DNA from: Scardovia inopinata JCM 12537
GTDB lineage: Bacteria > Actinomycetota > Actinomycetes > Actinomycetales > Bifidobacteriaceae
Length of the DNA: 64,000 nt
Assembly: GCF_001042695.1 (NCBI RefSeq)
Contig: NZ_AP012334.1
Location: 1,364,001-1,428,000 of the forward strand
Reading direction: 5' to 3'
Part shown: piece after piece, positions 1 through 64,000 of the stretch
Layout: the number at the start of each line of letters is the position of its first letter
How positions within the stretch are numbered: the stretch's first letter is position 1
The notes under the pieces: generated by a model
The model's database searches: none
What the model saw: only the letters and a program-made list of their open reading frames with translations
Told to the model about the DNA's origin: nothing
Made by a program: the position numbers and the translations under genes

Positions 1-1478
1 TCCATATGAGAAACGGCTAAAGCCATGACTTTTTCCTGGCTGGCTTCCTGAGCTGGCATCTGTCCGCTGAGCTTTCCATTGCTCATGACCAGGATCCGAT
101 CTGACACTCCCAAAACTTCAGGTAAATCTGAGGAAGCCATGAGAACAGCTCCACCTTGGGCAACAACGTCGTCAATTAGCTGGTAGATTTCCACCCTGGC
201 TCCCACATCGACTCCCCTTGTAGGTTCATCAAGAAGGAGAATTTTCACCTGGGCTGTAGTCCATTTTCCAAAAACAACCTTCTGTTGGTTTCCCCCGGAC
301 AGGGAACCGACGGTCTGATCAATCGTTGTCATGCGTATATTTAGCTGATCAGCCACCTTATTCTCTCGTTTACGCTGACCTTTTAGGTCAGCAAAACCCC
401 AGTGAGAAGTCGGCAAAAGTGTTGCCAAACCAAGATTATCGGCAACCGATGCTTCCAAAAGCAGGCCTTGAGTACGCCGGTCCTCCGGTACCAGGCCCAA
501 TCCAGAGCGAATACTGGCGGAAATATCAGCCTTGGGAAGCTTCTTTCCTCTGACTAGCACAGAACCGGAATCATAAGTGTCCGCACCAAAAATTGCTCGA
601 ATTACCTCAGTACGGCCCGCACCGACCAGACCAGCAAGACCAACCACTTCACCAGCATGAAGTTCAAAAGTAACATGGTCCATAGCTCCATTGCGGGTCA
701 GCCCATCTACTTTAAGAAGGACATCTCCGGGAACATGGTTTGTATGCGGATACTGATTCTCAATATGCCTACCAACCATGAGCCTGACCAGTTCAGGTTC
801 AGGGGTATCAGCAGGAACCGTGTCCACATAATGCCCGTCACGAAGAACGGTCACTACATCTCCCACCCGCTGAATCTCATCAAGATGATGGGAAATAAAA
901 ACCATGGCTACTTTGCGCTTCTTCAGCTCATCCATGATAGAAAAAAGCTGTTCACATTCCTTGCGGGTCAAAGCCGCTGTAGGCTCGTCCAAAATAAGGA
1001 CTGATGCATTTTGCATGAGGGCCTTGGCAATCTCCACCATTTGCTGGCGGGCAACACCCAATTCGCCCATAGGACGGGTAACATCTTCGCTAAGACCAAT
1101 CAGCTCGATAGCCTTTTGCGCTTGCTGCTTCATGGTTTTCCGGTCAATAAATCCTCCCTTTTGAGGCAGATGCCCTAGGAAAAGATTTTCCATGATGGAT
1201 AGTTCCGGTACCAGATTCAGCTCTTGATGGATAACAGCAATCCCCAATCCTCGTGCAGCATTTACATCGGGGATAACAGTCGGTTTACCATTAACTTCTA
1301 TCCGTCCGCCATCAGGCTGATAGATGCCGCTCATCATCTTAATAATGGTTGATTTTCCGGCACCGTTCTCCCCCAGGAGCACATGGACCTGCCCCGGCTC
1401 CACGGTCAGGGAAACCTTATCCACAACCGTGGTGCTTCCAAATACTTTTGACACTCCCTTAAGAGAAATATATGTCAT
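1..1478 (-). CDS. Sugar ABC transporter ATP-binding protein, RbsA/MglA type (3' end outside window)
   Basis: This is a tandem-ATPase subunit of a sugar importer of the ribose/galactose type. The product begins MTYISLKGVSKVFG at 1478 and stays open to the window edge, so the C-terminus is missing only because the window ends. The first ATPase domain has Walker A GENGAGKST, a degenerate signature (GVARQQMVEIAKAL) and Walker B LILDEPTAAL. The second has the degenerate P-loop GLVGAGRTE, signature LSGGNQQK and Walker B LLLDEPTRGVD. This pairing of one canonical and one degenerate site is typical of RbsA/MglA proteins. It lies 157 bp downstream of a co-directional LacI-family regulator gene, which probably controls it. 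The permease and binding-protein genes are presumably beyond the left edge. The sugar cannot be assigned. Confidence 0.93.
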   Translation of the reverse strand, partial: MTYISLKGVSKVFGSTTVVDKVSLTVEPGQVHVLLGENGAGKSTIIKMMSGIYQPDGGRIEVNGKPTVIPDVNAARGLGIAVIHQELNLVPELSIMENLFLGHLPQKGGFIDRKTMKQQAQKAIELIGLSEDVTRPMGELGVARQQMVEIAKALMQNASVLILDEPTAALTRKECEQLFSIMDELKKRKVAMVFISHHLDEIQRVGDVVTVLRDGHYVDTVPADTPEPELVRLMVGRHIENQYPHTNHVPGDVLLKVDGLTRNGAMDHVTFELHAGEVVGLAGLVGAGRTEVIRAIFGADTYDSGSVLVRGKKLPKADISASIRSGLGLVPEDRRTQGLLLEASVADNLGLATLLPTSHWGFADLKGQRKRENKVADQLNIRMTTIDQTVGSLSGGNQQKVVFGKWTTAQVKILLLDEPTRGVDVGARVEIYQLIDDVVAQGGAVLMASSDLPEVLGVSDRILVMSNGKLSGQMPAQEASQEKVMALAVSHM

Positions 1479-1522
1479 TATTCCTGCTTTCTGTTGAGAC
1501 TTCCCTTGTCTCATCAATGGCA

Positions 1523-1570
1523 GCAGCAGGCAGATTCAGATTATTGGCTGATTAACTGTCTGCCTGCTGC
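1523..1570. repeat. 12-bp perfect inverted repeat upstream of the sugar ABC ATPase gene
   Basis: GCAGCAGGCAGA at 1523-1534 is matched perfectly by TCTGCCTGCTGC at 1559-1570, with a 24-nt loop. It lies between the stop of the LacI-family gene and the start of the ABC ATPase gene, both on the minus strand. No T-tract follows on either strand, so it is not a standard intrinsic terminator. It could be a terminator variant, an mRNA-stabilising hairpin in a common transcript, or an operator. A 10-bp palindrome, TGACATGTCA, lies just beside it at 1575-1584. Confidence 0.7.
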
Positions 1571-1634
1571 ATGGTGACATGTCAGCAATACATTGCAGGA
1601 ATTTGCACATACAGTGAATGATGATTGTATGGAA

Positions 1635-2645
1635 TTATTTGTCCTGGGCGGCGCAGCCAACTGACTGGCGGGGAAAATATACAGTTTCAACCCGCTGAGA
1701 GTCAGGCTGCTCGCCTCCTTCCACCAGGTTCAGAAAAATCTGTGCCCCTAAAGAACCAATTTTTTGAACCTGCTGAGAAACAACCGAAATTTTGGGGGTC
1801 AGCAGCTGGAAAAGTTCCAGATCATCAAAAGAGACCAGGGAAATATCGCCGCCGATAGTTGCCCCTTGGCTCCCGAAGATAGATATAGCCTGAATAGCAT
1901 CCTGCGAATACCCAAAAATAAAAGCATTCACCCCTGACTGTCTCATCCGGCGCAAAACCGGTAAGCAGGAGGTGTGGCTGAAGCTGGTTGATTCTACGAA
2001 CACGTTTTCCTCGCCAAAGAGAGCCCCGGCAAGAGTGCGGAAGGTATACTCCCTTTCCTGCAGGGTTGGCGAATCCAGAATAGGGCCGGATATATATCCA
2101 ATTTTCTTATATCCATGCGCCTGAAAGTCGCCAAGGGCTGCCTGAAGGCCAGGAAGAGGATCGGAATCCACCACAGGAATTTGGGGCATTCCGCTCACGT
2201 GCCTGTCTACAAAAACTGTAGGAATCTCCATGGTTACCAGCGACTCCAAGGCGGCTGTTCTGCCGCCCCTGGGAACAATGATCATTCCGTCAATATGCTG
2301 TGACAGCATGCTTACAATGTAGGCATCCTGCTGGGCACTGTCTTCTGAAGAAGTGCCAATTGACGTGCAATAACCTGCATTAAACAGTGTGTCTTGAATT
2401 GCATACGCAAGATCTGCGAAGTAAGGGTTGCGGATATCCGGTACCAGCAGGCCAGCCAGGCCTGTTTTTGTTGACCTCATAGCTTTAGCTCGAGAATCAG
2501 GAATGTATCCCAGCTCTCTGGCTGCTTTCTCGATACGGCTTTTGGTCACCGGTGCAATCCTGCCAGTATTGTTCAAGGCACGAGACACGGTGGAAACCGA
2601 TGTGCCTGACCGCAGCGCTATATCGCGAATCGTTACGTATGCCAT
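1635..2645 (-). CDS. LacI-family transcriptional regulator
   Basis: This is a sugar-responsive repressor of about 336 residues. The N-terminal helix-turn-helix and hinge read VTIRDIALRSGTSVSTVSRAL followed by ARELGYIPDSRAKAMR, both classic for LacI/GalR proteins. A periplasmic-binding-protein-like effector domain fills the rest (GLLVPDIRNPYFADLAYAI onward). I place the start at the ATG at 2645 because AAGGGGG lies about 7 nt upstream; a longer reading from 2660 is possible. The gene is followed by a co-directional sugar ABC ATPase and is divergent from an ABC exporter. The promoter at 2842-2870 abuts a perfect LacI-type operator, so autorepression is likely. The effector is unknown. Confidence 0.93.
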   Translation of the reverse strand: MAYVTIRDIALRSGTSVSTVSRALNNTGRIAPVTKSRIEKAARELGYIPDSRAKAMRSTKTGLAGLLVPDIRNPYFADLAYAIQDTLFNAGYCTSIGTSSEDSAQQDAYIVSMLSQHIDGMIIVPRGGRTAALESLVTMEIPTVFVDRHVSGMPQIPVVDSDPLPGLQAALGDFQAHGYKKIGYISGPILDSPTLQEREYTFRTLAGALFGEENVFVESTSFSHTSCLPVLRRMRQSGVNAFIFGYSQDAIQAISIFGSQGATIGGDISLVSFDDLELFQLLTPKISVVSQQVQKIGSLGAQIFLNLVEGGEQPDSQRVETVYFPRQSVGCAAQDK

Positions 2646-2780
2646 CACACCCCCTTTCATAATGTATCACGAAAGGCAACCCAGTCTTTCGATACTATGT
2701 TTTCCGTTGTTTCTATTGTGTTCCGTCTGGTTGTGACTTTTCCTGCTTATGCTGATCTTCATCTCTGAAGAAGCATAATG

Positions 2781-2795
2781 TGCAAACGTTATCGC
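2781..2795. promoter_or_regulatory. Second LacI-type operator-like site
   Basis: TGCAAACGTTATCGC has the LacI/CcpA-like core around a central CG (AAACGTT) and resembles the perfect operator 43 bp away at 2824. It lies in the leader of the LacI-family gene. Two sites at this spacing could allow cooperative binding or looping. Inferred from sequence only. Confidence 0.55.
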
Positions 2796-2823
2796 TTCGA
2801 TATTATATCTCCTATAATATCAA

Positions 2824-2841
2824 TGCGGAAACGTTACCGCA
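2824..2841. promoter_or_regulatory. LacI-family operator palindrome
   Basis: TGCGGAAACGTTACCGCA has TGCGG/CCGCA arms around the AAACGTTA core; the arms pair perfectly and only the core is slightly asymmetric. It begins directly after the -10 box of the minus-strand promoter at 2842-2847, so a bound repressor would cover the transcription start. It most likely binds the LacI-family protein encoded at 1635-2645. It could also influence the plus-strand ABC exporter, whose start is 107 bp away. Confidence 0.75.
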
Positions 2842-2870
2842 ATCATAAAACAAAAAAATGAATTTGTCAA
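2842..2870 (-). promoter_or_regulatory. Sigma-70-type promoter for the LacI-family gene
   Basis: On the minus strand there is TTGACA (2865-2870), a 17-bp spacer and TATGAT (2842-2847), which is close to consensus. The LacI-type operator is immediately downstream. The predicted leader to the ATG at 2645 is about 190 nt. Confidence 0.75.
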
Positions 2871-2947
2871 GTCAAGCCTGTTCGATAGTATGTATACAAA
2901 CTTATTTATCGATATGCTATAGTAGTACTTCATTCTGAGGAGGAGAT

Positions 2948-4597
2948 ATGGCATTACGTTATGCATCACCCTGGAAGATTGGCTTGTATCTTCTGCTTTC
3001 ACTGGCGGAATCCCTGCAGGTTGTTTTTGTAGCCTTTATCTTTCAGCAATTTATTGATTTTGCACAAAAACCGCGGGGAAGCCTGCTGACTCTGACCGGT
3101 TTCGCAGTACTGGGTTTGCTTATTTTTGGCGGAATTGGAATTGCTTATCAATATTGTAAAGCTGATATTATTGCTACGGTTAATATTCGTATAAAAGATA
3201 TAAGTGCAGACTATCTGGTTCGATCGCAGCACAATGACCTCGGCCTGAATGTGTCATTCATGACGAATGATCTCAAGCAAATAGAGATAAACAGGGTTAC
3301 GTCTGAACTTGACATCATTTTCAATGCTATCCAATTCCTCGCCGCAATCATTTCAGCATTTCTGGGATCTGTTGTTCTTTCCCTTATTTTTCTTGTGCTC
3401 TCTTTAGTTCCAGGAGTACTGCAAAATATTTTCGGGCCGCGCATTGAAAAGGAATCATCAGCCTGGGAAAGTGAGAACAGAAAATATACAGAAACCGTGA
3501 CCGATACAGTATCGGGAGCTGCCATTGCTCGTCTATATGATACTGAATTTGCCTTAATCTCCCGGCTGGGGCAGGCTGCCCGACTGATGGAACAGGCCTT
3601 AAAGAGAACGAATTGTATGAAGGAAACCGCTTCAGAAGTTACCAAAGCAGTAGCTTATGTGTGCAGTATGATTATTCCTTTTGGCGTCGGTATTTATTTT
3701 GTTACCCAGGGGAATATTACTCTGGGAACATTCATGATGATCGCTCAGCTGGCGAACACCTTTATCAACCCGGTGGTATCAATTTTTAGCCAGATAAATG
3801 ATATCCGCAGCTCTGCCCCTATGTGGAATAAATTGACACAGGTTGTTTCAGCAAGCAAATCCTTTCAACTCCAAAGAAAACTGACGAAAACCGACAAAGC
3901 TGGCAAGGGAAGAAAAAATACATCCCTGGATGGAAGTCAGAAAGAACCAGCTGCGTTTTCCTCCTTGGCTCTTACTGATGGTGGTATCCAGCTGGGTGGA
4001 AAACAAATCCTGCAGCATGTTAATCTTACTGTTACAGCTGGGGAGAAGATCCTGCTGGAAGCACCATCTGGCTGGGGAAAATCGACTTTGCTGAATGTGC
4101 TGATTGGAAACTATGCCCTGAACCAGGGATCATACACTATAGATGGCGTTACGATGAACGGACAATGGCAGGCTGCCCATAGATTTTTCTCTTTTATACA
4201 GCAAAAGCCGTTTATTATTAACGACACTATTCTTTACAACATTACCCTGGGAAGAAAGCTCCCTGAAGAGAGACTTCTTTCCATTGCCCGTCAAGCAGGT
4301 CTGCTTGATTTAGTCCAGGATAAAGGTTGGGACTATAAGGTAGGTATCAATGGATGCAACCTATCTGGAGGACAGAATCAAAGAATAGAAATAGCCCGGG
4401 CCTTGGTGGAGAAACGCCCCATTCTCATCGCGGATGAGGCAACATCGGCTCTCGACCCCCAGTTATCGCAGCAAATCCACGAGACTATTCTTACCGGCTT
4501 TCCCGGAACTGTTATTGAGGTTGCTCACAAAATCTCAGACAGGGAAAGGGCCATGTTTACCAGAGTCATCGAGCTGGATAAGGCAGAGCAAGCCTAG
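2948..4597 (+). CDS. ABC transporter, fused permease and ATPase (exporter type)
   Basis: This is a half-transporter of 549 residues: an N-terminal membrane domain followed by an ATPase domain. About six hydrophobic segments are visible (for example LYLLLSLAESLQVVFVAFIF near the N-terminus, and IIPFGVGIYFV). A lysine-rich linker precedes the ATPase domain. Walker A is APSGWGKST (about residue 372; the usual first Gly is Ala). The signature is LSGGQNQRIEIARAL (about 472) and Walker B is ILIADEATSAL. A strong GAGGAGGAG ribosome-binding site precedes the ATG. A weak promoter candidate is TATAGT at 2918-2923. No partner half-transporter is adjacent, so it may act as a homodimer. The substrate is unknown; its divergent LacI-type neighbour suggests control by a sugar signal. 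Confidence 0.88.
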   Translation: MALRYASPWKIGLYLLLSLAESLQVVFVAFIFQQFIDFAQKPRGSLLTLTGFAVLGLLIFGGIGIAYQYCKADIIATVNIRIKDISADYLVRSQHNDLGLNVSFMTNDLKQIEINRVTSELDIIFNAIQFLAAIISAFLGSVVLSLIFLVLSLVPGVLQNIFGPRIEKESSAWESENRKYTETVTDTVSGAAIARLYDTEFALISRLGQAARLMEQALKRTNCMKETASEVTKAVAYVCSMIIPFGVGIYFVTQGNITLGTFMMIAQLANTFINPVVSIFSQINDIRSSAPMWNKLTQVVSASKSFQLQRKLTKTDKAGKGRKNTSLDGSQKEPAAFSSLALTDGGIQLGGKQILQHVNLTVTAGEKILLEAPSGWGKSTLLNVLIGNYALNQGSYTIDGVTMNGQWQAAHRFFSFIQQKPFIINDTILYNITLGRKLPEERLLSIARQAGLLDLVQDKGWDYKVGINGCNLSGGQNQRIEIARALVEKRPILIADEATSALDPQLSQQIHETILTGFPGTVIEVAHKISDRERAMFTRVIELDKAEQA

Positions 4598-4617
4598 TAT
4601 TACCTAATATTACCTAA
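4598..4617. repeat. 10-bp tandem duplication after the ABC exporter stop
   Basis: TATTACCTAA occurs twice in direct succession (4598-4607 and 4608-4617), starting at the base after the stop codon. It is one of many short tandem duplications between genes in this window. Confidence 0.85.
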
Positions 4618-4663
4618 TATTTTACAGATAATAACAGGTAGTAAATTGTGAGCAAAAAGCTCA

Positions 4664-5521
4664 TCAGGGCAGCAAGCGGATTTTACCGCGGCTGATAATT
4701 TCTTCTACCGTTCCCTGATCGGTCACATTCTCCCCCAAACGATTGGGCTTGCCTGCTCCATGCCAGTCAGATCCCCCGGTAATCAGTAGTTCCAGACGTC
4801 GAGCCAGAGCCATCAATCTGCCCTTCTGATCAGGCGGATTGTCCCTATGCCATACTTCCAGACCATCCAGACCCAAATCGGTGAGATGTTTGATTGCTGC
4901 ATCGGACAGGAGAACCCGGTTACGGGATACTGCCCCTGGATGGGCGATAACGACCACACCGCCGGCAGCTTTCATGGTAGACACAACCGTGTCTACATCC
5001 GGAGAATAAACCGGAATGTAGTAAGGACTGCGAGCATTAATAATGCCGGCAAAGGCAGAAGATCGATCAGGATAGACGCCAGCGGCAACCAGAGCATCGG
5101 CAATATGAGGACGACCAATAGTGGTCTCAGCCCCATTTTTGACCTGGGCCTGAACACTCTCCCAACTAATGGGATAATCACGCGAAATCCGGTCAACCAT
5201 CTCATGGGTTCTTTCCAATCGAGCCTGCCGGGTGCGGGCAAAAAGCTCCAGAGCGGCCTTATCTTCACAGTCATAGAGGTAAGCCAGAACGTGAACACTA
5301 GTTTTCCCTGCTTCTGCCGTAATTTCTGTTCCCCGAATCAGGGGGTACTTGTCCGACAAAGATGCAGCCTTGGCCGGCTGCCAACTGGAAGTCGTATCAT
5401 GATCAGTAATTGCTACTCCAGCCAGCCCTTTCTGCTGGGCCTGACTTATCAACTCCTGCGGAGTGCAAGTTCCATCAGAATAAACAGTATGACAATGAAG
5501 ATCCCACTCATGTTGAGTCAT
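4664..5521 (-). CDS. PHP-domain metal-dependent phosphoesterase
   Basis: The product has 285 residues and is a PHP hydrolase of the YciV/RNase AM-like group, members of which act on 3',5'-nucleoside bisphosphates or short RNA ends. The N-terminal metal site is HCHTVYSDGT (His9, His11, Asp16). Further metal-ligand motifs are AITDHDTT, RGTEITA, GRPHIADALV, VIAHPG and GGSDWHG near the C-terminus, so all canonical PHP motifs are present. No clear ribosome-binding site precedes the ATG at 5521. It is divergent from the VKOR gene, with about 90 bp between the two starts. The exact substrate is inferred from the family only. Confidence 0.88.
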   Translation of the reverse strand: MTQHEWDLHCHTVYSDGTCTPQELISQAQQKGLAGVAITDHDTTSSWQPAKAASLSDKYPLIRGTEITAEAGKTSVHVLAYLYDCEDKAALELFARTRQARLERTHEMVDRISRDYPISWESVQAQVKNGAETTIGRPHIADALVAAGVYPDRSSAFAGIINARSPYYIPVYSPDVDTVVSTMKAAGGVVVIAHPGAVSRNRVLLSDAAIKHLTDLGLDGLEVWHRDNPPDQKGRLMALARRLELLITGGSDWHGAGKPNRLGENVTDQGTVEEIISRGKIRLLP

Positions 5522-5610
5522 ATAATTATTTTAAGCTAGTATGGAGAATAAGAGCAGGCCGTCACACAAAACAGGCGATACTTGCTGAAAATTCATATCA
5601 AAGGGGAAAT

Positions 5611-6270
5611 ATGGTAGCAGATTTGGGAAAAAGAACAAGGGAAACCGAGCCGTCTCCTGTCAGAGGCCGTCAGGGACCAGTATGGACCTATCTGCTTATG
5701 CTCCTGGCTTCCCTGGCCGCCTTGATAGTCTCTTTTGCCCTCAGCGCAGAAACCCTGCAAATGGCTCGTCACCCCGGGCAGACCTTGTCATGCGATCTTA
5801 ATGCAAAGGTCTCCTGTTCAACTGTTGCCCAGAGCTGGCAATCGGAATTTATCTCTCTGGCAGGGCTCAGCTTCCCCAACGCTTTCTTTGGAATCGCAGC
5901 CGAGTCTGTATTTGTGACCGTTGCCGTCATTGGCCTTTCGCGCATGGTAATGCCCCGGTGGTTTGCCCTCTGCACCTGGTTGGGCAGCGCAGCAGCCCTG
6001 CTTTACTCCTACTGGCTTTTCACTCAGTCACTCTATGTGATTAACGCCCTCTGCCCCTGGTGTCTAGGGCTCATGTTTGCCACTACCATTCAGTTTATGA
6101 CCTGTTCTCATGCTACTGTCACTGTTCAAAATCTACCCTCCCAAGGATTCTTGGCAGCAAAGTTAAAAACTTACTATCGCCTGAATATTGATCTTCTGGT
6201 TGATGCGGTGTGGATTATCGTTCTTATATCTCTCATTCTCCTCCGGGATGGATCAGCAATTTTTGGCTAA
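5611..6270 (+). CDS. Vitamin K epoxide reductase (VKOR) family membrane protein
   Basis: This is a 219-residue quinone-coupled thiol oxidoreductase that in actinobacteria re-oxidises a DsbA-like partner for disulfide formation outside the membrane. There are about four or five hydrophobic segments. The loop cysteine pair is Cys61 and Cys69 (LSCDLNAKVSC). The active-site CPWC is at about residues 148-151. The ATG at 5611 is chosen because AAGGGGAAAT precedes it; the reading frame is open further upstream but would overlap the divergent PHP gene. No DsbA-type partner is adjacent. Confidence 0.92.
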   Translation: MVADLGKRTRETEPSPVRGRQGPVWTYLLMLLASLAALIVSFALSAETLQMARHPGQTLSCDLNAKVSCSTVAQSWQSEFISLAGLSFPNAFFGIAAESVFVTVAVIGLSRMVMPRWFALCTWLGSAAALLYSYWLFTQSLYVINALCPWCLGLMFATTIQFMTCSHATVTVQNLPSQGFLAAKLKTYYRLNIDLLVDAVWIIVLISLILLRDGSAIFG

Positions 6271-6290
6271 AACTTTATTTTTAAGCCTTC

Positions 6291-6330
6291 TTCCTTTCTC
6301 CCTAAAAATCCTTCCTTTCTCCCTTAAAAA
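6291..6330. repeat. Tandem pyrimidine-rich repeat before the flavin oxidoreductase gene
   Basis: TTCCTTTCTCCCTAAAAA (6291-6308) recurs as TTCCTTTCTCCCTTAAAAA (6312-6330), a period of 21 bp with one inserted T. It lies in the 110-bp gap between the VKOR gene and the next gene. Confidence 0.75.
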
Positions 6331-6380
6331 ATGTATGATGGAGGTGTACATAGCCCAGGAGGATACATTAGGAGGATATA

Positions 6381-7574
6381 ATGGCAAAAAATAAAAAGAA
6401 AAACAATACTACCCAGAAAACACAGGACTCCGCTCACAAAGTCAAAAAACAAGGGAATCAGTCTGCTGCCTCCTCTTCCCCTCTCCTTTTTGAACCGCTG
6501 ACCCTACGGTCCGTCACTTTCCGCAACAGGATCTGGCTGCCTCCCATGGACATGTACTCTGCCTTTGCCCAGGACGGAAAGCCCACCTCCTTCCATTACC
6601 AGCATTATGTTTCCAGGGCCCTGGGAGGATTTGGAGCTATTCTTACAGAAGCAACCGCGGTCAGTCCTGAAGGACGCATTTCACCTTATGACCTGGGTTT
6701 GTGGAACGATGATCAGATTGGAGCCTGGTCTTGGATTGTGGACGGAATCAAGCAGTCCGGCGCTATTCCCGCCATTCAGTTGAATCACGCTGGCAGGAAG
6801 GGCTCATCTGGCTGCTCTGGTTTGGGATACATCAATGCTTCCGTTCCACCTGAAGCAGGCGGCTGGCAGACCGTTGGCGCCACCGATACCCCGTACAATA
6901 ATAATTTTGCCCCATCCCGGGGCTTGTCTACCCAAGAAATCCAACAGATAGTGGATGCTTTCAAAAATGCAGCCTTACGCGCCCGAACCGCTGGATTCGA
7001 TATGGTAGAAATTCACGGGGCCCATGGTTATCTGATTTCCCAGTTCCTGGATCCTTTAATTAACAACAGAACTGATGAATATGGAGGAAGCTTTACCAAT
7101 CGAATCCGTTTTGCCTTGGAAGTGGCCGATGCAGTTCGAGGAGTGTGGCCGGATGATTTGCCGGTGATCATGCGAATTTCAGCAACCGATTGGGCCGAAG
7201 GCGGCTGGGACATTTACCAGAGTGTTGAACTGGCTAAAGCCCTGAAAAAGCATGGGATAGATATGATCGACGTTTCGACTGGTGGGATGATTTCCGGTGT
7301 CACCATTCCCTCCCGGCCAAACTATCAGGTACCCTTTGCCCAGGAAATCAGATCCAAAGCCGACTTGCCTGTAACAACAGTAGGTCTGATTACCAAGCCA
7401 AAGCAGGCCGAAAAAATTTTGGAAGAGGGCAGGGCTGATGTGGTGGAAATCGGCCGGGCCGCCCTCAGAGATCCATACTGGCCTCTACGGGCGGCAGCTA
7501 AGTTAGGCTTAGATAAGCATCAAGCCCCCTACCCGGTTCAATATGTGCGGGGAGCCTACGGTACCAGGAGATAA
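6381..7574 (+). CDS. NADH:flavin oxidoreductase, Old Yellow Enzyme family
   Basis: The product has 397 residues and is an FMN-dependent TIM-barrel ene-reductase, probably of the YqjM class. Family motifs are LFEPLTLRSVTFRNRIWLPPM at the start of the barrel, QLNHAGRKG, the catalytic pair in EIHGAHGYLISQFLDP, NRTDEYGGS, and the phosphate-binding end DVVEIGRAALRDPYW. About 33 lysine/asparagine-rich residues precede the barrel and are not part of the enzyme core. AGGAGGATATA lies directly before the ATG. The physiological substrate is not known for most of these enzymes. Confidence 0.93.
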   Translation: MAKNKKKNNTTQKTQDSAHKVKKQGNQSAASSSPLLFEPLTLRSVTFRNRIWLPPMDMYSAFAQDGKPTSFHYQHYVSRALGGFGAILTEATAVSPEGRISPYDLGLWNDDQIGAWSWIVDGIKQSGAIPAIQLNHAGRKGSSGCSGLGYINASVPPEAGGWQTVGATDTPYNNNFAPSRGLSTQEIQQIVDAFKNAALRARTAGFDMVEIHGAHGYLISQFLDPLINNRTDEYGGSFTNRIRFALEVADAVRGVWPDDLPVIMRISATDWAEGGWDIYQSVELAKALKKHGIDMIDVSTGGMISGVTIPSRPNYQVPFAQEIRSKADLPVTTVGLITKPKQAEKILEEGRADVVEIGRAALRDPYWPLRAAAKLGLDKHQAPYPVQYVRGAYGTRR

Positions 7575-7622
7575 TTAATATTCTCGTTAATCTCTTGTTA
7601 ATACTTTAGTACTCAGGGGACA

Positions 7623-7648
7623 GGGCTCACCTTCTCAAGGCTGAGCCC
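7623..7648. terminator. Hairpin between convergent genes, overlapping the pyrD stop
   Basis: GGGCTCA (7623-7629) pairs with TGAGCCC (7642-7648) around an inner CTT/AAG stem. It overlaps the pyrD stop codon and lies 50 bp after the flavin oxidoreductase gene, so it could end both transcripts. No T-tract follows, so the terminator call is weak. Confidence 0.45.
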
Positions 7649-8775
7649 ACTGCTTCCTCCACGCTGGTGTACCCATCCCTCCTGAGTAAATCCGCCAGAC
7701 CTCTTTTGAGGGTAGTAATGTTTTGAGGGCCTCTGTACATGAGAGAGCTGATGAACATAACCAGGCTGGCTCCCAGACGGATCTTGTCGTATGCTTGTTG
7801 AGGAGTAAAGACTCCACCTACACCGGCTATAACAAACCGATCCGAATACGACTGATAGGTTCTGGCAACCAAAGCGTTACTAGTCTTCTGAGCGGGCAGC
7901 CCTGATAGGTTACCGGCCCAATCCTGAGGAATATCCAGACCGGTGCGGTCTTTGCGCAGGTTAGCAATGGTTACCCCCTCAACCTTGTGCTCTGCAAGTA
8001 CATCAAGCAAATCCTTAAACTGCGGCCAGGTCCTATCTTGAGGCATCTTAACTAATAGAGGCTGAGGATGAGGAATTTGATCAAGGCGAGCAAAAAGCTT
8101 GTCCAGGTTGTCCGCTTGAGTAAAAGGCTCTCCGACACGAGTATTAGGGCAGGAAATATTGATTTCAATCATGTGCGAATGGCCTGCTGCCCTGGTCAGC
8201 GACTGGGAATAATCTTCAATTCCTTCCTCGATATCCCCACTGTGATCATCATTGGTCCGGGCCAGAGATACAGACAGCCTCATAGTCTGAGACCGTTTAT
8301 ACGCCTGATTCACCCGGCGAATAAGCTGGTCAGAACCATCGTTCGCCAGACCCACATGAACCATCATCGATGCATACTCGGGAAGTCTGTGGAACCATGG
8401 TCGGGAATTGCCTGCACAAGGCCGAGCCGTGGTTGATCCCACTGTTTCAAATCCGAATCCGGCCTTCTCCAGCACCAGGGGCAAATCTGCATTTTTATCG
8501 AGACCTGCTGACAGCCCAAAAGGATTGGAAAAATCTACTCCCATGACCCTGGTCTCCAAAATAGGATCAGTATAGTCCAGCATCTGCTGAAGAAGCCACA
8601 TCAGGGGGCCGATTTTCTGACTGGTTCTGCAGAAGCGTACCATCTGCTCGTGGGCTTCATCCGGTGACTGATTGAAAACGTATGATTTGACAACGTTTTT
8701 ATAAGCAAATTGAAAGGCTCTTTCACTGATCCAATTGATAGAATTCCTCACAGGAGACTGTGATACATACGACAT
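7627..8775 (-). CDS. pyrD: Dihydroorotate dehydrogenase (quinone), class 2
   Basis: PyrD oxidises dihydroorotate to orotate in pyrimidine synthesis, passing electrons to quinone at the membrane. The product has about 382 residues. Class 2 features are the N-terminal hydrophobic helix region, GLSAGLDKNADLPLVLEKAGF, EINISCPNTR, LVKMPQD, VTIANLRKDR and the C-terminal FMN-phosphate motif VIAGVGGVFTPQQAYDKI. I use the ATG at 8775 because GCGAGGTAG precedes it; a frame open from 8835 exists but adds an unlikely leader. It is convergent with the flavin oxidoreductase gene and divergent from rnc. It is not next to other pyr genes. Confidence 0.93.
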   Translation of the reverse strand: MSYVSQSPVRNSINWISERAFQFAYKNVVKSYVFNQSPDEAHEQMVRFCRTSQKIGPLMWLLQQMLDYTDPILETRVMGVDFSNPFGLSAGLDKNADLPLVLEKAGFGFETVGSTTARPCAGNSRPWFHRLPEYASMMVHVGLANDGSDQLIRRVNQAYKRSQTMRLSVSLARTNDDHSGDIEEGIEDYSQSLTRAAGHSHMIEINISCPNTRVGEPFTQADNLDKLFARLDQIPHPQPLLVKMPQDRTWPQFKDLLDVLAEHKVEGVTIANLRKDRTGLDIPQDWAGNLSGLPAQKTSNALVARTYQSYSDRFVIAGVGGVFTPQQAYDKIRLGASLVMFISSLMYRGPQNITTLKRGLADLLRRDGYTSVEEAVGSALRR

Positions 8776-8904
8776 CTTGCTACCTCGCTTATGGTACTGA
8801 AGAGACCAGCAGCCTTCATTTAGCTGCCTTTCCACTCTACAACACAGTATACGAACTTAGGCACTCTTCCATGAGATTTCTCTGCCTTTGGACTGGCACC
8901 CGCT

Positions 8905-8910
8905 TAGAAT
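8905..8910 (+). promoter_or_regulatory. -10 box of a possible leaderless rnc promoter
   Basis: TAGAAT ends 6 nt before the rnc ATG, and no ribosome-binding site is visible. This spacing puts transcription start at or near the A of the ATG, as in leaderless mRNAs. No good -35 box is seen. Confidence 0.5.
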
Positions 8911-8916
8911 GGCCCT

Positions 8917-9732
8917 ATGAGTGAACAAACACACCAGCACGATCAGCAGAACAAATCCAACGACAGGGCTCTCTCTCCAGCAGCACAGGAACTTTTCTCA
9001 ACCCTGGGAACCAGCATCAGCCCCGACCTGTTCGTCGAGGCACTCACCCATCGGTCCTTCACCAACGAGCATCCCCTGGCCCACAATTATGAGAGGCTGG
9101 AATTCCTGGGAGACGCCGTCTTAGAACTGGTTATCACGGAAACTTTGTATAAAAATCATCCCACATATAGCGAAGGACAAATGTCCCGAATTCGTTCCAA
9201 GGTCGTATCTGAAGAATCCCTATCAGAAATTGCCCGGGACAAGCTCAAGATCAGCCAGTTTATTTTGTTGGGAATCGGCGAGCAGAGAGACAAGGGGGCC
9301 TATAAACCTTCCATCCTCTGCGATGTGGTGGAATCCCTCATCGGAGCTGTTTTTATAGAACAGGGAATTGACAAGGCCCGCCAGGTCATCCATCATTTGC
9401 TCGATGATAATCTTGCCTTTTATACCACAGAAGGACCAGCCCTGGACTGGAAAACTGCCATTGTCATCAAGGCTCACAAGATGAACCTGGGCGAAGTGTC
9501 CTACAGAATGGAGATGAGCGGACCCGAAAACCATCTAGAGTTCACCGCTTACCTGCTTATCAATGACCAGGATGTAGCTTGGGGACGAGGAAGTAGCAAA
9601 CGCAAAGCCCAGCTGGATGCAGCTCAGAAAGCCTGGCATCAGCTGGACTCGAAAACTGAATCCATCAACGACGCAAGCCTGCCGGACGCAAGCCTGCCGG
9701 ACGCTACTCTACCGGTGGCAGAAGAGGAATAA
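8917..9732 (+). CDS. rnc: Ribonuclease III
   Basis: RNase III cuts double-stranded RNA in rRNA and mRNA maturation. The product has 271 residues: an RNase III domain with signature [13 protein letters not shown] (about residues 59-71), the second acidic site in [16 protein letters not shown], then a dsRNA-binding domain ([10 protein letters not shown] to [18 protein letters not shown]). After that comes an unusual tail of three five-residue units ([15 protein letters not shown]) encoded by 15-bp tandem repeats at 9670-9714. The last 29 bp overlap the convergent arcB gene. In many actinobacteria rnc follows rpmF; here rpmF is at the far end of the window. Confidence 0.96.
9670..9714 (+). repeat. 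In-frame 15-bp tandem repeat in the rnc 3' end
   Basis: GACGCAAGCCTGCCG occurs at 9670-9684 and 9685-9699, followed by the diverged GACGCTACTCTACCG at 9700-9714. The repeat encodes the RNase III tail and extends into the overlap with arcB on the other strand. Confidence 0.92.
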
Positions 9733-10741
9733 ACAAATTCCCCAAGGTAGCCGCCATGATGGCTTTAATGGAATGCATCCGGTTTTCCGCTTCAGTAAAC
9801 TGCCAGGCATAGTCTGATCGAAAAACCTCATCGGTTACTTCCATCTGAGATATTCCATATTTTTCCTGAATTTCTTTTCCATAAACCGTAGCAGTATCGT
9901 GGAAAGCAGGCAGGCAGTGCAGGAAAATCAACTGATCATCCGGCGTCCCGGTCTGCTTCATCATATCCATCGTCACCTGGTAATCAGTTAAGAGAGCCAC
10001 TCTTTCTTCCCAGTTGCTCTCCCCCATGGAAACCCAGACATCAGTATAGATAATATTAGATCCATGAACAGCCTGAGCAATGTTGTCCGTGATAAGAAAA
10101 TTAGCTCCGGTTTCAGCGGCAAATTTTGTAGCAATGGCTACCACCTGCTCAGACGGCTGCAATTGAGAAGGCGCTAAAATCCGCACATTAATCCCCATCA
10201 TGGTTCCGGCGACCAGGAGACTGTTGGCCATGTTATTGCGTCCATCACCTACAAAGGTCAAATTCAGCCCCTTAAGATGCCCAAACTTTTCTTTGATTGT
10301 CATAAAATCGGCAATCATCTGAGTGGGATGCCAGTCATCTGTCAGTCCGTTCCAAACAGGTACACCGGAAAAGCGGGCCAGGGTCTCTACATCACTGTGG
10401 CGGAAGCCTCGGTACTCAATGCCATCGAACATACTTCCCAACACCCGGGCAGTATCTTCCACCGATTCCTTTTTACCTAACTGAGTGCTGTCGGATCCCA
10501 TAAATTCAGGATGCGCCCCCAAATCGTTGGCAGCGACCACAAAGGACGAACGAGTCCTGGTCGAGGTCTTCTCAAAAAGGAGGGCTATGGTTTTGCTCTC
10601 CAAATAATGGTGGGGAATGTGATTTTTCTTCAATTTCTTCAGATGCAGACCAAAATCAACCAGATAATTGATCTCTTCAGGAGTAAAATCTTTGCAGGCT
10701 AAAAAGCTGCGGCCCTGGAATGGATTATTTGATGAGGTCAC
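9704..10741 (-). CDS. arcB: Ornithine carbamoyltransferase (probably catabolic)
   Basis: The enzyme interconverts citrulline plus phosphate with ornithine plus carbamoyl phosphate. The product has 345 residues. Motifs are the carbamoyl-phosphate site [18 protein letters not shown], the ornithine/cysteine loop HCLPAFHD, and a C-terminal [11 protein letters not shown]. The start codon overlaps the stop of the upstream arginine deiminase gene by 4 bp, so the two are translationally coupled; this context argues for the catabolic role over an anabolic ArgF. The 3' end overlaps rnc by 29 bp. No carbamate kinase gene is present in the window. Confidence 0.93.
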
Positions 10742-12060
10742 GCAAGGTCCTCCCTTACTAGCGGCATGGTCATACAGCGGGGGCCGCCCCGGCCGCGGGA
10801 CAACTCGCTGGATTCTATTTCGTGAACAATAACCCCATGCTGACGCAGAAGATCATTGGACACATAATTCCTGTTATAGGTCACTACCTCCCCCGGGGCA
10901 ACGGCGAAGGTGTTGGAAGCGTCGTTCCACTGTTCTCTGGGAGCTACGACTGGATCCCCGTTGCCGGTGGGAATAAGATCAATGTCGCTCAGGCCCAGAG
11001 CTCGCTTGAGGACTTTCCCCAAATCCGTCTGATGAGTAATCTGGATAGCTCCATCCCCATAGCTGCCCTGGCCGCTCTTCAGGCTGCTATCCGCATGTTC
11101 AGGCGACGGCCGCACAATGTAGGTGTCAATATGTCCCCTGGCATCCATGATGGAGGGATGAACAGTGAACTGATTGGTATTGATCATGGTAAAAACGGTG
11201 TCCAGGTGCATGGTGGCATGCCCGTGTGGAATATCAATAGCAATAACCGTATCGTACGAGGATCGGCCAAAAAGAGACCGGGCCACGTCCTCAATTGCAT
11301 TAGCCGATGTCCGCTCAGAAATTCCAATGGCCACCACATGATCGTTGAGAACCAGTACATCTCCACCCTCAATCCGGGAGTGAACCTTCCTGCCTCGCCA
11401 GACCGGGATCTCCCTGTCACGGAACCTGGGATGATAGTGAATAATATAATCCATAAAAACAGATTCCCGTTTGCGAGCGTGGAAAGCCATATGGTTGATC
11501 AGGACTCCATCTCCTATAATGGCAGAGGGATCACGGGTAAAGTAGAGATTGGGCATGGGCTCCAGCAGGAAGGGATAGCTGGCATTCTCGGCCAGCTCTT
11601 CCAGGCTGATGATTCTAATATCAACCTCGTCCTTACGGACTCCAGCCATGACTTTCTGCACCATCTGCCGGGCAGGAAGACTCAAAAGATACTCCTGAAG
11701 GCCATCGTGAACATAGCCTAGACGATAATGCGATTCCGCCAAAATCTGGCTGACGAACTTCTGTCGAACCTCTTCGTCCTCCAAAGCTTGGGCTGTCAAA
11801 TCTTCCAGATAAAGAACTTCAGCTCCCAGATCCCGCAGAGTCCTGGCAAACTCATCATGTTCCTTCTGAGCTTCAGGAAGATAAGGAATATCATCAAAAA
11901 GGAGACGATCCATCAAAGTTGGAGTAATGTTCTCCACTTCCCTGCCTGGTCTGCGTACAATGACACTCTTCAGACGGCCGATTTCCGATTTTACATGGAT
12001 AGGACCTTCATCGTTCGCAGCGCTCTGCCGGTCCTGTGTTATCGCTTTCGCTTCTGTCAT
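10738..12060 (-). CDS. arcA: Arginine deiminase
   Basis: The enzyme hydrolyses arginine to citrulline and ammonia, the first step of the arginine deiminase pathway, which yields ATP and raises pH. The product has 440 residues and carries the guanidino-group-modifying enzyme fold: [12 protein letters not shown], the substrate site [16 protein letters not shown], the catalytic His in [13 protein letters not shown], and the nucleophilic Cys in [16 protein letters not shown] at the C-terminus. AAAGGAGCC precedes the ATG at 12060. It is the first gene of an arcA-arcB operon; arcC and the ArcD antiporter are not here. A possible -10 (TATATT) lies about 60 bp upstream. No convincing arginine-repressor box was recognised. 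Confidence 0.95.
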
Positions 12061-12261
12061 AGGTGGCTCCTTTGAACTTTTTCCCCAGCCTAAGCCCTCA
12101 CATTGACGGAAAATATAAGGATTCCCTCATTTTTTAGCAGTTTTCCGCATATTTTTGTATTGCCATACGAAATGGCCTCCCCGCTCTTCTTCTCATTTTT
12201 TCTGCTCTTCCAACGACTTTCTCCCATCTCTCTGACTGCCTGTGCTTATCTTTTTTGTTAT

Positions 12262-14238
12262 TTAACTTTCAATAAATTCCTGTAGAGACAGCCATTCCTC
12301 TTCCAAATCAGAAGCCTGCTTTTTCAGATCAGTCAGTTCAGAATTCAAATCGTTCAGGCCCTCGTAATCACTGGGATCGTGATCAGCCATATGCTTCATA
12401 ACTTTTTCCTGGGCCAGGCTGAGCTTTTTCAGCTTACGTTCAATGGCTGTCGACTTCTTGGATGCCTCCCTTTTGGCTGATCGGACAGATTTGTCATCAG
12501 CCTGCCCTAAGCCTCCCGATGAAGTCTCCTCCCGGCCAGGCAGAAGGTGAGACCCTGGTCCGCCATGGGTTGATGCTTGATCCAAAAGTGCAAAATAGTC
12601 ATTGATTCCCCCGGGCAGATGCTGAATTTTGCCATTAATCAGGGCAAACTGCTGATCGGTTACCCTCTCCAAGAGATAACTGTCATGAGAGACCACGATT
12701 AGGGTTCCCGGCCAGGAATCCAGCAAATCTTCCATAACGGCCAGCATGTCGGTATCCAAATCATTCCCCGGTTCATCCATAATCAACACGTTAGGCTCGT
12801 CGAGAAGGATAAGCAGAAGCTGCATCCGCCGTTTCTGACCTCCTGACAGGTCACGAATAGGGGTCATCAGCTGTGCCGATTCAAAACCCAGCCTTTCCAT
12901 TAGCTGACTAGGAGTAACTTCTTTCCCTTCTACCAGATATGTGGGTTTATACCGGCTCAGAACCTCACGAACCGTATATTTCCCCAGTTTTTCCAGTTCA
13001 TCCAATTGCTGGGACAGAAGAGCAAATTTAACTGTTTTCCCAATTTTTACCCTGCCCAGGGTAGGGGTCAGACTGCCATCAATAATTTTCAGCAGGGTGG
13101 ACTTACCCACCCCGTTGGCTCCCACAATCCCAAAGCGATCCCCGGGACCAATCAGCCAGGTCACATCGTTAAGGACCCGTTTGCCGGTAAGAGAGACCTT
13201 TCTGGCAGACTGAGTGTCAGACCGGGAATTGTCCGGAAGGTCGACGGTCATATCCACCGTTACCAGATCGTCAGCAGACTGCCCAGACTGCCCAGGCTGA
13301 ACTCCTTCTTTCGCCTGAGATCCCTTATTCTCCGCACTATCTACCGGGTAAATCTGAGTAACATGAACCAGATCCACCACATCCTTTCCTAACCTGGATG
13401 TGGCCATTTGCTTTAGCTGAACCGTGTTGCGCACCTCAGGAACATCAGCAATCAGCTCCCGGGCAGCTTTCAGATGAAACTTCTGTTTGGTCGACCGAGC
13501 TCTGGCTCCCCGGGTCAACCAGGCTAACTCCTTGCGGGCCAGATTCCGACGCTTGGTTTCCGCCAGGTCAGCCTGCCTGTCTCTTTCCACCCGCTGCTCA
13601 ATGTATGCGCTGTAACCGCCCTCAAAAGGGTCTATGGTTCCGTCGTGTACTTCCCACATATGAGTGCAGACTTCATCCAGGAACCACCGGTCATGAGTCA
13701 CTACCAGAAGGGCTCCGGTCCCCCTGGCCCACCTGTTCTTCAGATGCTCAGCCAGCCAGTGGATAGTAGGCAGATCCAAATGATTGGTAGGCTCGTCCAG
13801 AAGAATAATATCCCAATTATCAACCAAAAGGCGCGCCAAATCCACTCGTCTTCTCTGCCCGCCGGATAAGGAGCCTACCTTCTGATCCAGGCTCATCCCG
13901 TTCAGCAGTGTCTCAACAATCTCCCGGGTAGAAGGCAGGGCAGCCCATTCATAATCCTGCCTGCCCGATAAGGCAGCCTGCCGAACCGTATCATCATTGT
14001 TAAGACAGTCCTTTTGCTGAAGAATTCCCAAAGACAGGCCGCCCCTGCGGGAAATTCTGCCACTATCCGGCTCTTTGTTGCCAGAGAGAAGATCCAAAAG
14101 AGTTGATTTCCCATCTCCATTGCGGCCAACAATCCCTATCCGGTCGCCCTCGTTGACTCCGATAGTTACCGCATCAAAAATATCCTTGGTGGCATACGAC
14201 AAGGAGACCTGTTCCAGGCCCAGATCGAAAGTGGGCAT
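12262..14238 (-). CDS. ABC-F family ATPase (Uup/EttA-like)
   Basis: This 658-residue cytosolic tandem ATPase has no membrane domain. ABC-F proteins act on the ribosome, in translation regulation or antibiotic protection. Domain 1 has Walker A GRNGDGKST, signature LSGGQRRRVDLARLL and Walker B ILLDEPTNHLD. A charged linker follows. Domain 2 has GANGVGKST, signature LSGGQKRRMQLLLIL and VLIMDEPGNDLD. The C-terminus is a charged coiled coil (KKSTAIERKLKKLSLAQEKV onward), which matches Uup-type proteins. The start codon overlaps the stop of the upstream amidotransferase gene (ATGA). Which ABC-F subfamily it belongs to is not settled. Confidence 0.92.
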   Translation of the reverse strand: MPTFDLGLEQVSLSYATKDIFDAVTIGVNEGDRIGIVGRNGDGKSTLLDLLSGNKEPDSGRISRRGGLSLGILQQKDCLNNDDTVRQAALSGRQDYEWAALPSTREIVETLLNGMSLDQKVGSLSGGQRRRVDLARLLVDNWDIILLDEPTNHLDLPTIHWLAEHLKNRWARGTGALLVVTHDRWFLDEVCTHMWEVHDGTIDPFEGGYSAYIEQRVERDRQADLAETKRRNLARKELAWLTRGARARSTKQKFHLKAARELIADVPEVRNTVQLKQMATSRLGKDVVDLVHVTQIYPVDSAENKGSQAKEGVQPGQSGQSADDLVTVDMTVDLPDNSRSDTQSARKVSLTGKRVLNDVTWLIGPGDRFGIVGANGVGKSTLLKIIDGSLTPTLGRVKIGKTVKFALLSQQLDELEKLGKYTVREVLSRYKPTYLVEGKEVTPSQLMERLGFESAQLMTPIRDLSGGQKRRMQLLLILLDEPNVLIMDEPGNDLDTDMLAVMEDLLDSWPGTLIVVSHDSYLLERVTDQQFALINGKIQHLPGGINDYFALLDQASTHGGPGSHLLPGREETSSGGLGQADDKSVRSAKREASKKSTAIERKLKKLSLAQEKVMKHMADHDPSDYEGLNDLNSELTDLKKQASDLEEEWLSLQEFIES

Positions 14239-14957
14239 CAGGCCTTATCCCTCATAAAAGTCATGCAGCGAGCAGCAAAGGCAGAAAAGACAGAATCGGC
14301 TAAGAGCTGAATTGAGGACGAATAACGATCAAAATCATCCTTCAGACGGGATATGTCAGATTTCTTCATTCCCCCAGTCATTTCCTTCGTCGACATCCAT
14401 TCCTCAAAAAGGAGGGAATCAACCTCCAAATGGAACTGCATCCCCAAAGCTGATCCATATCGAAAAGCCTGATTCTTGGTTTTCTGGCTGGAAGCCAGCA
14501 AGGTTCCTCCTTCCGGACATGCCACCGTATCACCATGCCAGTGAAGAACTGTCTGAGGCTGCTTTCCTAAGGGCAGATATGAATCCCTGGCCTGCCGGCT
14601 GATGGGGAAAAAGCCAATCTCCTGATTGTCTCCAGACTTCACTTTAGCTCCCAGAGCGGCTGCCATAATCTGATGACCCAAGCACACCCCAATAGTAGGA
14701 ATTCCGGCTTTAATAGCAGCTTTAGCCAGCCTGTTTTCGGCCTTTAGCCCCGGATATGCATCAAAATCTCTGGCGCCCATGGGGCCTCCCATAATGACCA
14801 GGCCAGATAAATCGGCTACTTCCGGCAGATCAGGATTTTCCTCCCCTGCTACGGACAGGGTGCAGTAGTCCAGCCCGCAATCCTCTAAACTATACGCTAT
14901 TCTCCCCGGCTTTTCCCAGGGAACATGCTGAAAAATAAGAACCTGCGATTGTGCCAT
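14238..14957 (-). CDS. Class I glutamine amidotransferase-like protein
   Basis: The product has 239 residues with the GATase1 fold: oxyanion region LVIMGGPMGA, nucleophile elbow GVCLGHQIMA (Cys), and the His-x-Glu pair in GMQFHLEVD. It is a stand-alone domain resembling GuaA-type amidotransferase proteins found in many actinobacteria. The acceptor substrate is unknown. It is the first gene of a two-gene unit with the ABC-F ATPase, overlapping it by 3 bp at the ATGA junction. Confidence 0.88.
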   Translation of the reverse strand: MAQSQVLIFQHVPWEKPGRIAYSLEDCGLDYCTLSVAGEENPDLPEVADLSGLVIMGGPMGARDFDAYPGLKAENRLAKAAIKAGIPTIGVCLGHQIMAAALGAKVKSGDNQEIGFFPISRQARDSYLPLGKQPQTVLHWHGDTVACPEGGTLLASSQKTKNQAFRYGSALGMQFHLEVDSLLFEEWMSTKEMTGGMKKSDISRLKDDFDRYSSSIQLLADSVFSAFAARCMTFMRDKA

Positions 14958-15114
14958 ATTTTTATTGTGTCACGGGTATCCAACAAGGCACCAGGGAGGA
15001 CTGGGTTGGGGCTGCGGGGCGGGAAGCAAAGGACAGAAAGAGGGAGATTAAAAAAAGGAATAGGCTCTATGCGCTAAAGTGTAAGTCAGAACATCCCATA
15101 GATCACGAGGAAAA

Positions 15115-16884
15115 ATGACCAGTACAATAAACGGCCTGACCATAGAACCCCAGGGTTCCCTTTCTGCAGCCGCCCAGAAAGTCCGCATCTACGACACCGC
15201 CCGGCACGCGATTGTTGATTTTACTACTATCACTCCCGGAAAGGCAACTATATATGTGTGCGGAGCTACGGTTCAAAGCTCCCCCCATGTTGGACACCTG
15301 CGGGCTGGAGTGGCTTTTGATCTTATTCGCCGCTGGCTGATGAAATTAGGTTATGAAGTTGTCTTTGTGCGCAATGTGACCGACATTGATGACAAGATTC
15401 TGGACAAATCTGCTGCCCAAGGGCAGAACTGGTGGGCCAGAGCCTACTATTACGAAGCCGAGTTCACCAAGGCTTATCACACCCTAGGAGTCCTCAATCC
15501 TACTTATGAGCCTCGGGCAACCGGCCATATTCCTGACATGATCAATCTGGTGCAGCGTCTTATTGATCGGGGTCATGCCTATATTATTCCCAATCCAGAC
15601 GGCAGCCCTTCCGGCAATGTCTACTTCGATGTTCCTTCCTGGAGCCAGTATGGGGCCCTGACTCATCAGGAGTCAGGGGTCTCCTCCGGGCAGCCTGACG
15701 GCGAGACCGAAAGCGGCTCCCTGGCGGAGGCGGATTCCTCTGAGGCGGATTCCTCTGAGGCGGATTCCTTGGCCGAAGCGGCTCGAATCGCCGATGCTAT
15801 AGCTCCTTCCGTTGATGCACCAGGAAATGACAAATACAATCCCACCGATCCAGCGGATCAGTCCGAACGCAAACATGACCCTCGTGACTTTGCCCTGTGG
15901 AAGGCGTCTAAGCCGACAGACCCGCCCAGTGCCCGCTGGCAGACTCCCTTCGGAACCGGTCGCCCAGGCTGGCACTTGGAATGCTCTACCATGAGCCGCA
16001 AATATCTGGGAGACGATTTCGATATTCATGGTGGGGGGCTTGACCTGCGCTTCCCCCATCATGAAAACGAAATGGCCCAGTCGCGCGCTGCAGGTTGGGG
16101 CTTTGCCCATTATTGGATGCATTCTGCCTGGGTAACCGAAAAGGGCGAAAAAATGAGTAAATCCTTGGGAAACGGCTTGTCCATAGACTCTGTCCTGACA
16201 CATTACAGCCCCTGGATGGTCCGTTACGCCCTGGTTACTGTCCACTACCGGTCCATGCTGGAGTGGGGAGATCAAACTCTGGAAGAGGCCAAAAGTGCTT
16301 ACACCAGAATCATGAACTTCGTTGACAGGGCTGGAGAACTGACTGGCCAACCCAGTCGGGATGAAGTCAGTTCCTTGACGGCAGACAATCTGCCATCTGA
16401 TTTTGTTACAGCCATGAATGAAGATTTCAATGTCTCTCCTGCCCTGGCAGCCATTTATACCTCCATTCGCCGGGGGAACGGCTTCATCAATGAGGAGAAT
16501 TGGCAGAACGCCAACGAAAGTCATGCTCAGCAGACAGACAGATCTTCCCTTTCCAGTCTGAAAAAAATCCTCCTTCAGGTCAGATCAATGCTCGACGTCT
16601 TTGGCCTGGATCCCCTGGATCCTCAATGGCTGCCCGGAGGAGACGGTTTCCCTGCCTATTCCCCAGTCGGTCAGAAGAGCAGCGCAGCACCCGCTGGATC
16701 TTCATCGGCTGTCAGTGCTCTAGAAGCCCTGGAAGCCCTGGTCAGCGATCAGCTGGATAGGCGGCAGGAGGCTCGAAAGAACAAGGATTTTGCTCAGGCT
16801 GATGCTATCCGGGACTCCCTCAACCAAGCTGGAATCACTATTGAAGACAGCCCCCAAGGCACAAGTTGGAAACTGAATCAGTAA
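15115..16884 (+). CDS. cysS: Cysteinyl-tRNA synthetase with an acidic insertion
   Basis: CysRS charges tRNA-Cys. The product has 589 residues, against about 460 for E. coli CysRS. The class I signatures are present: the HIGH-type motif PHVGHLR (about residues 58-64) and KMSKS (about 346). Zinc-site residues are seen in YVCGAT, HLECSTMS and FPHHENE. An acidic Ser/Asp/Glu/Ala-rich segment of about 60 residues is inserted before HDPRDFALWKASKP; it includes EADSS units encoded by 15-bp tandem repeats. A second extension lies between the anticodon-binding region and the C-terminus. GAGGAAAA precedes the ATG. The next gene, ffh, starts 33 bp downstream. Confidence 0.96.
   Translation: MTSTINGLTIEPQGSLSAAAQKVRIYDTARHAIVDFTTITPGKATIYVCGATVQSSPHVGHLRAGVAFDLIRRWLMKLGYEVVFVRNVTDIDDKILDKSAAQGQNWWARAYYYEAEFTKAYHTLGVLNPTYEPRATGHIPDMINLVQRLIDRGHAYIIPNPDGSPSGNVYFDVPSWSQYGALTHQESGVSSGQPDGETESGSLAEADSSEADSSEADSLAEAARIADAIAPSVDAPGNDKYNPTDPADQSERKHDPRDFALWKASKPTDPPSARWQTPFGTGRPGWHLECSTMSRKYLGDDFDIHGGGLDLRFPHHENEMAQSRAAGWGFAHYWMHSAWVTEKGEKMSKSLGNGLSIDSVLTHYSPWMVRYALVTVHYRSMLEWGDQTLEEAKSAYTRIMNFVDRAGELTGQPSRDEVSSLTADNLPSDFVTAMNEDFNVSPALAAIYTSIRRGNGFINEENWQNANESHAQQTDRSSLSSLKKILLQVRSMLDVFGLDPLDPQWLPGGDGFPAYSPVGQKSSAAPAGSSSAVSALEALEALVSDQLDRRQEARKNKDFAQADAIRDSLNQAGITIEDSPQGTSWKLNQ
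15727..15771 (+). repeat. In-frame 15-bp tandem repeat within cysS
   Basis: GAGGCGGATTCCTCT is present at 15727-15741 and 15742-15756, then GAGGCGGATTCCTTG at 15757-15771. It encodes EADSS units in the CysRS insertion. Confidence 0.93.
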
Positions 16885-16903
16885 CAATTTACCCGCTTTC
16901 CTC

Positions 16904-16909
16904 TAAAAT
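16904..16909 (+). promoter_or_regulatory. -10 box of a possible leaderless ffh promoter
   Basis: TAAAAT ends 8 nt before the ffh ATG and no clear ribosome-binding site is present. This suggests a very short or absent leader. Co-transcription from cysS is also possible. Confidence 0.4.
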
Positions 16910-16917
16910 GGACAATT

Positions 16918-18582
16918 ATGGCAGCATTTAGTTCACTTACCGATCGTTTAACCGAGGCCTTCAAAAATCTCAGGTCCAAGGGAAAACTTTCTGAATCCGA
17001 TATTGACGGGACCATCAGGGAAATCCGCCGAGCCCTTCTGGACGCGGACGTGTCACTTACCGTGGTCAAGAGTTTTACTGCCCGAGTCCGGCAGAGAGCC
17101 CTGGGCGAAGAGGTATCTCAGGCTCTTAACCCTGCTCAGCAGGTGGTATCCATCGTCAACGATGAGCTCACCGATATTCTTGGAGCCGGGGTTGACCGTC
17201 CCCTTAATTTTGCCAAGAATCCTCCGACTATCATTATGTTGGCAGGTCTGCAAGGTGCAGGAAAAACCACCTTGGCCGGGAAGCTGGGCTATTGGCTTAA
17301 AGACCTGGGCCACACCCCTCTGCTGGTTGCAGCTGACCTGCAAAGGCCTAATGCAGTCACCCAGCTTCAGGTTGTGGGCGAAAGGGCTGGCGTTCCTGTC
17401 TATGCCCCTGAACCCGGTGTACAGTCAGCAACTTCTGACGTAGTTTCTCCCGGTTTGACTGCTGGCGACCCGGTGAAGGTGGCCCGCGACTCCATAGAAG
17501 TAGCAAAATCCAAACTCTATGACACGGTCATTATTGATACCGCAGGCCGTTTGGGAGTCGATCAAGAGCTCATGCAACAGGCACGGAATATCCGTGATGC
17601 CGTTCACCCTAATGAAATCCTTTTTGTCATTGACGCCATGATCGGCCAGGATGCTGTGGCAACAGCCAAAGCCTTTGATCAGGGTGTTGATTTTACTGGA
17701 GTAGTGCTCTCCAAACTGGATGGTGATGCCCGAGGCGGAGCTGCCCTGTCTGTGGCTTCGGTGACCGGCAAGCCTATCCTCTTCTCCTCCACTGGTGAAG
17801 GTCTGAAGGATTTTGAGGTTTTCCATCCGGATCGAATGGCCTCCCGCATTCTCGATATGGGCGATATTCTTACCCTGATTGAAAAGGCCCAGAAGCAATT
17901 CGATGAGGAAGAATCCCGGCAGGCCGCAGAAAAGCTGGCAGAAGGCAGTTTCGGTCTGGATGACTTTCTTTCCCAGCTTCAACAGGTTCGTCAGCTTGGC
18001 TCCATGAAAAAACTGCTGGGAATGATTCCAGGAATGGCTCAGTATCGTCAGGCAATCGATCAGTTCGACGAGCATGAACTTGACCGCACCGAGGCTATTA
18101 TTCATTCTATGACCCCACAGGAAAGGCGCAATCCAGCCATTATTGACGGCAGCCGCAGGGCTCGCATAGCCTATGGTTCCGGAGTCACCGTTTCCGCCGT
18201 TAACGGCCTGCTCCAACGCTTCAATCAGGCTGCAAAAATGATGAAAAAAGTCGCTGGCGGCCAGACCTCTCTTCCGGGCATGGGAGGCATGAATTCTCCG
18301 CGTAAAGCGAAGAAGAACAAAAAGAAGAATAAGAACAAATCCGGTCGTTCTGGCAACCCCATGAAGAGGGAGGCAGAAGAGCAAGCCTTACGCCAGAAAT
18401 TGGGCGGCCGCAGGTCTTCCGGTTCTGCTTTCATGAAAAATCCGCAGAGATCAGCGAATCAGGGAGTAGGCGGGCATCTTTCTCAAGGGCTGCCGACAAA
18501 CCTACCTAATAATCTGGATAGTTTGAAAGATTTGGATCTGGGATCCCTCGGCAATCTCAATCTTCCGGGAGGAAACGCCTGA
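16918..18582 (+). CDS. ffh: Signal recognition particle GTPase Ffh (SRP54)
   Basis: Ffh binds SRP RNA and signal sequences and brings ribosomes to the membrane with FtsY. The product has 554 residues: an N domain, then a G domain with GLQGAGKTTLAGKL (about residue 110), DLQRPNAVTQL, DTAGRLGVDQELM, SKLDGDARGGAA and GEGLKDFEVFHPDRMASRIL, then a methionine-rich M domain (GSMKKLLGMIPGM, RRNPAIIDGSRRARIAYGSG). The C-terminus has a lysine-rich stretch (KKNKKKNKNKSG) and a Gly/Leu/Asn tail, longer than in E. coli Ffh. Confidence 0.97.
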   Translation: MAAFSSLTDRLTEAFKNLRSKGKLSESDIDGTIREIRRALLDADVSLTVVKSFTARVRQRALGEEVSQALNPAQQVVSIVNDELTDILGAGVDRPLNFAKNPPTIIMLAGLQGAGKTTLAGKLGYWLKDLGHTPLLVAADLQRPNAVTQLQVVGERAGVPVYAPEPGVQSATSDVVSPGLTAGDPVKVARDSIEVAKSKLYDTVIIDTAGRLGVDQELMQQARNIRDAVHPNEILFVIDAMIGQDAVATAKAFDQGVDFTGVVLSKLDGDARGGAALSVASVTGKPILFSSTGEGLKDFEVFHPDRMASRILDMGDILTLIEKAQKQFDEEESRQAAEKLAEGSFGLDDFLSQLQQVRQLGSMKKLLGMIPGMAQYRQAIDQFDEHELDRTEAIIHSMTPQERRNPAIIDGSRRARIAYGSGVTVSAVNGLLQRFNQAAKMMKKVAGGQTSLPGMGGMNSPRKAKKNKKKNKNKSGRSGNPMKREAEEQALRQKLGGRRSSGSAFMKNPQRSANQGVGGHLSQGLPTNLPNNLDSLKDLDLGSLGNLNLPGGNA

Positions 18583-18600
18583 TTGGATAAGCAAGTGACC

Positions 18601-18708
18601 ATGCGATCAGGTAATTGGGTGATCAGGCGATCGGGTGATCGGTCAGTCGTCTGGCCAGATGGTCAGGTAACCAGGTAACCAGACGATGCCTGATTATCTG
18701 GTTACCTG
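18601..18708. repeat. GATCAGGT-type repeats ending in a strong hairpin downstream of ffh
   Basis: The stretch holds several variants of GATCAGGT/GATCGGGT and two AGGTAACC copies. It ends in a 12-bp perfect stem: CAGGTAACCAGA at 18672-18683 pairs with TCTGGTTACCTG at 18697-18708, with a 13-nt loop. No T-run follows, so it may act as a Rho-independent terminator only weakly, or as a 3'-end stabilising structure for the cysS-ffh mRNA. Confidence 0.6.
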
Positions 18709-18826
18709 TCCTGCCTCCAAGCCTGGATAAGGTTCATGCTTAAATCAGGATAAGGCATACGAACGCAAGAATTACGAGAATTACGAGTAGAAAAGCACGC
18801 AGTAAAATCACTGCTTAGCGAGGGGA

Positions 18827-19960
18827 ATGATGGTCAAACATACTAAACGAAAGAAAAATACGATGGTTATCTGGATTCTTCTAGTCCTGCTCTTCCTATG
18901 GATGTGCCTTCACTATCTGCCTGTGCAGCTGGAGCATTTCCGCCCCTTGCCCGAAGCAACCGCTCTGATTCCTCTGTTGCTGGTCCCTCTGCTGATTATC
19001 TTTCTGATAACTCTCAGCCGACGCGCCTGGGCACAATCCTTCGTCAGCCTGCTGCTGATTGCCATAGAAGTTCTCTGGTCTCTTGGATATTTCATGCCCC
19101 TTCCCCATGCCCTTGCTAGCCTGCTTGCCATGCCCGATCAGACTGCACAGACTGCAGCCTCTGCATCGCCAACAAAATCCGCAGCTTCAGCAAGGTCAGC
19201 AACCCCCACAGCTTCCGCGACTTCCACAACCCCCACTTCCGCAGCTCAAACCATAACAGTTATGACCATCAATGCTCGCTATGGAAGAGCAGATACCAGT
19301 AGTATCCTTCATCAAGTCAAACTTCATAAGGTTGATGTCCTCTGTGTTCAGGAGGTGACCTCTCGTTTTGTGGATCGTCTCGACCGTGAAGGAATCAGCC
19401 AGGAACTTCCTTTCAGGCAGCTGGGAAATTACAGTTCAAAAGATAATGGTGGTTTTAATGCCATCTGGACGCGGATTCAGCCGATCGAAGCCCACCCACA
19501 ATCCATCTCCATCGCATCCTCTCAAATTCCCACAGTAACCTTATCTGTGAATGGACAGCGAGTTCTTTTTGCCAGTACTCACCCCAAGTCACCCGGCCGG
19601 GGAGGGGCATCCTGGTCCTCCAGTATTTCTTCCCTGTCTGCCTTCAGCAAGATTAACAATGCAGATCTGAAAAACTCCAGTCAAGTCACAGCTAATGTCG
19701 TGATGGGAGACCTCAATTCAAATCTTCACCATGCGGTATTACGGTCAGTTCTTTCCAGCGGTTTAACAGATTCCTCCTATGCCCTCCACAAGGGGATGAA
19801 CCTCACTTTTCCAGCATCCTGGCCTTTCTTCCCCGCTCTCATCGAGATTGATCACGTGCTCTACACAGGTCAGATCCAGGCGACTTCCTTGACTACCCAA
19901 ACTATTCCACACACTGATCACAAAGCTCTCATTGCAACCCTTCAGGTTAAAAATCGCTGA
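18827..19960 (+). CDS. Membrane-anchored endonuclease/exonuclease/phosphatase family protein
   Basis: The product has 377 residues. Two to three hydrophobic segments (IWILLVLLFLWMCLHYL, ALIPLLLVPLLIIFLITL, SFVSLLLIAIEVLWSLGYF) precede an Ala/Ser/Thr-rich linker of about 40 residues. An EEP catalytic domain follows: TINARYGR, CVQEVTSRFVD (metal Glu), VVMGDLNSN (Asp/Asn), IDHVLY and the terminal HTDHKALI (Asp-His). The topology suggests the catalytic domain lies outside the cell. Members act on nucleic acids, phospholipids or phosphoesters, and the substrate here is unknown. GAGGGGA lies just upstream; the second ATG at 18830 is equally possible. Confidence 0.88.
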   Translation: MMVKHTKRKKNTMVIWILLVLLFLWMCLHYLPVQLEHFRPLPEATALIPLLLVPLLIIFLITLSRRAWAQSFVSLLLIAIEVLWSLGYFMPLPHALASLLAMPDQTAQTAASASPTKSAASARSATPTASATSTTPTSAAQTITVMTINARYGRADTSSILHQVKLHKVDVLCVQEVTSRFVDRLDREGISQELPFRQLGNYSSKDNGGFNAIWTRIQPIEAHPQSISIASSQIPTVTLSVNGQRVLFASTHPKSPGRGGASWSSSISSLSAFSKINNADLKNSSQVTANVVMGDLNSNLHHAVLRSVLSSGLTDSSYALHKGMNLTFPASWPFFPALIEIDHVLYTGQIQATSLTTQTIPHTDHKALIATLQVKNR

Positions 19961-20041
19961 AATCTCACTACATCGAACCTTTCAGCATATCTCACTCAAT
20001 ATCTCACTCAAGCTCGCTACATTCACACAGGATGTTTGCTA

Positions 20042-20200
20042 TGCCTTATTTAGCATGTTTGCTATATCCTACTTAAGGTATCTGCCATGACTTCCCTGGC
20101 ATATTTGATATTTGCCGCATACCTGCTGCATGTCCTGCCGCGTCTGCCGCATACCTCTTGCATATCTACCGCCCGTCTGCCGCATGTCTATGCCAAGCCC
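20042..20200. repeat. Degenerate TGCCGCAT-rich repeats in a 400-bp non-coding gap
   Basis: The gap 19961-20361 holds no credible gene. Earlier on, 'atatctcactca' occurs twice and 'catgtttgctat' twice. From 20110 to 20190 there are several imperfect copies of TGCCGCATACC/TGCCGCATGTC. The gap ends in the terminator at 20273-20304. Confidence 0.55.
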
Positions 20201-20272
20201 AGTCTGTGAGCCTAAACTTGAACTGACATCTTTGACTGCATCTCTGCTCAACCTTCCTAACAAAACCCTAAC

Positions 20273-20304
20273 AAAAAGCGGACTCACTTCTTCAGTGAGT
20301 CCGC
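20273..20304 (-). terminator. Intrinsic terminator of the rpsP-khpA transcript
   Basis: On the minus strand, GCGGACTCACT (20294-20304) pairs perfectly with AGTGAGTCCGC (20278-20288) across a 5-nt loop, followed by TTTTT (20273-20277). This is an 11-bp stem plus a T-run, a textbook Rho-independent terminator for the khpA end. Confidence 0.9.
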
Positions 20305-20361
20305 TATCGCTCAAAAGCAGCGAAACATTCTTCGCGCTTGAATTCTCGTAGATTATCTAAA

Positions 20362-20595
20362 CTATCGGCGGGAATCCATAATATCCACGCGAACGCTATG
20401 GTCGGCAATCGCTTGAATAACAGTCCTGATTGCGGTTGCTGTGCGACCGTGACGACCAATCACCCGGCCGATATCCTCAGAATTCACACGCACGCGAATC
20501 AACTCACCTCGCGAATTCTGATATGACTTTACCGACACATCATCTGGAAAATCGACAATATTGCAAATCAGATGTTCCACCGCTTCAGTAAGCAT
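20362..20595 (-). CDS. khpA: KH-domain RNA-binding protein KhpA
   Basis: This 77-residue single KH-domain protein carries the GxxG loop in VIGRHGRTATAIRTVIQAI. KhpA proteins bind RNA and in other Gram-positives work with KhpB in growth and division control. It follows rpsP with a 2-bp gap, which is the usual actinobacterial pairing, and is followed by a terminator. Confidence 0.95.
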   Translation of the reverse strand: MLTEAVEHLICNIVDFPDDVSVKSYQNSRGELIRVRVNSEDIGRVIGRHGRTATAIRTVIQAIADHSVRVDIMDSRR

Positions 20596-20597
20596 TT

Positions 20598-21041
20598 TTA
20601 CTCAGCCTTTTCTTCGGTCTGATCGGTCTCATCGGCAGTTTCAGCCTGTGCAGCTTCGGCTTCCTTAGCCTTCTCCTCAGACTGTGCAGCCTTAAGCTTT
20701 TGAGCCTGGTTTTCAGCAGCCTCAACACGAGCCTGAGCATCAGGCCCCTCTTCAGCTACCTTCAAACTGCCTTCAGCACCAGGCAGACCTTTAAACTTCT
20801 GCCAATCGCCAGTGATCCTCAGCAACTTATGAACTGGATCTGAGGGTTGGGCGCCAACAGACAGCCAGTACTGGGCGCGGTCAGACTTGATCTGGATCAG
20901 GGAAGGTTGCTTGTTGGGATCATAAATGCCGATCTCTTCAATAACCTTACCATCGCGCTTCTTGCGGGAATCCACGACTACTACACGATAGAAAGCATAG
21001 AACTTCCTACCCATACGCTTCAAACGAATACGTGTTGCCAA
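20598..21041 (-). CDS. rpsP: 30S ribosomal protein S16 with long acidic tail
   Basis: The product has 147 residues; the conserved core [21 protein letters not shown] to about residue 90 is followed by an Ala/Glu-rich C-terminal extension ([17 protein letters not shown]) absent from E. coli S16 (82 residues). I place the start at the TTG at 21041, because AGGAG lies 7 nt upstream and the protein then begins exactly at the family N-terminus. The frame is open further upstream, but that leader does not look like S16. It pairs with khpA in an operon. Confidence 0.95.
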
Positions 21042-21285
21042 AATGGCTCTCCTTGTATCTTTGGGGCGCACATTCCATCGATTATGTGGGGCATAACCAC
21101 TGGTGCTGTGCATGAACCCACGCCTCGAGGTTTTGAGGGCTCCTCCAGACGCGATAACACAGGTCATTATAAACGCACTTATGGATTTTGACTATTTTCC
21201 CCTGGCGTCAGCTTGTCCCGCAATTCTTAGCTCATGTTCGGAGCAGCTTCATCCTCATCTACCTGGTCGTCCTCATCTTTTCCGG

Positions 21286-21363
21286 CTCGCCCAACACGCA
21301 TATCTCACCATGCATGTCTCGGCTCACGCAATGCACCCATCCTTACTCACCCAACACGCATAT
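21286..21363. repeat. 18-bp direct repeat between rpsP and trmD
   Basis: CTCGCCCAACACGCATAT at 21286-21303 recurs with one change as CTCACCCAACACGCATAT at 21346-21363, exactly 60 bp later. The second copy is also the left arm of an inverted-repeat element. The 490-bp gap 21042-21531 contains no credible gene and should hold the rpsP promoter on its left side. Confidence 0.85.
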
Positions 21364-21423
21364 ATACAAGAGCCTGGCGCACGACACCAAACCCTGGTCA
21401 TATATAATTGCGCTTTGGGTGAG
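21346..21423. repeat. Inverted-repeat element copy A (78 bp)
   Basis: The left arm CTCACCCAACACGCATATATA (21346-21366) faces the right arm at 21401-21423, which reads on the other strand as CTCACCCAAAGCGCAATTATATA. The arms agree over CTCACCCAA, CGCA and TATATA. The interior is not conserved with the other copies. Its role is unknown; see the related copies at 33601, 33982 and 35823. Confidence 0.8.
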
Positions 21424-21531
21424 CCGGCCACGCCATTATGTTTTTAGCCTCCCACCACATTGATATAAATGCCTTACTTCCTCAATAAAGCAGGGCTAAA
21501 AAGCCAAAAGCCGGGGACCAAGAGTAACACT

Positions 21532-22374
21532 CTATAATTCCTGAGATTTCCTTGGATGCAAACCTGACAGATCCCAGCCCAAGCCACCAAGAATCTTGCA
21601 ATCCGCTTTATCTAAAGCAGAGCACTCCAGGCGCTCAATAATATCCGGTCTAATCCGTGCCGTCTTTGTCAAAGAATCATCGCGCCGAAAGCGGTTAACC
21701 TTCGCATGGTCCCCGCTCAGAAGAACCGAAGGAACCTCTAATCCGCGCCACTGCGCTGGTTTCGTGTACTGCTGATATTCCAGCAAACCTTCCGCCCCAC
21801 TATAGGATTCTTCCACTATTGAATCAGGATTCCCCATAAACCCTGGAATCAAGCGGGTTATAGCTTCCACCATGACGCTCACTGCCGCTTCCCCCCCATT
21901 AAGAACATAATCCCCAATGGAATATTCACGAACGTCGAGTCCCCGCTCTCGGTAATATGTTGGAATTCGGGCATCATAACCTTCATACCGGCCGCATCCG
22001 AAAATTATGCGCTCTTTTCGGGAGAGGTCATTGGCCTGTTTCTGATTAAACAGCAGAGCGGCAGGGTTGGGGAAAATGAGGACCGGACCGGAAAGCTCTC
22101 CCGATGAACCGGAAAGTTCTCCCGATGATGACAAATCACCAGGCTTTCCCCCAATAAGCTCATCCAGACATTCAGCCCAAACCTCCGGCTTCATCACCAT
22201 GCCTGCCCCCCCGCCAACCGGAGTATCATCAACGGATCGGTGAACATCATGGGTCCACTGCCGCAGATCATGGGTTTGTAAATCGACGATTCCACTATCC
22301 TGCGCCTTACCCAACAAGCTCAGACGAAGTGAATCAAAATAGTCAGGAAAGACGGATACAATATCAATTTTCAT
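21532..22374 (-). CDS. trmD: tRNA (guanine-37-N1)-methyltransferase
   Basis: TrmD methylates G37 of tRNAs with S-adenosylmethionine and prevents frameshifting. The product has 280 residues with the trefoil-knot motifs DDTPVGGGAGMVMKPEVW, GRYEGYDARI and GDYVLNGGEAAVSVMVEAI, plus the C-terminal domain LLEYQQYTKPAQW. Within the N-terminal half, a Ser/Gly-rich insert (GELSGSSGELSG) comes from a 21-bp tandem repeat at 22088-22129. It lies 112 bp downstream of rimM on the same strand. Confidence 0.96.
   Translation of the reverse strand: MKIDIVSVFPDYFDSLRLSLLGKAQDSGIVDLQTHDLRQWTHDVHRSVDDTPVGGGAGMVMKPEVWAECLDELIGGKPGDLSSSGELSGSSGELSGPVLIFPNPAALLFNQKQANDLSRKERIIFGCGRYEGYDARIPTYYRERGLDVREYSIGDYVLNGGEAAVSVMVEAITRLIPGFMGNPDSIVEESYSGAEGLLEYQQYTKPAQWRGLEVPSVLLSGDHAKVNRFRRDDSLTKTARIRPDIIERLECSALDKADCKILGGLGWDLSGLHPRKSQEL
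22088..22129 (-). repeat. In-frame 21-bp tandem repeat in trmD
   Basis: Two 21-bp units (22088-22108 and 22109-22129) differ at two positions and encode the repeated GELSGSS in TrmD. Confidence 0.85.
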
Positions 22375-22486
22375 ACTATTTCCTTCAAAGTTTTAGTCAA
22401 AAACGTCGATAAAAGCCAGTCGAAAGCGTCAACCACAAGCGTCAGACAAAGTGGCGGCCTAACCAACCGCAGGGCTCTGCTCAAAA

Positions 22487-23152
22487 TTATGTCAGATCGA
22501 GCAAACCTCCAGGAGGATCAACAAGAATATAGCCTTCATCAGGATCAACGATGGGAACCAAGGCCTCAACAAAAGGAATTAAGGCCTCTTTCCCGCCAGC
22601 ATCAACCAGTTTCACGGTAATCAGGGGCTGAGGATTGTTAAGATCCACCTCGGAGACATGGCCGATTACATGAGCATCTACACCGTCGTAATCCGCAGCC
22701 AGGGCACTTTCATGGTCATCAACAGCCAGGACCTCCAGGCCAATCAATTCCTGCGGATACCAACCCTCCTCACCGGTCTGTTCATCCTGGGCCGGGGCAG
22801 CATCAGGGGGAACAGGGGGAACGTCTGAATCTGCGGACGACTTGGCTTTGTCAGTACTGGTCTCAGGTGCAGGAACATACAGAATCATTCCTTTTAATTC
22901 TTCAGATGCGTTGCGGTCATCGACCCCCTCAAGCTTGATGATCCATCGGTTTTTGAAAGTTCGCGAGCGCTCAACAGTCCATGATTTCCCCTGATTATCA
23001 AGAAGAATTGATCCCGGCTGAAAGCGGAGCACGGGGCTGTCAGTAAAAACCTGAATGTTAACTTCTCCCTTTAACCCCTGGGCGCGGCCAATTCGACAGA
23101 CGCGAAGTAGCCCATCGGCTTCAGTTTCCAGATAGTTTGTCATGGTTTCCAT
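22487..23152 (-). CDS. rimM: 16S rRNA processing protein RimM
   Basis: RimM helps mature the 30S head and binds S19. The product has 221 residues: an N-terminal RimM barrel (CRIGRAQGLKGEVNIQVFTD), a Pro/Ser/Asp-rich insert of about 30 residues, then a PRC-barrel (GEEGWYPQELIGLEVLAVD to ALIPFVEALVPIVDPDEGYI). The start may be the ATG at 23152 or the one three codons later; neither has a strong ribosome-binding site. It is followed by trmD. Confidence 0.95.
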   Translation of the reverse strand: METMTNYLETEADGLLRVCRIGRAQGLKGEVNIQVFTDSPVLRFQPGSILLDNQGKSWTVERSRTFKNRWIIKLEGVDDRNASEELKGMILYVPAPETSTDKAKSSADSDVPPVPPDAAPAQDEQTGEEGWYPQELIGLEVLAVDDHESALAADYDGVDAHVIGHVSEVDLNNPQPLITVKLVDAGGKEALIPFVEALVPIVDPDEGYILVDPPGGLLDLT

Positions 23153-23183
23153 GCTACAGAGTCCATCTGAAATTGTCAGCTTT

Positions 23184-24644
23184 CTAAGGAATGCGATGCA
23201 CCCATTGACTCATTGCATATTTATTAGTACTTAACCGTTCAGCCTCCGCCATCAGCTGGGAACCAAGCTCTCCCGACTTTGCATATGGCAGAGCTGTCAG
23301 CAGAAAATTATACATAAAATTAATGATTTCCTGCCGGGAACAACCAGTTTGAGATTTGAGGGGATCCACCCTTTTTGCGGCAGATTTGACTGATTTATCA
23401 GCACTTTTTTCAGGAGAAATTTTCAGGATGGAGGTCATAAGATGAGCATCAATATCATAGGCCATGGTGACGTGATGGAGAAGGCAGCCAGGACCGCTTT
23501 CGCCTCCCGAAAAGCGCCTTTGAGCAGCTCCTCCAATTTTCCCCAGAGGGGAAGAAATATCGTTAATTGGCTGGTAAAAGGCTTTGACTCCCAACGTGTT
23601 CAAGGCTTCAAGAACCCAAGCATCGCAGAACGGGTAGGATGATTCCACACTCATTCCTGCAACAAAATCAAGAGGAAGGTATAAGGAATAGGTAATAGTA
23701 TTCCCCGGTTCGATAAACATTGCTCCTCCCCCAGTAAGCCTCCTGACAATGGTGAATCCTTTGTCTTTGGCCAGATCCTCATGAATCTCATGGCTGACAG
23801 ACTGATGAAGGCCAAGAACAACCGCTGGTGACCCCCACTCCCAGAATCGAAGGACAGGTCCCGTATCGCCCCTAGCAACAGCCTGTCCCAGGGCTTCATC
23901 CAGCCCCATCTGCATAGCCGGGCTCATAGGTGGAGCACTGAGGTTATGAATAATTTCCAGATTTAAGCTTTGCCAACGAGGATCCGATCGCACACTCACT
24001 GCTTCGGCGGTTGACTGATTTTGACTGTTTGTAGAATTGTTCTTAGAACTGTCCTTCAAACTGTTTTTAGAAGCTGATGGCTCCTGCACATTCAATCTGC
24101 CGAATGGAGTGGAAGAAACACGGGGAATGCGGCGAACAGGAGCTTCAGGAAGCGACGGGGGCAAGGTTGCAATGTCGGGGAACTGGGCAAGTGCCCGCAT
24201 CACGGCCTGGGTCAGTCCATGAGGACTTATCCCTATAAAGAGAATGCCAGATTCTTCCCATCGTTTCATACAACTATTCAGGGCTTTTTCGACAGACTCA
24301 GCCAAATGTGCCTGATCTGCCGGATGAGACAGGCCATTGTCTGAGGACTTCGCAGAAGACAGGCCAGAACGCCTGCTCAGAGATAGACCTGAACACTTGC
24401 CCGGAGATACGCTTAAACGCCTATCTGACTTGACAGGATCGTTCAATTCAAGACATTCACTCGCACTAGAGGAGGAAAGGATTTCTTCGGCTAAACTGTC
24501 GAGAACTTTTTCAGGATGCAAGGTTCCTTCAATAAAAAAATCCCCATCTATCTGAACGAAGGTTCCAGAAGAAGGCCAGGTGTCGTCGATTTCAACGGCG
24601 ACCAATTTCCCTCCTGGCTCCTTGTATTCTCCCCGATACTTCAC
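23184..24644 (-). CDS. lplA: Lipoate-protein ligase A with an N-terminal accessory domain
   Basis: The enzyme attaches lipoate to lipoyl domains; the likely acceptor here is GcvH, encoded 4 kb upstream in the same direction. The C-terminal half is the ligase catalytic domain (RRLTGGGAMFIEPGNTITYSL, KIGGAAQRRFSGG). The first 60 residues (KYRGEYKEPGGKLVAVEIDD then VQIDGDFFIEG) look like the lipoate-ligase accessory domain, which in E. coli is C-terminal, so the order is swapped. A long Ser/Lys/Asn-rich linker joins them. I use the GTG at 24644, with GGGGTG 6 nt upstream, because the accessory domain begins there; the GTG at 24683 is an alternative. It directly follows ptrB. Confidence 0.88.
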   Translation of the reverse strand: MKYRGEYKEPGGKLVAVEIDDTWPSSGTFVQIDGDFFIEGTLHPEKVLDSLAEEILSSSSASECLELNDPVKSDRRLSVSPGKCSGLSLSRRSGLSSAKSSDNGLSHPADQAHLAESVEKALNSCMKRWEESGILFIGISPHGLTQAVMRALAQFPDIATLPPSLPEAPVRRIPRVSSTPFGRLNVQEPSASKNSLKDSSKNNSTNSQNQSTAEAVSVRSDPRWQSLNLEIIHNLSAPPMSPAMQMGLDEALGQAVARGDTGPVLRFWEWGSPAVVLGLHQSVSHEIHEDLAKDKGFTIVRRLTGGGAMFIEPGNTITYSLYLPLDFVAGMSVESSYPFCDAWVLEALNTLGVKAFYQPINDISSPLGKIGGAAQRRFSGGESGPGCLLHHVTMAYDIDAHLMTSILKISPEKSADKSVKSAAKRVDPLKSQTGCSRQEIINFMYNFLLTALPYAKSGELGSQLMAEAERLSTNKYAMSQWVHRIP

Positions 24645-24684
24645 TGTTTTCACCCCGATATATCGATATATCACTCGTTGCACA

Positions 24685-27324
24685 TCACTGATTGATTCCC
24701 AGCACCATCAGGCACCAGGCATTTTCCTGACTAATTTGTTCCCAGGCCTTGTATCGTCCTGATACTCCTCCATGACCTGCCTCTATTTCTATTCGGGCAA
24801 AAGCATCAGCACTGACTTCTTCCTCCTGGAGTCGGGACAGCCACTTTAGAGGCTCAACATAGAGAACTCTGGTATCATTCATAGATGTTGTGATAAAAAT
24901 TTTCGGAAAATGCTCAGTCCCAAAGGCAGCACGCCGTTCTTGCCCCGATGCGACATTTTCATACGGAGTATACGCTTTCATATAATCAAAAACATCTTTA
25001 TTATGCAGAGGATCGCCCCACTCATCCCACTCAGTTACCGTCAGGGGAAGAGACGGATCAAGGATGGAATTCAAAGCATCCACAAAAGGAACGTCGGCTT
25101 CTATACCTGCATAAAGGAAGGGAGCAAGGTTTGCCACTGCCCCCATCAGAAGGCCACCGGCAGAGCCCCCGTTGGCTACCGTCGTTTCCGGGCTGGCCCA
25201 GCCGCAAGCCTGCAAGGCAGCGGTTACATCAATAAAATCAAAGAAACTATTGTTTTTATTTATTCTTCTCCCCTGCTCATACCAGGCTCGGCCCATTTCA
25301 CCCCCGCCCCGAATTTGAATTTCTACTCTGACCACCCCGCGATCCAGAAAACTCAACCGAGAGGTCCCAAACCCAGGATCAGTGCAATAGCCATAAGAAC
25401 CATAGGCAGTTATAAACATAGGAGCAGGATGAAGTTTATCAGTCTGCCCGATCCGGCTGGTCCTTGAAAATTCAGCTGCACCGGAGCCGACATTGTGGCC
25501 CTGGTTTTCCCACAGGGCAGCAGATCGCCGAGCAGCATCCTCCATCGAAGGGGCAGTCAGCACATAATCCGTCTGCCCCAAGCCGAGAGGGCGGCCCTGA
25601 TCATCAGATGCCTTGTCCATAACCGGGACCAGCCCCTTCTTCCATGTCAGGAATACTGGCACTTTTTCTCCATCCCGAGTTCGGACCCAAATCCGCCTTT
25701 CTGCATAATCAGATTCAGTATAATTATTCACTCTTGCTGCCTTCAGCAAAGTACTCTGACCACTATGGGGATTATAAGAGCACAAACGCGGCGGATGAAC
25801 ATAGCTGCCGTAGCTGTATCGAACAGTCGGAGCGTCATAGGAAGGATTACCCGTAAAACCAATCGAATATACAGCTTGCGGGTCAGGTCCCCTTAACTCA
25901 GAAAAGTGCCAGGGCTGACCGAGCAGATAATCAGCCAAGACCCTGTTTTTGGTCTCCACAGCAATATGAGGCAGGCCAGAAGAGCGGTAAGACAAGGTCA
26001 CAAAATTCCTGTAAATCCCCAGTCCCCCTATGGCGAGCCCCTGAGCACCCTGAAGCATCTGAGGATTAACCTGGTCATAATAAGGGGTATCTACAGGAAG
26101 ATCCTTATGATCGGCCTGCCCCTTCTCGCAGCCATAATCACTCCCCCTGGCTATGCAGACTCCTTGCCCCAAAGTATAAGGGGCCTGTTCGGTCTTCATA
26201 TTTATAATATCAATTTCAAAATTCGGATCAGTAACATTATGGGAGACCACAGCTACAGGCAGGGCCCCATCAGCATCCACTTCCACCTGAGGAAGCAAAG
26301 ACAGGAGTTTATGGGCTTTCTCTGTCTGGCCATCGGACTCCAGATCCCGAGCCTGAGCCTGCACAGCCTCCCGAACGTTTTCAAATTTCGCAAAACTGAC
26401 ATCATATTCAATATCGTCGGCGCGGGGAATAAAAACCGAAAACTCGCCCAAGGGATGCGAAGATTCCAAGAAAAGAACTTCGCTGGTAGTTTTCGAGGCG
26501 GTTTCAATAACAATAAGGGATTCATCAAAAGATAATCCGACCCCGCACCAAAATCGTTCATCCTGCTCATGATAAACTTCCACATCCTGCGACAGATCAT
26601 CCCCAACGTGATGGCGCCAGATTGAGCAAGGCCGCCACGCCTGATCGAGCCGGGTATAGAAAATCCACTGTCCATCAGGAGTAAAACAGGCATTCGCTCC
26701 AATCCCCCGAATACAATCAGGAAGCTGCTCATTTTCCTTCAGATCTCGCACATAGCAGTCATACCGCTCGTTGCCATGAGTATCAATCAGGTACAGCATC
26801 CAGCGGCCATCATCGCTCAAATCCATGCCCCCACTGCGGAAAAAATCATGGCCCTGAGCTTCCTTATTAGCATCAAAAATTACTTCCTCTCCGGGAAGTC
26901 TGTAATTTTCTCCTGTCTGAATTTGAGGAGGATCCCAGTCATCCTGATTCTTGATCGGAGTTCGGCAGGTAATTCCATACTGCTCTCCTTCCTGGGTGCG
27001 GCTGAAGTACCAGTAGTCGAAAAGACGTACAGGAACCGACATGTCGTTCTCTTCAACGTGAGCCTTGAGCTCATCAAAGAGGCGTGAAGCCAAGTTTTTC
27101 TCCGGTGCCAAACGCGCTGAGGCATACTCATTCTGCGCTTTTACATAGGCCTGGACTTCCGGTGATTCCTTCTGCCGCAGCCACTCATAGTAATCAGTAA
27201 AAGTTTCTCCGTGGACTGACCTGATCTGACTTACTTTTTTTGCCCGGGGCGGCCGTATAGCCTGAGGATTCCTCTCAGCCGGCTCCGGTCGTTGACTTTG
27301 TGTGTTTTGAGTAGTTTTTCCCAT
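24685..27324 (-). CDS. ptrB: Oligopeptidase B (protease II), prolyl-oligopeptidase family S9A
   Basis: This cytosolic serine peptidase cuts small peptides after Lys or Arg. The product has 879 residues, longer than E. coli PtrB (686), with extra segments in the beta-propeller and near the catalytic domain. The N-terminus has the family pattern TFTDYYEWLRQKESPEV. The catalytic Ser is in VANGGSAGGLLMGA, Asp in TSMNDTRVLYVEPLKW and His in IEAGHGGVSGRYKAW. AAAGGAAAATT precedes the ATG. Its stop codon is adjacent to the longest possible lplA reading, so the two are probably co-translated. Confidence 0.94.
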   Translation of the reverse strand: MGKTTQNTQSQRPEPAERNPQAIRPPRAKKVSQIRSVHGETFTDYYEWLRQKESPEVQAYVKAQNEYASARLAPEKNLASRLFDELKAHVEENDMSVPVRLFDYWYFSRTQEGEQYGITCRTPIKNQDDWDPPQIQTGENYRLPGEEVIFDANKEAQGHDFFRSGGMDLSDDGRWMLYLIDTHGNERYDCYVRDLKENEQLPDCIRGIGANACFTPDGQWIFYTRLDQAWRPCSIWRHHVGDDLSQDVEVYHEQDERFWCGVGLSFDESLIVIETASKTTSEVLFLESSHPLGEFSVFIPRADDIEYDVSFAKFENVREAVQAQARDLESDGQTEKAHKLLSLLPQVEVDADGALPVAVVSHNVTDPNFEIDIINMKTEQAPYTLGQGVCIARGSDYGCEKGQADHKDLPVDTPYYDQVNPQMLQGAQGLAIGGLGIYRNFVTLSYRSSGLPHIAVETKNRVLADYLLGQPWHFSELRGPDPQAVYSIGFTGNPSYDAPTVRYSYGSYVHPPRLCSYNPHSGQSTLLKAARVNNYTESDYAERRIWVRTRDGEKVPVFLTWKKGLVPVMDKASDDQGRPLGLGQTDYVLTAPSMEDAARRSAALWENQGHNVGSGAAEFSRTSRIGQTDKLHPAPMFITAYGSYGYCTDPGFGTSRLSFLDRGVVRVEIQIRGGGEMGRAWYEQGRRINKNNSFFDFIDVTAALQACGWASPETTVANGGSAGGLLMGAVANLAPFLYAGIEADVPFVDALNSILDPSLPLTVTEWDEWGDPLHNKDVFDYMKAYTPYENVASGQERRAAFGTEHFPKIFITTSMNDTRVLYVEPLKWLSRLQEEEVSADAFARIEIEAGHGGVSGRYKAWEQISQENAWCLMVLGINQ

Positions 27325-27378
27325 AATTTTCCTTTGATACAGCAGTCAGTCCTGAGACAATCAGCCCTAGCCCCGCAG

Positions 27379-28716
27379 TCAGTCCTGCACCTTAAGTTCT
27401 TCTTCCTGATTCGCATAAGCCTTGAGATACGGAAGCATTGACCTCATCAGACTCGTCCCGGTTGGCCCATAAAACATGGGAACTTCTGCAGACCGAACAT
27501 CTGGAATGGACCTGGACAGCTTTTGCTGAATACTTGCTTCTTGTCGACTAATCTGCCTAATGCCAATAGCTATGATTCTACCGGGATACATATAAGTCAG
27601 CCGTGCATAAGTGCTGGTATCTTTCTGACCATCATCACCAAAAAGAATGAACTTCATATGAGGGAAATCACTCATAAGCTGCTCAACAAATTCCAGCTTA
27701 TGTTGGACCCCCGTAGGAGTAAATTTCTTTGGCCTAGGATCCAGATCCCGAAGGAGGAGAGGCCCCTGGGGGAAACCATAGCGGTCAATAAAATTTCTTA
27801 TAGTTGTTTCCACATTCCAGGGAGAGGTTGATAAATAGAAAAATGGCGCGTCGGGGAAAAGATCATTGATCTTTGAGTAGAGAACAGCCATTCCAGGCAC
27901 CGAACTCCTCTCGTAAGGGTTCAGAAAAAGAAAATTATAAACTGCTTTGAGCAAGGTAGGAACCTGTGAGACCAGAATAGTGTCATCCACATCGGAGATG
28001 ATGCCGATTCTGGTGGTTGAGGAGAAAACATACACCGGCGCTTTAACCGGTTTCCTGCCGGCAACTTTATAGGTAACTTCATGCTCGCCTGGAGTTAGTT
28101 CTCTTTTCGCAATCAGATCCAAATATCCTTGGCTGTCGCTAAAGATCGACCGACTGCTAAGTTCGTCTGTTCCCCCGACTGGTTCAAATGCTTCTGAGTT
28201 GCCTATCTGAGCAGTCAAAATAGGGGTATCGTCAATTTTAGCCTTGACTCGTATATGCGGGGCTGGAATCATAAGCATATTTCGGATTCCCAGAGATACG
28301 GTCCCCGTCGGGGCCAGATGACGCATGCCCAGGACCGTTCGGCAAATCAAGCGGACGTACTGGGTGGTCCCATAACCCACGTAGGGAGCAACCCGTGGAG
28401 TCCATCCGATCCACCGTGCCACAAGGCTGGCAACCTTATGCCATAGGTTAAATCCAGATATCACAGCAGCCTTGGCAACTTTTGCGGGAACTGATTTCTT
28501 CCTCAACCGCTCTGCCAGGGAGGGGGCATCAATAACGGTGGAACTTCGCTTAACAATTATGGGGATAGTCTCCATAGTATCAGGGGGAGGTTCAATCCCC
28601 TCCTGGATATCCTCCCTGGCATCTTCCTTAACATTCTTCAGGGTTCTTTCCCGCAGGTCTTCCCTCTGATGGGCTTCCAGCCTATTTCTTGCTTTGCTGT
28701 TCGATAGCTCTGGCAT
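27379..28716 (-). CDS. App1-like phosphatidate phosphatase family protein (DUF2183)
   Basis: The product has about 446 residues. The catalytic domain is of HAD type with DVDDTILVSQVP (Asp-x-Asp-x-Thr motif), FYLSTSPWN and FGDDGQKDTSTYARL. This pattern matches the App1/DUF2183 family, whose yeast member is a phosphatidate phosphatase. The N-terminal 100 residues are charged and then moderately hydrophobic. I use the ATG at 28716 (MPELSNSK); a GTG three codons earlier is possible. In either case the start lies inside the end of gcvH, indicating translational coupling. Confidence 0.85.
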   Translation of the reverse strand: MPELSNSKARNRLEAHQREDLRERTLKNVKEDAREDIQEGIEPPPDTMETIPIIVKRSSTVIDAPSLAERLRKKSVPAKVAKAAVISGFNLWHKVASLVARWIGWTPRVAPYVGYGTTQYVRLICRTVLGMRHLAPTGTVSLGIRNMLMIPAPHIRVKAKIDDTPILTAQIGNSEAFEPVGGTDELSSRSIFSDSQGYLDLIAKRELTPGEHEVTYKVAGRKPVKAPVYVFSSTTRIGIISDVDDTILVSQVPTLLKAVYNFLFLNPYERSSVPGMAVLYSKINDLFPDAPFFYLSTSPWNVETTIRNFIDRYGFPQGPLLLRDLDPRPKKFTPTGVQHKLEFVEQLMSDFPHMKFILFGDDGQKDTSTYARLTYMYPGRIIAIGIRQISRQEASIQQKLSRSIPDVRSAEVPMFYGPTGTSLMRSMLPYLKAYANQEEELKVQD

Positions 28717-29182
28717 ATTCCTCACTATTCAGAAGATCCGGTTCATCATCTTCAAGATTGATTTTTAGCAGCCATCCTTCTCCATAAGGATCGTTGGTGA
28801 CAACCTGGGGATCGCTGTCGGCTGCTGTATTGACATACGCTATAGTCCCCTCAACTGGAATGACCACAGGGCTGATTGCCTTTGCTGATTCCAGTTCGAC
28901 CGGTTCGTCTCCTACCCGTACCTGGTCACCCTCTTCGGGGAAATCAATATAAACAATATCTCCCAACTGTTCAGCCGCATAAGCCGTTATTCCCACCAGG
29001 GCTGGGGAAACGGAGGAGTCAACCCAGACATGGTCTTCGGAATAAGACAGATTCTCAGGGATATCAAAATTCTGCCCGCCTACAGGAGCTGAAGAACCTG
29101 TCGTATCTTCTTGACTTCTGTTGTTATCATCAAACTCTTCTTCTCCGTCCCTGTTATTCAGATTCAGGCCAAAATCATTCAT
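28682..29182 (-). CDS. gcvH: Glycine cleavage system H protein (GcvH)
   Basis: This lipoyl-carrier protein has 166 residues, longer than E. coli GcvH (129) because of about 40 acidic Asn/Asp/Glu-rich N-terminal residues. The lipoyl-domain core runs from YSEDHVWVD through GITAYAAEQLGDIVYIDFPEEG to the attachment lysine in ELESAKAISPVVIP. The gcvT and gcvP genes are not in the window, so this GcvH may serve another role (lipoate storage or transfer). LplA lies downstream. Confidence 0.94.
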   Translation of the reverse strand: MNDFGLNLNNRDGEEEFDDNNRSQEDTTGSSAPVGGQNFDIPENLSYSEDHVWVDSSVSPALVGITAYAAEQLGDIVYIDFPEEGDQVRVGDEPVELESAKAISPVVIPVEGTIAYVNTAADSDPQVVTNDPYGEGWLLKINLEDDEPDLLNSEEYARAIEQQSKK

Positions 29183-29247
29183 GTCTGTCTCATTTCTGTC
29201 TCGTTCATATCTGCTGGTCGTGATTCTTGGTTCGCATCCGGTCCGGA

Positions 29248-30219
29248 TCAGGATTCTTCTTTTACCTGATTGCCTTCCGGCTGATTCCCCTCTGGTTGAT
29301 TTCCTTTGCCCAGAGTTACCACCCTGCGGACTGTGTCTTCAATCGCCTGCGCCACCTCAGTCGGCTTTTCAAAACAAGAAAAATGACCGGCATCTTTGAT
29401 TTCGTAGAAAGCTGGATTGGCCCCGGACATCAAAGGAACCATATTCCGCATCACATCCGGTCCGCTGAACCGGTCCAGTTGACCGCTGATCAGGGTGGCC
29501 GGAGCGGTAATGGTAGCGAGGGTTCCTGTCTCATCTTGCCGGCCTGCAGCCATATTTTCCCTCCAGGCAATACCAGCCGGACTCTGTTGATCTATCCAGT
29601 CGGTAAAAGTAGCAATGTACTCGTCAGATTTCTTAAAGTCAGAATCATCTTCCTGAGGCCGGGCAAAATGCATGACCGGCTCTACAGAGTGTGCCAGCAA
29701 AGCTTGCCTGGCCACGTTCAACCGATTGGCATAACCCTCAGCCGTGTCACGTTCAGCCCTAGTATCACACAGGACAAGGCCGGCTACCATTTCTGGGAAA
29801 AGGCGCTGAATGGCTAAAGCCACATACCCGCCCATAGAAATGCCAACCCACACAGCCTTGCTGTAGCCCATATCCTGCACAGCCAAAACATAGGAAACAG
29901 CAAGTCGATCACAAGCCTGTTTATAGGATCCATCATCATTCTGCTCGCCAGAAAGTTCAGCATCAGGGACCGGGCTCATACCTGAACCAGGCATATCAGG
30001 AGCCAGAACGGGAAAATCTTCATGATTCTCTTCAGAAATTCTGACCAGTTCCTGAGCACACCTGCCCCACATTCGGTGATCCAGGGGAAAAGCATGAAGC
30101 AGGATTACGGGAATATCCCCATCTTGTCCATCTCTATATACAGAGGTCACAATTTCCATATCGTCTGACATTGCATCCATAACCTGCTGAGCTTGAAGAG
30201 TTGGTGTGGTATCAGTCAT
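29248..30219 (-). CDS. Alpha/beta-hydrolase fold protein
   Basis: The product has 323 residues. Typical features are the oxyanion stretch VILLHAFPLDHRMWG, nucleophile elbow VGISMGGYVALAIQ (Ser), the acid region LISGQLDRFSGP and the His in IKDAGHFSCFEKPTEVAQAI. The last 20 residues contain the repeated unit GNQPE (three copies), a likely tandem-repeat tail. AGGAGGCTGCG precedes the ATG. The substrate is unknown. Confidence 0.9.
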   Translation of the reverse strand: MTDTTPTLQAQQVMDAMSDDMEIVTSVYRDGQDGDIPVILLHAFPLDHRMWGRCAQELVRISEENHEDFPVLAPDMPGSGMSPVPDAELSGEQNDDGSYKQACDRLAVSYVLAVQDMGYSKAVWVGISMGGYVALAIQRLFPEMVAGLVLCDTRAERDTAEGYANRLNVARQALLAHSVEPVMHFARPQEDDSDFKKSDEYIATFTDWIDQQSPAGIAWRENMAAGRQDETGTLATITAPATLISGQLDRFSGPDVMRNMVPLMSGANPAFYEIKDAGHFSCFEKPTEVAQAIEDTVRRVVTLGKGNQPEGNQPEGNQVKEES

Positions 30220-30339
30220 CGCAGCCTCCTAGGAATAATCAATCTTATTTATTTTGTTTATTTTGTCTATGTTATATTTTTATATTAATTGTTTTTTTAT
30301 TTACCTTGTTTATATTTAATTTATTTATATTTATCTTAC
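30220..30339. other. AT-rich spacer
   Basis: This 120-bp stretch is nearly all A and T, built from repeated TTTATATTT/TTATTTTGTTTA strings, in otherwise about 50% G+C DNA. It lies between two minus-strand genes (DUF4916 downstream, hydrolase upstream... on the minus strand DUF4916 is read after the gap's right side). It may contain promoter elements, but no single match stands out. Confidence 0.5.
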
Positions 30340-30975
30340 TTATAGCATACCATTGCCGGTCAATGCCTGCGAAAGAATCACATCCATTCCCCGGCCCAAC
30401 TGATTGAGAAAATCAGGCTGAAGAGCCTCTGACGGATGGGACCACTCCACATCCAGGGTTTCATCCTGGGGTTTGACATCCCCGTCGATAGGGATAATGT
30501 AGCAGAGGGCTATAGCATGCTGGCGAGGATCATAAAAATCAGAAAATCCTGGAGTGGGGAAAAATTGGGCGATGGTAAAGGGCTGAACCGTTGGGGGAAG
30601 AAAAGCCAGGGTCAGATCACCTAAATCTTTAGAAATATTTCTGGCAATAGCCTCACGGATAGATTCATTATAGAGAATTCGCCCGGAAATAAGCGTTCGG
30701 CGGACAGCCGCATCATCTCCAGCATCTGCGCACAAGAGAGTACCAACCTGGCGGATCCTGCCCAGATCGTCCGTTCTCACTGGAACGACCACAACATAAG
30801 GAATCGGCGTCTTCTTGCGCAGGTCATCCACATCCTCGCTGGACAGCCAACCCGGCGGATTCGCGCCGCCTGAGCCACGAATGAAGTCATCAGGAGTAAT
30901 ATTGTCAAATTCACCCCGATGACGGTTGGCATCAAAATCACCTGGATCAGGAACTTCATCATTTAGCACTGGCAT
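30340..30975 (-). CDS. DUF4916 (NUDIX-like) protein
   Basis: The product has 211 residues and belongs to an actinobacterial NUDIX-like family (DUF4916). The pattern WLSSEDVDDLRKKTPIPYVVV, RTLISGRILYNESIREAI, PFTIAQFFPTPGFSDFYDPR and HAIALCYIIPIDGD is characteristic. The classical Nudix box is not conserved, so pyrophosphatase activity is doubtful. GAGGAGCATAATAGGG precedes the ATG. Confidence 0.85.
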   Translation of the reverse strand: MPVLNDEVPDPGDFDANRHRGEFDNITPDDFIRGSGGANPPGWLSSEDVDDLRKKTPIPYVVVVPVRTDDLGRIRQVGTLLCADAGDDAAVRRTLISGRILYNESIREAIARNISKDLGDLTLAFLPPTVQPFTIAQFFPTPGFSDFYDPRQHAIALCYIIPIDGDVKPQDETLDVEWSHPSEALQPDFLNQLGRGMDVILSQALTGNGML

Positions 30976-31163
30976 ATCCCTATTATGCTCCTCAGAGGTG
31001 ATAATGGAATCTGGTTCTTACGCCTTCAGATAATTCTTCGACTCCTGCTCTCCCGACAATCCTTCTATTTGTTCGATTTACATACTTTTATTTATACTTT
31101 ACTTTTATACTTTTATCTCATATCTTTACCCCATTTCTTTACCTCGTTTCTTCATCTCACACC

Positions 31164-31195
31164 TTTCAGAGAACCCGCGTTTCAGGGAACCCGCG
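31164..31195. repeat. 16-bp tandem duplication
   Basis: TTTCAGAGAACCCGCG (31164-31179) is followed at once by TTTCAGGGAACCCGCG (31180-31195). It lies in the 532-bp gap 30976-31507, which is pyrimidine-rich from 31040 to 31165 and has no credible gene. Confidence 0.88.
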
Positions 31196-31294
31196 CGACC
31201 TGCCATTGATGCTCATTTATATCTATTATTGTCTACTTGCTATTTAAGTTGTCCTGTACCGCTTGAATTGGAACCAGTGCAGATCAGACTTACT

Positions 31295-31322
31295 CCATAT
31301 TCAAAACATCCATATTCAAAAC
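31295..31322. repeat. 15-bp-period direct repeat upstream of trxA
   Basis: CCATATTCAAAAC occurs at 31295-31307 and 31310-31322. It lies about 190 bp upstream of the thioredoxin start. Confidence 0.85.
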
Positions 31323-31507
31323 CTCTCCTCCCGCTGAGAGTGAACAGGGAATAGGACTAAGCCTCCGATAGTTATTCACGTATGAAGAAGTCAGGACTGT
31401 CAGATTCGTGCAAAAGACAAAAATCTGCCAGCCCCTTCCTCCGAGCACCGCTCAGGCATAATCCGTATAATGGTAACCTTCATATGCAGACCACAGAAAG
31501 GCAAAAA

Positions 31508-31849
31508 ATGGCTACTCATGAACTCACTTCCGCTACCCTCGACCAAACCATCAAGAACAACGACCTAGTCTTTATCGATTTCTGGGCAACCTGGTGCGGC
31601 CCCTGCAAGGCGTTTGGCCCTATATACGACAAAGCCAGTGAAGAAAATACCGATGCATATTTTGCCAAAGTTGATATTGACCAGAATCAGGATTTGGCTG
31701 CAGCGGCTGGGATCCAGGCGGTTCCCACATTGGCAATCATCAAGAACGGTCAGACTATCTACAAAGAAGCCGGCGCCCTACGCAAGTCTGATTTAGATGA
31801 TCTCATTTCACAGGCAAGAAAGCTGGACATGGCCGAAGCCGCACAATAA
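31508..31849 (+). CDS. trxA: Thioredoxin
   Basis: This is a 113-residue cytosolic thiol-disulfide reductant. The active site is WCGPC (Trp29-Cys33), with the cis-Pro in QAVPTLAIIKNG. The ATG at 31508 is used because the protein then has normal thioredoxin length and AAAGG lies upstream; the frame is open back to 31382 but that leader does not look like a signal peptide or conserved sequence. Confidence 0.95.
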   Translation: MATHELTSATLDQTIKNNDLVFIDFWATWCGPCKAFGPIYDKASEENTDAYFAKVDIDQNQDLAAAAGIQAVPTLAIIKNGQTIYKEAGALRKSDLDDLISQARKLDMAEAAQ

Positions 31850-31880
31850 ACCTTTCTTTCATTGGGGGACAGTCCTGTCT

Positions 31881-31907
31881 GGGGATGTCCTGATCAGGAT
31901 TATCCCC
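31881..31907 (+). terminator. Hairpin downstream of trxA
   Basis: GGGGATGTCCTGA pairs with TCAGGATTATCCCC through ATCCCC/GGGGAT outer arms and a self-complementary TCCTGATCAGGA centre. It lies 31 bp after the trxA stop. Only scattered Ts follow, so it is a moderate terminator candidate. Confidence 0.5.
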
Positions 31908-31997
31908 TACCATTCTTTCATGTGACATACCTGTCAGGTCCATCTACATCAACCAGTTAATCGGCCCTCTTTGATGTCTGACACAATCCCAGTCTTC

Positions 31998-32025
31998 ATC
32001 TTTCATATACTATCTTTCATATACT
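31998..32025. repeat. 14-bp tandem duplication upstream of the Rpf-like gene
   Basis: ATCTTTCATATACT is repeated exactly (31998-32011, 32012-32025). The 329-bp gap 31850-32178 otherwise holds the trxA hairpin and presumably the promoter of the next gene (TTGTTA near 32116 is a -35 candidate). Confidence 0.9.
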
Positions 32026-32178
32026 AAATGTAGCGATGATTATAGGCAGAATCCTCATATATTCTCTCTATTCTCTTCTATACTTACCTTTTTCGTGGAA
32101 AATGTTTATGACGTTTGTTAAAGTACTGACTTAGTGTTACTCAACGGATAGCAATGAGCGAACGTATTAAGGAGTTTT

Positions 32179-33258
32179 ATGGCTGGACGTCACATAGCAC
32201 GCAACGAATCAATATTCTCGCGTATGTCACGCAAGCAATGGATGGTCGTCATTGCTATTATTGCTGCCATTGCCATGGTTACCACCTGCGGAGCCATTGT
32301 TTTTAAAATGGGGCAGAAGTCTGCTGCAGCCACAGCTCATATAACCGAGTATTCAGTGAATGATCTCAAAAATGGGTCCCAGGACGTCTCCCGCGATAAT
32401 ATCCGCGAAGCCCTGTCCCAGGGCCGTAATGGAGCAGGAAAGAACACAACCTACATTCGAGTAACCGTCAACGGTAAAAGTCGCCTTGTCGTGGGGAATC
32501 GGTTTACCACGGTAAAGTCTGTGCTTCAGGCAGGAAATATTACTCTCAATGCCAATGACACCGTATCCCCTTCGCTGAATTCCAAGGTGACTGAATCCAC
32601 AGTCATTAAAATTTCAAGCCCAAATTCTGAGATTCAGACCATTGAAGAATCAATCCCCTTCAATGTAATTAAGAAGAATGACAGCTCCTTGCCCATTGGA
32701 ACAACTAAAGTCCAGACAGAGGGGAAAACCGGCACTATGACCTACACTAATTTGGTCACCAAAAACGGGACAAAGACCCTCTCAACTAATACCATCTCTC
32801 AATATGTCAAGACGGCTCCAGTTAATAAGGTCATCCTGGTAGGAACCAAGAAGCCAGTTAAATCCACGAAGTCTTCAAACACCGGTACTGGATCATCTTC
32901 CAGTTCTTCTTCCCGATCTTCCAACTCTTCATCAAGTTCCACTCCTAACTACGGCACCACCATGCCAGTTGGCCAAGCTCAGTCCTATGCGCACTCCCAA
33001 GTGCTCGCACGGGGTTGGAATGAAAGTCAGTTTACATGCTTGGTGCAGCTATGGCAGCGCGAATCCGGCTGGAGTACCACCGCTGCTAATCCTTCTGGCG
33101 CTTATGGAATTCCACAAGCACTGCCCGGCAGCAAGATGGGTGCCGGTTGGCAGAGCGACTCCAGGGTTCAAATTAACTGGGGCTTAAATTATATTGCTGG
33201 CCGTTACTCGACTCCATGCGGCGCCTGGGCTCATTCCAACAGCAGTGGCTGGTATTAA
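32179..33258 (+). CDS. Rpf-like cell-wall protein with DUF348, G5 and transglycosylase-like domains
   Basis: The product has 359 residues. A membrane anchor or signal (WMVVIAIIAAIAMVTTCGAIV, about residues 19-39) is followed by a DUF348 domain (VTVNGKSRLVVGNRFTTVKS), a G5 domain (IEESIPFNVIKKNDSSLPIG to GTKTLSTNTISQYV), a Ser/Thr-rich linker and a C-terminal lysozyme-like domain with the probable catalytic Glu in LWQRESGWSTTAANPSGAYG. This arrangement resembles resuscitation-promoting factor RpfB, with one DUF348 instead of three. It probably cuts peptidoglycan during growth. It is the last gene before a repeat-rich region. Confidence 0.88.
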   Translation: MAGRHIARNESIFSRMSRKQWMVVIAIIAAIAMVTTCGAIVFKMGQKSAAATAHITEYSVNDLKNGSQDVSRDNIREALSQGRNGAGKNTTYIRVTVNGKSRLVVGNRFTTVKSVLQAGNITLNANDTVSPSLNSKVTESTVIKISSPNSEIQTIEESIPFNVIKKNDSSLPIGTTKVQTEGKTGTMTYTNLVTKNGTKTLSTNTISQYVKTAPVNKVILVGTKKPVKSTKSSNTGTGSSSSSSSRSSNSSSSSTPNYGTTMPVGQAQSYAHSQVLARGWNESQFTCLVQLWQRESGWSTTAANPSGAYGIPQALPGSKMGAGWQSDSRVQINWGLNYIAGRYSTPCGAWAHSNSSGWY

Positions 33259-33310
33259 AGAGTAAATAAGGTTTTTGAAGATTAAAAGGTCTTATAAAAA
33301 GGTTAGGTCT

Positions 33311-33342
33311 GAGAGTCAGCCGCTCGGAGAGTCAGCCGCTCG
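33311..33342. repeat. 16-bp tandem duplication
   Basis: GAGAGTCAGCCGCTCG is repeated exactly (33311-33326, 33327-33342), 53 bp after the Rpf-like gene. Confidence 0.92.
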
Positions 33343-33392
33343 GAGCAGCGCCCACTTAGCTTCAACATAATCTGTTGCTATGTTTAGACGAT

Positions 33393-33416
33393 AAGAAGCT
33401 AGGCAAGAAGCTAGGC
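33393..33416. repeat. 12-bp tandem duplication
   Basis: AAGAAGCTAGGC is repeated exactly (33393-33404, 33405-33416). Confidence 0.92.
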
Positions 33417-33600
33417 GCTTGATTAACGGTCAACTCTTAATCCCATCCTTAACTAATGACCCACATACTCCTAATTTCGTCACTTCTTGCTTTCTCACAA
33501 ATTGGTTTACCACTTCTTTCCACGTTTCCTGATTTCCTCGGCATGCGTCGCTCGTTCTTATGCTTTTGCTGTCTTCGCCCTTCGCCTCCCTTCGCCTCCC

Positions 33601-33735
33601 CTCACCCAACTCGCATTTACCTTCTTCCGTAAAAAACTTATTATCCTTTAAGAAAAGGAAAACCAGTACTTCCATCATTATTTTTCCCTCCCTATCTGCA
33701 CGCTATCTGTACACGCTATCTGCACGTTGGGTGAG
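33601..33735. repeat. Inverted-repeat element copy B (135 bp)
   Basis: CTCACCCAAC (33601-33610) and GTTGGGTGAG (33726-33735) are perfect inverted arms. The interior, which is longer than in the other copies, ends with three copies of CGCTATCTGYAC. It lies in the 1.07-kb gap 33259-34334, where no credible gene was found. Confidence 0.82.
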
Positions 33736-33770
33736 CCTGAGCTGGTAGTCTCGACAAAGCCTCACCGCGT

Positions 33771-33852
33771 ATTCGAGCCAAAACAGACTGGTTCGAATCA
33801 CTGTCTGAGGCAAAACCTGTATTCTATCCTTTAATAAAGCCTCGCCTCAGAC
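33771..33852. repeat. Two consecutive hairpins in a non-coding region
   Basis: ATTCGAGCCA (33771-33780) pairs with TGGTTCGAAT (33789-33798) with one G-T pair. Next, GTCTGAGGC (33803-33811) pairs perfectly with GCCTCAGAC (33844-33852). The two lie between inverted-repeat copies B and C. They could belong to a structured RNA; there is no other evidence of transcription. Confidence 0.6.
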
Positions 33853-33981
33853 CATTTCCATCGTTTAATGGTATTACGGCTGAATGAATGCTTTTACATA
33901 CTGGATGCCGCATCGCCATCAATAAAGATCCTTACTACTGTTTGATACTTGAAAATTATTTCTGTTCCATTGCGCACTCGA

Positions 33982-34058
33982 CTCACCTAACACGAAATTG
34001 ATTTAGAAATGTGCTGATTCTTCAGGCTTATACAAACGGTAATCGCGTGTTAGGTGAG
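33982..34058. repeat. Inverted-repeat element copy C (77 bp)
   Basis: CTCACCTAACACG (33982-33994) and CGTGTTAGGTGAG (34046-34058) are perfect 13-bp inverted arms. Compared with copies A, B and D the arms carry C to T and the matching G to A, so pairing is preserved. The 51-bp interior is not shared with the other copies. Confidence 0.88.
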
Positions 34059-34334
34059 GACAAAAATAAAATATTGATGTACCAAATTGATAAATTCAAA
34101 AGAAGAACCTTCAAAATGCCAGCAGCTATTATTCACAATGACATGACTGCTTTAAATGACACAACACGTTAGAATAATGAGTGAACAGTGTAGAGTTACT
34201 CAACGCTGAGCTTGATAATGCTTGCGCTGCAAAAATAAGTTATTTGGGTAGGCGGCCAAAAACTATCGAATGCACGCTTACTGATAACAAGAAAGGAATA
34301 AGATACTTATATACTTACTTTTACTTACCCACAA

Positions 34335-35231
34335 TTATCCCAAGAAAACCCTGCGTCGTCGACCATCAGCAATTTTGTGAACAGTCACAGCTGCCCGCGC
34401 CAGCGACAGATCAAACTTTCTCTCGGAAACACCATTGATAGCCTCAATGATGTCGCTAAGAAAAACCGTAAAACGTGCGGAAGAATCAAGAATAAATTTA
34501 TCAATAACGAATATCCGCCAACCTGTTGATTGAATATGATTGACACGCTCGTGGTCACTGTCAATTTGTTGAAGGTGATGCTGCCCATCGTACTCAATTC
34601 CTATGCGAACAGCTGGATAAGCAAGATCAATGAAATTATTCCCTACCTGAACATTGACTCGAGGCTCTGGAAGCCCATGCTGGAGAATTTGCAACCGCAC
34701 ATTCGTTTCCTGTGGAGAATCAGTGCGAGTGCGCATTAGACGCAGCGCACGCAAGCATTTCCTCAGACCGCGGAATCTTTTGCATCGAGCAATGAAAGAC
34801 CGGATTTGTGGAATCGTTGTAAGCGCAAGCTTCTGATCTCGGCAGATCAGTGAATCACCGAACATAATTAACTGCTTAAGCGTAAGTTCCATTGACATTT
34901 GGATGAACAACGCTTCGGGCGAAACACAAGTAATCCCGCTGATTTCGACGACAGACCCTGGGGTATCTGCATTGCTCCAGTACCGACAGCTGACATTTTT
35001 AAGTCTCAGCCGCTGCTCTTTATATCGAACAGCAACAAAAAGTGTCTGGCGCTTAACTGGCAGAGGAACTCCAAGCAAAGCAGCCGCCGTGAAATGACTT
35101 GCTACAATTTCATGTCGGGTGCGGCGCTGGAGATTGATGCACTGCGCGTATGCATCCTGTTGACGGCTCCAGGCAGCATACCGCATGATATTGTCGCGTC
35201 TGGGACGACGCAATATGAGTGAAGCTCGCAT
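34335..35231 (-). CDS. DUF559 (PD-(D/E)XK nuclease-like) protein
   Basis: The product has about 298 residues. The C-terminal third has the DUF559/Vsr-like endonuclease pattern: PRVNVQVGNNFIDLAYPAVR, IGIEYDGQHH, then WRIFVIDKFIL. The N-terminal part is basic with a possible winged-helix region (ASHFTAAALLGVPLP), as in the actinobacterial AbiEi/DUF559 fusions. I place the start at the ATG at 35231 with GGAGG 11 nt upstream; the ATG at 35240 is only 2 nt from that site. The gene stands alone between inverted-repeat elements and has no recognisable partner toxin or methylase. The function is unknown. Confidence 0.75.
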   Translation of the reverse strand: MRASLILRRPRRDNIMRYAAWSRQQDAYAQCINLQRRTRHEIVASHFTAAALLGVPLPVKRQTLFVAVRYKEQRLRLKNVSCRYWSNADTPGSVVEISGITCVSPEALFIQMSMELTLKQLIMFGDSLICRDQKLALTTIPQIRSFIARCKRFRGLRKCLRALRLMRTRTDSPQETNVRLQILQHGLPEPRVNVQVGNNFIDLAYPAVRIGIEYDGQHHLQQIDSDHERVNHIQSTGWRIFVIDKFILDSSARFTVFLSDIIEAINGVSERKFDLSLARAAVTVHKIADGRRRRVFLG

Positions 35232-35822
35232 ATTCTGCATTTCCTCCGATAAATTTCGTTCGACCACGAAGAGAATTCGACCATGAAGTGCAAACGATTG
35301 CAAGCTGATGGCTTTGTTAGCCTCCTACCTACAACCTAAAACATGATGGTTGCTGACTCCAAACTGGCTATTTGCCAGCCCGCTATCCGCGTCTCATCAA
35401 TTTTTGCTTTCCCTCAGGCCGACTTACTTCTCGACGATAGTCTTAACCGTTCAGAATAGGTCTAATATATTGCAAAAAACTTCTATAGAAAAGAGAAAAC
35501 CTCAATGTGGTCGAATGTGGAAAAGCCTCTCATCTTTATGTGGAAAACACGCCGAACTCAAGGAATTTCAACTTCTGATTAGGAAAGCTGACATGACAAA
35601 TTTCCTTAACTCCTAAATACAAGATACGATCCCGTAGATCCCTACATTCTCAATATTTGTACGCCTTCCCTGTTTGAACTTCGCTTGTTTGAATTTTTGT
35701 AGTTTCAAGGACATTTTCTGCTTGTTTAGGATCTCCTGGACCGAGATTTTTCGGCAAGATGCATTTACATGGCTTAAAGACGATTTAATATCGATTTTTT
35801 ACCCAATACACTGCTTAGTTTC

Positions 35823-35899
35823 CTCACCCAACGCGAAGATATAAGAGGGAGACGATTGGAAAGGCTAAAACTTTATCACGGATCTCTTTGTTGGGTGAG
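35823..35899. repeat. Inverted-repeat element copy D (77 bp)
   Basis: CTCACCCAAC (35823-35832) and GTTGGGTGAG (35890-35899) are perfect inverted arms. An inner AAGAG/CTCTT pair is also possible. It lies in the 1.1-kb gap 35232-36368, in which no credible gene was found; the gap also holds a 13-bp direct repeat ACCCAATACACTG (35801-35813 and 36231-36243). Confidence 0.85.
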
Positions 35900-35999
35900 C
35901 GTAGAAAGAATACCGCGCAGATTACCAAGCCCTGAAACGCCAAGCTTGACCCAAAACAGCGAAATGGAAAGAATTTCCCCACTTGGTGTCAGCAGCGAC

Positions 36000-36100
36000 A
36001 AAGAAAAAGACAAAAATGAAGAGACAAGAAGAAAACGCCGAGGAAAAGTAAGAGGGGAAGCCGAGAAAGGGTAAAAAGGAAGAGGAAGAGGAAGAAAAAC
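36000..36100. other. Purine-rich tract
   Basis: The plus strand is almost entirely A and G for about 100 bp (AAGGAAGAGGAAGAGGAAG and similar). It codes for nothing convincing. A similar tract with tandem repeats is at 38080-38215. Confidence 0.6.
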
Positions 36101-36131
36101 ATGGGTATTGTCATTCCAACAGTACCCATGT
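36099..36131. repeat. 13-bp stem hairpin
   Basis: ACATGGGTATTGT (36099-36111) pairs with ACAGTACCCATGT (36119-36131), with one G-T pair and a 7-nt loop. There is no adjacent T-run, and no gene ends nearby. It could be a structured RNA element or a protein-binding palindrome. Confidence 0.65.
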
Positions 36132-36298
36132 CGATATTCACCATCGCGGACAAATATGGATGCGAGTAAGCCTCATCCCATATGCACCATAACAGTAATG
36201 AAGTGATGAGTCATAGGTCTCACTGTATAAACCCAATACACTGAGCTGGACGGCAAAACAACATGCTATGATGGCATATCATTCTTACTGCATACCAT

Positions 36299-36352
36299 TC
36301 ATCTTAGACTCATCCTAAATTCATCCTAAACTCATCCTAAACTCATCTTAAA
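36299..36352. repeat. Five 11-bp direct repeats
   Basis: Units starting at 36299, 36310, 36321, 36332 and 36343 follow TCATCYTAAA plus one base, an exact 11-bp period or about one helical turn. They end 17 bp before the permease stop codon. Such spacing suits a DNA-binding protein on one face, but it may be simple repeat expansion. Confidence 0.82.
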
Positions 36353-36368
36353 TTTTTTAAATAAATTT

Positions 36369-37769
36369 TTAAATAATAGACTGGAGCGCTAGATCCAGGA
36401 TAAACAAGATCACAACTCCCCACACAATGGGATGCACATCCTTGCCTTCCTTTTTGCAGACCTTTGCTACGCAGTAGGTAATGAAACCAGCGGCGATACC
36501 ATAGGAGATGGAGTAGGAAAAGGCCATGAAGATAGAGGTGAAGAAAGCAGGAATAGCGGTGCTAATGTCATCCCAACGAATTTCGCCGAAAGAGCTCATC
36601 ATCATGCAGCCAACGATTACAAGAATGGGAGCCGTGGCTGCCGTCGGAACGGCGGAAACCACCGGAGAAAGGACAGCACTGAGGAGGAAGCAGATGGTCA
36701 CCACAATGGAAGTGAGACCAGTGCGGCCGCCGGAAGCAATGCCGGCTGCGGATTCGACATAGGTGGTTGTGTTAGAGGTGCCCACCAGAGCCCCAATGGA
36801 TGTTGCCGTAGCATCAGCAAAGAGAGCTTTATCCATCTTGGAGCTGAATCCAGTTCCATTCTCCATAGCCTCCTCGTCTTCCTGGGAAAAAATGCCTGAC
36901 TGTCGCCCTGTTCCAATAAAAGTGCCGATAGTGTCAAAAATATCCGATAGGGAGAAGGCGAAGATGGTCACCAGCACCAAGGGTATCCTGGCTGGATCAT
37001 TGAACAGAGCTGGAAAGCCCTGAGGTGTGAAAATAGCTAGGAACGTTTGGGGAAGCTGGCCGAAAGATTGCCCCAGATTGACGCTGTGAGACAGGCTGGT
37101 TACTCCCATGGGAATGCCGATCACGGTAGTAACAATCATGGAGATAATGAAAGCTCCCTTGTTCAGAAAGCTCCATTTTCCAGGGAACTTAAGGATGGTC
37201 AGAATGATAGCCAGGAAAAGGCCAATCAGGAAAAGAACCAGAGTGGGAGTATTAATGGACGCCATCCCGATGTTGGCTCCGGAAGCAGCGGTTTTGTCAG
37301 CAGTAAAATGAATCAGACCAATATCGACCAGGCCCACGTAAGCAATAAAAATACCGATGCCACCACTAATAGCGTGCTGAAGCATCGGCGGAATTGCGCG
37401 AATAATCATCTTTCGCAGTTTGGTCACCGTAATCAAAATATTAATCAAACCGCAGATAAATACCATCGCCATGGCTTCCTGCCAGGTGAAATTCAGACCT
37501 TTGACCACAGTAAAGGTGAAAAAAGCGTTCATGCCAACACCCGGTGCCAGAGCATAAGGCACATTGGCAAACAAACCCATGACTAGGGTGCCGATCACTG
37601 CCGAAATAATTGTTGCAATGAAAACAGCTCCCCACGGCATCCCTGCTGAGGACAAAACGTTAGGGTTTAGCGCAATGATGTATGCCATTGCGAAGAAGGT
37701 TGTCAGACCTGCAATTACCTCAGTGGAGACGGTGGTACCGTTCTCCTTGAGTTTAAAAAATTTCTCCAT
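36369..37769 (-). CDS. Purine permease, AzgA/PbuG type (NCS2 superfamily)
   Basis: The product has 466 residues with about 12 to 14 hydrophobic segments. The N-terminal signature is TVSTEVIAGLTTFFAMAYII and LAPGVGMNAFFTF; further motifs are DIFDTIGTFIGTGRQSG and ALVGTSNTTTYVESAAGIASGGRTGLTS, typical of hypoxanthine/guanine/adenine permeases. GAAGGAATCTG precedes the ATG. A small hairpin (ACATAC/GTATGT) lies in the leader. I looked for a purine riboswitch upstream and did not recognise one. The precise purine is not assignable. Confidence 0.93.
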   Translation of the reverse strand: MEKFFKLKENGTTVSTEVIAGLTTFFAMAYIIALNPNVLSSAGMPWGAVFIATIISAVIGTLVMGLFANVPYALAPGVGMNAFFTFTVVKGLNFTWQEAMAMVFICGLINILITVTKLRKMIIRAIPPMLQHAISGGIGIFIAYVGLVDIGLIHFTADKTAASGANIGMASINTPTLVLFLIGLFLAIILTILKFPGKWSFLNKGAFIISMIVTTVIGIPMGVTSLSHSVNLGQSFGQLPQTFLAIFTPQGFPALFNDPARIPLVLVTIFAFSLSDIFDTIGTFIGTGRQSGIFSQEDEEAMENGTGFSSKMDKALFADATATSIGALVGTSNTTTYVESAAGIASGGRTGLTSIVVTICFLLSAVLSPVVSAVPTAATAPILVIVGCMMMSSFGEIRWDDISTAIPAFFTSIFMAFSYSISYGIAAGFITYCVAKVCKKEGKDVHPIVWGVVILFILDLALQSII

Positions 37770-38114
37770 CAGATTCCTTCACATACGAGATGTATTAGTA
37801 TGTGTGGGCTCCTTGTTTCTCCTTGTCATACCCCGGGGCAGTCACATACAAGACTGCTAGTAGTGGACTGGTTAAACAAAATGACCACCGCTCTCCTCAG
37901 CAATACAGCGCCGGGTCTGAGGATTGACCCACAAGAAATGCGGAATCACCAGAAACCAGTACATATCGTTGTTGAGGGGGAACATGTTCGAGAATAATAC
38001 ACAGTACCGATGTGATTATGCATAGTGTCAGCTTTGACAGGATCGTGGTCCGCATAATGAGATAAGTCAGGCGGAAGAGAAAGACGAAAGAAAAGAAGAA
38101 AAAGAGAATGGGAG

Positions 38115-38187
38115 GGGAAGAAAAAGGTGAAGAAGAGAAGATGAAGAAGATGAGGGAAGAAAAAGGTGAAGAAGAGAAGATGAAGAA
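38115..38187. repeat. 39-bp-period purine-rich tandem repeat
   Basis: A 34-bp identical block occurs at 38115-38148 and 38154-38187; it begins GGGAAGAAAAAGGTGAAG. It lies in the 455-bp gap 37770-38224, which holds no credible gene, just downstream of pstB and upstream of the permease gene (both minus strand). Confidence 0.9.
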
Positions 38188-38224
38188 ACGAGGGAAAAAG
38201 TGGGAAGCAGGATCAGCCAAAGGA

Positions 38225-39004
38225 TCAGCCAAAATGTCCTGAAATGTAACTTTCTGTTTCCTTTTTCTTGGGGCTGGAGAACATGGTTGCCGTGTCGGTC
38301 ATTTCAACCAAATGCCCAGGTTTGCCAGATCCCTGAGTATTAAAGAAGGCAGTGGTGTCAGAGACCCGGGCAGCCTGCTGCATATTGTGAGTCACAATCA
38401 CGATAGTATACTCATCTTTAAGCTGGGTGATCAGGTCCTCCACTGCCAGGGTAGAAATGGGGTCCAGGGCTGAGCAGGGCTCATCCATAAGCAGAACCTG
38501 GGGATGAACGGCTACAGCGCGGGCAATGCACAAGCGCTGCTGCTGGCCGCCGGACAGGCCAATCCCCGGCTTATCCAGCCGGTCTTTGACTTCGTTCCAC
38601 AAATTTGCCCCCCTCAGGGCCCATTCGACTAGTTCATCGGCATCTTCCTTGGAAATACGACAATTATTCAGACGGATCCCAGCCAGAACATTGTCACGAA
38701 TGGACATAGTAGGGAAAGGATTTGGCCTTTGAAAGACCATTCCCACATTTCTTCTGACTTCCACCGGGTCAATGGTATCGGCGTAAAGGTTCTGTCCTTC
38801 CAGCAAGACTTCCCCCGTGCAGTATGCCCCAGGAAGAGTTTCATGCATCCGATTCAAGGTTCGCAAAACTGTCGATTTTCCGCAGCCTGACGGACCGATA
38901 AAGGCAGTCACCTTATTGGCTTCCAGAGCCATAGTGACATCATCAACAGCGTGAAAATCACCATAATAAACGTTGAGATGGTTTACATCCATTCTTTGGC
39001 CCAT
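38225..39004 (-). CDS. pstB: Phosphate ABC transporter ATP-binding protein
   Basis: The product has 259 residues and energises high-affinity phosphate uptake. Walker A is GPSGCGKST, the PstB-type Q-loop is [20 protein letters not shown], the signature is [14 protein letters not shown] and Walker B is [12 protein letters not shown]. It is the last gene of pstSCAB; no phoU gene follows. AGGGAATAAAT precedes the ATG. Confidence 0.97.
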
Positions 39005-39077
39005 ATTTATTCCCTGCTTTCCCGATTCGTGTTGTTTTCGCAGTTTTTATTATGTATGTGTATAAAACTTTTTTTGA

Positions 39078-40073
39078 TCATGATTTAGCTGATCCTTTGA
39101 CTGAAAACACTTTAGCGATCAATCTTCCCAGAGCATTCAAAAGTAGAACGATAAGGATCAGTGCCAAGGCTGCGGACCAGGCCCTCTCCATTCTGATGGA
39201 AGCAATGCAGGGGTTGGACAGGGCTCTGGCAGCAGCCGGGCAGGCAGCCAGTCCCTGAGAATATTCATTGTATACATATACAGGTAGGGTGGTCATACGG
39301 CCGGAGAAAAGATTGGTATTGGTGGAGCTGATAAAGCCAGAGGCAATAAGCAGGGGGGCGGTTTCTCCAATGACACGGGCGATGGCCAGAATAACCCCCG
39401 ATATGATTCCTGGCAATGCAGTTCTAAGAACAATTCTCACAATAGTGCGCGAGCGCGGAACGCCTAAAGCGTATGCAGCTTCCCTCAGATCATTGGGAAC
39501 AATCGTCAACATCTCCTGGCTGGACCGTACCACGGTAGGAATCATGAGGATAGAGAGGGCCACAGCCCCGACCAGGCCATTGACAGTCCCGGGCTCGGCA
39601 AGGATGGCGAACATGGAATATGCGAAAAGACCAGCGACAATGGAGGGGATGCCACTCATGACATCAACGAAGAAAGAAATAGCTTTTGCCAGTCTGCCAC
39701 TGTGGGCATATTCAACCAGGTAGACAGAGGTCAAAATTCCAATCGGTATGGAGATAATCATGGCAGCCAGGGTGATTTCAATAGTCCCTATTGTGGCATG
39801 AAGGATTCCTCCATAGGGGTAGAGCCCTCCAACGACCCCCCGCATATTATGAGTGAGGAAATACCAGGTGAACTGGGGCAAGCCGTTTGAAATAGTTGTC
39901 CACAGAACAGAAATCAGGGGGATAAGAGCAATCACAAAAGCCGTATAAATGAGAATTCGCATGACCACATCTGTTCGTTTGCGCGATCGCAAGGAGGAGC
40001 GGCTGGGAGCGAATTTATCGAAGTCAGGAGTTGGGACGTCAGAGGAATCTGAAGACGTATTTTTATTCATCAT
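39078..40073 (-). CDS. pstA: Phosphate ABC transporter permease PstA
   Basis: The product has 331 residues with six hydrophobic segments and the permease loop DLREAAYALGVPRSRTIVRIVL. After a hydrophilic N-terminus of about 35 residues the first membrane segment begins. A cytoplasmic loop near the C-terminus holds a small cysteine-containing stretch (LAACPAAARALSNPC). Its start overlaps the pstC stop by 4 bp. It is followed by pstB after 73 bp. Confidence 0.95.
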   Translation of the reverse strand: MMNKNTSSDSSDVPTPDFDKFAPSRSSLRSRKRTDVVMRILIYTAFVIALIPLISVLWTTISNGLPQFTWYFLTHNMRGVVGGLYPYGGILHATIGTIEITLAAMIISIPIGILTSVYLVEYAHSGRLAKAISFFVDVMSGIPSIVAGLFAYSMFAILAEPGTVNGLVGAVALSILMIPTVVRSSQEMLTIVPNDLREAAYALGVPRSRTIVRIVLRTALPGIISGVILAIARVIGETAPLLIASGFISSTNTNLFSGRMTTLPVYVYNEYSQGLAACPAAARALSNPCIASIRMERAWSAALALILIVLLLNALGRLIAKVFSVKGSAKS

Positions 40074-41071
40074 TTCCCCTCCTTGCCAACAGAACCGGAC
40101 GTTACCCGACGGGCTATATAGTTCACCAGGAAGGTAATCACAAAAAGGACCAAGCCGGTAGCGACCAAGGCAGAAACGCCCATGCTGTCAGCCTCCGGGA
40201 ACTGGGCAGCAATGTTAGCAGCGATAGTCTGATTGCTGGACGCCTTAAGAAGGTTTATTCCATATGTACGCCCAGGTGAGAGAATCATCAAAACCGCCAT
40301 CGTCTCCCCCAAAGCCCGGCCAAGGCCAAGCATAGAGGCCGAAACCAGACCAGACTTGCCAAAAGGCAAAACAGCCAGCTTAATCATTTCCCATTTGGTA
40401 GCTCCCAAAGCAAGAGCTGCTTCCTGCTGAAGAACAGGGGTCTGTATAAAAATGTCTCTGGCCATGGAAGTAATAATAGGCAGAATCATCACGGCAAGCA
40501 CCAACGATACTGTAGCTACGGTTCGGGGTGGATTGGAAGCCTGAGGCCCGAAGAGAGGAATCCAGCCCACGGCCTTATTAATCAAATCCCAGACTGGATA
40601 AATATGCGGAACTAGAACTAGTGCACCCCAAAGGCCGTAAACCACAGATGGGATAGCAGCCAACAGATCAACCACATAGCTGAGAATAGAGGACAATCTT
40701 TTCGGGGCATAATGTGAGATGAAAAGGGCTATTCCTATAGCTACAAAGACAGCCATGAGGAGGGCCAGGGCTGAGGTAATGACTGTTCCGAAAACCAAAG
40801 GACCCACAAAAGCCAGGAAATTTGTGGTCTGACCGCCGGTAAATCCTGAGATGGTCTCCCTAATGTGGTCCTTCCTGCCCACAACAATGGGAGCAGCCTG
40901 GATAAAAAGAAAAACCGTTACTGCGGCCAGAATAGCAAGGATAAGGATTCCTGATCCCATGGCCAGGCCTTTGAAAACCTTATCAGCCCGGTGCTTAGAA
41001 GTCGAAGAGACAGTCAGGTCATGTTTTTCCTGGGCCTGAGCCTGGAGGGCACGAGGTAAACGCGCTGCCAT
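40070..41071 (-). CDS. pstC: Phosphate ABC transporter permease PstC
   Basis: The product has 333 residues with six hydrophobic segments and the permease motif LQQEAALALGATKWEMIKLAVLP. A typical N-terminal segment GLAMGSGILILAILAAVTVF is present. Its start codon overlaps the stop of pstS at 41071, and its end overlaps pstA by 4 bp, so pstS-C-A is tightly coupled. Confidence 0.95.
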   Translation of the reverse strand: MAARLPRALQAQAQEKHDLTVSSTSKHRADKVFKGLAMGSGILILAILAAVTVFLFIQAAPIVVGRKDHIRETISGFTGGQTTNFLAFVGPLVFGTVITSALALLMAVFVAIGIALFISHYAPKRLSSILSYVVDLLAAIPSVVYGLWGALVLVPHIYPVWDLINKAVGWIPLFGPQASNPPRTVATVSLVLAVMILPIITSMARDIFIQTPVLQQEAALALGATKWEMIKLAVLPFGKSGLVSASMLGLGRALGETMAVLMILSPGRTYGINLLKASSNQTIAANIAAQFPEADSMGVSALVATGLVLFVITFLVNYIARRVTSGSVGKEGK

Positions 41072-42306
41072 TATCGTGCCTCCCCTGACGACCCTGACAC
41101 CTTTGACGACTCCGACAATCCTGACGATCCTGATGATCCTGATGATCCTGATGAAATTCTGGAAATAGACTTCATGATTTCTTTTCTCACCTGCGGACTA
41201 AGAGGAACAGAACCGGCATTCTCAGCTGCCAGTTTCTGCCCCTGCGGACTGACAACGTAAGTCAGCCACTGTTTGATAAAGTCTGCTGTCTGCCGTCGGG
41301 CCGGGGAATAGACCGGACAGGCAACCGCATAGCTGACTAGGGCAATAGGGTACGACGCGCTATCACTGGTCGCAAAGTCTACATCGATGACATATCGGCT
41401 TGGACCCTTATCTTTGGAACTAAGCGGGGACTTACTAATCAGATGGGAAGTTGCTGCTGCCGAATAAGAAACGTAGGACGAGCCCACCTTCACGGCAGCT
41501 CTTCCCAGGTTTGAGGCCTGGGCAGCATCCGCATAACCTATGGTTCCCTGAGCCTGACTGGCAGTCAACACAACCCCTGATGTTCCCTTCGCCCCCTGCC
41601 CTACCGAATTCGGCCAGGTTTCCGAAGGCTCAAAGGACCAGGCAGCTGGGGCTGCTTCCTTGAGGTAGTTCTGAAAAACCTTGGTTGTTCCCGATTTATC
41701 AGATCGCCAGACGGGAGTGACGGAGATATCGGGCAATTTTGCTGCCAGACTGGGATTCTCCTTCTTAATGGCAGGATCGTTCCACCTAGTAATGGAGCCA
41801 GTGAAAATTTTTGCCAGGGTACCAGGTGATAGGCGGATAGGATTCTTCCTGCTATTGAGCCCATAAGCAGACAGATTATAGACGACGGCTATGGGAGAAA
41901 TATAGACGGGAATGTCAAAAGCGGTTTTTCCTTGGCAGACCGATCGGGATGATTCCAGCTGCTGCCTGCTTAAGGGAGCATCAGTCCCTGCCCAGGATAC
42001 AGCTCCAGTCAGGAAGGTATTGACCCCTGCCCCGGAACCAGAAGGATCATAGGAAATGGCAGTCTGAGGTTGCGAGGCGGAAAAACCCACAATCCAGGCA
42101 TCGACAGCGCTTTTCTGGGAAGAGGCTCCGGCTCCGGCGAATTCCCCGCTCAGATGCGGCTTATTCGCGGGGAGTGCTGATTGCTGCTCAGACAAGTTCT
42201 GGGACAGATAAGGGGAAAGCTCATTATCTCCGCATGCTGACAGGGTCAGTGGCAGTGAAATAGCACAGCAGATTGCTGCCGCCCTGACCCACATATTGTT
42301 CCCCAT
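41071..42306 (-). CDS. pstS: Phosphate-binding lipoprotein PstS
   Basis: This extracellular phosphate-binding protein has about 411 residues. The N-terminus is a lipoprotein signal peptide with lipobox LSAC (Cys25). Phosphate-binding motifs are AGASSQKSAVDAW, YDPSGSGAGVNTF, WRSDKSGTTKVFQNYL and a C-terminal PSRYVIDVDFAT region. The tail is a Ser/Gly repeat (SGSSGSSGSSG) from a 9-bp tandem repeat at 41084-41155. I use the ATG at 42306, with AGGGG 5 nt upstream. It is the first gene of pstSCAB. Unusual direct repeats precede it. Confidence 0.95.
   Translation of the reverse strand: MGNNMWVRAAAICCAISLPLTLSACGDNELSPYLSQNLSEQQSALPANKPHLSGEFAGAGASSQKSAVDAWIVGFSASQPQTAISYDPSGSGAGVNTFLTGAVSWAGTDAPLSRQQLESSRSVCQGKTAFDIPVYISPIAVVYNLSAYGLNSRKNPIRLSPGTLAKIFTGSITRWNDPAIKKENPSLAAKLPDISVTPVWRSDKSGTTKVFQNYLKEAAPAAWSFEPSETWPNSVGQGAKGTSGVVLTASQAQGTIGYADAAQASNLGRAAVKVGSSYVSYSAAATSHLISKSPLSSKDKGPSRYVIDVDFATSDSASYPIALVSYAVACPVYSPARRQTADFIKQWLTYVVSPQGQKLAAENAGSVPLSPQVRKEIMKSISRISSGSSGSSGSSGLSESSKVSGSSGEAR
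41084..41155 (-). repeat. In-frame 9-bp tandem repeat at the pstS 3' end
   Basis: Eight 9-bp units of the type CCTGATGAT/CCTGACGAC run from 41084 to 41155; the last four are nearly identical and the rest diverged. They encode the Ser/Gly tail of PstS. Confidence 0.85.
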
Positions 42307-42317
42307 GACCACCCCTA

Positions 42318-42360
42318 TAGTCTATAGTCTTTAAGTCTTTAGTCTTTACTTTAGTCTTTA
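42318..42360 (-). promoter_or_regulatory. AAAGACTA direct repeats upstream of pstS
   Basis: Read on the minus strand, AAAGACT occurs four times and TAGACTATAG follows, with a period of about 7 to 12 bp, ending just before the pstS ribosome-binding site. This is where a phosphate-responsive regulator could bind, but the motif does not match PHO boxes I know. It may instead be repeat expansion. The rest of the gap 42313-42644 holds no gene. Confidence 0.45.
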
Positions 42361-42635
42361 TCCAAATGCTGCTTTATTCCTGTTGCAGCAATCATCTTGC
42401 CGCTTAGTCCTTATTCTACATGAGTATTTTGCCAAATCAGGACTGGGAGAAACACCTCCCTTGCCAGCACTTTCTCCGACATGGCCAGCCCTCTCCGTCA
42501 CAACTATTTTTCCAGTTTTTGAATTATTATATGTATTAAGACTTATTAAGTTAAGATTTGTCGAGTAAGTTATTACCAGTCCTTTCACCGGGAACAGAGA
42601 CGCCCCCGGCAGGGAAACAAAAGGAAGACCCATAA

Positions 42636-45857
<3,222 letters not shown>

Positions 45858-45993
45858 ATAATATACGAAATATGAATAATATTAATATACAGATCAGCCG
45901 CTTCTGACCAGACGAAAACTTTCCTTGACGAACAGACTCGGGCAGGTGATCTTTAGCTAAGTCCTTATCTGTGCTGACAGTTACTGAGGCGAA

Positions 45994-46562
45994 TCAGGCT
46001 TCTTCAGCTTTATCGCCTCCTTTCTCTAATTGATAATCGAAAAGATCACGAAATGCTTTACTGGTACTTCGAAGGGCGTCATATGACCCACTATCCACGA
46101 TGTGACCAGAGTCGAATACATAAATCATGTCAGCCTGCTTGAGCGTCCATGCCCTGTGGCTGACCAGAATAGTAATGCAATCAGAACCAGTTTTCTTTAA
46201 CTCATTAATGATCTGTTTTTCAGCCAATGAATCAACGTTGCTCGTCGGCTCATCAAAAATTCTAATTGCAGCATGTTTGAGTAATGTACGAGCAATAGTT
46301 AACCGCTGCCATTGCCCACCGGATAGATCCACCCCATCCCATTGAGCACCTAGCTGTGTATCAATCCCCTTGGGAAGATTGTTCACCAACGTTTTCTCAT
46401 CAACTGCTTGCACCTTATTCCACATCTCTGGTTCAGAGTAGTGAGTCTTACTTGAAGATCCCCCTCGAAAATTGCCTAGCAACAAGTTCTCCCTCACCGT
46501 CAATTCGAACTTGTTGTTAGCCTGCCCACGCAACCCATCTGCAAAGATGGGACTAGGGCGGA
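45994..46562 (-). pseudogene. Remnant of an ABC transporter ATPase domain
   Basis: Only the C-terminal part of an ATPase domain is present, beginning at the Q-loop region (NKFELTVRENLLLGN). It has the signature LSGGQWQRLTIARTLL, Walker B IRIFDEPTSNVD and the H-loop VSHRAWTLKQAD. The Walker A motif and the whole membrane domain are missing, and an in-frame stop (TAG) lies about 30 bp upstream of the first homologous residue. Initiation would need the TTG at 46533. It resembles exporter-type half-transporters and is most likely a decayed gene. The upstream 300 bp are AT-rich. Confidence 0.78.
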
Positions 46563-46884
46563 AAAAATGCTAAGAATGAGAGCACAAAGTGTATACAGAG
46601 GTGCTGTCAAAAAAGCAATTTTCATACACCAAACACAGGTTGCAATTGTATGAAATAAGCGTTTCATTTGTCATCTTCCGCATTAAATTATATTTAATAC
46701 TAAAATTAAATAATATACCGAATTCAAAAAAGAAACGCCAACGCCTTCCGATGCTTTTATGCAAAGTATATAGCCGAATTTTCACGATTCGACTGCTGTG
46801 CTTAGTGTTACCTACCAGAAATATCAGAGAAATATCGGAAGAAAATTATACTATGAAAAAGTATAATCTATGCCCTGCTCGCAT
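46563..46884. other. AT-rich non-coding stretch
   Basis: The stretch is distinctly richer in A and T than its flanks and has no credible gene. It lies between the ABC ATPase remnant and the HNH nuclease gene and may be decayed DNA from the missing part of the transporter. No transposase trace was recognised. Confidence 0.5.
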
Positions 46885-47769
46885 TTACGGCAGTTTCTGA
46901 GCAGGGCAGGAAGACAAGGTCGTCATCATGGCTGTTTTTTCGGATTCAGTCACAGTCAGTGAATATTTTTTCTTTACCGCAATCTGCCTGGCAACATAAG
47001 AACACCTGTACCTTTTGTTCGACGGCAGCCACTCATCTGCGGAAGCATCACCCTTGTCCTGATTGGCATTCCCATCGACAGCCAGGAGGTTATAGGGATC
47101 ATTGGCAAACTGATACCGTTTTGCTGTAGACCAGGAACTTGCGCCGGAATTCCAGGCATTGTGCAGGGCAACTACATGATCAATCTGAACCAAAGCACTG
47201 GTGGTAACCCCACGGTGAAAATGTATTGTCTTGCCCGTATACGGATCGACAAGTACTCCGGTATATACCTGGCAGGAGCTTCCCCTCTTGTAGCGAACCG
47301 ACGTCATGTCCCGGGCCAGAACGTCTTCCCTTATATCACAACCATTACCATCATCATCAGTTTGCCGGAATCCGAAAAGATCCCTGTCATAGCCAGATGA
47401 AGAGCCAGAATTCCTGACCGTCAGACTTTGCAGGACATTGGCTGCTTCTCCTGTAGGATTATTGGCTCCGGTAGAAGTGGCAATCTGCGCGCTTACTCGG
47501 GGCAGGATAAGGGCGATAACCAGGCCGACTAAAACAGCTAGGGCAACCAGGAGAGCAAACATTTTCCAACTGGTTTTCCTGCTGCGATAAGCATAACCAT
47601 GGGCTGTCGAGCCTTGAGTTGGCAATGGTTCGGAAGCTGAATACCTAGGATAATCTGAGGGATCAGGATCAGGGGCATCGGTAATAGGGAATTTGCCTTG
47701 CTCCTCCCCGCCAGCAGAATCCTTCTGCCACGAACCTGACGTATCCAATCTGTTTCCCCTTGATACCAT
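46885..47769 (-). CDS. Secreted or membrane-anchored HNH endonuclease (DUF1524/GmrSD C-terminal type)
   Basis: The product has 294 residues: a polar N-terminus of about 65 residues, one membrane segment (FALLVALAVLVGLVIALIL), and an extracellular nuclease domain. Catalytic motifs are VQIDHVVALHNAW (His of the HNH motif) and PYNLLAVDGNANQDKGDASADEWLP (Asn and downstream residues). Cysteine pairs (CDIREDVL, SSCQVYTG, RCSYVA, LSSCP) fit an oxidising environment. Such nucleases are common in actinobacteria and probably scavenge DNA. It is next to the ABC ATPase remnant, but no functional link is shown. Confidence 0.85.
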   Translation of the reverse strand: MVSRGNRLDTSGSWQKDSAGGEEQGKFPITDAPDPDPSDYPRYSASEPLPTQGSTAHGYAYRSRKTSWKMFALLVALAVLVGLVIALILPRVSAQIATSTGANNPTGEAANVLQSLTVRNSGSSSGYDRDLFGFRQTDDDGNGCDIREDVLARDMTSVRYKRGSSCQVYTGVLVDPYTGKTIHFHRGVTTSALVQIDHVVALHNAWNSGASSWSTAKRYQFANDPYNLLAVDGNANQDKGDASADEWLPSNKRYRCSYVARQIAVKKKYSLTVTESEKTAMMTTLSSCPAQKLP

Positions 47770-47897
47770 GGTTGATATTCTATACCATTCTTCTCTTACG
47801 CCACCTGCAAATTCACTGCTAAAAGCCTGACTGCAAACTGTCCGTCAGATCCCCCGAGTGTATATACCGTCACCCTTGCAACGGTAGGTAAGCTATA

Positions 47898-47939
47898 AAC
47901 AAAACCGGCTCCCCTGCAGCAAAGCCACAAAAGAGCCGG
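47898..47939 (-). terminator. Terminator of rplK-rplA
   Basis: On the minus strand, CCGGCTC (47933-47939) pairs with GAGCCGG (47905-47911) and is followed by TTTTGTTT (47898-47904). It lies 45 bp after the rplA stop. Confidence 0.75.
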
Positions 47940-47983
47940 AATTATCGGAATTATCAGGTCGGATTCCCGACGATATGTAAAAA

Positions 47984-48676
47984 CTAAACCAGGGGTGCAG
48001 TATCCATAGGAACACCAGGGTTCATTGTAGAGGTCATGGTGACCTTCTCAATATAGCGACCCTTGACAGTAGCTGGCTTCAGACGGCGAATTTCGTCAGC
48101 AACAGCCCGGAAATTCTCCACCAGATCATGTTCTGCAAAAGACATTTTGCCAATAATAAAGCTCAGGTTGCCATCCTTGTCAACACGGAATTCAATCTTT
48201 CCGCCTTTAATATCAGCAACAGCCTTCGCTACATCCATAGTAACGGTACCGGTCTTTGGATTGGGCATAAGGCCACGGGGACCAAGCACACGGCCCAAAC
48301 GACCTACCTTACCCATCATGTCGGGGGTGGCAACGACGGCATCGAAATCAAGATAGCCATTGGCAACCTTGGTAATCAACTCGTCATCGCCCACTTCATC
48401 AGCCCCAGCTTCAGTTGCAGCCGTAGCCTGAGGGCCTCGGGCGAAAACAAGGACGCGGGCAGTCTTACCAGTTCCATGAGGAAGGTTGACGGTACCGCGA
48501 ACCAATTGATCGGCCTTGCGAGGATCAACATTCAGAACATATGTAACCTCAAGGGTCTCATCAAACCCATGCTTAGGCATGCTCTTGAGCAGGGCTACAG
48601 CTTGCTCATCAGTGTAAAAATTACCGCGGTCGACCATTTCTGCGGCTTCGCGGTACTTGCGTGAACGCTTTGTCAT
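47984..48676 (-). CDS. rplA: 50S ribosomal protein L1
   Basis: The product has 230 residues; L1 forms the mobile stalk of the 50S E-site and can repress its own operon. Motifs are [56 protein letters not shown] and [19 protein letters not shown]. It lies 59 bp after rplK. Confidence 0.98.
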
Positions 48677-48735
48677 CTGCTTTTCTCCTTAGCAGTCGCA
48701 GTAAGGCATAGGAAGCCCTCTGCTTGGTTGGTTAA

Positions 48736-49170
48736 TTAGTCTGTTACGGTAATACCCATGGAACGAGCGGTGCCTTCGATGATCTTCATTCCTGCTTCAA
48801 TATCGCGTGCAGAAAGATCGGGCATCTTTGTTTCAGCAATTTCACGTACCTGAGCCTTGGTTACAGAACCAACCTTAGTAGTCAAGGGGTTACCAGCACC
48901 CTTGTCAACACCTGCTGCCTTGCGGAGGAGTTCAGCCGCCGGAGGAGTCTTCAGAATGAAAGTGAAGGAACGATCCTCATAAACAGTGATCTCAACAGGA
49001 ATGATCTGACCGATCTTATCCTTGGTAGCATCGTTATAAGCCTTGGTAAAGTCCATGATGTTCACGCCACGGGAACCCAGAGCAGTGCCCAGAGGCGGAG
49101 CAGGATTGGCCTTACCTGCTGGAATCTGCAGCTTGATAAGTGCTGAGACTTTTTTCTTTTTTTGAGCCAT
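48736..49170 (-). CDS. rplK: 50S ribosomal protein L11
   Basis: The product has 144 residues and binds the GTPase-associated centre of 23S rRNA. Family motifs are [44 protein letters not shown] and the C-terminal [11 protein letters not shown]. It is first in the rplK-rplA pair; nusG ends 191 bp upstream, behind its own hairpin. Confidence 0.98.
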
Positions 49171-49329
49171 TATATGGTTCTTCTTTCTATACGCGGTTCA
49201 AACGACACAAGACATTCGCCTGCATCTCCCGCACCTTATATATCCAGTCCTCTATCTGAAGCAGACATCTGCCTTCTCACATAAAAAGACAGAGCTCTTC
49301 GTCAGCAGGACAAGCTGTACTATTATGCC

Positions 49330-49354
49330 AAAACCCTGAGACTAGGAGGGTTTT
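49330..49354. terminator. Hairpin downstream of nusG
   Basis: AAAACCCT (49330-49337) and AGGGTTTT (49347-49354) form an 8-bp stem with a 9-nt loop. It begins 8 bp after the nusG stop. The T-rich arm is part of the stem, so it could work in either direction. It would separate secE-nusG from rplK-rplA. Confidence 0.6.
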
Positions 49355-49361
49355 CCTGAAA

Positions 49362-50330
49362 TTAAGAGAGTTTTTCTACCTGATCAAAACCAAGCTCAAC
49401 CGGGGTATCCCGGCCAAAAATATTAACCAGAACAGTCAGTTTCTGAGTAGTCGGCTGTAGTTCGGAGATAACCCCGGTCATGGTAGCAAAGGGACCATCG
49501 GTCACGGTCACGGTCTCCCCCATCTCAAAGGAGACTTCAATCTTCCGCTGCCGTGCAGCCTTAGGTTTGTCGCCGGATTCCTTCAGAGCCTGAGAGCGAA
49601 TCATGGGAGCCATCATATCGACAACCTCCTGCCTACTCAAGGGGACTGCCTCCCGGTTAGAGCCCACAAAGCCCGTAACTCCTTCAGTCTCACGAATAAT
49701 ACGGCGGGCATCATCATCCGGCCACATACGGATCAGCACATACCCAGGGATGCGAACCCGGGAAATAATTTTTTTGCCTTTTTCTGTATGCTTTTCTACT
49801 TCTTCCATTGGCACTTCAACCTGAAAAACTGTGTCTTCCAGGCCAAAGTTCTGTACCCGGGATTCAATATTTGCCTTGACCCGCTTTTCATAGCCAGAAT
49901 AGGTATGGAGCACATACCACTTGCCATCCAGGGTTCTTAAAGAATTCCTGAACTCGTCTACGGCCTTGTCGCCAGCATCTTCTTCCTGATACTGACCGGA
50001 AGCTTCTTTATCTTCATCAGCTTCAACAACTTCATCCACAGCATCAGACAGGTGCTCATCCAAAACCTCAGTGGCATCTGATAAAGCCTGCTCATCAGCC
50101 TCTTCCCTATCAGGGTCATGATCGGTTTGGGCCTGTTCCAAAGCCTCCTGATCTGCCTCAACAGCCTTCTGAGCAGTATCAGCCTCCTGAGCATCAAGAT
50201 CAGCCAGATTCAAATCCACCTGGGCTTCATCCCGCAAAGACTGATCACCATCCTGTGCAGGCTGATTCTCAGCCTCGCCGGGGGTGTGGCTGCTGCCATC
50301 GTCGAAAAGATTATCTCTATCGTTTGCCAT
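49362..50330 (-). CDS. nusG: Transcription elongation factor NusG with acidic N-terminal extension
   Basis: NusG tunes RNA polymerase pausing and couples it to Rho and ribosomes. The product has about 322 residues: an Asp/Glu/Ala/Gln-rich extension of about 130 residues, then the NGN domain ([48 protein letters not shown]) and the KOW domain ([21 protein letters not shown]). I use the ATG at 50330, with AAGGATAGT just upstream. It is preceded by secE. Confidence 0.96.
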
Positions 50331-50368
50331 ACTATCCTTCATTACCGCTTATCAACTATGGTGGGGCC

Positions 50369-50599
50369 TTATCCAAAGAGGAAGAGCATCAGCTTACCCA
50401 GGCCAAAATCAATGCCTGTGGTGAAAAGCATCAGCAAAAGCACAAAAATAAAGACAGCCAGAGACCACTTCAGTAGTTCCAGTCCTGATGGCGCAACTAC
50501 CTTGCGCATCTCATCCAGAACCTGCTTAATGAACTGACCGATACGCATAAAGATATTCGGCTTCTTCTCCTTAACGGTCCTGTGTGAAGACTCTGCCAT
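50369..50599 (-). CDS. secE: Preprotein translocase subunit SecE
   Basis: The product has 76 residues. The SecE pattern is FIKQVLDEMRKVVAPSGLEL followed by one membrane segment (WSLAVFIFVLLLMLFTTGI). It stabilises SecY in the membrane. The gene order tRNA-Trp, secE, nusG is standard. Confidence 0.96.
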   Translation of the reverse strand: MAESSHRTVKEKKPNIFMRIGQFIKQVLDEMRKVVAPSGLELLKWSLAVFIFVLLLMLFTTGIDFGLGKLMLFLFG

Positions 50600-50673
50600 A
50601 CCGGTTCCTAACCTTGACTGTTATCGTTTCCTAATAATGTGCCACCATCGCGAACAGCGATGATGGCATCCAG

Positions 50674-50746
50674 CAGGGAAGGCGGGACTCGAACCCACAA
50701 CCTACGGTTTTGGAGACCGTTGCGCTACCAATTGTGCCACTTCCCT
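50674..50746 (-). tRNA. trnW: tRNA-Trp (anticodon CCA)
   Basis: The 73-nt cloverleaf reads AGGGAAG at the 5' acceptor arm and pairs with CTTCCCT; the discriminator is G. The anticodon loop CTCCAAA gives CCA. The T-arm contains GGTTCGAGTCC. It lies just upstream of secE, in the same direction. Confidence 0.96.
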
Positions 50747-50867
50747 AAGTGCACTGTTATTGTACCGACTGCACTAGATTTGACCTGATGCGAAACCGGC
50801 GGTAAACAGCCAAGTTTTAAGTTTAGCGGCCCATATGGATTTAGTCTAGCCAACCCAGCCGGCGTGT

Positions 50868-52085
50868 TCAGCTGGAAACAAGCCTATCGCCTGCACCAAC
50901 CCAGGCTGCAAAGCGGTCCATTCCTTCAGATAGATCCTGATCCGACAGGGCATAGGAAAAACGAATATATCCAGGCATACCAAAACCTTCACCGGGAACC
51001 ACGGCAATATGAATCTGGTCCAGTAAGGCGGAAGCCAGGTCTGCCGAAGAAGAAAAAACCTGATTCCTGGGTCCAAGAGGACGGCCAAGAAGACCGGAAA
51101 CATTGGGGAATACATAGAAAGCACCATCGGGCAGACTGCAGGAGACTCCGGGAATAGCGTTAAGCTTGGCAACTATTGTCTTTCGGCGAATGTCAAAAGC
51201 TGACCGCATCTTCTGCACAGCGCTTAAATCTCCGCTGACGGCCTTCAGGGCAGCTCTTTGAGCAATATTATTGACGTTTGACGTCATGTGTCCCTGAAGT
51301 TTGGCAGCAGCGGCAGCAACCTGGCGGGGACCAATCAGCCAGCCAACCCTCCAGCCGGTCATGGCATAGGTCTTAGCCACCCCGTTCAGTACCAGGAGCT
51401 GGGGTCGCAGGGCAGGGCAAACAGCACCAATATGGGCGGTCTGGGCCCCATCATAAACCATATGCTCATAGATCTCATCGGCAATCACCCACAGTCCGTG
51501 TTCCCCAGCCCATGCTGCCACCTCTCGCAGGCGATCGACCCCCCATACCGCCCCGGAGGGATTATTGGGCGAATTAATAACCAGGGCCTTGGTTTTTTCT
51601 GTTCGTGCCGCTTCCAGCTGTTCGACAGTTGGAATAAAACCCTGATCCATCCCGCTGGCCACAATCACCGGCTGTCCACCTGCAAGTTTGACTACTTCAG
51701 TAAAGCTCACCCAATAGGGGGCTGGGATAATTACCTGATCCCCGGGGTTAAGAAGAACCTGCATGGTCTCATAGACCGCCTGCTTGCCCCCGTTGGTAAT
51801 TACAATCTGCTCCGGATCTACAGCGTAACCGGAATCGCGCAGAGTTTTTTGCCCTATCGCTTCTCTTAATTCCTGTAGCCCTTGAGTCGCAGTATAGCGA
51901 TGATTGCGGGGATCCCGGGCAGCTTCTGCAGCAGCCTGAACAATGTAATCAGGAGTTGGAAAATCTGGCTCGCCTACCCCATAATTAATAACCTTAATTC
52001 CCGCAGACATCATACTCTTAGCCTGAGTGTCAATTTTGAGGGTAACACTGGGGGCAATGGCCTCTACCCGATCACTGAGCTTCAT
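50868..52085 (-). CDS. aspC: Pyridoxal-phosphate aminotransferase, aspartate type (class I)
   Basis: The product has 405 residues and transfers amino groups between aspartate (or another amino acid) and 2-oxoglutarate. Motifs are INYGVGEPDFPTPDYI, the aromatic-stacking region NGGKQAVYE, NSPNNPSGAVW, the PLP lysine in NGVAKTYAMTGWRVGW, and YIRFSYALSD with the terminal Arg. The ATG at 52085 has GGAG upstream and gives the family N-terminus; it overlaps the end of obg by 14 bp. Confidence 0.92.
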   Translation of the reverse strand: MKLSDRVEAIAPSVTLKIDTQAKSMMSAGIKVINYGVGEPDFPTPDYIVQAAAEAARDPRNHRYTATQGLQELREAIGQKTLRDSGYAVDPEQIVITNGGKQAVYETMQVLLNPGDQVIIPAPYWVSFTEVVKLAGGQPVIVASGMDQGFIPTVEQLEAARTEKTKALVINSPNNPSGAVWGVDRLREVAAWAGEHGLWVIADEIYEHMVYDGAQTAHIGAVCPALRPQLLVLNGVAKTYAMTGWRVGWLIGPRQVAAAAAKLQGHMTSNVNNIAQRAALKAVSGDLSAVQKMRSAFDIRRKTIVAKLNAIPGVSCSLPDGAFYVFPNVSGLLGRPLGPRNQVFSSSADLASALLDQIHIAVVPGEGFGMPGYIRFSYALSDQDLSEGMDRFAAWVGAGDRLVSS

Positions 52086-53730
52086 AATTCTCCAATCCTT
52101 GCGTATCATGCGGATCATCATTACGGGAAGGATCATTCCAATGGCCCGCTGCCCGTTCTTTTTCCATTGCCTGACGAACTGCTGCCTTGGCATCCATCCA
52201 CTGATGATATTCCCGCCGACGTTCCACGTTGGTTCTCCTGTGGACGCGGGCTTCTTCCAAGGCATCCAGGCGGGCATCATGTCCCCGCTGAGCCTGAGGA
52301 TTGTCATCAAGCATCTGAGCACCTGCGCTGATGGTAGGATCCCAGTCAAAGCCCACAGCATTATCCCCCTGACCGATGTAAACTTCATCACCCAGACGGG
52401 CACCCTTGGCCTTCAAAGCATCTTCAACCCCCAGCTTAGCCAGGCGGTCTGCCAGGTAGCCGACAGCTTCCTCATTATCAAAGTTTGTTTGCAGAATCCA
52501 CCGTTCCGGCTTATTGCCAGTTACTGCAAACCAAACGTGACCATTCTTGTCCTCATGACGAACAACATCAAAGTCGACCCCCACAGTTCCTGGGCCGGAA
52601 TTTCGGCGTCGTGACTTATTCTCCAGAGGATGCAGAACCACCCTCTCCTGGCCGGTCTCTTGTGATTCTTCCACCTGTCTGACCTTCTGCCGCATGGTCT
52701 GAACCAGATCAGACAGGACAAAAGTCAATTCACGCAAACCCTCATGGCTGGCTGTGGACACAAGAACAGTTGTCAATCCCATCTTTTCAAAGGAAGGTTT
52801 GACAAACTCAGCAAGTTCACGGGCTTCAGGAAGATCAATTTTATTAAGAACAATAACCCGAGGCCTGTCTTTGATGGCAATCGCACCAAGAGGAAGCTGC
52901 AAAGCCTGTTCATAGTGGCTTAGTTCCTTTTCCAGGGCTTGGTAGTCAGACAGAGGGTCCCTGTCGGGTTCCAGAGTCGCACAATCAATCACATGAACAA
53001 TGACTCCCGTGCGTTCAATATGCCGCAGAAATTCCAGCCCCAAGCCCTTTCCTTGGGCGGCGCCAGGAATCAGACCAGGAACATCAGCAACGGTGAAAAC
53101 CTTGTCATCAGCCTTGACTACTCCCAGGTTGGGAACCAACGTAGTAAAAGGATAGTCAGCTATTTTGGGCCGGGCTGCGCTCATGGAGGCAATCAAACTG
53201 GATTTTCCAGCACTGGGATATCCTACCAGAGCCACATCGGCTATAGACTTAAGCTCAAAAACTACATCCCGCTCCTGGCCCGGTTCTCCCAATAGGGCAA
53301 AACCCGGAGCTCTTCGGGCTTTATTCGCAAGAGACCTATTGCCTAAACCTCCAGCTCCCCCCTGAGCCACCACCACTGTGTCTCCGCAGTGGCGAAGATC
53401 GGCCAGAAAAGTTTCTTTTTTATGATTGCTGACATCGAAAACAACCGTTCCCGGCGGAACAGGAAGAATGACATCAGCCCCCGAAGCACCATCCTTATCG
53501 TCCCCCTTGCCCATGGTACCGTTCTGGGCAGTTCTATGGGGTGCAAAACGATAATTCAACAAAGATGTGGTGTTGGGATCTGCCAAGACAATAACTGATC
53601 CTCCATCACCTCCATCACCTCCGTTAGGACCGGCCAAGGGCTTATATTTCTCCCGCCTGATGGATGCGGCTCCGTCTCCCCCATTACCGCCGCGGACATG
53701 GACGGTCACCCTGTCAACAAAATCACTCAT
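52072..53730 (-). CDS. obg: GTPase Obg (CgtA)
   Basis: This ribosome-assembly and stress GTPase has about 552 residues. The N-terminal glycine-rich Obg fold (VHVRGGNGGDGAASIRREK) is followed by a GTPase domain with GYPSAGKSSLI, DVPGLIPGAAQGKGLG, LNKIDL and a C-terminal OCT-type domain (GHVWFAVTGNKPERWILQTN), then a charged tail of about 100 residues. I use the ATG at 53730 (MSDFVDR) with TAGGAAT upstream. It follows rplU-rpmA, as in most bacteria. Confidence 0.95.
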   Translation of the reverse strand: MSDFVDRVTVHVRGGNGGDGAASIRREKYKPLAGPNGGDGGDGGSVIVLADPNTTSLLNYRFAPHRTAQNGTMGKGDDKDGASGADVILPVPPGTVVFDVSNHKKETFLADLRHCGDTVVVAQGGAGGLGNRSLANKARRAPGFALLGEPGQERDVVFELKSIADVALVGYPSAGKSSLIASMSAARPKIADYPFTTLVPNLGVVKADDKVFTVADVPGLIPGAAQGKGLGLEFLRHIERTGVIVHVIDCATLEPDRDPLSDYQALEKELSHYEQALQLPLGAIAIKDRPRVIVLNKIDLPEARELAEFVKPSFEKMGLTTVLVSTASHEGLRELTFVLSDLVQTMRQKVRQVEESQETGQERVVLHPLENKSRRRNSGPGTVGVDFDVVRHEDKNGHVWFAVTGNKPERWILQTNFDNEEAVGYLADRLAKLGVEDALKAKGARLGDEVYIGQGDNAVGFDWDPTISAGAQMLDDNPQAQRGHDARLDALEEARVHRRTNVERRREYHQWMDAKAAVRQAMEKERAAGHWNDPSRNDDPHDTQGLENYEAQ

Positions 53731-53801
53731 ATTCCTATTATCCACCCGATCGTCGTTATTTTCTACCCTCATTATCTGCCGATAAGGTCAGATACAAATG
53801 A

Positions 53802-53821
53802 AGCCGCGTAAAAACGCGGCT
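53802..53821 (-). terminator. Hairpin between rpmA and obg
   Basis: AGCCGCGT (53802-53809) pairs perfectly with ACGCGGCT (53814-53821) around a 4-nt loop. It lies 28 bp after the rpmA stop. Only a short T-rich stretch follows on the minus strand, so it may be a partial terminator that lowers obg expression. Confidence 0.6.
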
Positions 53822-53849
53822 CTACCTGTACTTGTTTGATTTACAATGC

Positions 53850-54101
53850 CTATTCGGCAACCACATCGACGACCTTGCGATCGCGACGGACACCAAACTT
53901 CACAGTGCCGTCCTGCAGGGCGAAGAGGGTATGATCCTTCCCCATGCCCACACCATGACCAGGATGGAACTTGCTGCCCCGCTGACGAACGATGATATTG
54001 CCGGCGACCACTGTTTCACCGCCGAATTTTTTCAGACCGAGGTATTGTGGGCCTGAATCGCGGCCGTTACGGGAGCTCGAAGCGCCTTTCTTGTGTGCCA
54101 T
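53850..54101 (-). CDS. rpmA: 50S ribosomal protein L27
   Basis: The product has 83 residues and starts with [22 protein letters not shown], the L27 N-terminus that reaches the peptidyl-transferase centre. It follows rplU. Confidence 0.98.
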
Positions 54102-54155
54102 TTTTTATCCTTTCAAAATTTCTAAAAGATGTGAGGACCGTAGCCAGTCACATTC

Positions 54156-54464
54156 TTAGGCGATCTCTGTAATCTTTACCATAGTCAACTTTTGACGGTG
54201 CCCCTTACGACGGGCAACGCCTGTCTTGTTCTTGAACTTCTGAATGGTAATCTTCTTACCCTTGGCTTCATCATTGACGACTTCAGCCTTGACAGAGATT
54301 TTGGCCAGATCCTTGGCAGCAACGGTAACCTGAGATCCATCGACTACAAGAGCGACGGGGAACTCTACGGAATCGCCCTTCTTGGCATCAAGGCGGTTAA
54401 CGAGGATTTTATCCCCAACCTCAACCTTTTCCTGGTGGCCGCCAGCTTTTACAATCGCGTACAT
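54156..54464 (-). CDS. rplU: 50S ribosomal protein L21
   Basis: The product has 102 residues, with [20 protein letters not shown] and the C-terminal [19 protein letters not shown] typical of L21. It is the first gene of the rplU-rpmA pair, 170 bp after the RNase E gene. Confidence 0.98.
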
Positions 54465-54633
54465 ATCCTACCTTGCCTGTTGTTAAGCTATTTCTTGTGG
54501 TGAGCAGACGTCTGCAGGCGCCCGACGCGCCACATCTGTTAAGACACCAGCTATCCACTCTATATGCGCCGGGGGACGTAAATCACACCAAAACGATGCA
54601 ACATACCACAGCGCACTCAGAACATCAAAGATA

Positions 54634-57420
54634 TTAGTTCTCCTGGACATCCTCTCCGCCCGTGTCGGCTGGAGGCTGATTTGCCGATTGATCGTTGGTT
54701 TCCGCACCTTCTTCAGTTTTATCGGCTTCAGCAGCTTCTGCGGCTGCAGCAGCAATCCGAGCCAAAGTTGCTTTGACCTGAGGAGTCGACCCCTGGGGAG
54801 CATTGGCATCAGTCTCTTCATAATGGTTATGCCCGTGCCCATGCTTATTGGTATGAATGAAAGGATCTCCGCCTTTAAGAGCGTAAGGATCATCAAAATC
54901 TGCAGACACTGTGGGCTCGGTATGGAGAATAAAACCTCTTCCTGCGCAGGTGGGGCATTCTTCAGAGAAAGCCTCAACCAAGCCTTGCCCAACCCGCTTA
55001 CGGGTCATTTGAACCAAACCCAGAGATGTCACTTCTGCCACCTGATGCTTGGTTCTATCCCTGGAAAGGCATTCAACCAGACGACGCAGAACCAGGTCAC
55101 GGTTCTGGGGCATAACCATATCGACAAAATCAATCATGATCATGCCACCAATATCGCGCAAACGCAGCTGGCGGACAATCTCTTCCGCCGCCTCCAGATT
55201 ACACTTGGTGACCGTTGCTTCCAGAGACTGCCCCTTACCAATAAAGCGGCCGGTATTCACATCGATCGTGGTCATAGCCTCTGTTCTGTCCACAATCAAC
55301 GAACCGCCGGAGGGAAGGTAAACCTTCCTCTCCATTCCCTTCCGCAGCTGTGAATCGATGGACCACTTATCAAAAACATCCTTTCCCTCATGCTCTTCCG
55401 GATCCCACTTTTCCAAGCGATCCAGCATATCGGGAGCAGCTTCTTCCAAGTATTCCTTAATACGGTTGTAAACGCTGTCGCCTTCTACAACCAGTTTCTT
55501 GAAATCGTCGTTAAAAATATCGCGAATAACCCGAATAACAACATCGGGCTCGCCCTGGAGCAAATGCGGCCGTTTGGAACTCTGATACTCCTTGAGCTTC
55601 TTTTCCACATTTTCCCACTTCTTGACCAGGTGTTCCAGATCGTGCTGAATGGCCTCTTCACTGGCTCCATCGGCGGCAGTACGGATAATCACCCCCATAT
55701 TATCGGGAGCGATCTTGGAAACAATATTCTTTAGACGGGTCCGTTCACGTTCAGGGAGCTTACGGGAAACACCAGTGATGCCGCCTGCGGGAACCAAAAC
55801 CAGGTAGCGGCCGGCAACCGTAATCTGAGCAGTCAGACGGGCTCCCTTATGACCGATGGGGTCCTTGGTAACCTGGACTAAAACATTGTCTCCCGGGCGA
55901 AAAGCATGTTCCACCAGGCGGGGCTGGCCTTCAAGCCGAGTGGTATCCCAGTTGACTTCGCCTGCATACAGAACACCGTTGCGGTACTGACCAATATCTA
56001 CAAAGGCCGCTTCCATGCTGGGCAAGACATTCTGCACCCGTCCTTGGTAAATATTGCCCACAGAAGATACTTCTTCAATGTCAGAAATATAGTGTTCCAC
56101 CAGAACGTTGTCTTCGATAACCGACACCTGGGAATGACGGCCTCGCTCACGCACCACCATGAGCCTGTCCACATTTTCACGGCGGGCCAGGAAATCCTGC
56201 TCAGTAACCAGAGAATGACGGGACCGCTCCCGACGGTTGTCCCGCCTCCTCTGCCGCTTGGCTTCCAGCCGGGTTGACCCCTCAATTCCGGTAATCTTAT
56301 CAATATACTGCTGTTTACGGGAACGGGGAATCTGCTCCTCCTGCTGGTCAGAGCTGTTCCGATTACGGCGACGGCGACGGCGACGGACAGTCGTCTCTGT
56401 TTCCTGCCGATCAGACTGGCGGGAGCGGGAGCGCTCGGAGGAACGGCCGTTTCCGGAGTCATTGAATTCCTCATCGACATCGTCATCAACCTGGTCAAAG
56501 CCATCTTCAATGGGACGGTAGCTGATGTCCTCGTCAGACAGATCTTCCTCAATCTGTTCGACTTCCGCAGCAGCCCGCCTTTCCTGGGCATTAAGGCGAC
56601 GCTTGCTGTGGCGTTCTTGGCGCAGCTCTTCTTCTGATTCATCCTCAGAAAAATCTGTGTCAGCATTCCCGCGGCTGGTGCGATCAGAACGGTCAGTATG
56701 ATCGTAGTGGCTGTCTCTATGATCCCTATCTTTTCTGCGCCGGCGGCTTGAATGGCTGAAATCTCCCCTGTCCTGGCTCTTTTCCTCTTCTTTTTCATCA
56801 AGAAGAGTGTTGATCTGGTCAAGGGGCGATGAGCCAGTCTTGTTATGCGAATTATACGAAGCCGGAGTCAGCACCGGTGCCTGGAAAAGCAAAGAAGTCA
56901 TGGGCTTTGCAGGGGGAAGTATAATAGCCCTCGTTTTATCATCATCAGCTGATGAGGCAGAGAAAAGAGAGTCCATTGCCGGCTTTGCAGGCAACCTGCG
57001 GAGGGTAGGAGCAGGTGAATCCGCTGAAGAAATGGGACGGGGGCGGTCAGAAATAGAAGAGGAAGACGATGCCCGTGGTGAAGGAATCCCCTTATCGGTA
57101 AAGATTTCATCTGCCAAAGCCTTCAGCCTCTCCTGCCTAGCCCGATCGGGGTTTTCATGAGGTTCAGGGAGCGAAACCGGTTTGTCCTTCTCAGAACGGG
57201 AGCTCACCACAACCGGCAAGGCTGCTCCAGCAGCTCCGGCCACCCGGGTAACACGTCCCCGGCTGCGACGGGTCCTCCTGGGCATTCCTGCAGCTGCTGG
57301 CTGCCGCTGTGAATCCTGTGTGGAATGAGTTTCGTTCTTACTGGCGTTACTACTGGTGGCAGTATTATTTATTTTGTGCGCCGCATCTACAGCACGGCCT
57401 TTTTTGTCTTCGTCAGACAC
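54634..57420 (-). CDS. rne: Ribonuclease E/G
   Basis: The product has about 928 residues and processes rRNA and mRNA endonucleolytically. The N-terminal 390 residues are disordered (Ser/Arg/Asp-rich). Next come the S1 domain (GNIYQGRVQNVLPSMEAAFVD), the catalytic DNase-I-like region with metal Asp residues (TIDVNTGRFIG and IMIDFVDMVM), and the Zn-link CPTC (SEECPTCAGRG). A C-terminal Ala/Glu/Thr-rich tail follows. I use the GTG at 57420, with AGGAG 7 nt upstream, not the longer frame from 57480. This shape, with the disordered part on the N-terminal side, is the actinobacterial form. Confidence 0.94.
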   Translation of the reverse strand: MSDEDKKGRAVDAAHKINNTATSSNASKNETHSTQDSQRQPAAAGMPRRTRRSRGRVTRVAGAAGAALPVVVSSRSEKDKPVSLPEPHENPDRARQERLKALADEIFTDKGIPSPRASSSSSISDRPRPISSADSPAPTLRRLPAKPAMDSLFSASSADDDKTRAIILPPAKPMTSLLFQAPVLTPASYNSHNKTGSSPLDQINTLLDEKEEEKSQDRGDFSHSSRRRRKDRDHRDSHYDHTDRSDRTSRGNADTDFSEDESEEELRQERHSKRRLNAQERRAAAEVEQIEEDLSDEDISYRPIEDGFDQVDDDVDEEFNDSGNGRSSERSRSRQSDRQETETTVRRRRRRRNRNSSDQQEEQIPRSRKQQYIDKITGIEGSTRLEAKRQRRRDNRRERSRHSLVTEQDFLARRENVDRLMVVRERGRHSQVSVIEDNVLVEHYISDIEEVSSVGNIYQGRVQNVLPSMEAAFVDIGQYRNGVLYAGEVNWDTTRLEGQPRLVEHAFRPGDNVLVQVTKDPIGHKGARLTAQITVAGRYLVLVPAGGITGVSRKLPERERTRLKNIVSKIAPDNMGVIIRTAADGASEEAIQHDLEHLVKKWENVEKKLKEYQSSKRPHLLQGEPDVVIRVIRDIFNDDFKKLVVEGDSVYNRIKEYLEEAAPDMLDRLEKWDPEEHEGKDVFDKWSIDSQLRKGMERKVYLPSGGSLIVDRTEAMTTIDVNTGRFIGKGQSLEATVTKCNLEAAEEIVRQLRLRDIGGMIMIDFVDMVMPQNRDLVLRRLVECLSRDRTKHQVAEVTSLGLVQMTRKRVGQGLVEAFSEECPTCAGRGFILHTEPTVSADFDDPYALKGGDPFIHTNKHGHGHNHYEETDANAPQGSTPQVKATLARIAAAAAEAAEADKTEEGAETNDQSANQPPADTGGEDVQEN

Positions 57421-57781
57421 CGTTAACTCCTGGCAGGATACACTGCACTGTATCCTCAACTTTGCCGGAAACTGCTTCATCGAGCATCTACCTCACGCTC
57501 GTGCGAATCAGTTTCTCAGCTTTCCGAAAGTCTCTATAGGTATGGCGGACACCGACACATCCGGACAAACACTAACACGCCTCAGAAGGGGATCAACGCT
57601 CATACTCTGTGATGATCATGCAGGATCATCACTCCCAGTATGGCATACCTTGCAGAAAACGTCCACTCTCCTTTTTCGCGATTCCTTCGGCCAGCCTCAA
57701 AAATTAAGTGCAACACGGCAGGAATAAAGACCAATAAAATCTTGCGTATGACATAGAATTGAGACCTGTGTGTATGCACAT
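57421..57781. promoter_or_regulatory. Divergent intergenic region between rne and the tRNA pair
   Basis: The 361-bp region holds no credible gene. It must carry the minus-strand rne promoter and the plus-strand tRNA promoter; CATAGAATTG (57754-57763) contains a -10-like TAGAAT for the latter. Neither promoter has a convincing -35 box. Confidence 0.4.
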
Positions 57782-57854
57782 GCCGCTTTAGCTCAGTTGG
57801 TAGAGCGTCTCACTCGTAATGAGAAGGTCACCAGTCCGATTCTGGTAAGCGGCT
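57782..57854 (+). tRNA. trnT: tRNA-Thr (anticodon CGT)
   Basis: The 73-nt cloverleaf starts with GCCGCTT and ends in AAGCGGC with discriminator T. The D-arm is AGCTCAGTTGGTAGAGC. The anticodon loop ACTCGTAAT gives CGT. A tRNA-Leu follows 22 bp downstream. Confidence 0.95.
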
Positions 57855-57876
57855 CTTACTGATGAACAACAGTTTT

Positions 57877-57957
57877 GCGCGAGTGGCGGAATGGTAGACG
57901 CGCAGGATTTAGGTTCCTGTGTCTTATGACGTGAGGGTTCAACTCCCTTCTCGCGCA
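57877..57957 (+). tRNA. trnL: tRNA-Leu (anticodon TAG)
   Basis: The 81-nt class II cloverleaf starts with GCGCGAG and ends in CTCGCGC with discriminator A. The anticodon stem-loop CAGGATTTAGGTTCCTG gives TAG, reading CUN codons. The variable arm is short (TGTCTTATGACG). Confidence 0.94.
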
Positions 57958-57998
57958 CCCTCATATTATGTATTATGCCACGTGTGACACGGTCGTGC

Positions 57999-58739
57999 TC
58001 AGCCTACAATGTCCTTTATATGGGCAGCCATGGCCCGCAGAGCTGCTCCCCTGTGAGAAATGGTGTTTTTCTGCTCTGCCGTCATCTGTGCTGTGGTCAG
58101 GGGACGTCCTCCAGTGGCCTCAAACTGCCCTGAGCTCACTTGGCTCTGATCGTCAGGAACAAAAATGGGATCATAGCCAAAACCGTTCTCTCCCCTGGGC
58201 TGACGAATGATGATTCCCGGCATGACTCCCGTTTCCACATATTCCTTATAGCCCCTTTCCCCCTGATGGTTCCCACTCTCCTGCCGGGGAATGACCAGGG
58301 CACAGGCGCAGCAGAAACGAGCCTGACGCTTGCCATCGGGAATGTCAGACAACTGGTTGAGCAGAAGAGCATTGTTGGCAGCATCATCACCATGACGGCC
58401 TGCCCAGCGGGCAGAAAGAACGCCCGGAGCCCGACCCATCAGATCAACAATAAGACCGGAATCGTCAGCCATAGCAGGAAACCCGGTTCTTTCAGCGGCA
58501 TCCCTGGCCTTGAGCAGGGCATTTTCCTCAAAAGTTGTTCCGGTCTCCTCCGGGTCAGGAAGCCCCAAGGAAGCCGAAGTAACGGCAATCAAACCTTCAG
58601 CAGCCTGTCCCAGGCTGTCAGCCAAAATCCTTTGTATTTCAGCAACTTTCCCCTGATTGTGCGTAGCTACCACAAGGGTTTTCTTCTGATGAGGGGCGCT
58701 TCCCCTCTTTTCATGGTCTTCCCCTGCTGCCTGATTCAT
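57999..58739 (-). CDS. rdgB: XTP/dITP diphosphatase (RdgB/HAM1 family)
   Basis: The enzyme removes non-canonical purine nucleoside triphosphates (ITP, XTP). The product has 246 residues. Motifs are LVVATHNQGKVAEIQ at the N-terminus, TGTTFEENALLKARDAAE, ADDSGLIVDLMGRAPGVLSARW, GENGFGYDPIFV and ISHRGAALRAM. AAGGAG lies 9 nt upstream of the ATG, which directly follows the rph stop codon. The rph-rdgB pair is common. Confidence 0.95.
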   Translation of the reverse strand: MNQAAGEDHEKRGSAPHQKKTLVVATHNQGKVAEIQRILADSLGQAAEGLIAVTSASLGLPDPEETGTTFEENALLKARDAAERTGFPAMADDSGLIVDLMGRAPGVLSARWAGRHGDDAANNALLLNQLSDIPDGKRQARFCCACALVIPRQESGNHQGERGYKEYVETGVMPGIIIRQPRGENGFGYDPIFVPDDQSQVSSGQFEATGGRPLTTAQMTAEQKNTISHRGAALRAMAAHIKDIVG

Positions 58740-59519
58740 CTACCTAATCTCCTTTTTCAGAGCCTGCTTTTGCAATTCCTGCAATTGTGTATTTCCCTTC
58801 TGAGCCAGATCAAGAAGAGTATTAAGCTCATCCCGGCTGAAAGGTCGATGTTCAGCTGTTCCTTGAATTTCAATGAATTTTCCTGATGCCGTCATAGCAA
58901 CATTCATATCGGTCATTGCCTGGGAATCTTCCGTATATGGCAGGTCCAGCATAGGAGTCCCATTAATAATGCCCACGGACACAGCGGAAACCTGATCCAG
59001 CAGGACCCGCTTTGCCGCTTTAATTTTCTTATTTTTCTTAGCCCAGGACACGGCATCGGCCAGAGCAACGTAAGCTCCGGTAATGGAAGCTGTTCTGGTT
59101 CCTCCGTCAGCCTGAAGAACATCGCAGTCAATCTGAATCATGTTCTCTCCCAAGGCACCCAGGTCTACGATCCCGCGCAAAACCCTGCCAATCAGACGAC
59201 TGATCTCATGGGTTCGACCTCCAATCTTGCCCCTGACCGACTCCCTGTCAGTCCTGTCAGCCGTAGCTCGGGGAATCATGGCATACTCGGCAGTTACCCA
59301 ACCCAAGCCTGAATCTTTCCGCCAGCGGGGAACCCCCTGACTAAAAGTGGCTGTGCATAAAACCCGGGTTTGCCCGCATTCAATAAGAACAGATCCTTCC
59401 GGAGCTTGGGTCCAGCCCCGGGTGATGGTTACCGGCCTGAGCTGATCCACAGCCCTGCCATCTGCTCGAATTGCCTTCAAGGCCTGAGTATCATCCAATA
59501 AGTCTTTAATCTGTGCCAT
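58740..59519 (-). CDS. rph: Ribonuclease PH
   Basis: This phosphorolytic exoribonuclease trims tRNA 3' ends. The product has 259 residues with [63 protein letters not shown] and [25 protein letters not shown] precedes the ATG at 59519. It is the first gene of rph-rdgB. Confidence 0.96.
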
Positions 59520-59673
59520 GGCAGTTTTAGCTCCTCACATCTGTGCCTTGCCTGATCTTTGCGATTAATTCATTAGTGTACGCATGGTCACTCACATTTC
59601 TCACCTCTATGCTTGCGACTAATCTGGTAGGCAGAAGGCAGCAGACAGCTGCCACTGATACGAGGAGAATTTC

Positions 59674-61011
59674 ATGACTAACTCTGTAAATCCGGCAATG
59701 ATGACCGATATGTATGAATATACCATGCTTGATGCTGCCCTCAAAGATGGGACTGCTGCCCGCCGCAGTGTCTTTGAAGTTTTTACCCGTCACCTGCCCA
59801 GCGGCAGACGATACGGTGTTGTTGCCGGCCTGGGTCGTATTTTGGAGTATCTCAAGGATTTTCGGCCCTCAGATGACGACCTGCAATATATGGCTGATCA
59901 TCATATTGTCAGCCAAGAAACCATTAATTACCTGCGGAACTTCACTTTCCACGGAAGCATTAAGGCCTACCGCGAAGGTGAAATGTTCTTTGCCAATTCT
60001 CCGGTTGTTCAGGTGGAAGGCACCTTTGGGGAATGCGTTCTCCTGGAAACTTTGATTTTGAGTATTATGAACTACGATTCAGCGGTAGCATCGGCAGCCT
60101 CCAGAATTACGTCAGCAGCCGGCAGTCGGCCCTGTGCCGATATGGGCGGCAGGCGGATCAGTGAATATGCAGCCATAGCTGCCTCCCGAGCTGCGATTGT
60201 CGGAGGCTTTGCCTCCACAGCAAATCTTGCAGCGGCTAAGAAGTATGGTCTTCCCTGCATTGGCACCGCCGCCCACGCCTTCACCCTGGTTCACGATACA
60301 GAAAGGGACGCCTTTGAATCTCAGGTGAAAGCCCTGGGCGTGGGCACCACCCTACTTACTGATACCTTCAACATTGATCAAGCCATCAAGACGGCTGTTG
60401 ATGTTGCTGGCCCTCATCTGGGCGGCATTCGCATTGACTCGGGCGATCTGGCCTCCCTGGCGCAGCGGGCCCGCCATCAGCTGGATGCCCTGGGTGCAAC
60501 CGGCACCACCATTACTGTTACCAACGATTTAGACGAATATTCCATTGCCGCCCTGGCAGCAGCCCCCATTGATTCTTACGGGGTGGGTACCCGTCTGGTA
60601 ACAGGATCTGGACATGTAACCAACAATATGGTTTATAAGTTGGTTGAACGCGAAGGCGCAGATGGTCTCATGCACCCGGTCGCCAAGAAATCTTTTGGCA
60701 AGGCTACTGACGGGTGGAGAAAGAAAGCTCTTCGCTCTTACCAGTATGGACTGGCTCAGGGTGAGCTTGTTCTTGCCGGGAGCCAGGAAAAGCTGGATTC
60801 TTATCAGATCCCTGAGGAATACGGACAAACCAGGGCTCTGCAAATCACAGCGGTTGATCATGGAAATATAGACGACAGTTTGACCACTTCGCAGGCTCTC
60901 TTTGCTGCCCGTGATTATCACAGGCAGCAATTGAACGATCTGCCGGTCAGCGCCCTCTCCTTGAGCGACGGAGAACCCGCTATTCCCACCGAAGTAGTTA
61001 CTGTGGATTGA
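59674..61011 (+). CDS. pncB: Nicotinate phosphoribosyltransferase
   Basis: The product has 445 residues and makes nicotinate mononucleotide for NAD salvage. Motifs are MTDMYEYTMLDAALKDG, FEVFTRHLPSGRRYGVVAG, GTAAHAFTLVHDTERDAF, RIDSGDLASLAQRARHQLD and TNDLDEYSIAAL, with the phosphate-binding YGVGTRLVTG. GAGGAGAATTTC precedes the ATG. The last 14 bp overlap the convergent DUF3039 gene. Confidence 0.94.
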   Translation: MTNSVNPAMMTDMYEYTMLDAALKDGTAARRSVFEVFTRHLPSGRRYGVVAGLGRILEYLKDFRPSDDDLQYMADHHIVSQETINYLRNFTFHGSIKAYREGEMFFANSPVVQVEGTFGECVLLETLILSIMNYDSAVASAASRITSAAGSRPCADMGGRRISEYAAIAASRAAIVGGFASTANLAAAKKYGLPCIGTAAHAFTLVHDTERDAFESQVKALGVGTTLLTDTFNIDQAIKTAVDVAGPHLGGIRIDSGDLASLAQRARHQLDALGATGTTITVTNDLDEYSIAALAAAPIDSYGVGTRLVTGSGHVTNNMVYKLVEREGADGLMHPVAKKSFGKATDGWRKKALRSYQYGLAQGELVLAGSQEKLDSYQIPEEYGQTRALQITAVDHGNIDDSLTTSQALFAARDYHRQQLNDLPVSALSLSDGEPAIPTEVVTVD

Positions 61012-61384
61012 TTCCGCCAGCAGAACCCTTCATCTGAGAGTATACTTTTTTGCACTCAGGGCAAACCGGATAATCTTCCGGATTCCGTTTAGGAACCCAT
61101 ACCTTACCACAGAGAGCGATGACAGGTCGGCCGGTAATTCTAGCCTGTTCCAACCGTTCCTTGGACACATAATGGGCGTAGCGATCGTTGTCGCCCTCAT
61201 CACTCCGCCGAGTCTTTTCGGCTGTCTCTTCCCGCTCAAGAACACTAGTGCCTGTTGAGGTACCAGGATCTGGTTGAGTCTGTGCCGGATTCTGATTGTC
61301 ATCCAACCAGATGGGAGCTGTTTCCCGTCTGCTCAGCTGATTCTGCCTACCGCCCATGCTTTTGTTTTCTGTTCTTATCATCAT
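60998..61384 (-). CDS. DUF3039 zinc-ribbon protein
   Basis: The product has about 128 residues. The conserved actinobacterial DUF3039 core is DNDRYAHYVSKERLEQA, GRPVIALCGKVWVPKRNPED and YPVCPECKKVY, with three cysteines in a zinc-ribbon arrangement. The N-terminal half is variable and polar. I use the ATG at 61384 with GGAGGG 4 nt upstream; the ATG one codon later is equally possible. The function is unknown. Confidence 0.85.
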   Translation of the reverse strand: MMIRTENKSMGGRQNQLSRRETAPIWLDDNQNPAQTQPDPGTSTGTSVLEREETAEKTRRSDEGDNDRYAHYVSKERLEQARITGRPVIALCGKVWVPKRNPEDYPVCPECKKVYSQMKGSAGGINPQ

Positions 61385-61643
61385 GCTGCCCTCCATATCT
61401 TGCTGCTCAGCAAAAGTAAGAGACTAAAACTGCTTTCGGCGGCCACAGGCCCGGCAGCCGTCTAATTTCATAGCTCTTTTGCGGATCTTTTATTGAGTAA
61501 ACTTATTGAGTAAACATTATAGTAATGCCTCCCTATCATTCTGTTCGCTCCTTACCTCTAGCTCCCATGAGTCCTACAGGCTCCCTCCTATACCCCATAT
61601 CTTCCCGCAGGCTGTCCGTGCCCCTTCTATAGGATGTCTGCGC

Positions 61644-61649
61644 TAAACT
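61644..61649 (+). promoter_or_regulatory. -10 box upstream of coaD
   Basis: TAAACT ends 6 nt before the coaD ATG. GAAGGA overlaps the spacer, so both a leaderless start and a very short leader are possible. Similar TAAACT/TAAAGT boxes precede cysS (15074) and rpmF (63796). Confidence 0.45.
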
Positions 61650-61655
61650 GAAGGA

Positions 61656-62138
61656 ATGACAATTGCAGTATGCCCCGGCTCTTTTGACCCGGTGACTTCC
61701 GGTCACCTGGATGTCATTGAGCGTTGCTCACGTTTTTTCGATCAGATTCACGTCCTTGTAGCAGTTAATTCAGCCAAAAAGCCCCTTTTCACTGAAGATG
61801 AGCGGGTTCTGATGATCCAAACCGCCTTGGAAAATGACGGATGTACCAATGCTGTGGTCAGAAGTACTGAAGGATTAGTTACTGAATACTGCACCCGGGT
61901 GGGAGCCACCGTCATCGTTAAAGGCCTGCGGCAAAACGGTGATTACGAAGCCGAATTGGGCATGGCCCTGGTTAACCGCAAACTAGCTGGGGTAGAAACC
62001 CTCTTCCTGCCAGCTGACCCCATCAAGGAACATATTTCCAGCTCCATTGTTAAGGATGTTGCCCGTCATGGAGGAGACATTTCAGGTATGGTTCCTGACA
62101 ATGTTATTGATCCCCTGATGACTGCCCTGCAAATTTAG
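61656..62138 (+). CDS. coaD: Phosphopantetheine adenylyltransferase
   Basis: The enzyme makes dephospho-CoA from 4'-phosphopantetheine and ATP. The product has 160 residues: nucleotidyltransferase motif [14 protein letters not shown] (TxGH form), [19 protein letters not shown] and the ATP-binding [16 protein letters not shown]. It heads a plus-strand run with the DivIVA-like gene, yceD and rpmF. Confidence 0.97.
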
Positions 62139-62274
62139 CAGGAGAACAGAGGGATCTTTTAAGCCGCTATAAAACCTGGATTATCAGGCAAGAGAAGTAC
62201 CATACAATAAGAATAAACCTTACAAATTTTTTACAAGAGACATAGACACCACAGACACCATAAGGAGGGTCATT

Positions 62275-63132
62275 ATGGAAGACGAGCTTTCCAGGGAGAA
62301 TCCGACTCCGGCTTCCGATGGCTACGATGACGACGCCACCAGTCAAAACCCTGCAAGGAACAAAGTCGAAGCCGATTCTACCTACCAGCCTGACGCCCAG
62401 GGATCCGAAGACAGATCAGGCCAGGAGGATCAGGAAGGCAGCAGCCAAGCAGGCCATCAGACAGACCAGACGGATAATGATCCGACCGATGCCGCTTTAC
62501 GGGCTGTCAAACAATATATACCCGAAACGTACAATCAGCAGACCGAAGGCAACGATGACCCGGCAGATGATCGGATTGGGGATGAGCAGTTCACTACCGC
62601 TTACGACATTATCGAACACATGGAGCAGTTGATAGAGGACGCCAAAACCAGTATTTTCAACACTGATGTGGTAAAAATCAGCAAGTCAGAGTTCCTGAGC
62701 CTTCTGCATGATCTGAAGAAAGGTCTGCCGGTCCAGCTGGAACGGGCCTCCGCCCTTATGCGGGAGGCAGAACGCCGTCTGGAGAATGCTCAGACACAGT
62801 CGAATTCCATTGTTTCTGATGCTCACAGTCGGGCTGAGGGAATTGTACGCGAGGCTAATGAACAGGCTCAGTTCCTTGCCGGCCAGGAGAATGTGGTCTC
62901 TATTGCCACCGAAAAGGCTCGAGATATTCTGGACAGGGCGCAGGAGAAGGCCAATCAGCTGACCCGAGGTGCGAACGATTATGCATCCAAATCTATGCGG
63001 GATCTGGACGAGCAGATCACGGAAGTGCATAAGAGCATTCAATCCGGATTGCAGGTTCTTCACCAGCGACAGGAAGACAGGGAGCAGGATATTCCCCGCC
63101 TGTCAGCTGAAGATTATCCCGACCATCACTAA
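62275..63132 (+). CDS. DivIVA-like coiled-coil protein
   Basis: The product has 285 residues. The first 100 are disordered and acidic (Asp/Gln/Ser-rich). The rest is strongly helical and charged, with heptad-like pattern: YDIIEHMEQLIEDAKTSI, then VKISKSEFLSLLHDLKKGLP and LMREAERRLENAQTQSNSIV. This resembles small actinobacterial DivIVA/SepIVA-like septum-related proteins. AAGGAGGGTCATT precedes the ATG. It lies between coaD and yceD, as in other actinobacteria. The function is inferred from resemblance only. Confidence 0.8.
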   Translation: MEDELSRENPTPASDGYDDDATSQNPARNKVEADSTYQPDAQGSEDRSGQEDQEGSSQAGHQTDQTDNDPTDAALRAVKQYIPETYNQQTEGNDDPADDRIGDEQFTTAYDIIEHMEQLIEDAKTSIFNTDVVKISKSEFLSLLHDLKKGLPVQLERASALMREAERRLENAQTQSNSIVSDAHSRAEGIVREANEQAQFLAGQENVVSIATEKARDILDRAQEKANQLTRGANDYASKSMRDLDEQITEVHKSIQSGLQVLHQRQEDREQDIPRLSAEDYPDHH

Positions 63133-63157
63133 AACTCAATAAGGACTGTATATTTTT

Positions 63158-63769
63158 ATGACCCGTGAACACCCTACTGACTGGTCTTTGTCTATCTCTT
63201 CCCTCTCTCATAGGAGCGGCCAGACCCTTATGGTTGACACTACTATGCCAGCTCCCAGTGGAATTGGCGATGACATTGTAGGAATCCACGAGGGAGCACC
63301 TGTTACCATCACTGCCCGGCTGGAGAGCCTGTCGTCAGGCCTGCTTTTTACCGGAACTGTCAGCGCAGATCTGACTGGCCAGTGCACCCGCTGCCTGACC
63401 GATGTGGAAGATACATTGGATTTGCCCGTTTCCGCCTTTTTCTCCTATCAGGACCAGGGGGAAAGAAAAGCAGACAAAGAAGCTGAAGAGGAGATAGAGG
63501 TGACAGATCTGGATGAAAACTCTCAAGATGTATATTCTCTGGATCCTTCAGCCAGCTTGATCAACCTGGAATCCCTCCTCAGGGACAATCTGGTTCAGGC
63601 TCTCCCCCTGCAGCTTCTGTGCAAACCGGATTGCCTGGGCCTGTGCTCTCAATGCGGAATTAATCTCAACGATAATCCCGACCACCACCATCAGGTAACT
63701 GATCTGAGGTGGGCTGATCTGGAAGCTTTCAAGCAGCAGCTGGGCAAGGAAACGTCTGGAAAAGACTAA
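63158..63769 (+). CDS. yceD: YceD/DUF177 family protein
   Basis: The product has 203 residues. The DUF177 pattern shows as CTRCLTDVEDTLDLPVSAFF, an acidic variable section, then NLESLLRDNLVQALPLQLLC and the Cys-rich CKPDCLGLCSQCGINLN. YceD is implicated in 23S rRNA maturation and normally precedes rpmF, as here (78 bp). Confidence 0.93.
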   Translation: MTREHPTDWSLSISSLSHRSGQTLMVDTTMPAPSGIGDDIVGIHEGAPVTITARLESLSSGLLFTGTVSADLTGQCTRCLTDVEDTLDLPVSAFFSYQDQGERKADKEAEEEIEVTDLDENSQDVYSLDPSASLINLESLLRDNLVQALPLQLLCKPDCLGLCSQCGINLNDNPDHHHQVTDLRWADLEAFKQQLGKETSGKD

Positions 63770-63847
63770 CGCATACAGTTTTCGAGGGGTTGCACTAAAC
63801 TCACCTATGCTTAAGCAAATTTATATCGATCGAAAAAGAGGATAACT

Positions 63848-64000
63848 ATGGCATTGCCCAAGTACAGGACTTCCCGCGCTAATACGCATACCCGCCGCGC
63901 TGCTTGGAAGGCACAGGCTACTACCACTATTGCCTGCCCCAACTGCGGGGCTCCCACTCTGTCACACATGGCCTGCCCCAACTGCGGCTCTTTCCGTGGC
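63848..64000 (+). CDS. rpmF: 50S ribosomal protein L32 (3' end outside window)
   Basis: The product begins [20 protein letters not shown] after the initiating Met and continues through the zinc-ribbon [20 protein letters not shown], open to the window edge. AGAGGATAACT precedes the ATG. A possible own promoter has TAAACT at 63796-63801. Confidence 0.96.

Follow-up and report, generated by a model that had tools for sequence, protein, structure and literature searches.

The stretch of DNA analysed here, termed the window, comprises 64,000 nucleotides of Scardovia inopinata JCM 12537 and corresponds to positions 1364001-1428000 of a single contig of 1,797,862 bp. On its minus strand the genes rimM and trmD are followed by rpsP and khpA (table 1), and the gap between the two pairs is 490 bp long if rpsP starts at the TTG codon at 21041, as a preliminary description of this DNA had it. 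The same description placed in the gap an inverted repeat, element A, and an 18-bp direct repeat with copies 60 bp apart at 21286 and 21346. Both are real: the arms of element A (21346-21371 and 21398-21423, 26 nt each) are 77% complementary and span 78 bp from outside to outside, and the copies of the direct repeat are identical at 17 of 18 positions. Because the half-site at 21286 keeps the 60-bp pitch of the two half-sites of element A, the element is a triple of half-sites rather than a pair. The larger point, missed in the preliminary description, is that element A belongs to a family of elements associated with a nuclease gene.

Table 1. Features of the window, in window coordinates, and intergenic gaps holding elements in both Scardovia species, in genome coordinates.
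Feature	Position	Strand	Remarks
khpA	20362..20595	-	
rpsP	20598..21041	-	starts with TTG; together with khpA, inverted relative to ffh here and in G001
Third half-site (CTCGCCCAACACGCATAT)	21286..21303	+	60-bp pitch, equal to that of the two half-sites of element A
Element A	21346..21423		78 bp; two inverted half-sites of about 20 bp and an unconserved middle
trmD	21532..22374	-	inverted with rimM in S. inopinata and S. wiggsiae, not in G001
rimM	22487..23152	-	
rnc	8917..9732	+	orientation ancestral in the window; in S. wiggsiae the gene is inverted and flanked by two inverted elements
135-bp element	33601..33735		same family as A, long middle; downstream side of nuclease gene
77-bp element (CTCACCTAAC...GTTAGGTGAG)	33982..34058		277 bp downstream of nuclease gene
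DUF559/Vsr-like nuclease gene	34335..35303	-	322 aa; proposed cognate gene; PF04480 23.8 bits, cut-off 20.6
77-bp element	35823..35899		520 bp upstream of nuclease gene
Common gap 1	1352.3-1352.7 kb		S. wiggsiae 202.8-203.4 kb
Common gap 2 (element A)	1385.3 kb		S. wiggsiae 168.7-169.1 kb
Common gap 3	1397.6-1398.1 kb		S. wiggsiae 155.5 kb
Common gap 4	1399.8 kb		S. wiggsiae 153.8 kb

The sequence CTCACCCAANNCGCATAT, with up to three mismatches allowed, occurs six times in the window against 0.52 occurrences expected, and none of 100 shuffles reaches six. Across the whole S. inopinata genome, CTCACCCAACNCGCATAT with the same tolerance gives 17 matches, against one for the reversed control. Members of the family measure 76-78 bp and consist of CTCACCYAACNCGNAGATAC in two inverted copies, separated by a middle that is not conserved. 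The pattern CTCACCYAA-N40-70-TTRGGTGAG identifies 12 palindromes in S. inopinata and nine in Scardovia wiggsiae F0424 (NZ_AKCI01000001, 1,550,817 bp), all 21 of them 76-78 bp long. There are no matches in 56 other genomes or in the third genus member (G001, 1,890,857 bp), a congener without Scardovia-type elements that is presumably Parascardovia denticolens, which leaves two of 59 genomes positive. Two subfamilies are present in S. inopinata: six copies with ...CG... after AAC/AAA all lie within 1313-1400 kb, and six copies with ...AACTG... (AACTGCA) ends are scattered at 496-1590 kb. The nine S. wiggsiae elements lie within 50 kb. The consensus was derived from 30 half-sites, namely those of the 15 first-subfamily palindromes (six from S. 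inopinata and nine from S. wiggsiae); conservation ends at about position 24, and beyond this nothing is conserved.

A scan for decayed copies, covering about 132 kb of S. inopinata and 75 kb of S. wiggsiae, accepted palindromes of 74-80 bp with up to four mismatches in 20 end positions. Apart from the known copies, which had no more than one mismatch, it returned a known copy read in a shifted register and two matches with three or four mismatches; decayed copies are therefore rare in the stretches examined. Extra half-sites at a pitch of about 46-60 bp occur at 21286 in the window and at 1313.5-1313.9 kb and 1352.5 kb of the S. inopinata genome. The row at 1313544-1313864 (L040) consists of seven half-sites about 45-60 bp apart, three forward and then four reverse, forming a nested palindrome upstream of a gene read as glycoside-hydrolase-like; pieces that read like an IS3-type transposase (1316236-1317458) lie 2.4 kb from it. 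The two arms of a Scardovia element are no better matched to each other than to the arms of other elements (95 of 150 matches against a permuted mean of 92.9, with 687 of 2000 permutations at least as high), and two binding sites therefore fit better than a selected hairpin.

The region at 1350-1417 kb of S. inopinata is collinear with 145-205 kb of S. wiggsiae, and four intergenic gaps hold elements in both species (table 1). No counterpart was found in S. inopinata for the S. wiggsiae sites at 150.1, 157.7, 181.3 and 182.4 kb, and the S. inopinata site at 1313 kb lies beyond the stretch compared. When whole elements are compared in pairs, the two closest pairs both come from S. wiggsiae, and in each the members are inverted copies of each other; their middles are identical at 32 of 38 positions (153797/157704) and 24 of 37 positions (181336/182360), against a median of 39% for 105 pairs. 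Beyond the genus, species genomes of the GTDB were scanned with CTCACCYAACN{55,60}GTTRGGTGAG, which matched at least 119 stretches. Among the matches listed, the majority belong to a GC-rich repeat with twin hairpins, present in Caulobacteraceae MAGs, that has the same ends through low complexity, and only four S. wiggsiae stretches looked like true relatives. The GC-rich repeats (CCCTCACCCAACCCTCTCCC...; L043-L161) are abundant, resemble REP dimers and are unrelated to the Scardovia family. Scanned viral contigs contain no copy of the element, phage records give no match to element A, and a search of the window against Rfam returns three tRNAs and nothing at element A. A chromosome-domain site (like matS) was considered and rejected, since in both species about a quarter of the genome separates the cluster from dnaA, which places the cluster at neither origin nor terminus.

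Three of the window elements lie around a gene for a nuclease. The encoded protein scores above the gathering score of PF04480, which places it in the DUF559 family, and it also matches the MTES_1575 REase domain (PF18741) with 24.5 bits, below the gathering score of 38.2. Pfam searches with seven members of the homolog set described below give mainly DUF559 and MTES_1575; an AbiEi N-terminal domain is absent from the window protein and appears in one of the seven, at an E-value of 0.07 only. Among 60 of the 70 homologs that could be aligned (250-400 aa, no internal stop), D226 is conserved in 100% and E237, G240, H243 and D250 in 92-98%, a pattern that we take to be a PD-(D/E)XK-type site. 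AlphaFold, run on two sequences, gave a useless model (mean pLDDT 38). In the available part of one report, VsrA of Caulobacter is a DUF559 protein that is Vsr-like and belongs to the PD-(D/E)XK superfamily, with a predicted role in mismatch repair tied to cytosine methylation; flanking palindromes are not mentioned in that part (PMC12907096). MTES_1575 is described as a Vsr-family REase that forms one part of a larger protein (over 2000 aa) also containing HEPN, helicase and wHTH regions (PMC3710099), whereas in the window nuclease the weakly matching domain forms the C-terminal part of a stand-alone protein of about 320 aa.

The S. wiggsiae ortholog of the nuclease is 54% identical and likewise lies between elements (153797 and 155496). 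In G001 the gene is missing at this site, where the matches to perm (406331-407731) and rpf (from 407967) are 235 bp apart. Elements are concentrated near the nuclease gene: all three non-adjacent sites in S. inopinata lie within 86 kb (p 0.0009) and five of six sites in S. wiggsiae within 50 kb (p 6e-6), with all distance limits picked after the sites had been seen and the two species not independent. Judged by the position of dnaA, most elements of either species (1313-1400 kb in S. inopinata, 150-203 kb in S. wiggsiae) lie towards the terminus from the gene, and this represents one shared history. In S. inopinata, an element of the AACTGCA type immediately precedes the likely start of a second DUF559 gene (about 435.7-436.8 kb), so that both subfamilies include a copy neighbouring a nuclease gene. 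Another DUF559 gene, at 951 kb in S. wiggsiae, carries at its start a 93-bp palindrome whose arms contain CGCAGATAC. Elsewhere in the window, positions 46885-47769 encode a 294-aa protein with a GmrSD C-terminal/HNH domain (PF07510, 75 bits). The ortholog in S. wiggsiae adjoins half-sites at 150148-150294, whereas the window copy does not.

DUF559 proteins are among the common uncharacterized nuclease-like proteins of actinobacteria, and many of the genomes searched encode several. We assembled a set of 70 homologous genes from 29 genomes out of 81 rows, leaving out three second pieces of included genes and eight rows (six genes) that were excluded; gene starts in this set are estimates, and the genes at L200, L206 and L253 are too long as delimited. 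A gene was scored as positive if the longest word common to its two 600-bp flanks reached at least 15 nt, the maximum of the word search being 59 nt. With L194 dropped (its gene ends were not determined), 34 of 69 DUF559 genes are positive, compared with four of 241 control ORFs of 250-450 aa (Fisher p 9e-22); before this removal the count was 35 of 70. Other controls gave 0 of 292 cross-genome flank pairs, two of 177 window pairs and 14 of 508 window pairs in matched genomes. The shared word is palindromic, with an inverted pair in at least one flank, for 28 of 69 genes against four of 241 control ORFs, and in both flanks for seven of 69 against none of 241; the palindromic positives span 17 of the 29 genomes. 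There are 35 misses among the 69, including L212, which is counted as one because its start was placed too far in and the upstream element fell outside the tested flank. The window gene and its S. wiggsiae ortholog also fail, with longest shared words of 9 and 10, because their elements share only a degenerate motif and, in S. inopinata, lie 277-520 bp away; the link between the window gene and the elements is one of position and clustering.

The arrangement can be compact. In G039, 46-bp hairpins lie on both sides of the gene, one beginning 108 bp ahead of the start codon and the other 11 bp beyond the stop codon, and in G043 palindromes lie 143 bp before the gene and 2 bp past it. Two of two named Arthrobacter loci outside the set, both plasmid loci (replicons NZ_AP024649 and NZ_CP012477), fit as well. 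Only two of 72,556 plasmid records carry nuclease genes of this kind and a viral scan with a single peptide pattern found one weak relative, so that DUF559 genes are rare in collections of mobile DNA. Some DUF559 genes have other surroundings: L189, L190, L233, L234 and L242 (from G007, G022 and G033) have direct repeats on both sides at a pitch of about 72-74 bp, unlike simple palindromes, and L214 (G001 289076-289927), a miss in the 15-nt test, lies between two long, transposon-like inverted repeats, with arms of 82 nt that are 88% complementary and 1183 nt apart.

Each palindrome family that was searched for in its genome of origin is scattered well beyond its gene. Copies outnumber matches to the reversed-pattern control by 25 to 0 in G039, 13 to 1 in G057, 47 to 1 in G043, 32 to 0 in the Arthrobacter ERGS1:01 replicon and 18 to 1 in G001, where they represent nine palindromes, two of which are beside the gene; in StoSoilB13 the ERGS1:01 pattern has no match (control, one). 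Changes in the arms are symmetric in four cases and asymmetric in four in G001 (10 of 2000 permutations as high), and symmetric in 19 and asymmetric in 15 in G043 (0 of 2000). Such changes are thus common to both arms beyond what permuted pairs give, and in these two genomes palindromy itself has been kept. Clustering near the gene is found in ERGS1:01 (four of eight within 38 kb, p 0.005, the limit picked after seeing the sites) and is not general, as G001 (0 of 7) and the second S. inopinata family (1 of 6) indicate. In Arthrobacter sp. cf158 (L089, 6120-6250), four half-sites CGCTCTCTCACC, two forward and two reverse, have a 32-bp pitch within each orientation; the 8 kb examined contain no DUF559 match, and the group may represent a dispersed member of yet another family of this type.

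A REPIN is an inverted pair of a short unit with a free middle, and the Scardovia elements are likewise inverted pairs of a short unit around a free middle. In REPtrons and TIRtrons, a chromosomal RAYT (TnpA-REP) gene has palindromes on both sides, more copies of them are dispersed, and each gene has palindromes of its own (PMC3733652). The likeness lies in a nuclease-like chromosomal gene flanked by palindromes scattered through the genome, with several genes per genome and different palindromes for each. Flanking palindromes that are also dispersed are the mark of a REPtron; palindromes flank many DUF559 genes (34/69 by shared word, 28/69 by palindromic word; the window gene by position only) and are dispersed in every family searched for. 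Since these genes are flanked by palindromes that are also dispersed, and that differ from gene to gene as in RAYT/REP, we propose that element A is rather probably a dispersed copy in a REPIN/RAYT-like system using an unrelated Vsr-like DUF559 nuclease, with the window gene as its putative cognate. There are differences: the gene encodes a DUF559/Vsr-like nuclease and not a HUH tyrosine transposase of the IS200/IS605 group, the consensus CTCACCYAACNCGNAGATAC contains no GTAG tag, the half-sites are about 20 bp long and some families cluster near the gene. The nuclease would bind a pair of inverted 20-bp half-sites at a spacing of about 60 bp and would cut or nick the DNA there, which would allow the element to be copied to new intergenic sites during repair; in the Scardovia family most copies are found close to the gene. 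Where two copies of opposite orientation lie near each other, the intervening DNA might then flip, as rnc in S. wiggsiae suggests and possibly the trmD/rpsP junction.

The palindromes might instead be operator or binding sites only, through which the DUF559 protein or another regulator controls its own and other genes and nothing moves. Sharp half-sites with a free middle and fixed spacing are what such sites would look like, and extra half-sites at a regular pitch and the four gaps occupied in both species agree with this. The elements are found in convergent, divergent and tandem gaps alike, however, often 200-800 bp from any start; elsewhere copies are scattered genome-wide, one often just past the stop codon of the nuclease gene, and the alike inverted pairs of whole elements in S. 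wiggsiae look like the product of copying. We regard operators as an unlikely explanation.

The idea that the inverted repeat may mark the break in the rpsP/trmD operon or have taken part in it, raised in the preliminary description, can be considered alongside the proposed nuclease-driven copying. The one-strand order rpsP-khpA-rimM-trmD, which that description called usual, is found at 10 of 11 loci of other genera in the family, where the genes share the strand of ffh and, at two of these loci, a distance of 1.4-3.8 kb separates rimM from trmD; at the remaining locus trmD was the only gene recovered. S. wiggsiae shares the derived order of S. inopinata and has two elements in the trmD/rpsP gap. 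Alignment across Bifidobacteriaceae, dating the rearrangement against the presence of elements, had been suggested as a check, with the same order in close relatives lacking the element counting against the idea. The outcome across S. inopinata, S. wiggsiae and G001 is mixed. Element-free G001 shares the inversion of rpsP-khpA, which therefore happened without the element; rimM-trmD keeps its old orientation there, and the presence of elements and the inversion of rimM-trmD thus fall on the same branch. With one block inverted in G001 and both in the two Scardovia species, the rearrangement took two steps, the second on the element-bearing branch: rpsP-khpA flipped first, and rimM-trmD later. 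That the element caused both breaks is improbable. The coincidence of element and rimM-trmD inversion in the same two species speaks for it, as does the flipped rnc of S. wiggsiae, but elements occur at one rimM-trmD breakpoint only, the rimM/lplA breakpoint (about 30 bp) having none, and G001 has inverted an rpf-like gene where none of these elements is present.

The clearest case for involvement of the elements in an inversion would be rnc in S. wiggsiae rather than rpsP/trmD. There rnc is inverted, whereas S. inopinata, G001 and G024 (the one outgroup locus showing rnc) keep the old orientation, and it sits between two inverted elements (181336-181412 and 182360-182436), the first of which is overlapped by 9 bp by the longest ORF form of rnc. 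The similarity of the middles of these two elements is the second highest of the 105 pairs. A second element-linked inversion, of rpf, was considered and rejected because the outgroups share the S. inopinata orientation relative to trxA (13 of 13 loci showing both genes; one further locus lacks trxA), so that the orientation in G001 is the derived one.

Like MITEs, the elements are short, multi-copy and intergenic, with inverted ends and a small fixed size. They could thus be conventional MITEs derived from a DDE insertion sequence that lie close to the DUF559 gene by coincidence, yet we hold this to be very improbable: no site duplication is visible by eye beside the four window elements, the middle differs between copies instead of being conserved, and a nuclease gene with palindromes of its own recurs in unrelated families. 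The one longer unit bounded by element-type ends that was inspected holds a DUF559 gene. Least probable of all is an insulating role, in which the palindromes beside the nuclease gene would act as transcription terminators or mRNA stem-loops. Several genomes do have one palindrome directly behind the stop codon and a second 80-200 bp ahead of the start, but the four examples inspected show no terminator-type T-run after their stems, upstream and downstream copies share words of up to at least 59 nt, many copies are far from the gene, and Scardovia half-sites are as complementary to those of another element as to their own partners. Integrons have attC boxes of the form RYYYAAC/GTTRRRY, which the element ends fit; the CTC/GAG outside them is equally conserved, and attC sites were provisionally set aside.

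A literature search that covered few subscription journals found no recognized description of DUF559 genes with cognate palindromes. Whether actinomycetes harbour a widespread second class of REPtron-like selfish palindromes, based on stand-alone Vsr-like DUF559 nucleases that each keep their own palindromes, seed copies locally and chromosome-wide, and can flip genes between copies, seems to us evenly balanced. If they do, each DUF559 protein would come with a cognate DNA sequence that is a directly testable substrate, and the lifestyle of a single gene plus dispersed palindromes would have arisen with an enzyme unrelated to RAYT. Such systems would also be a source of small local inversions of core genes, for example rnc and perhaps rimM-trmD.
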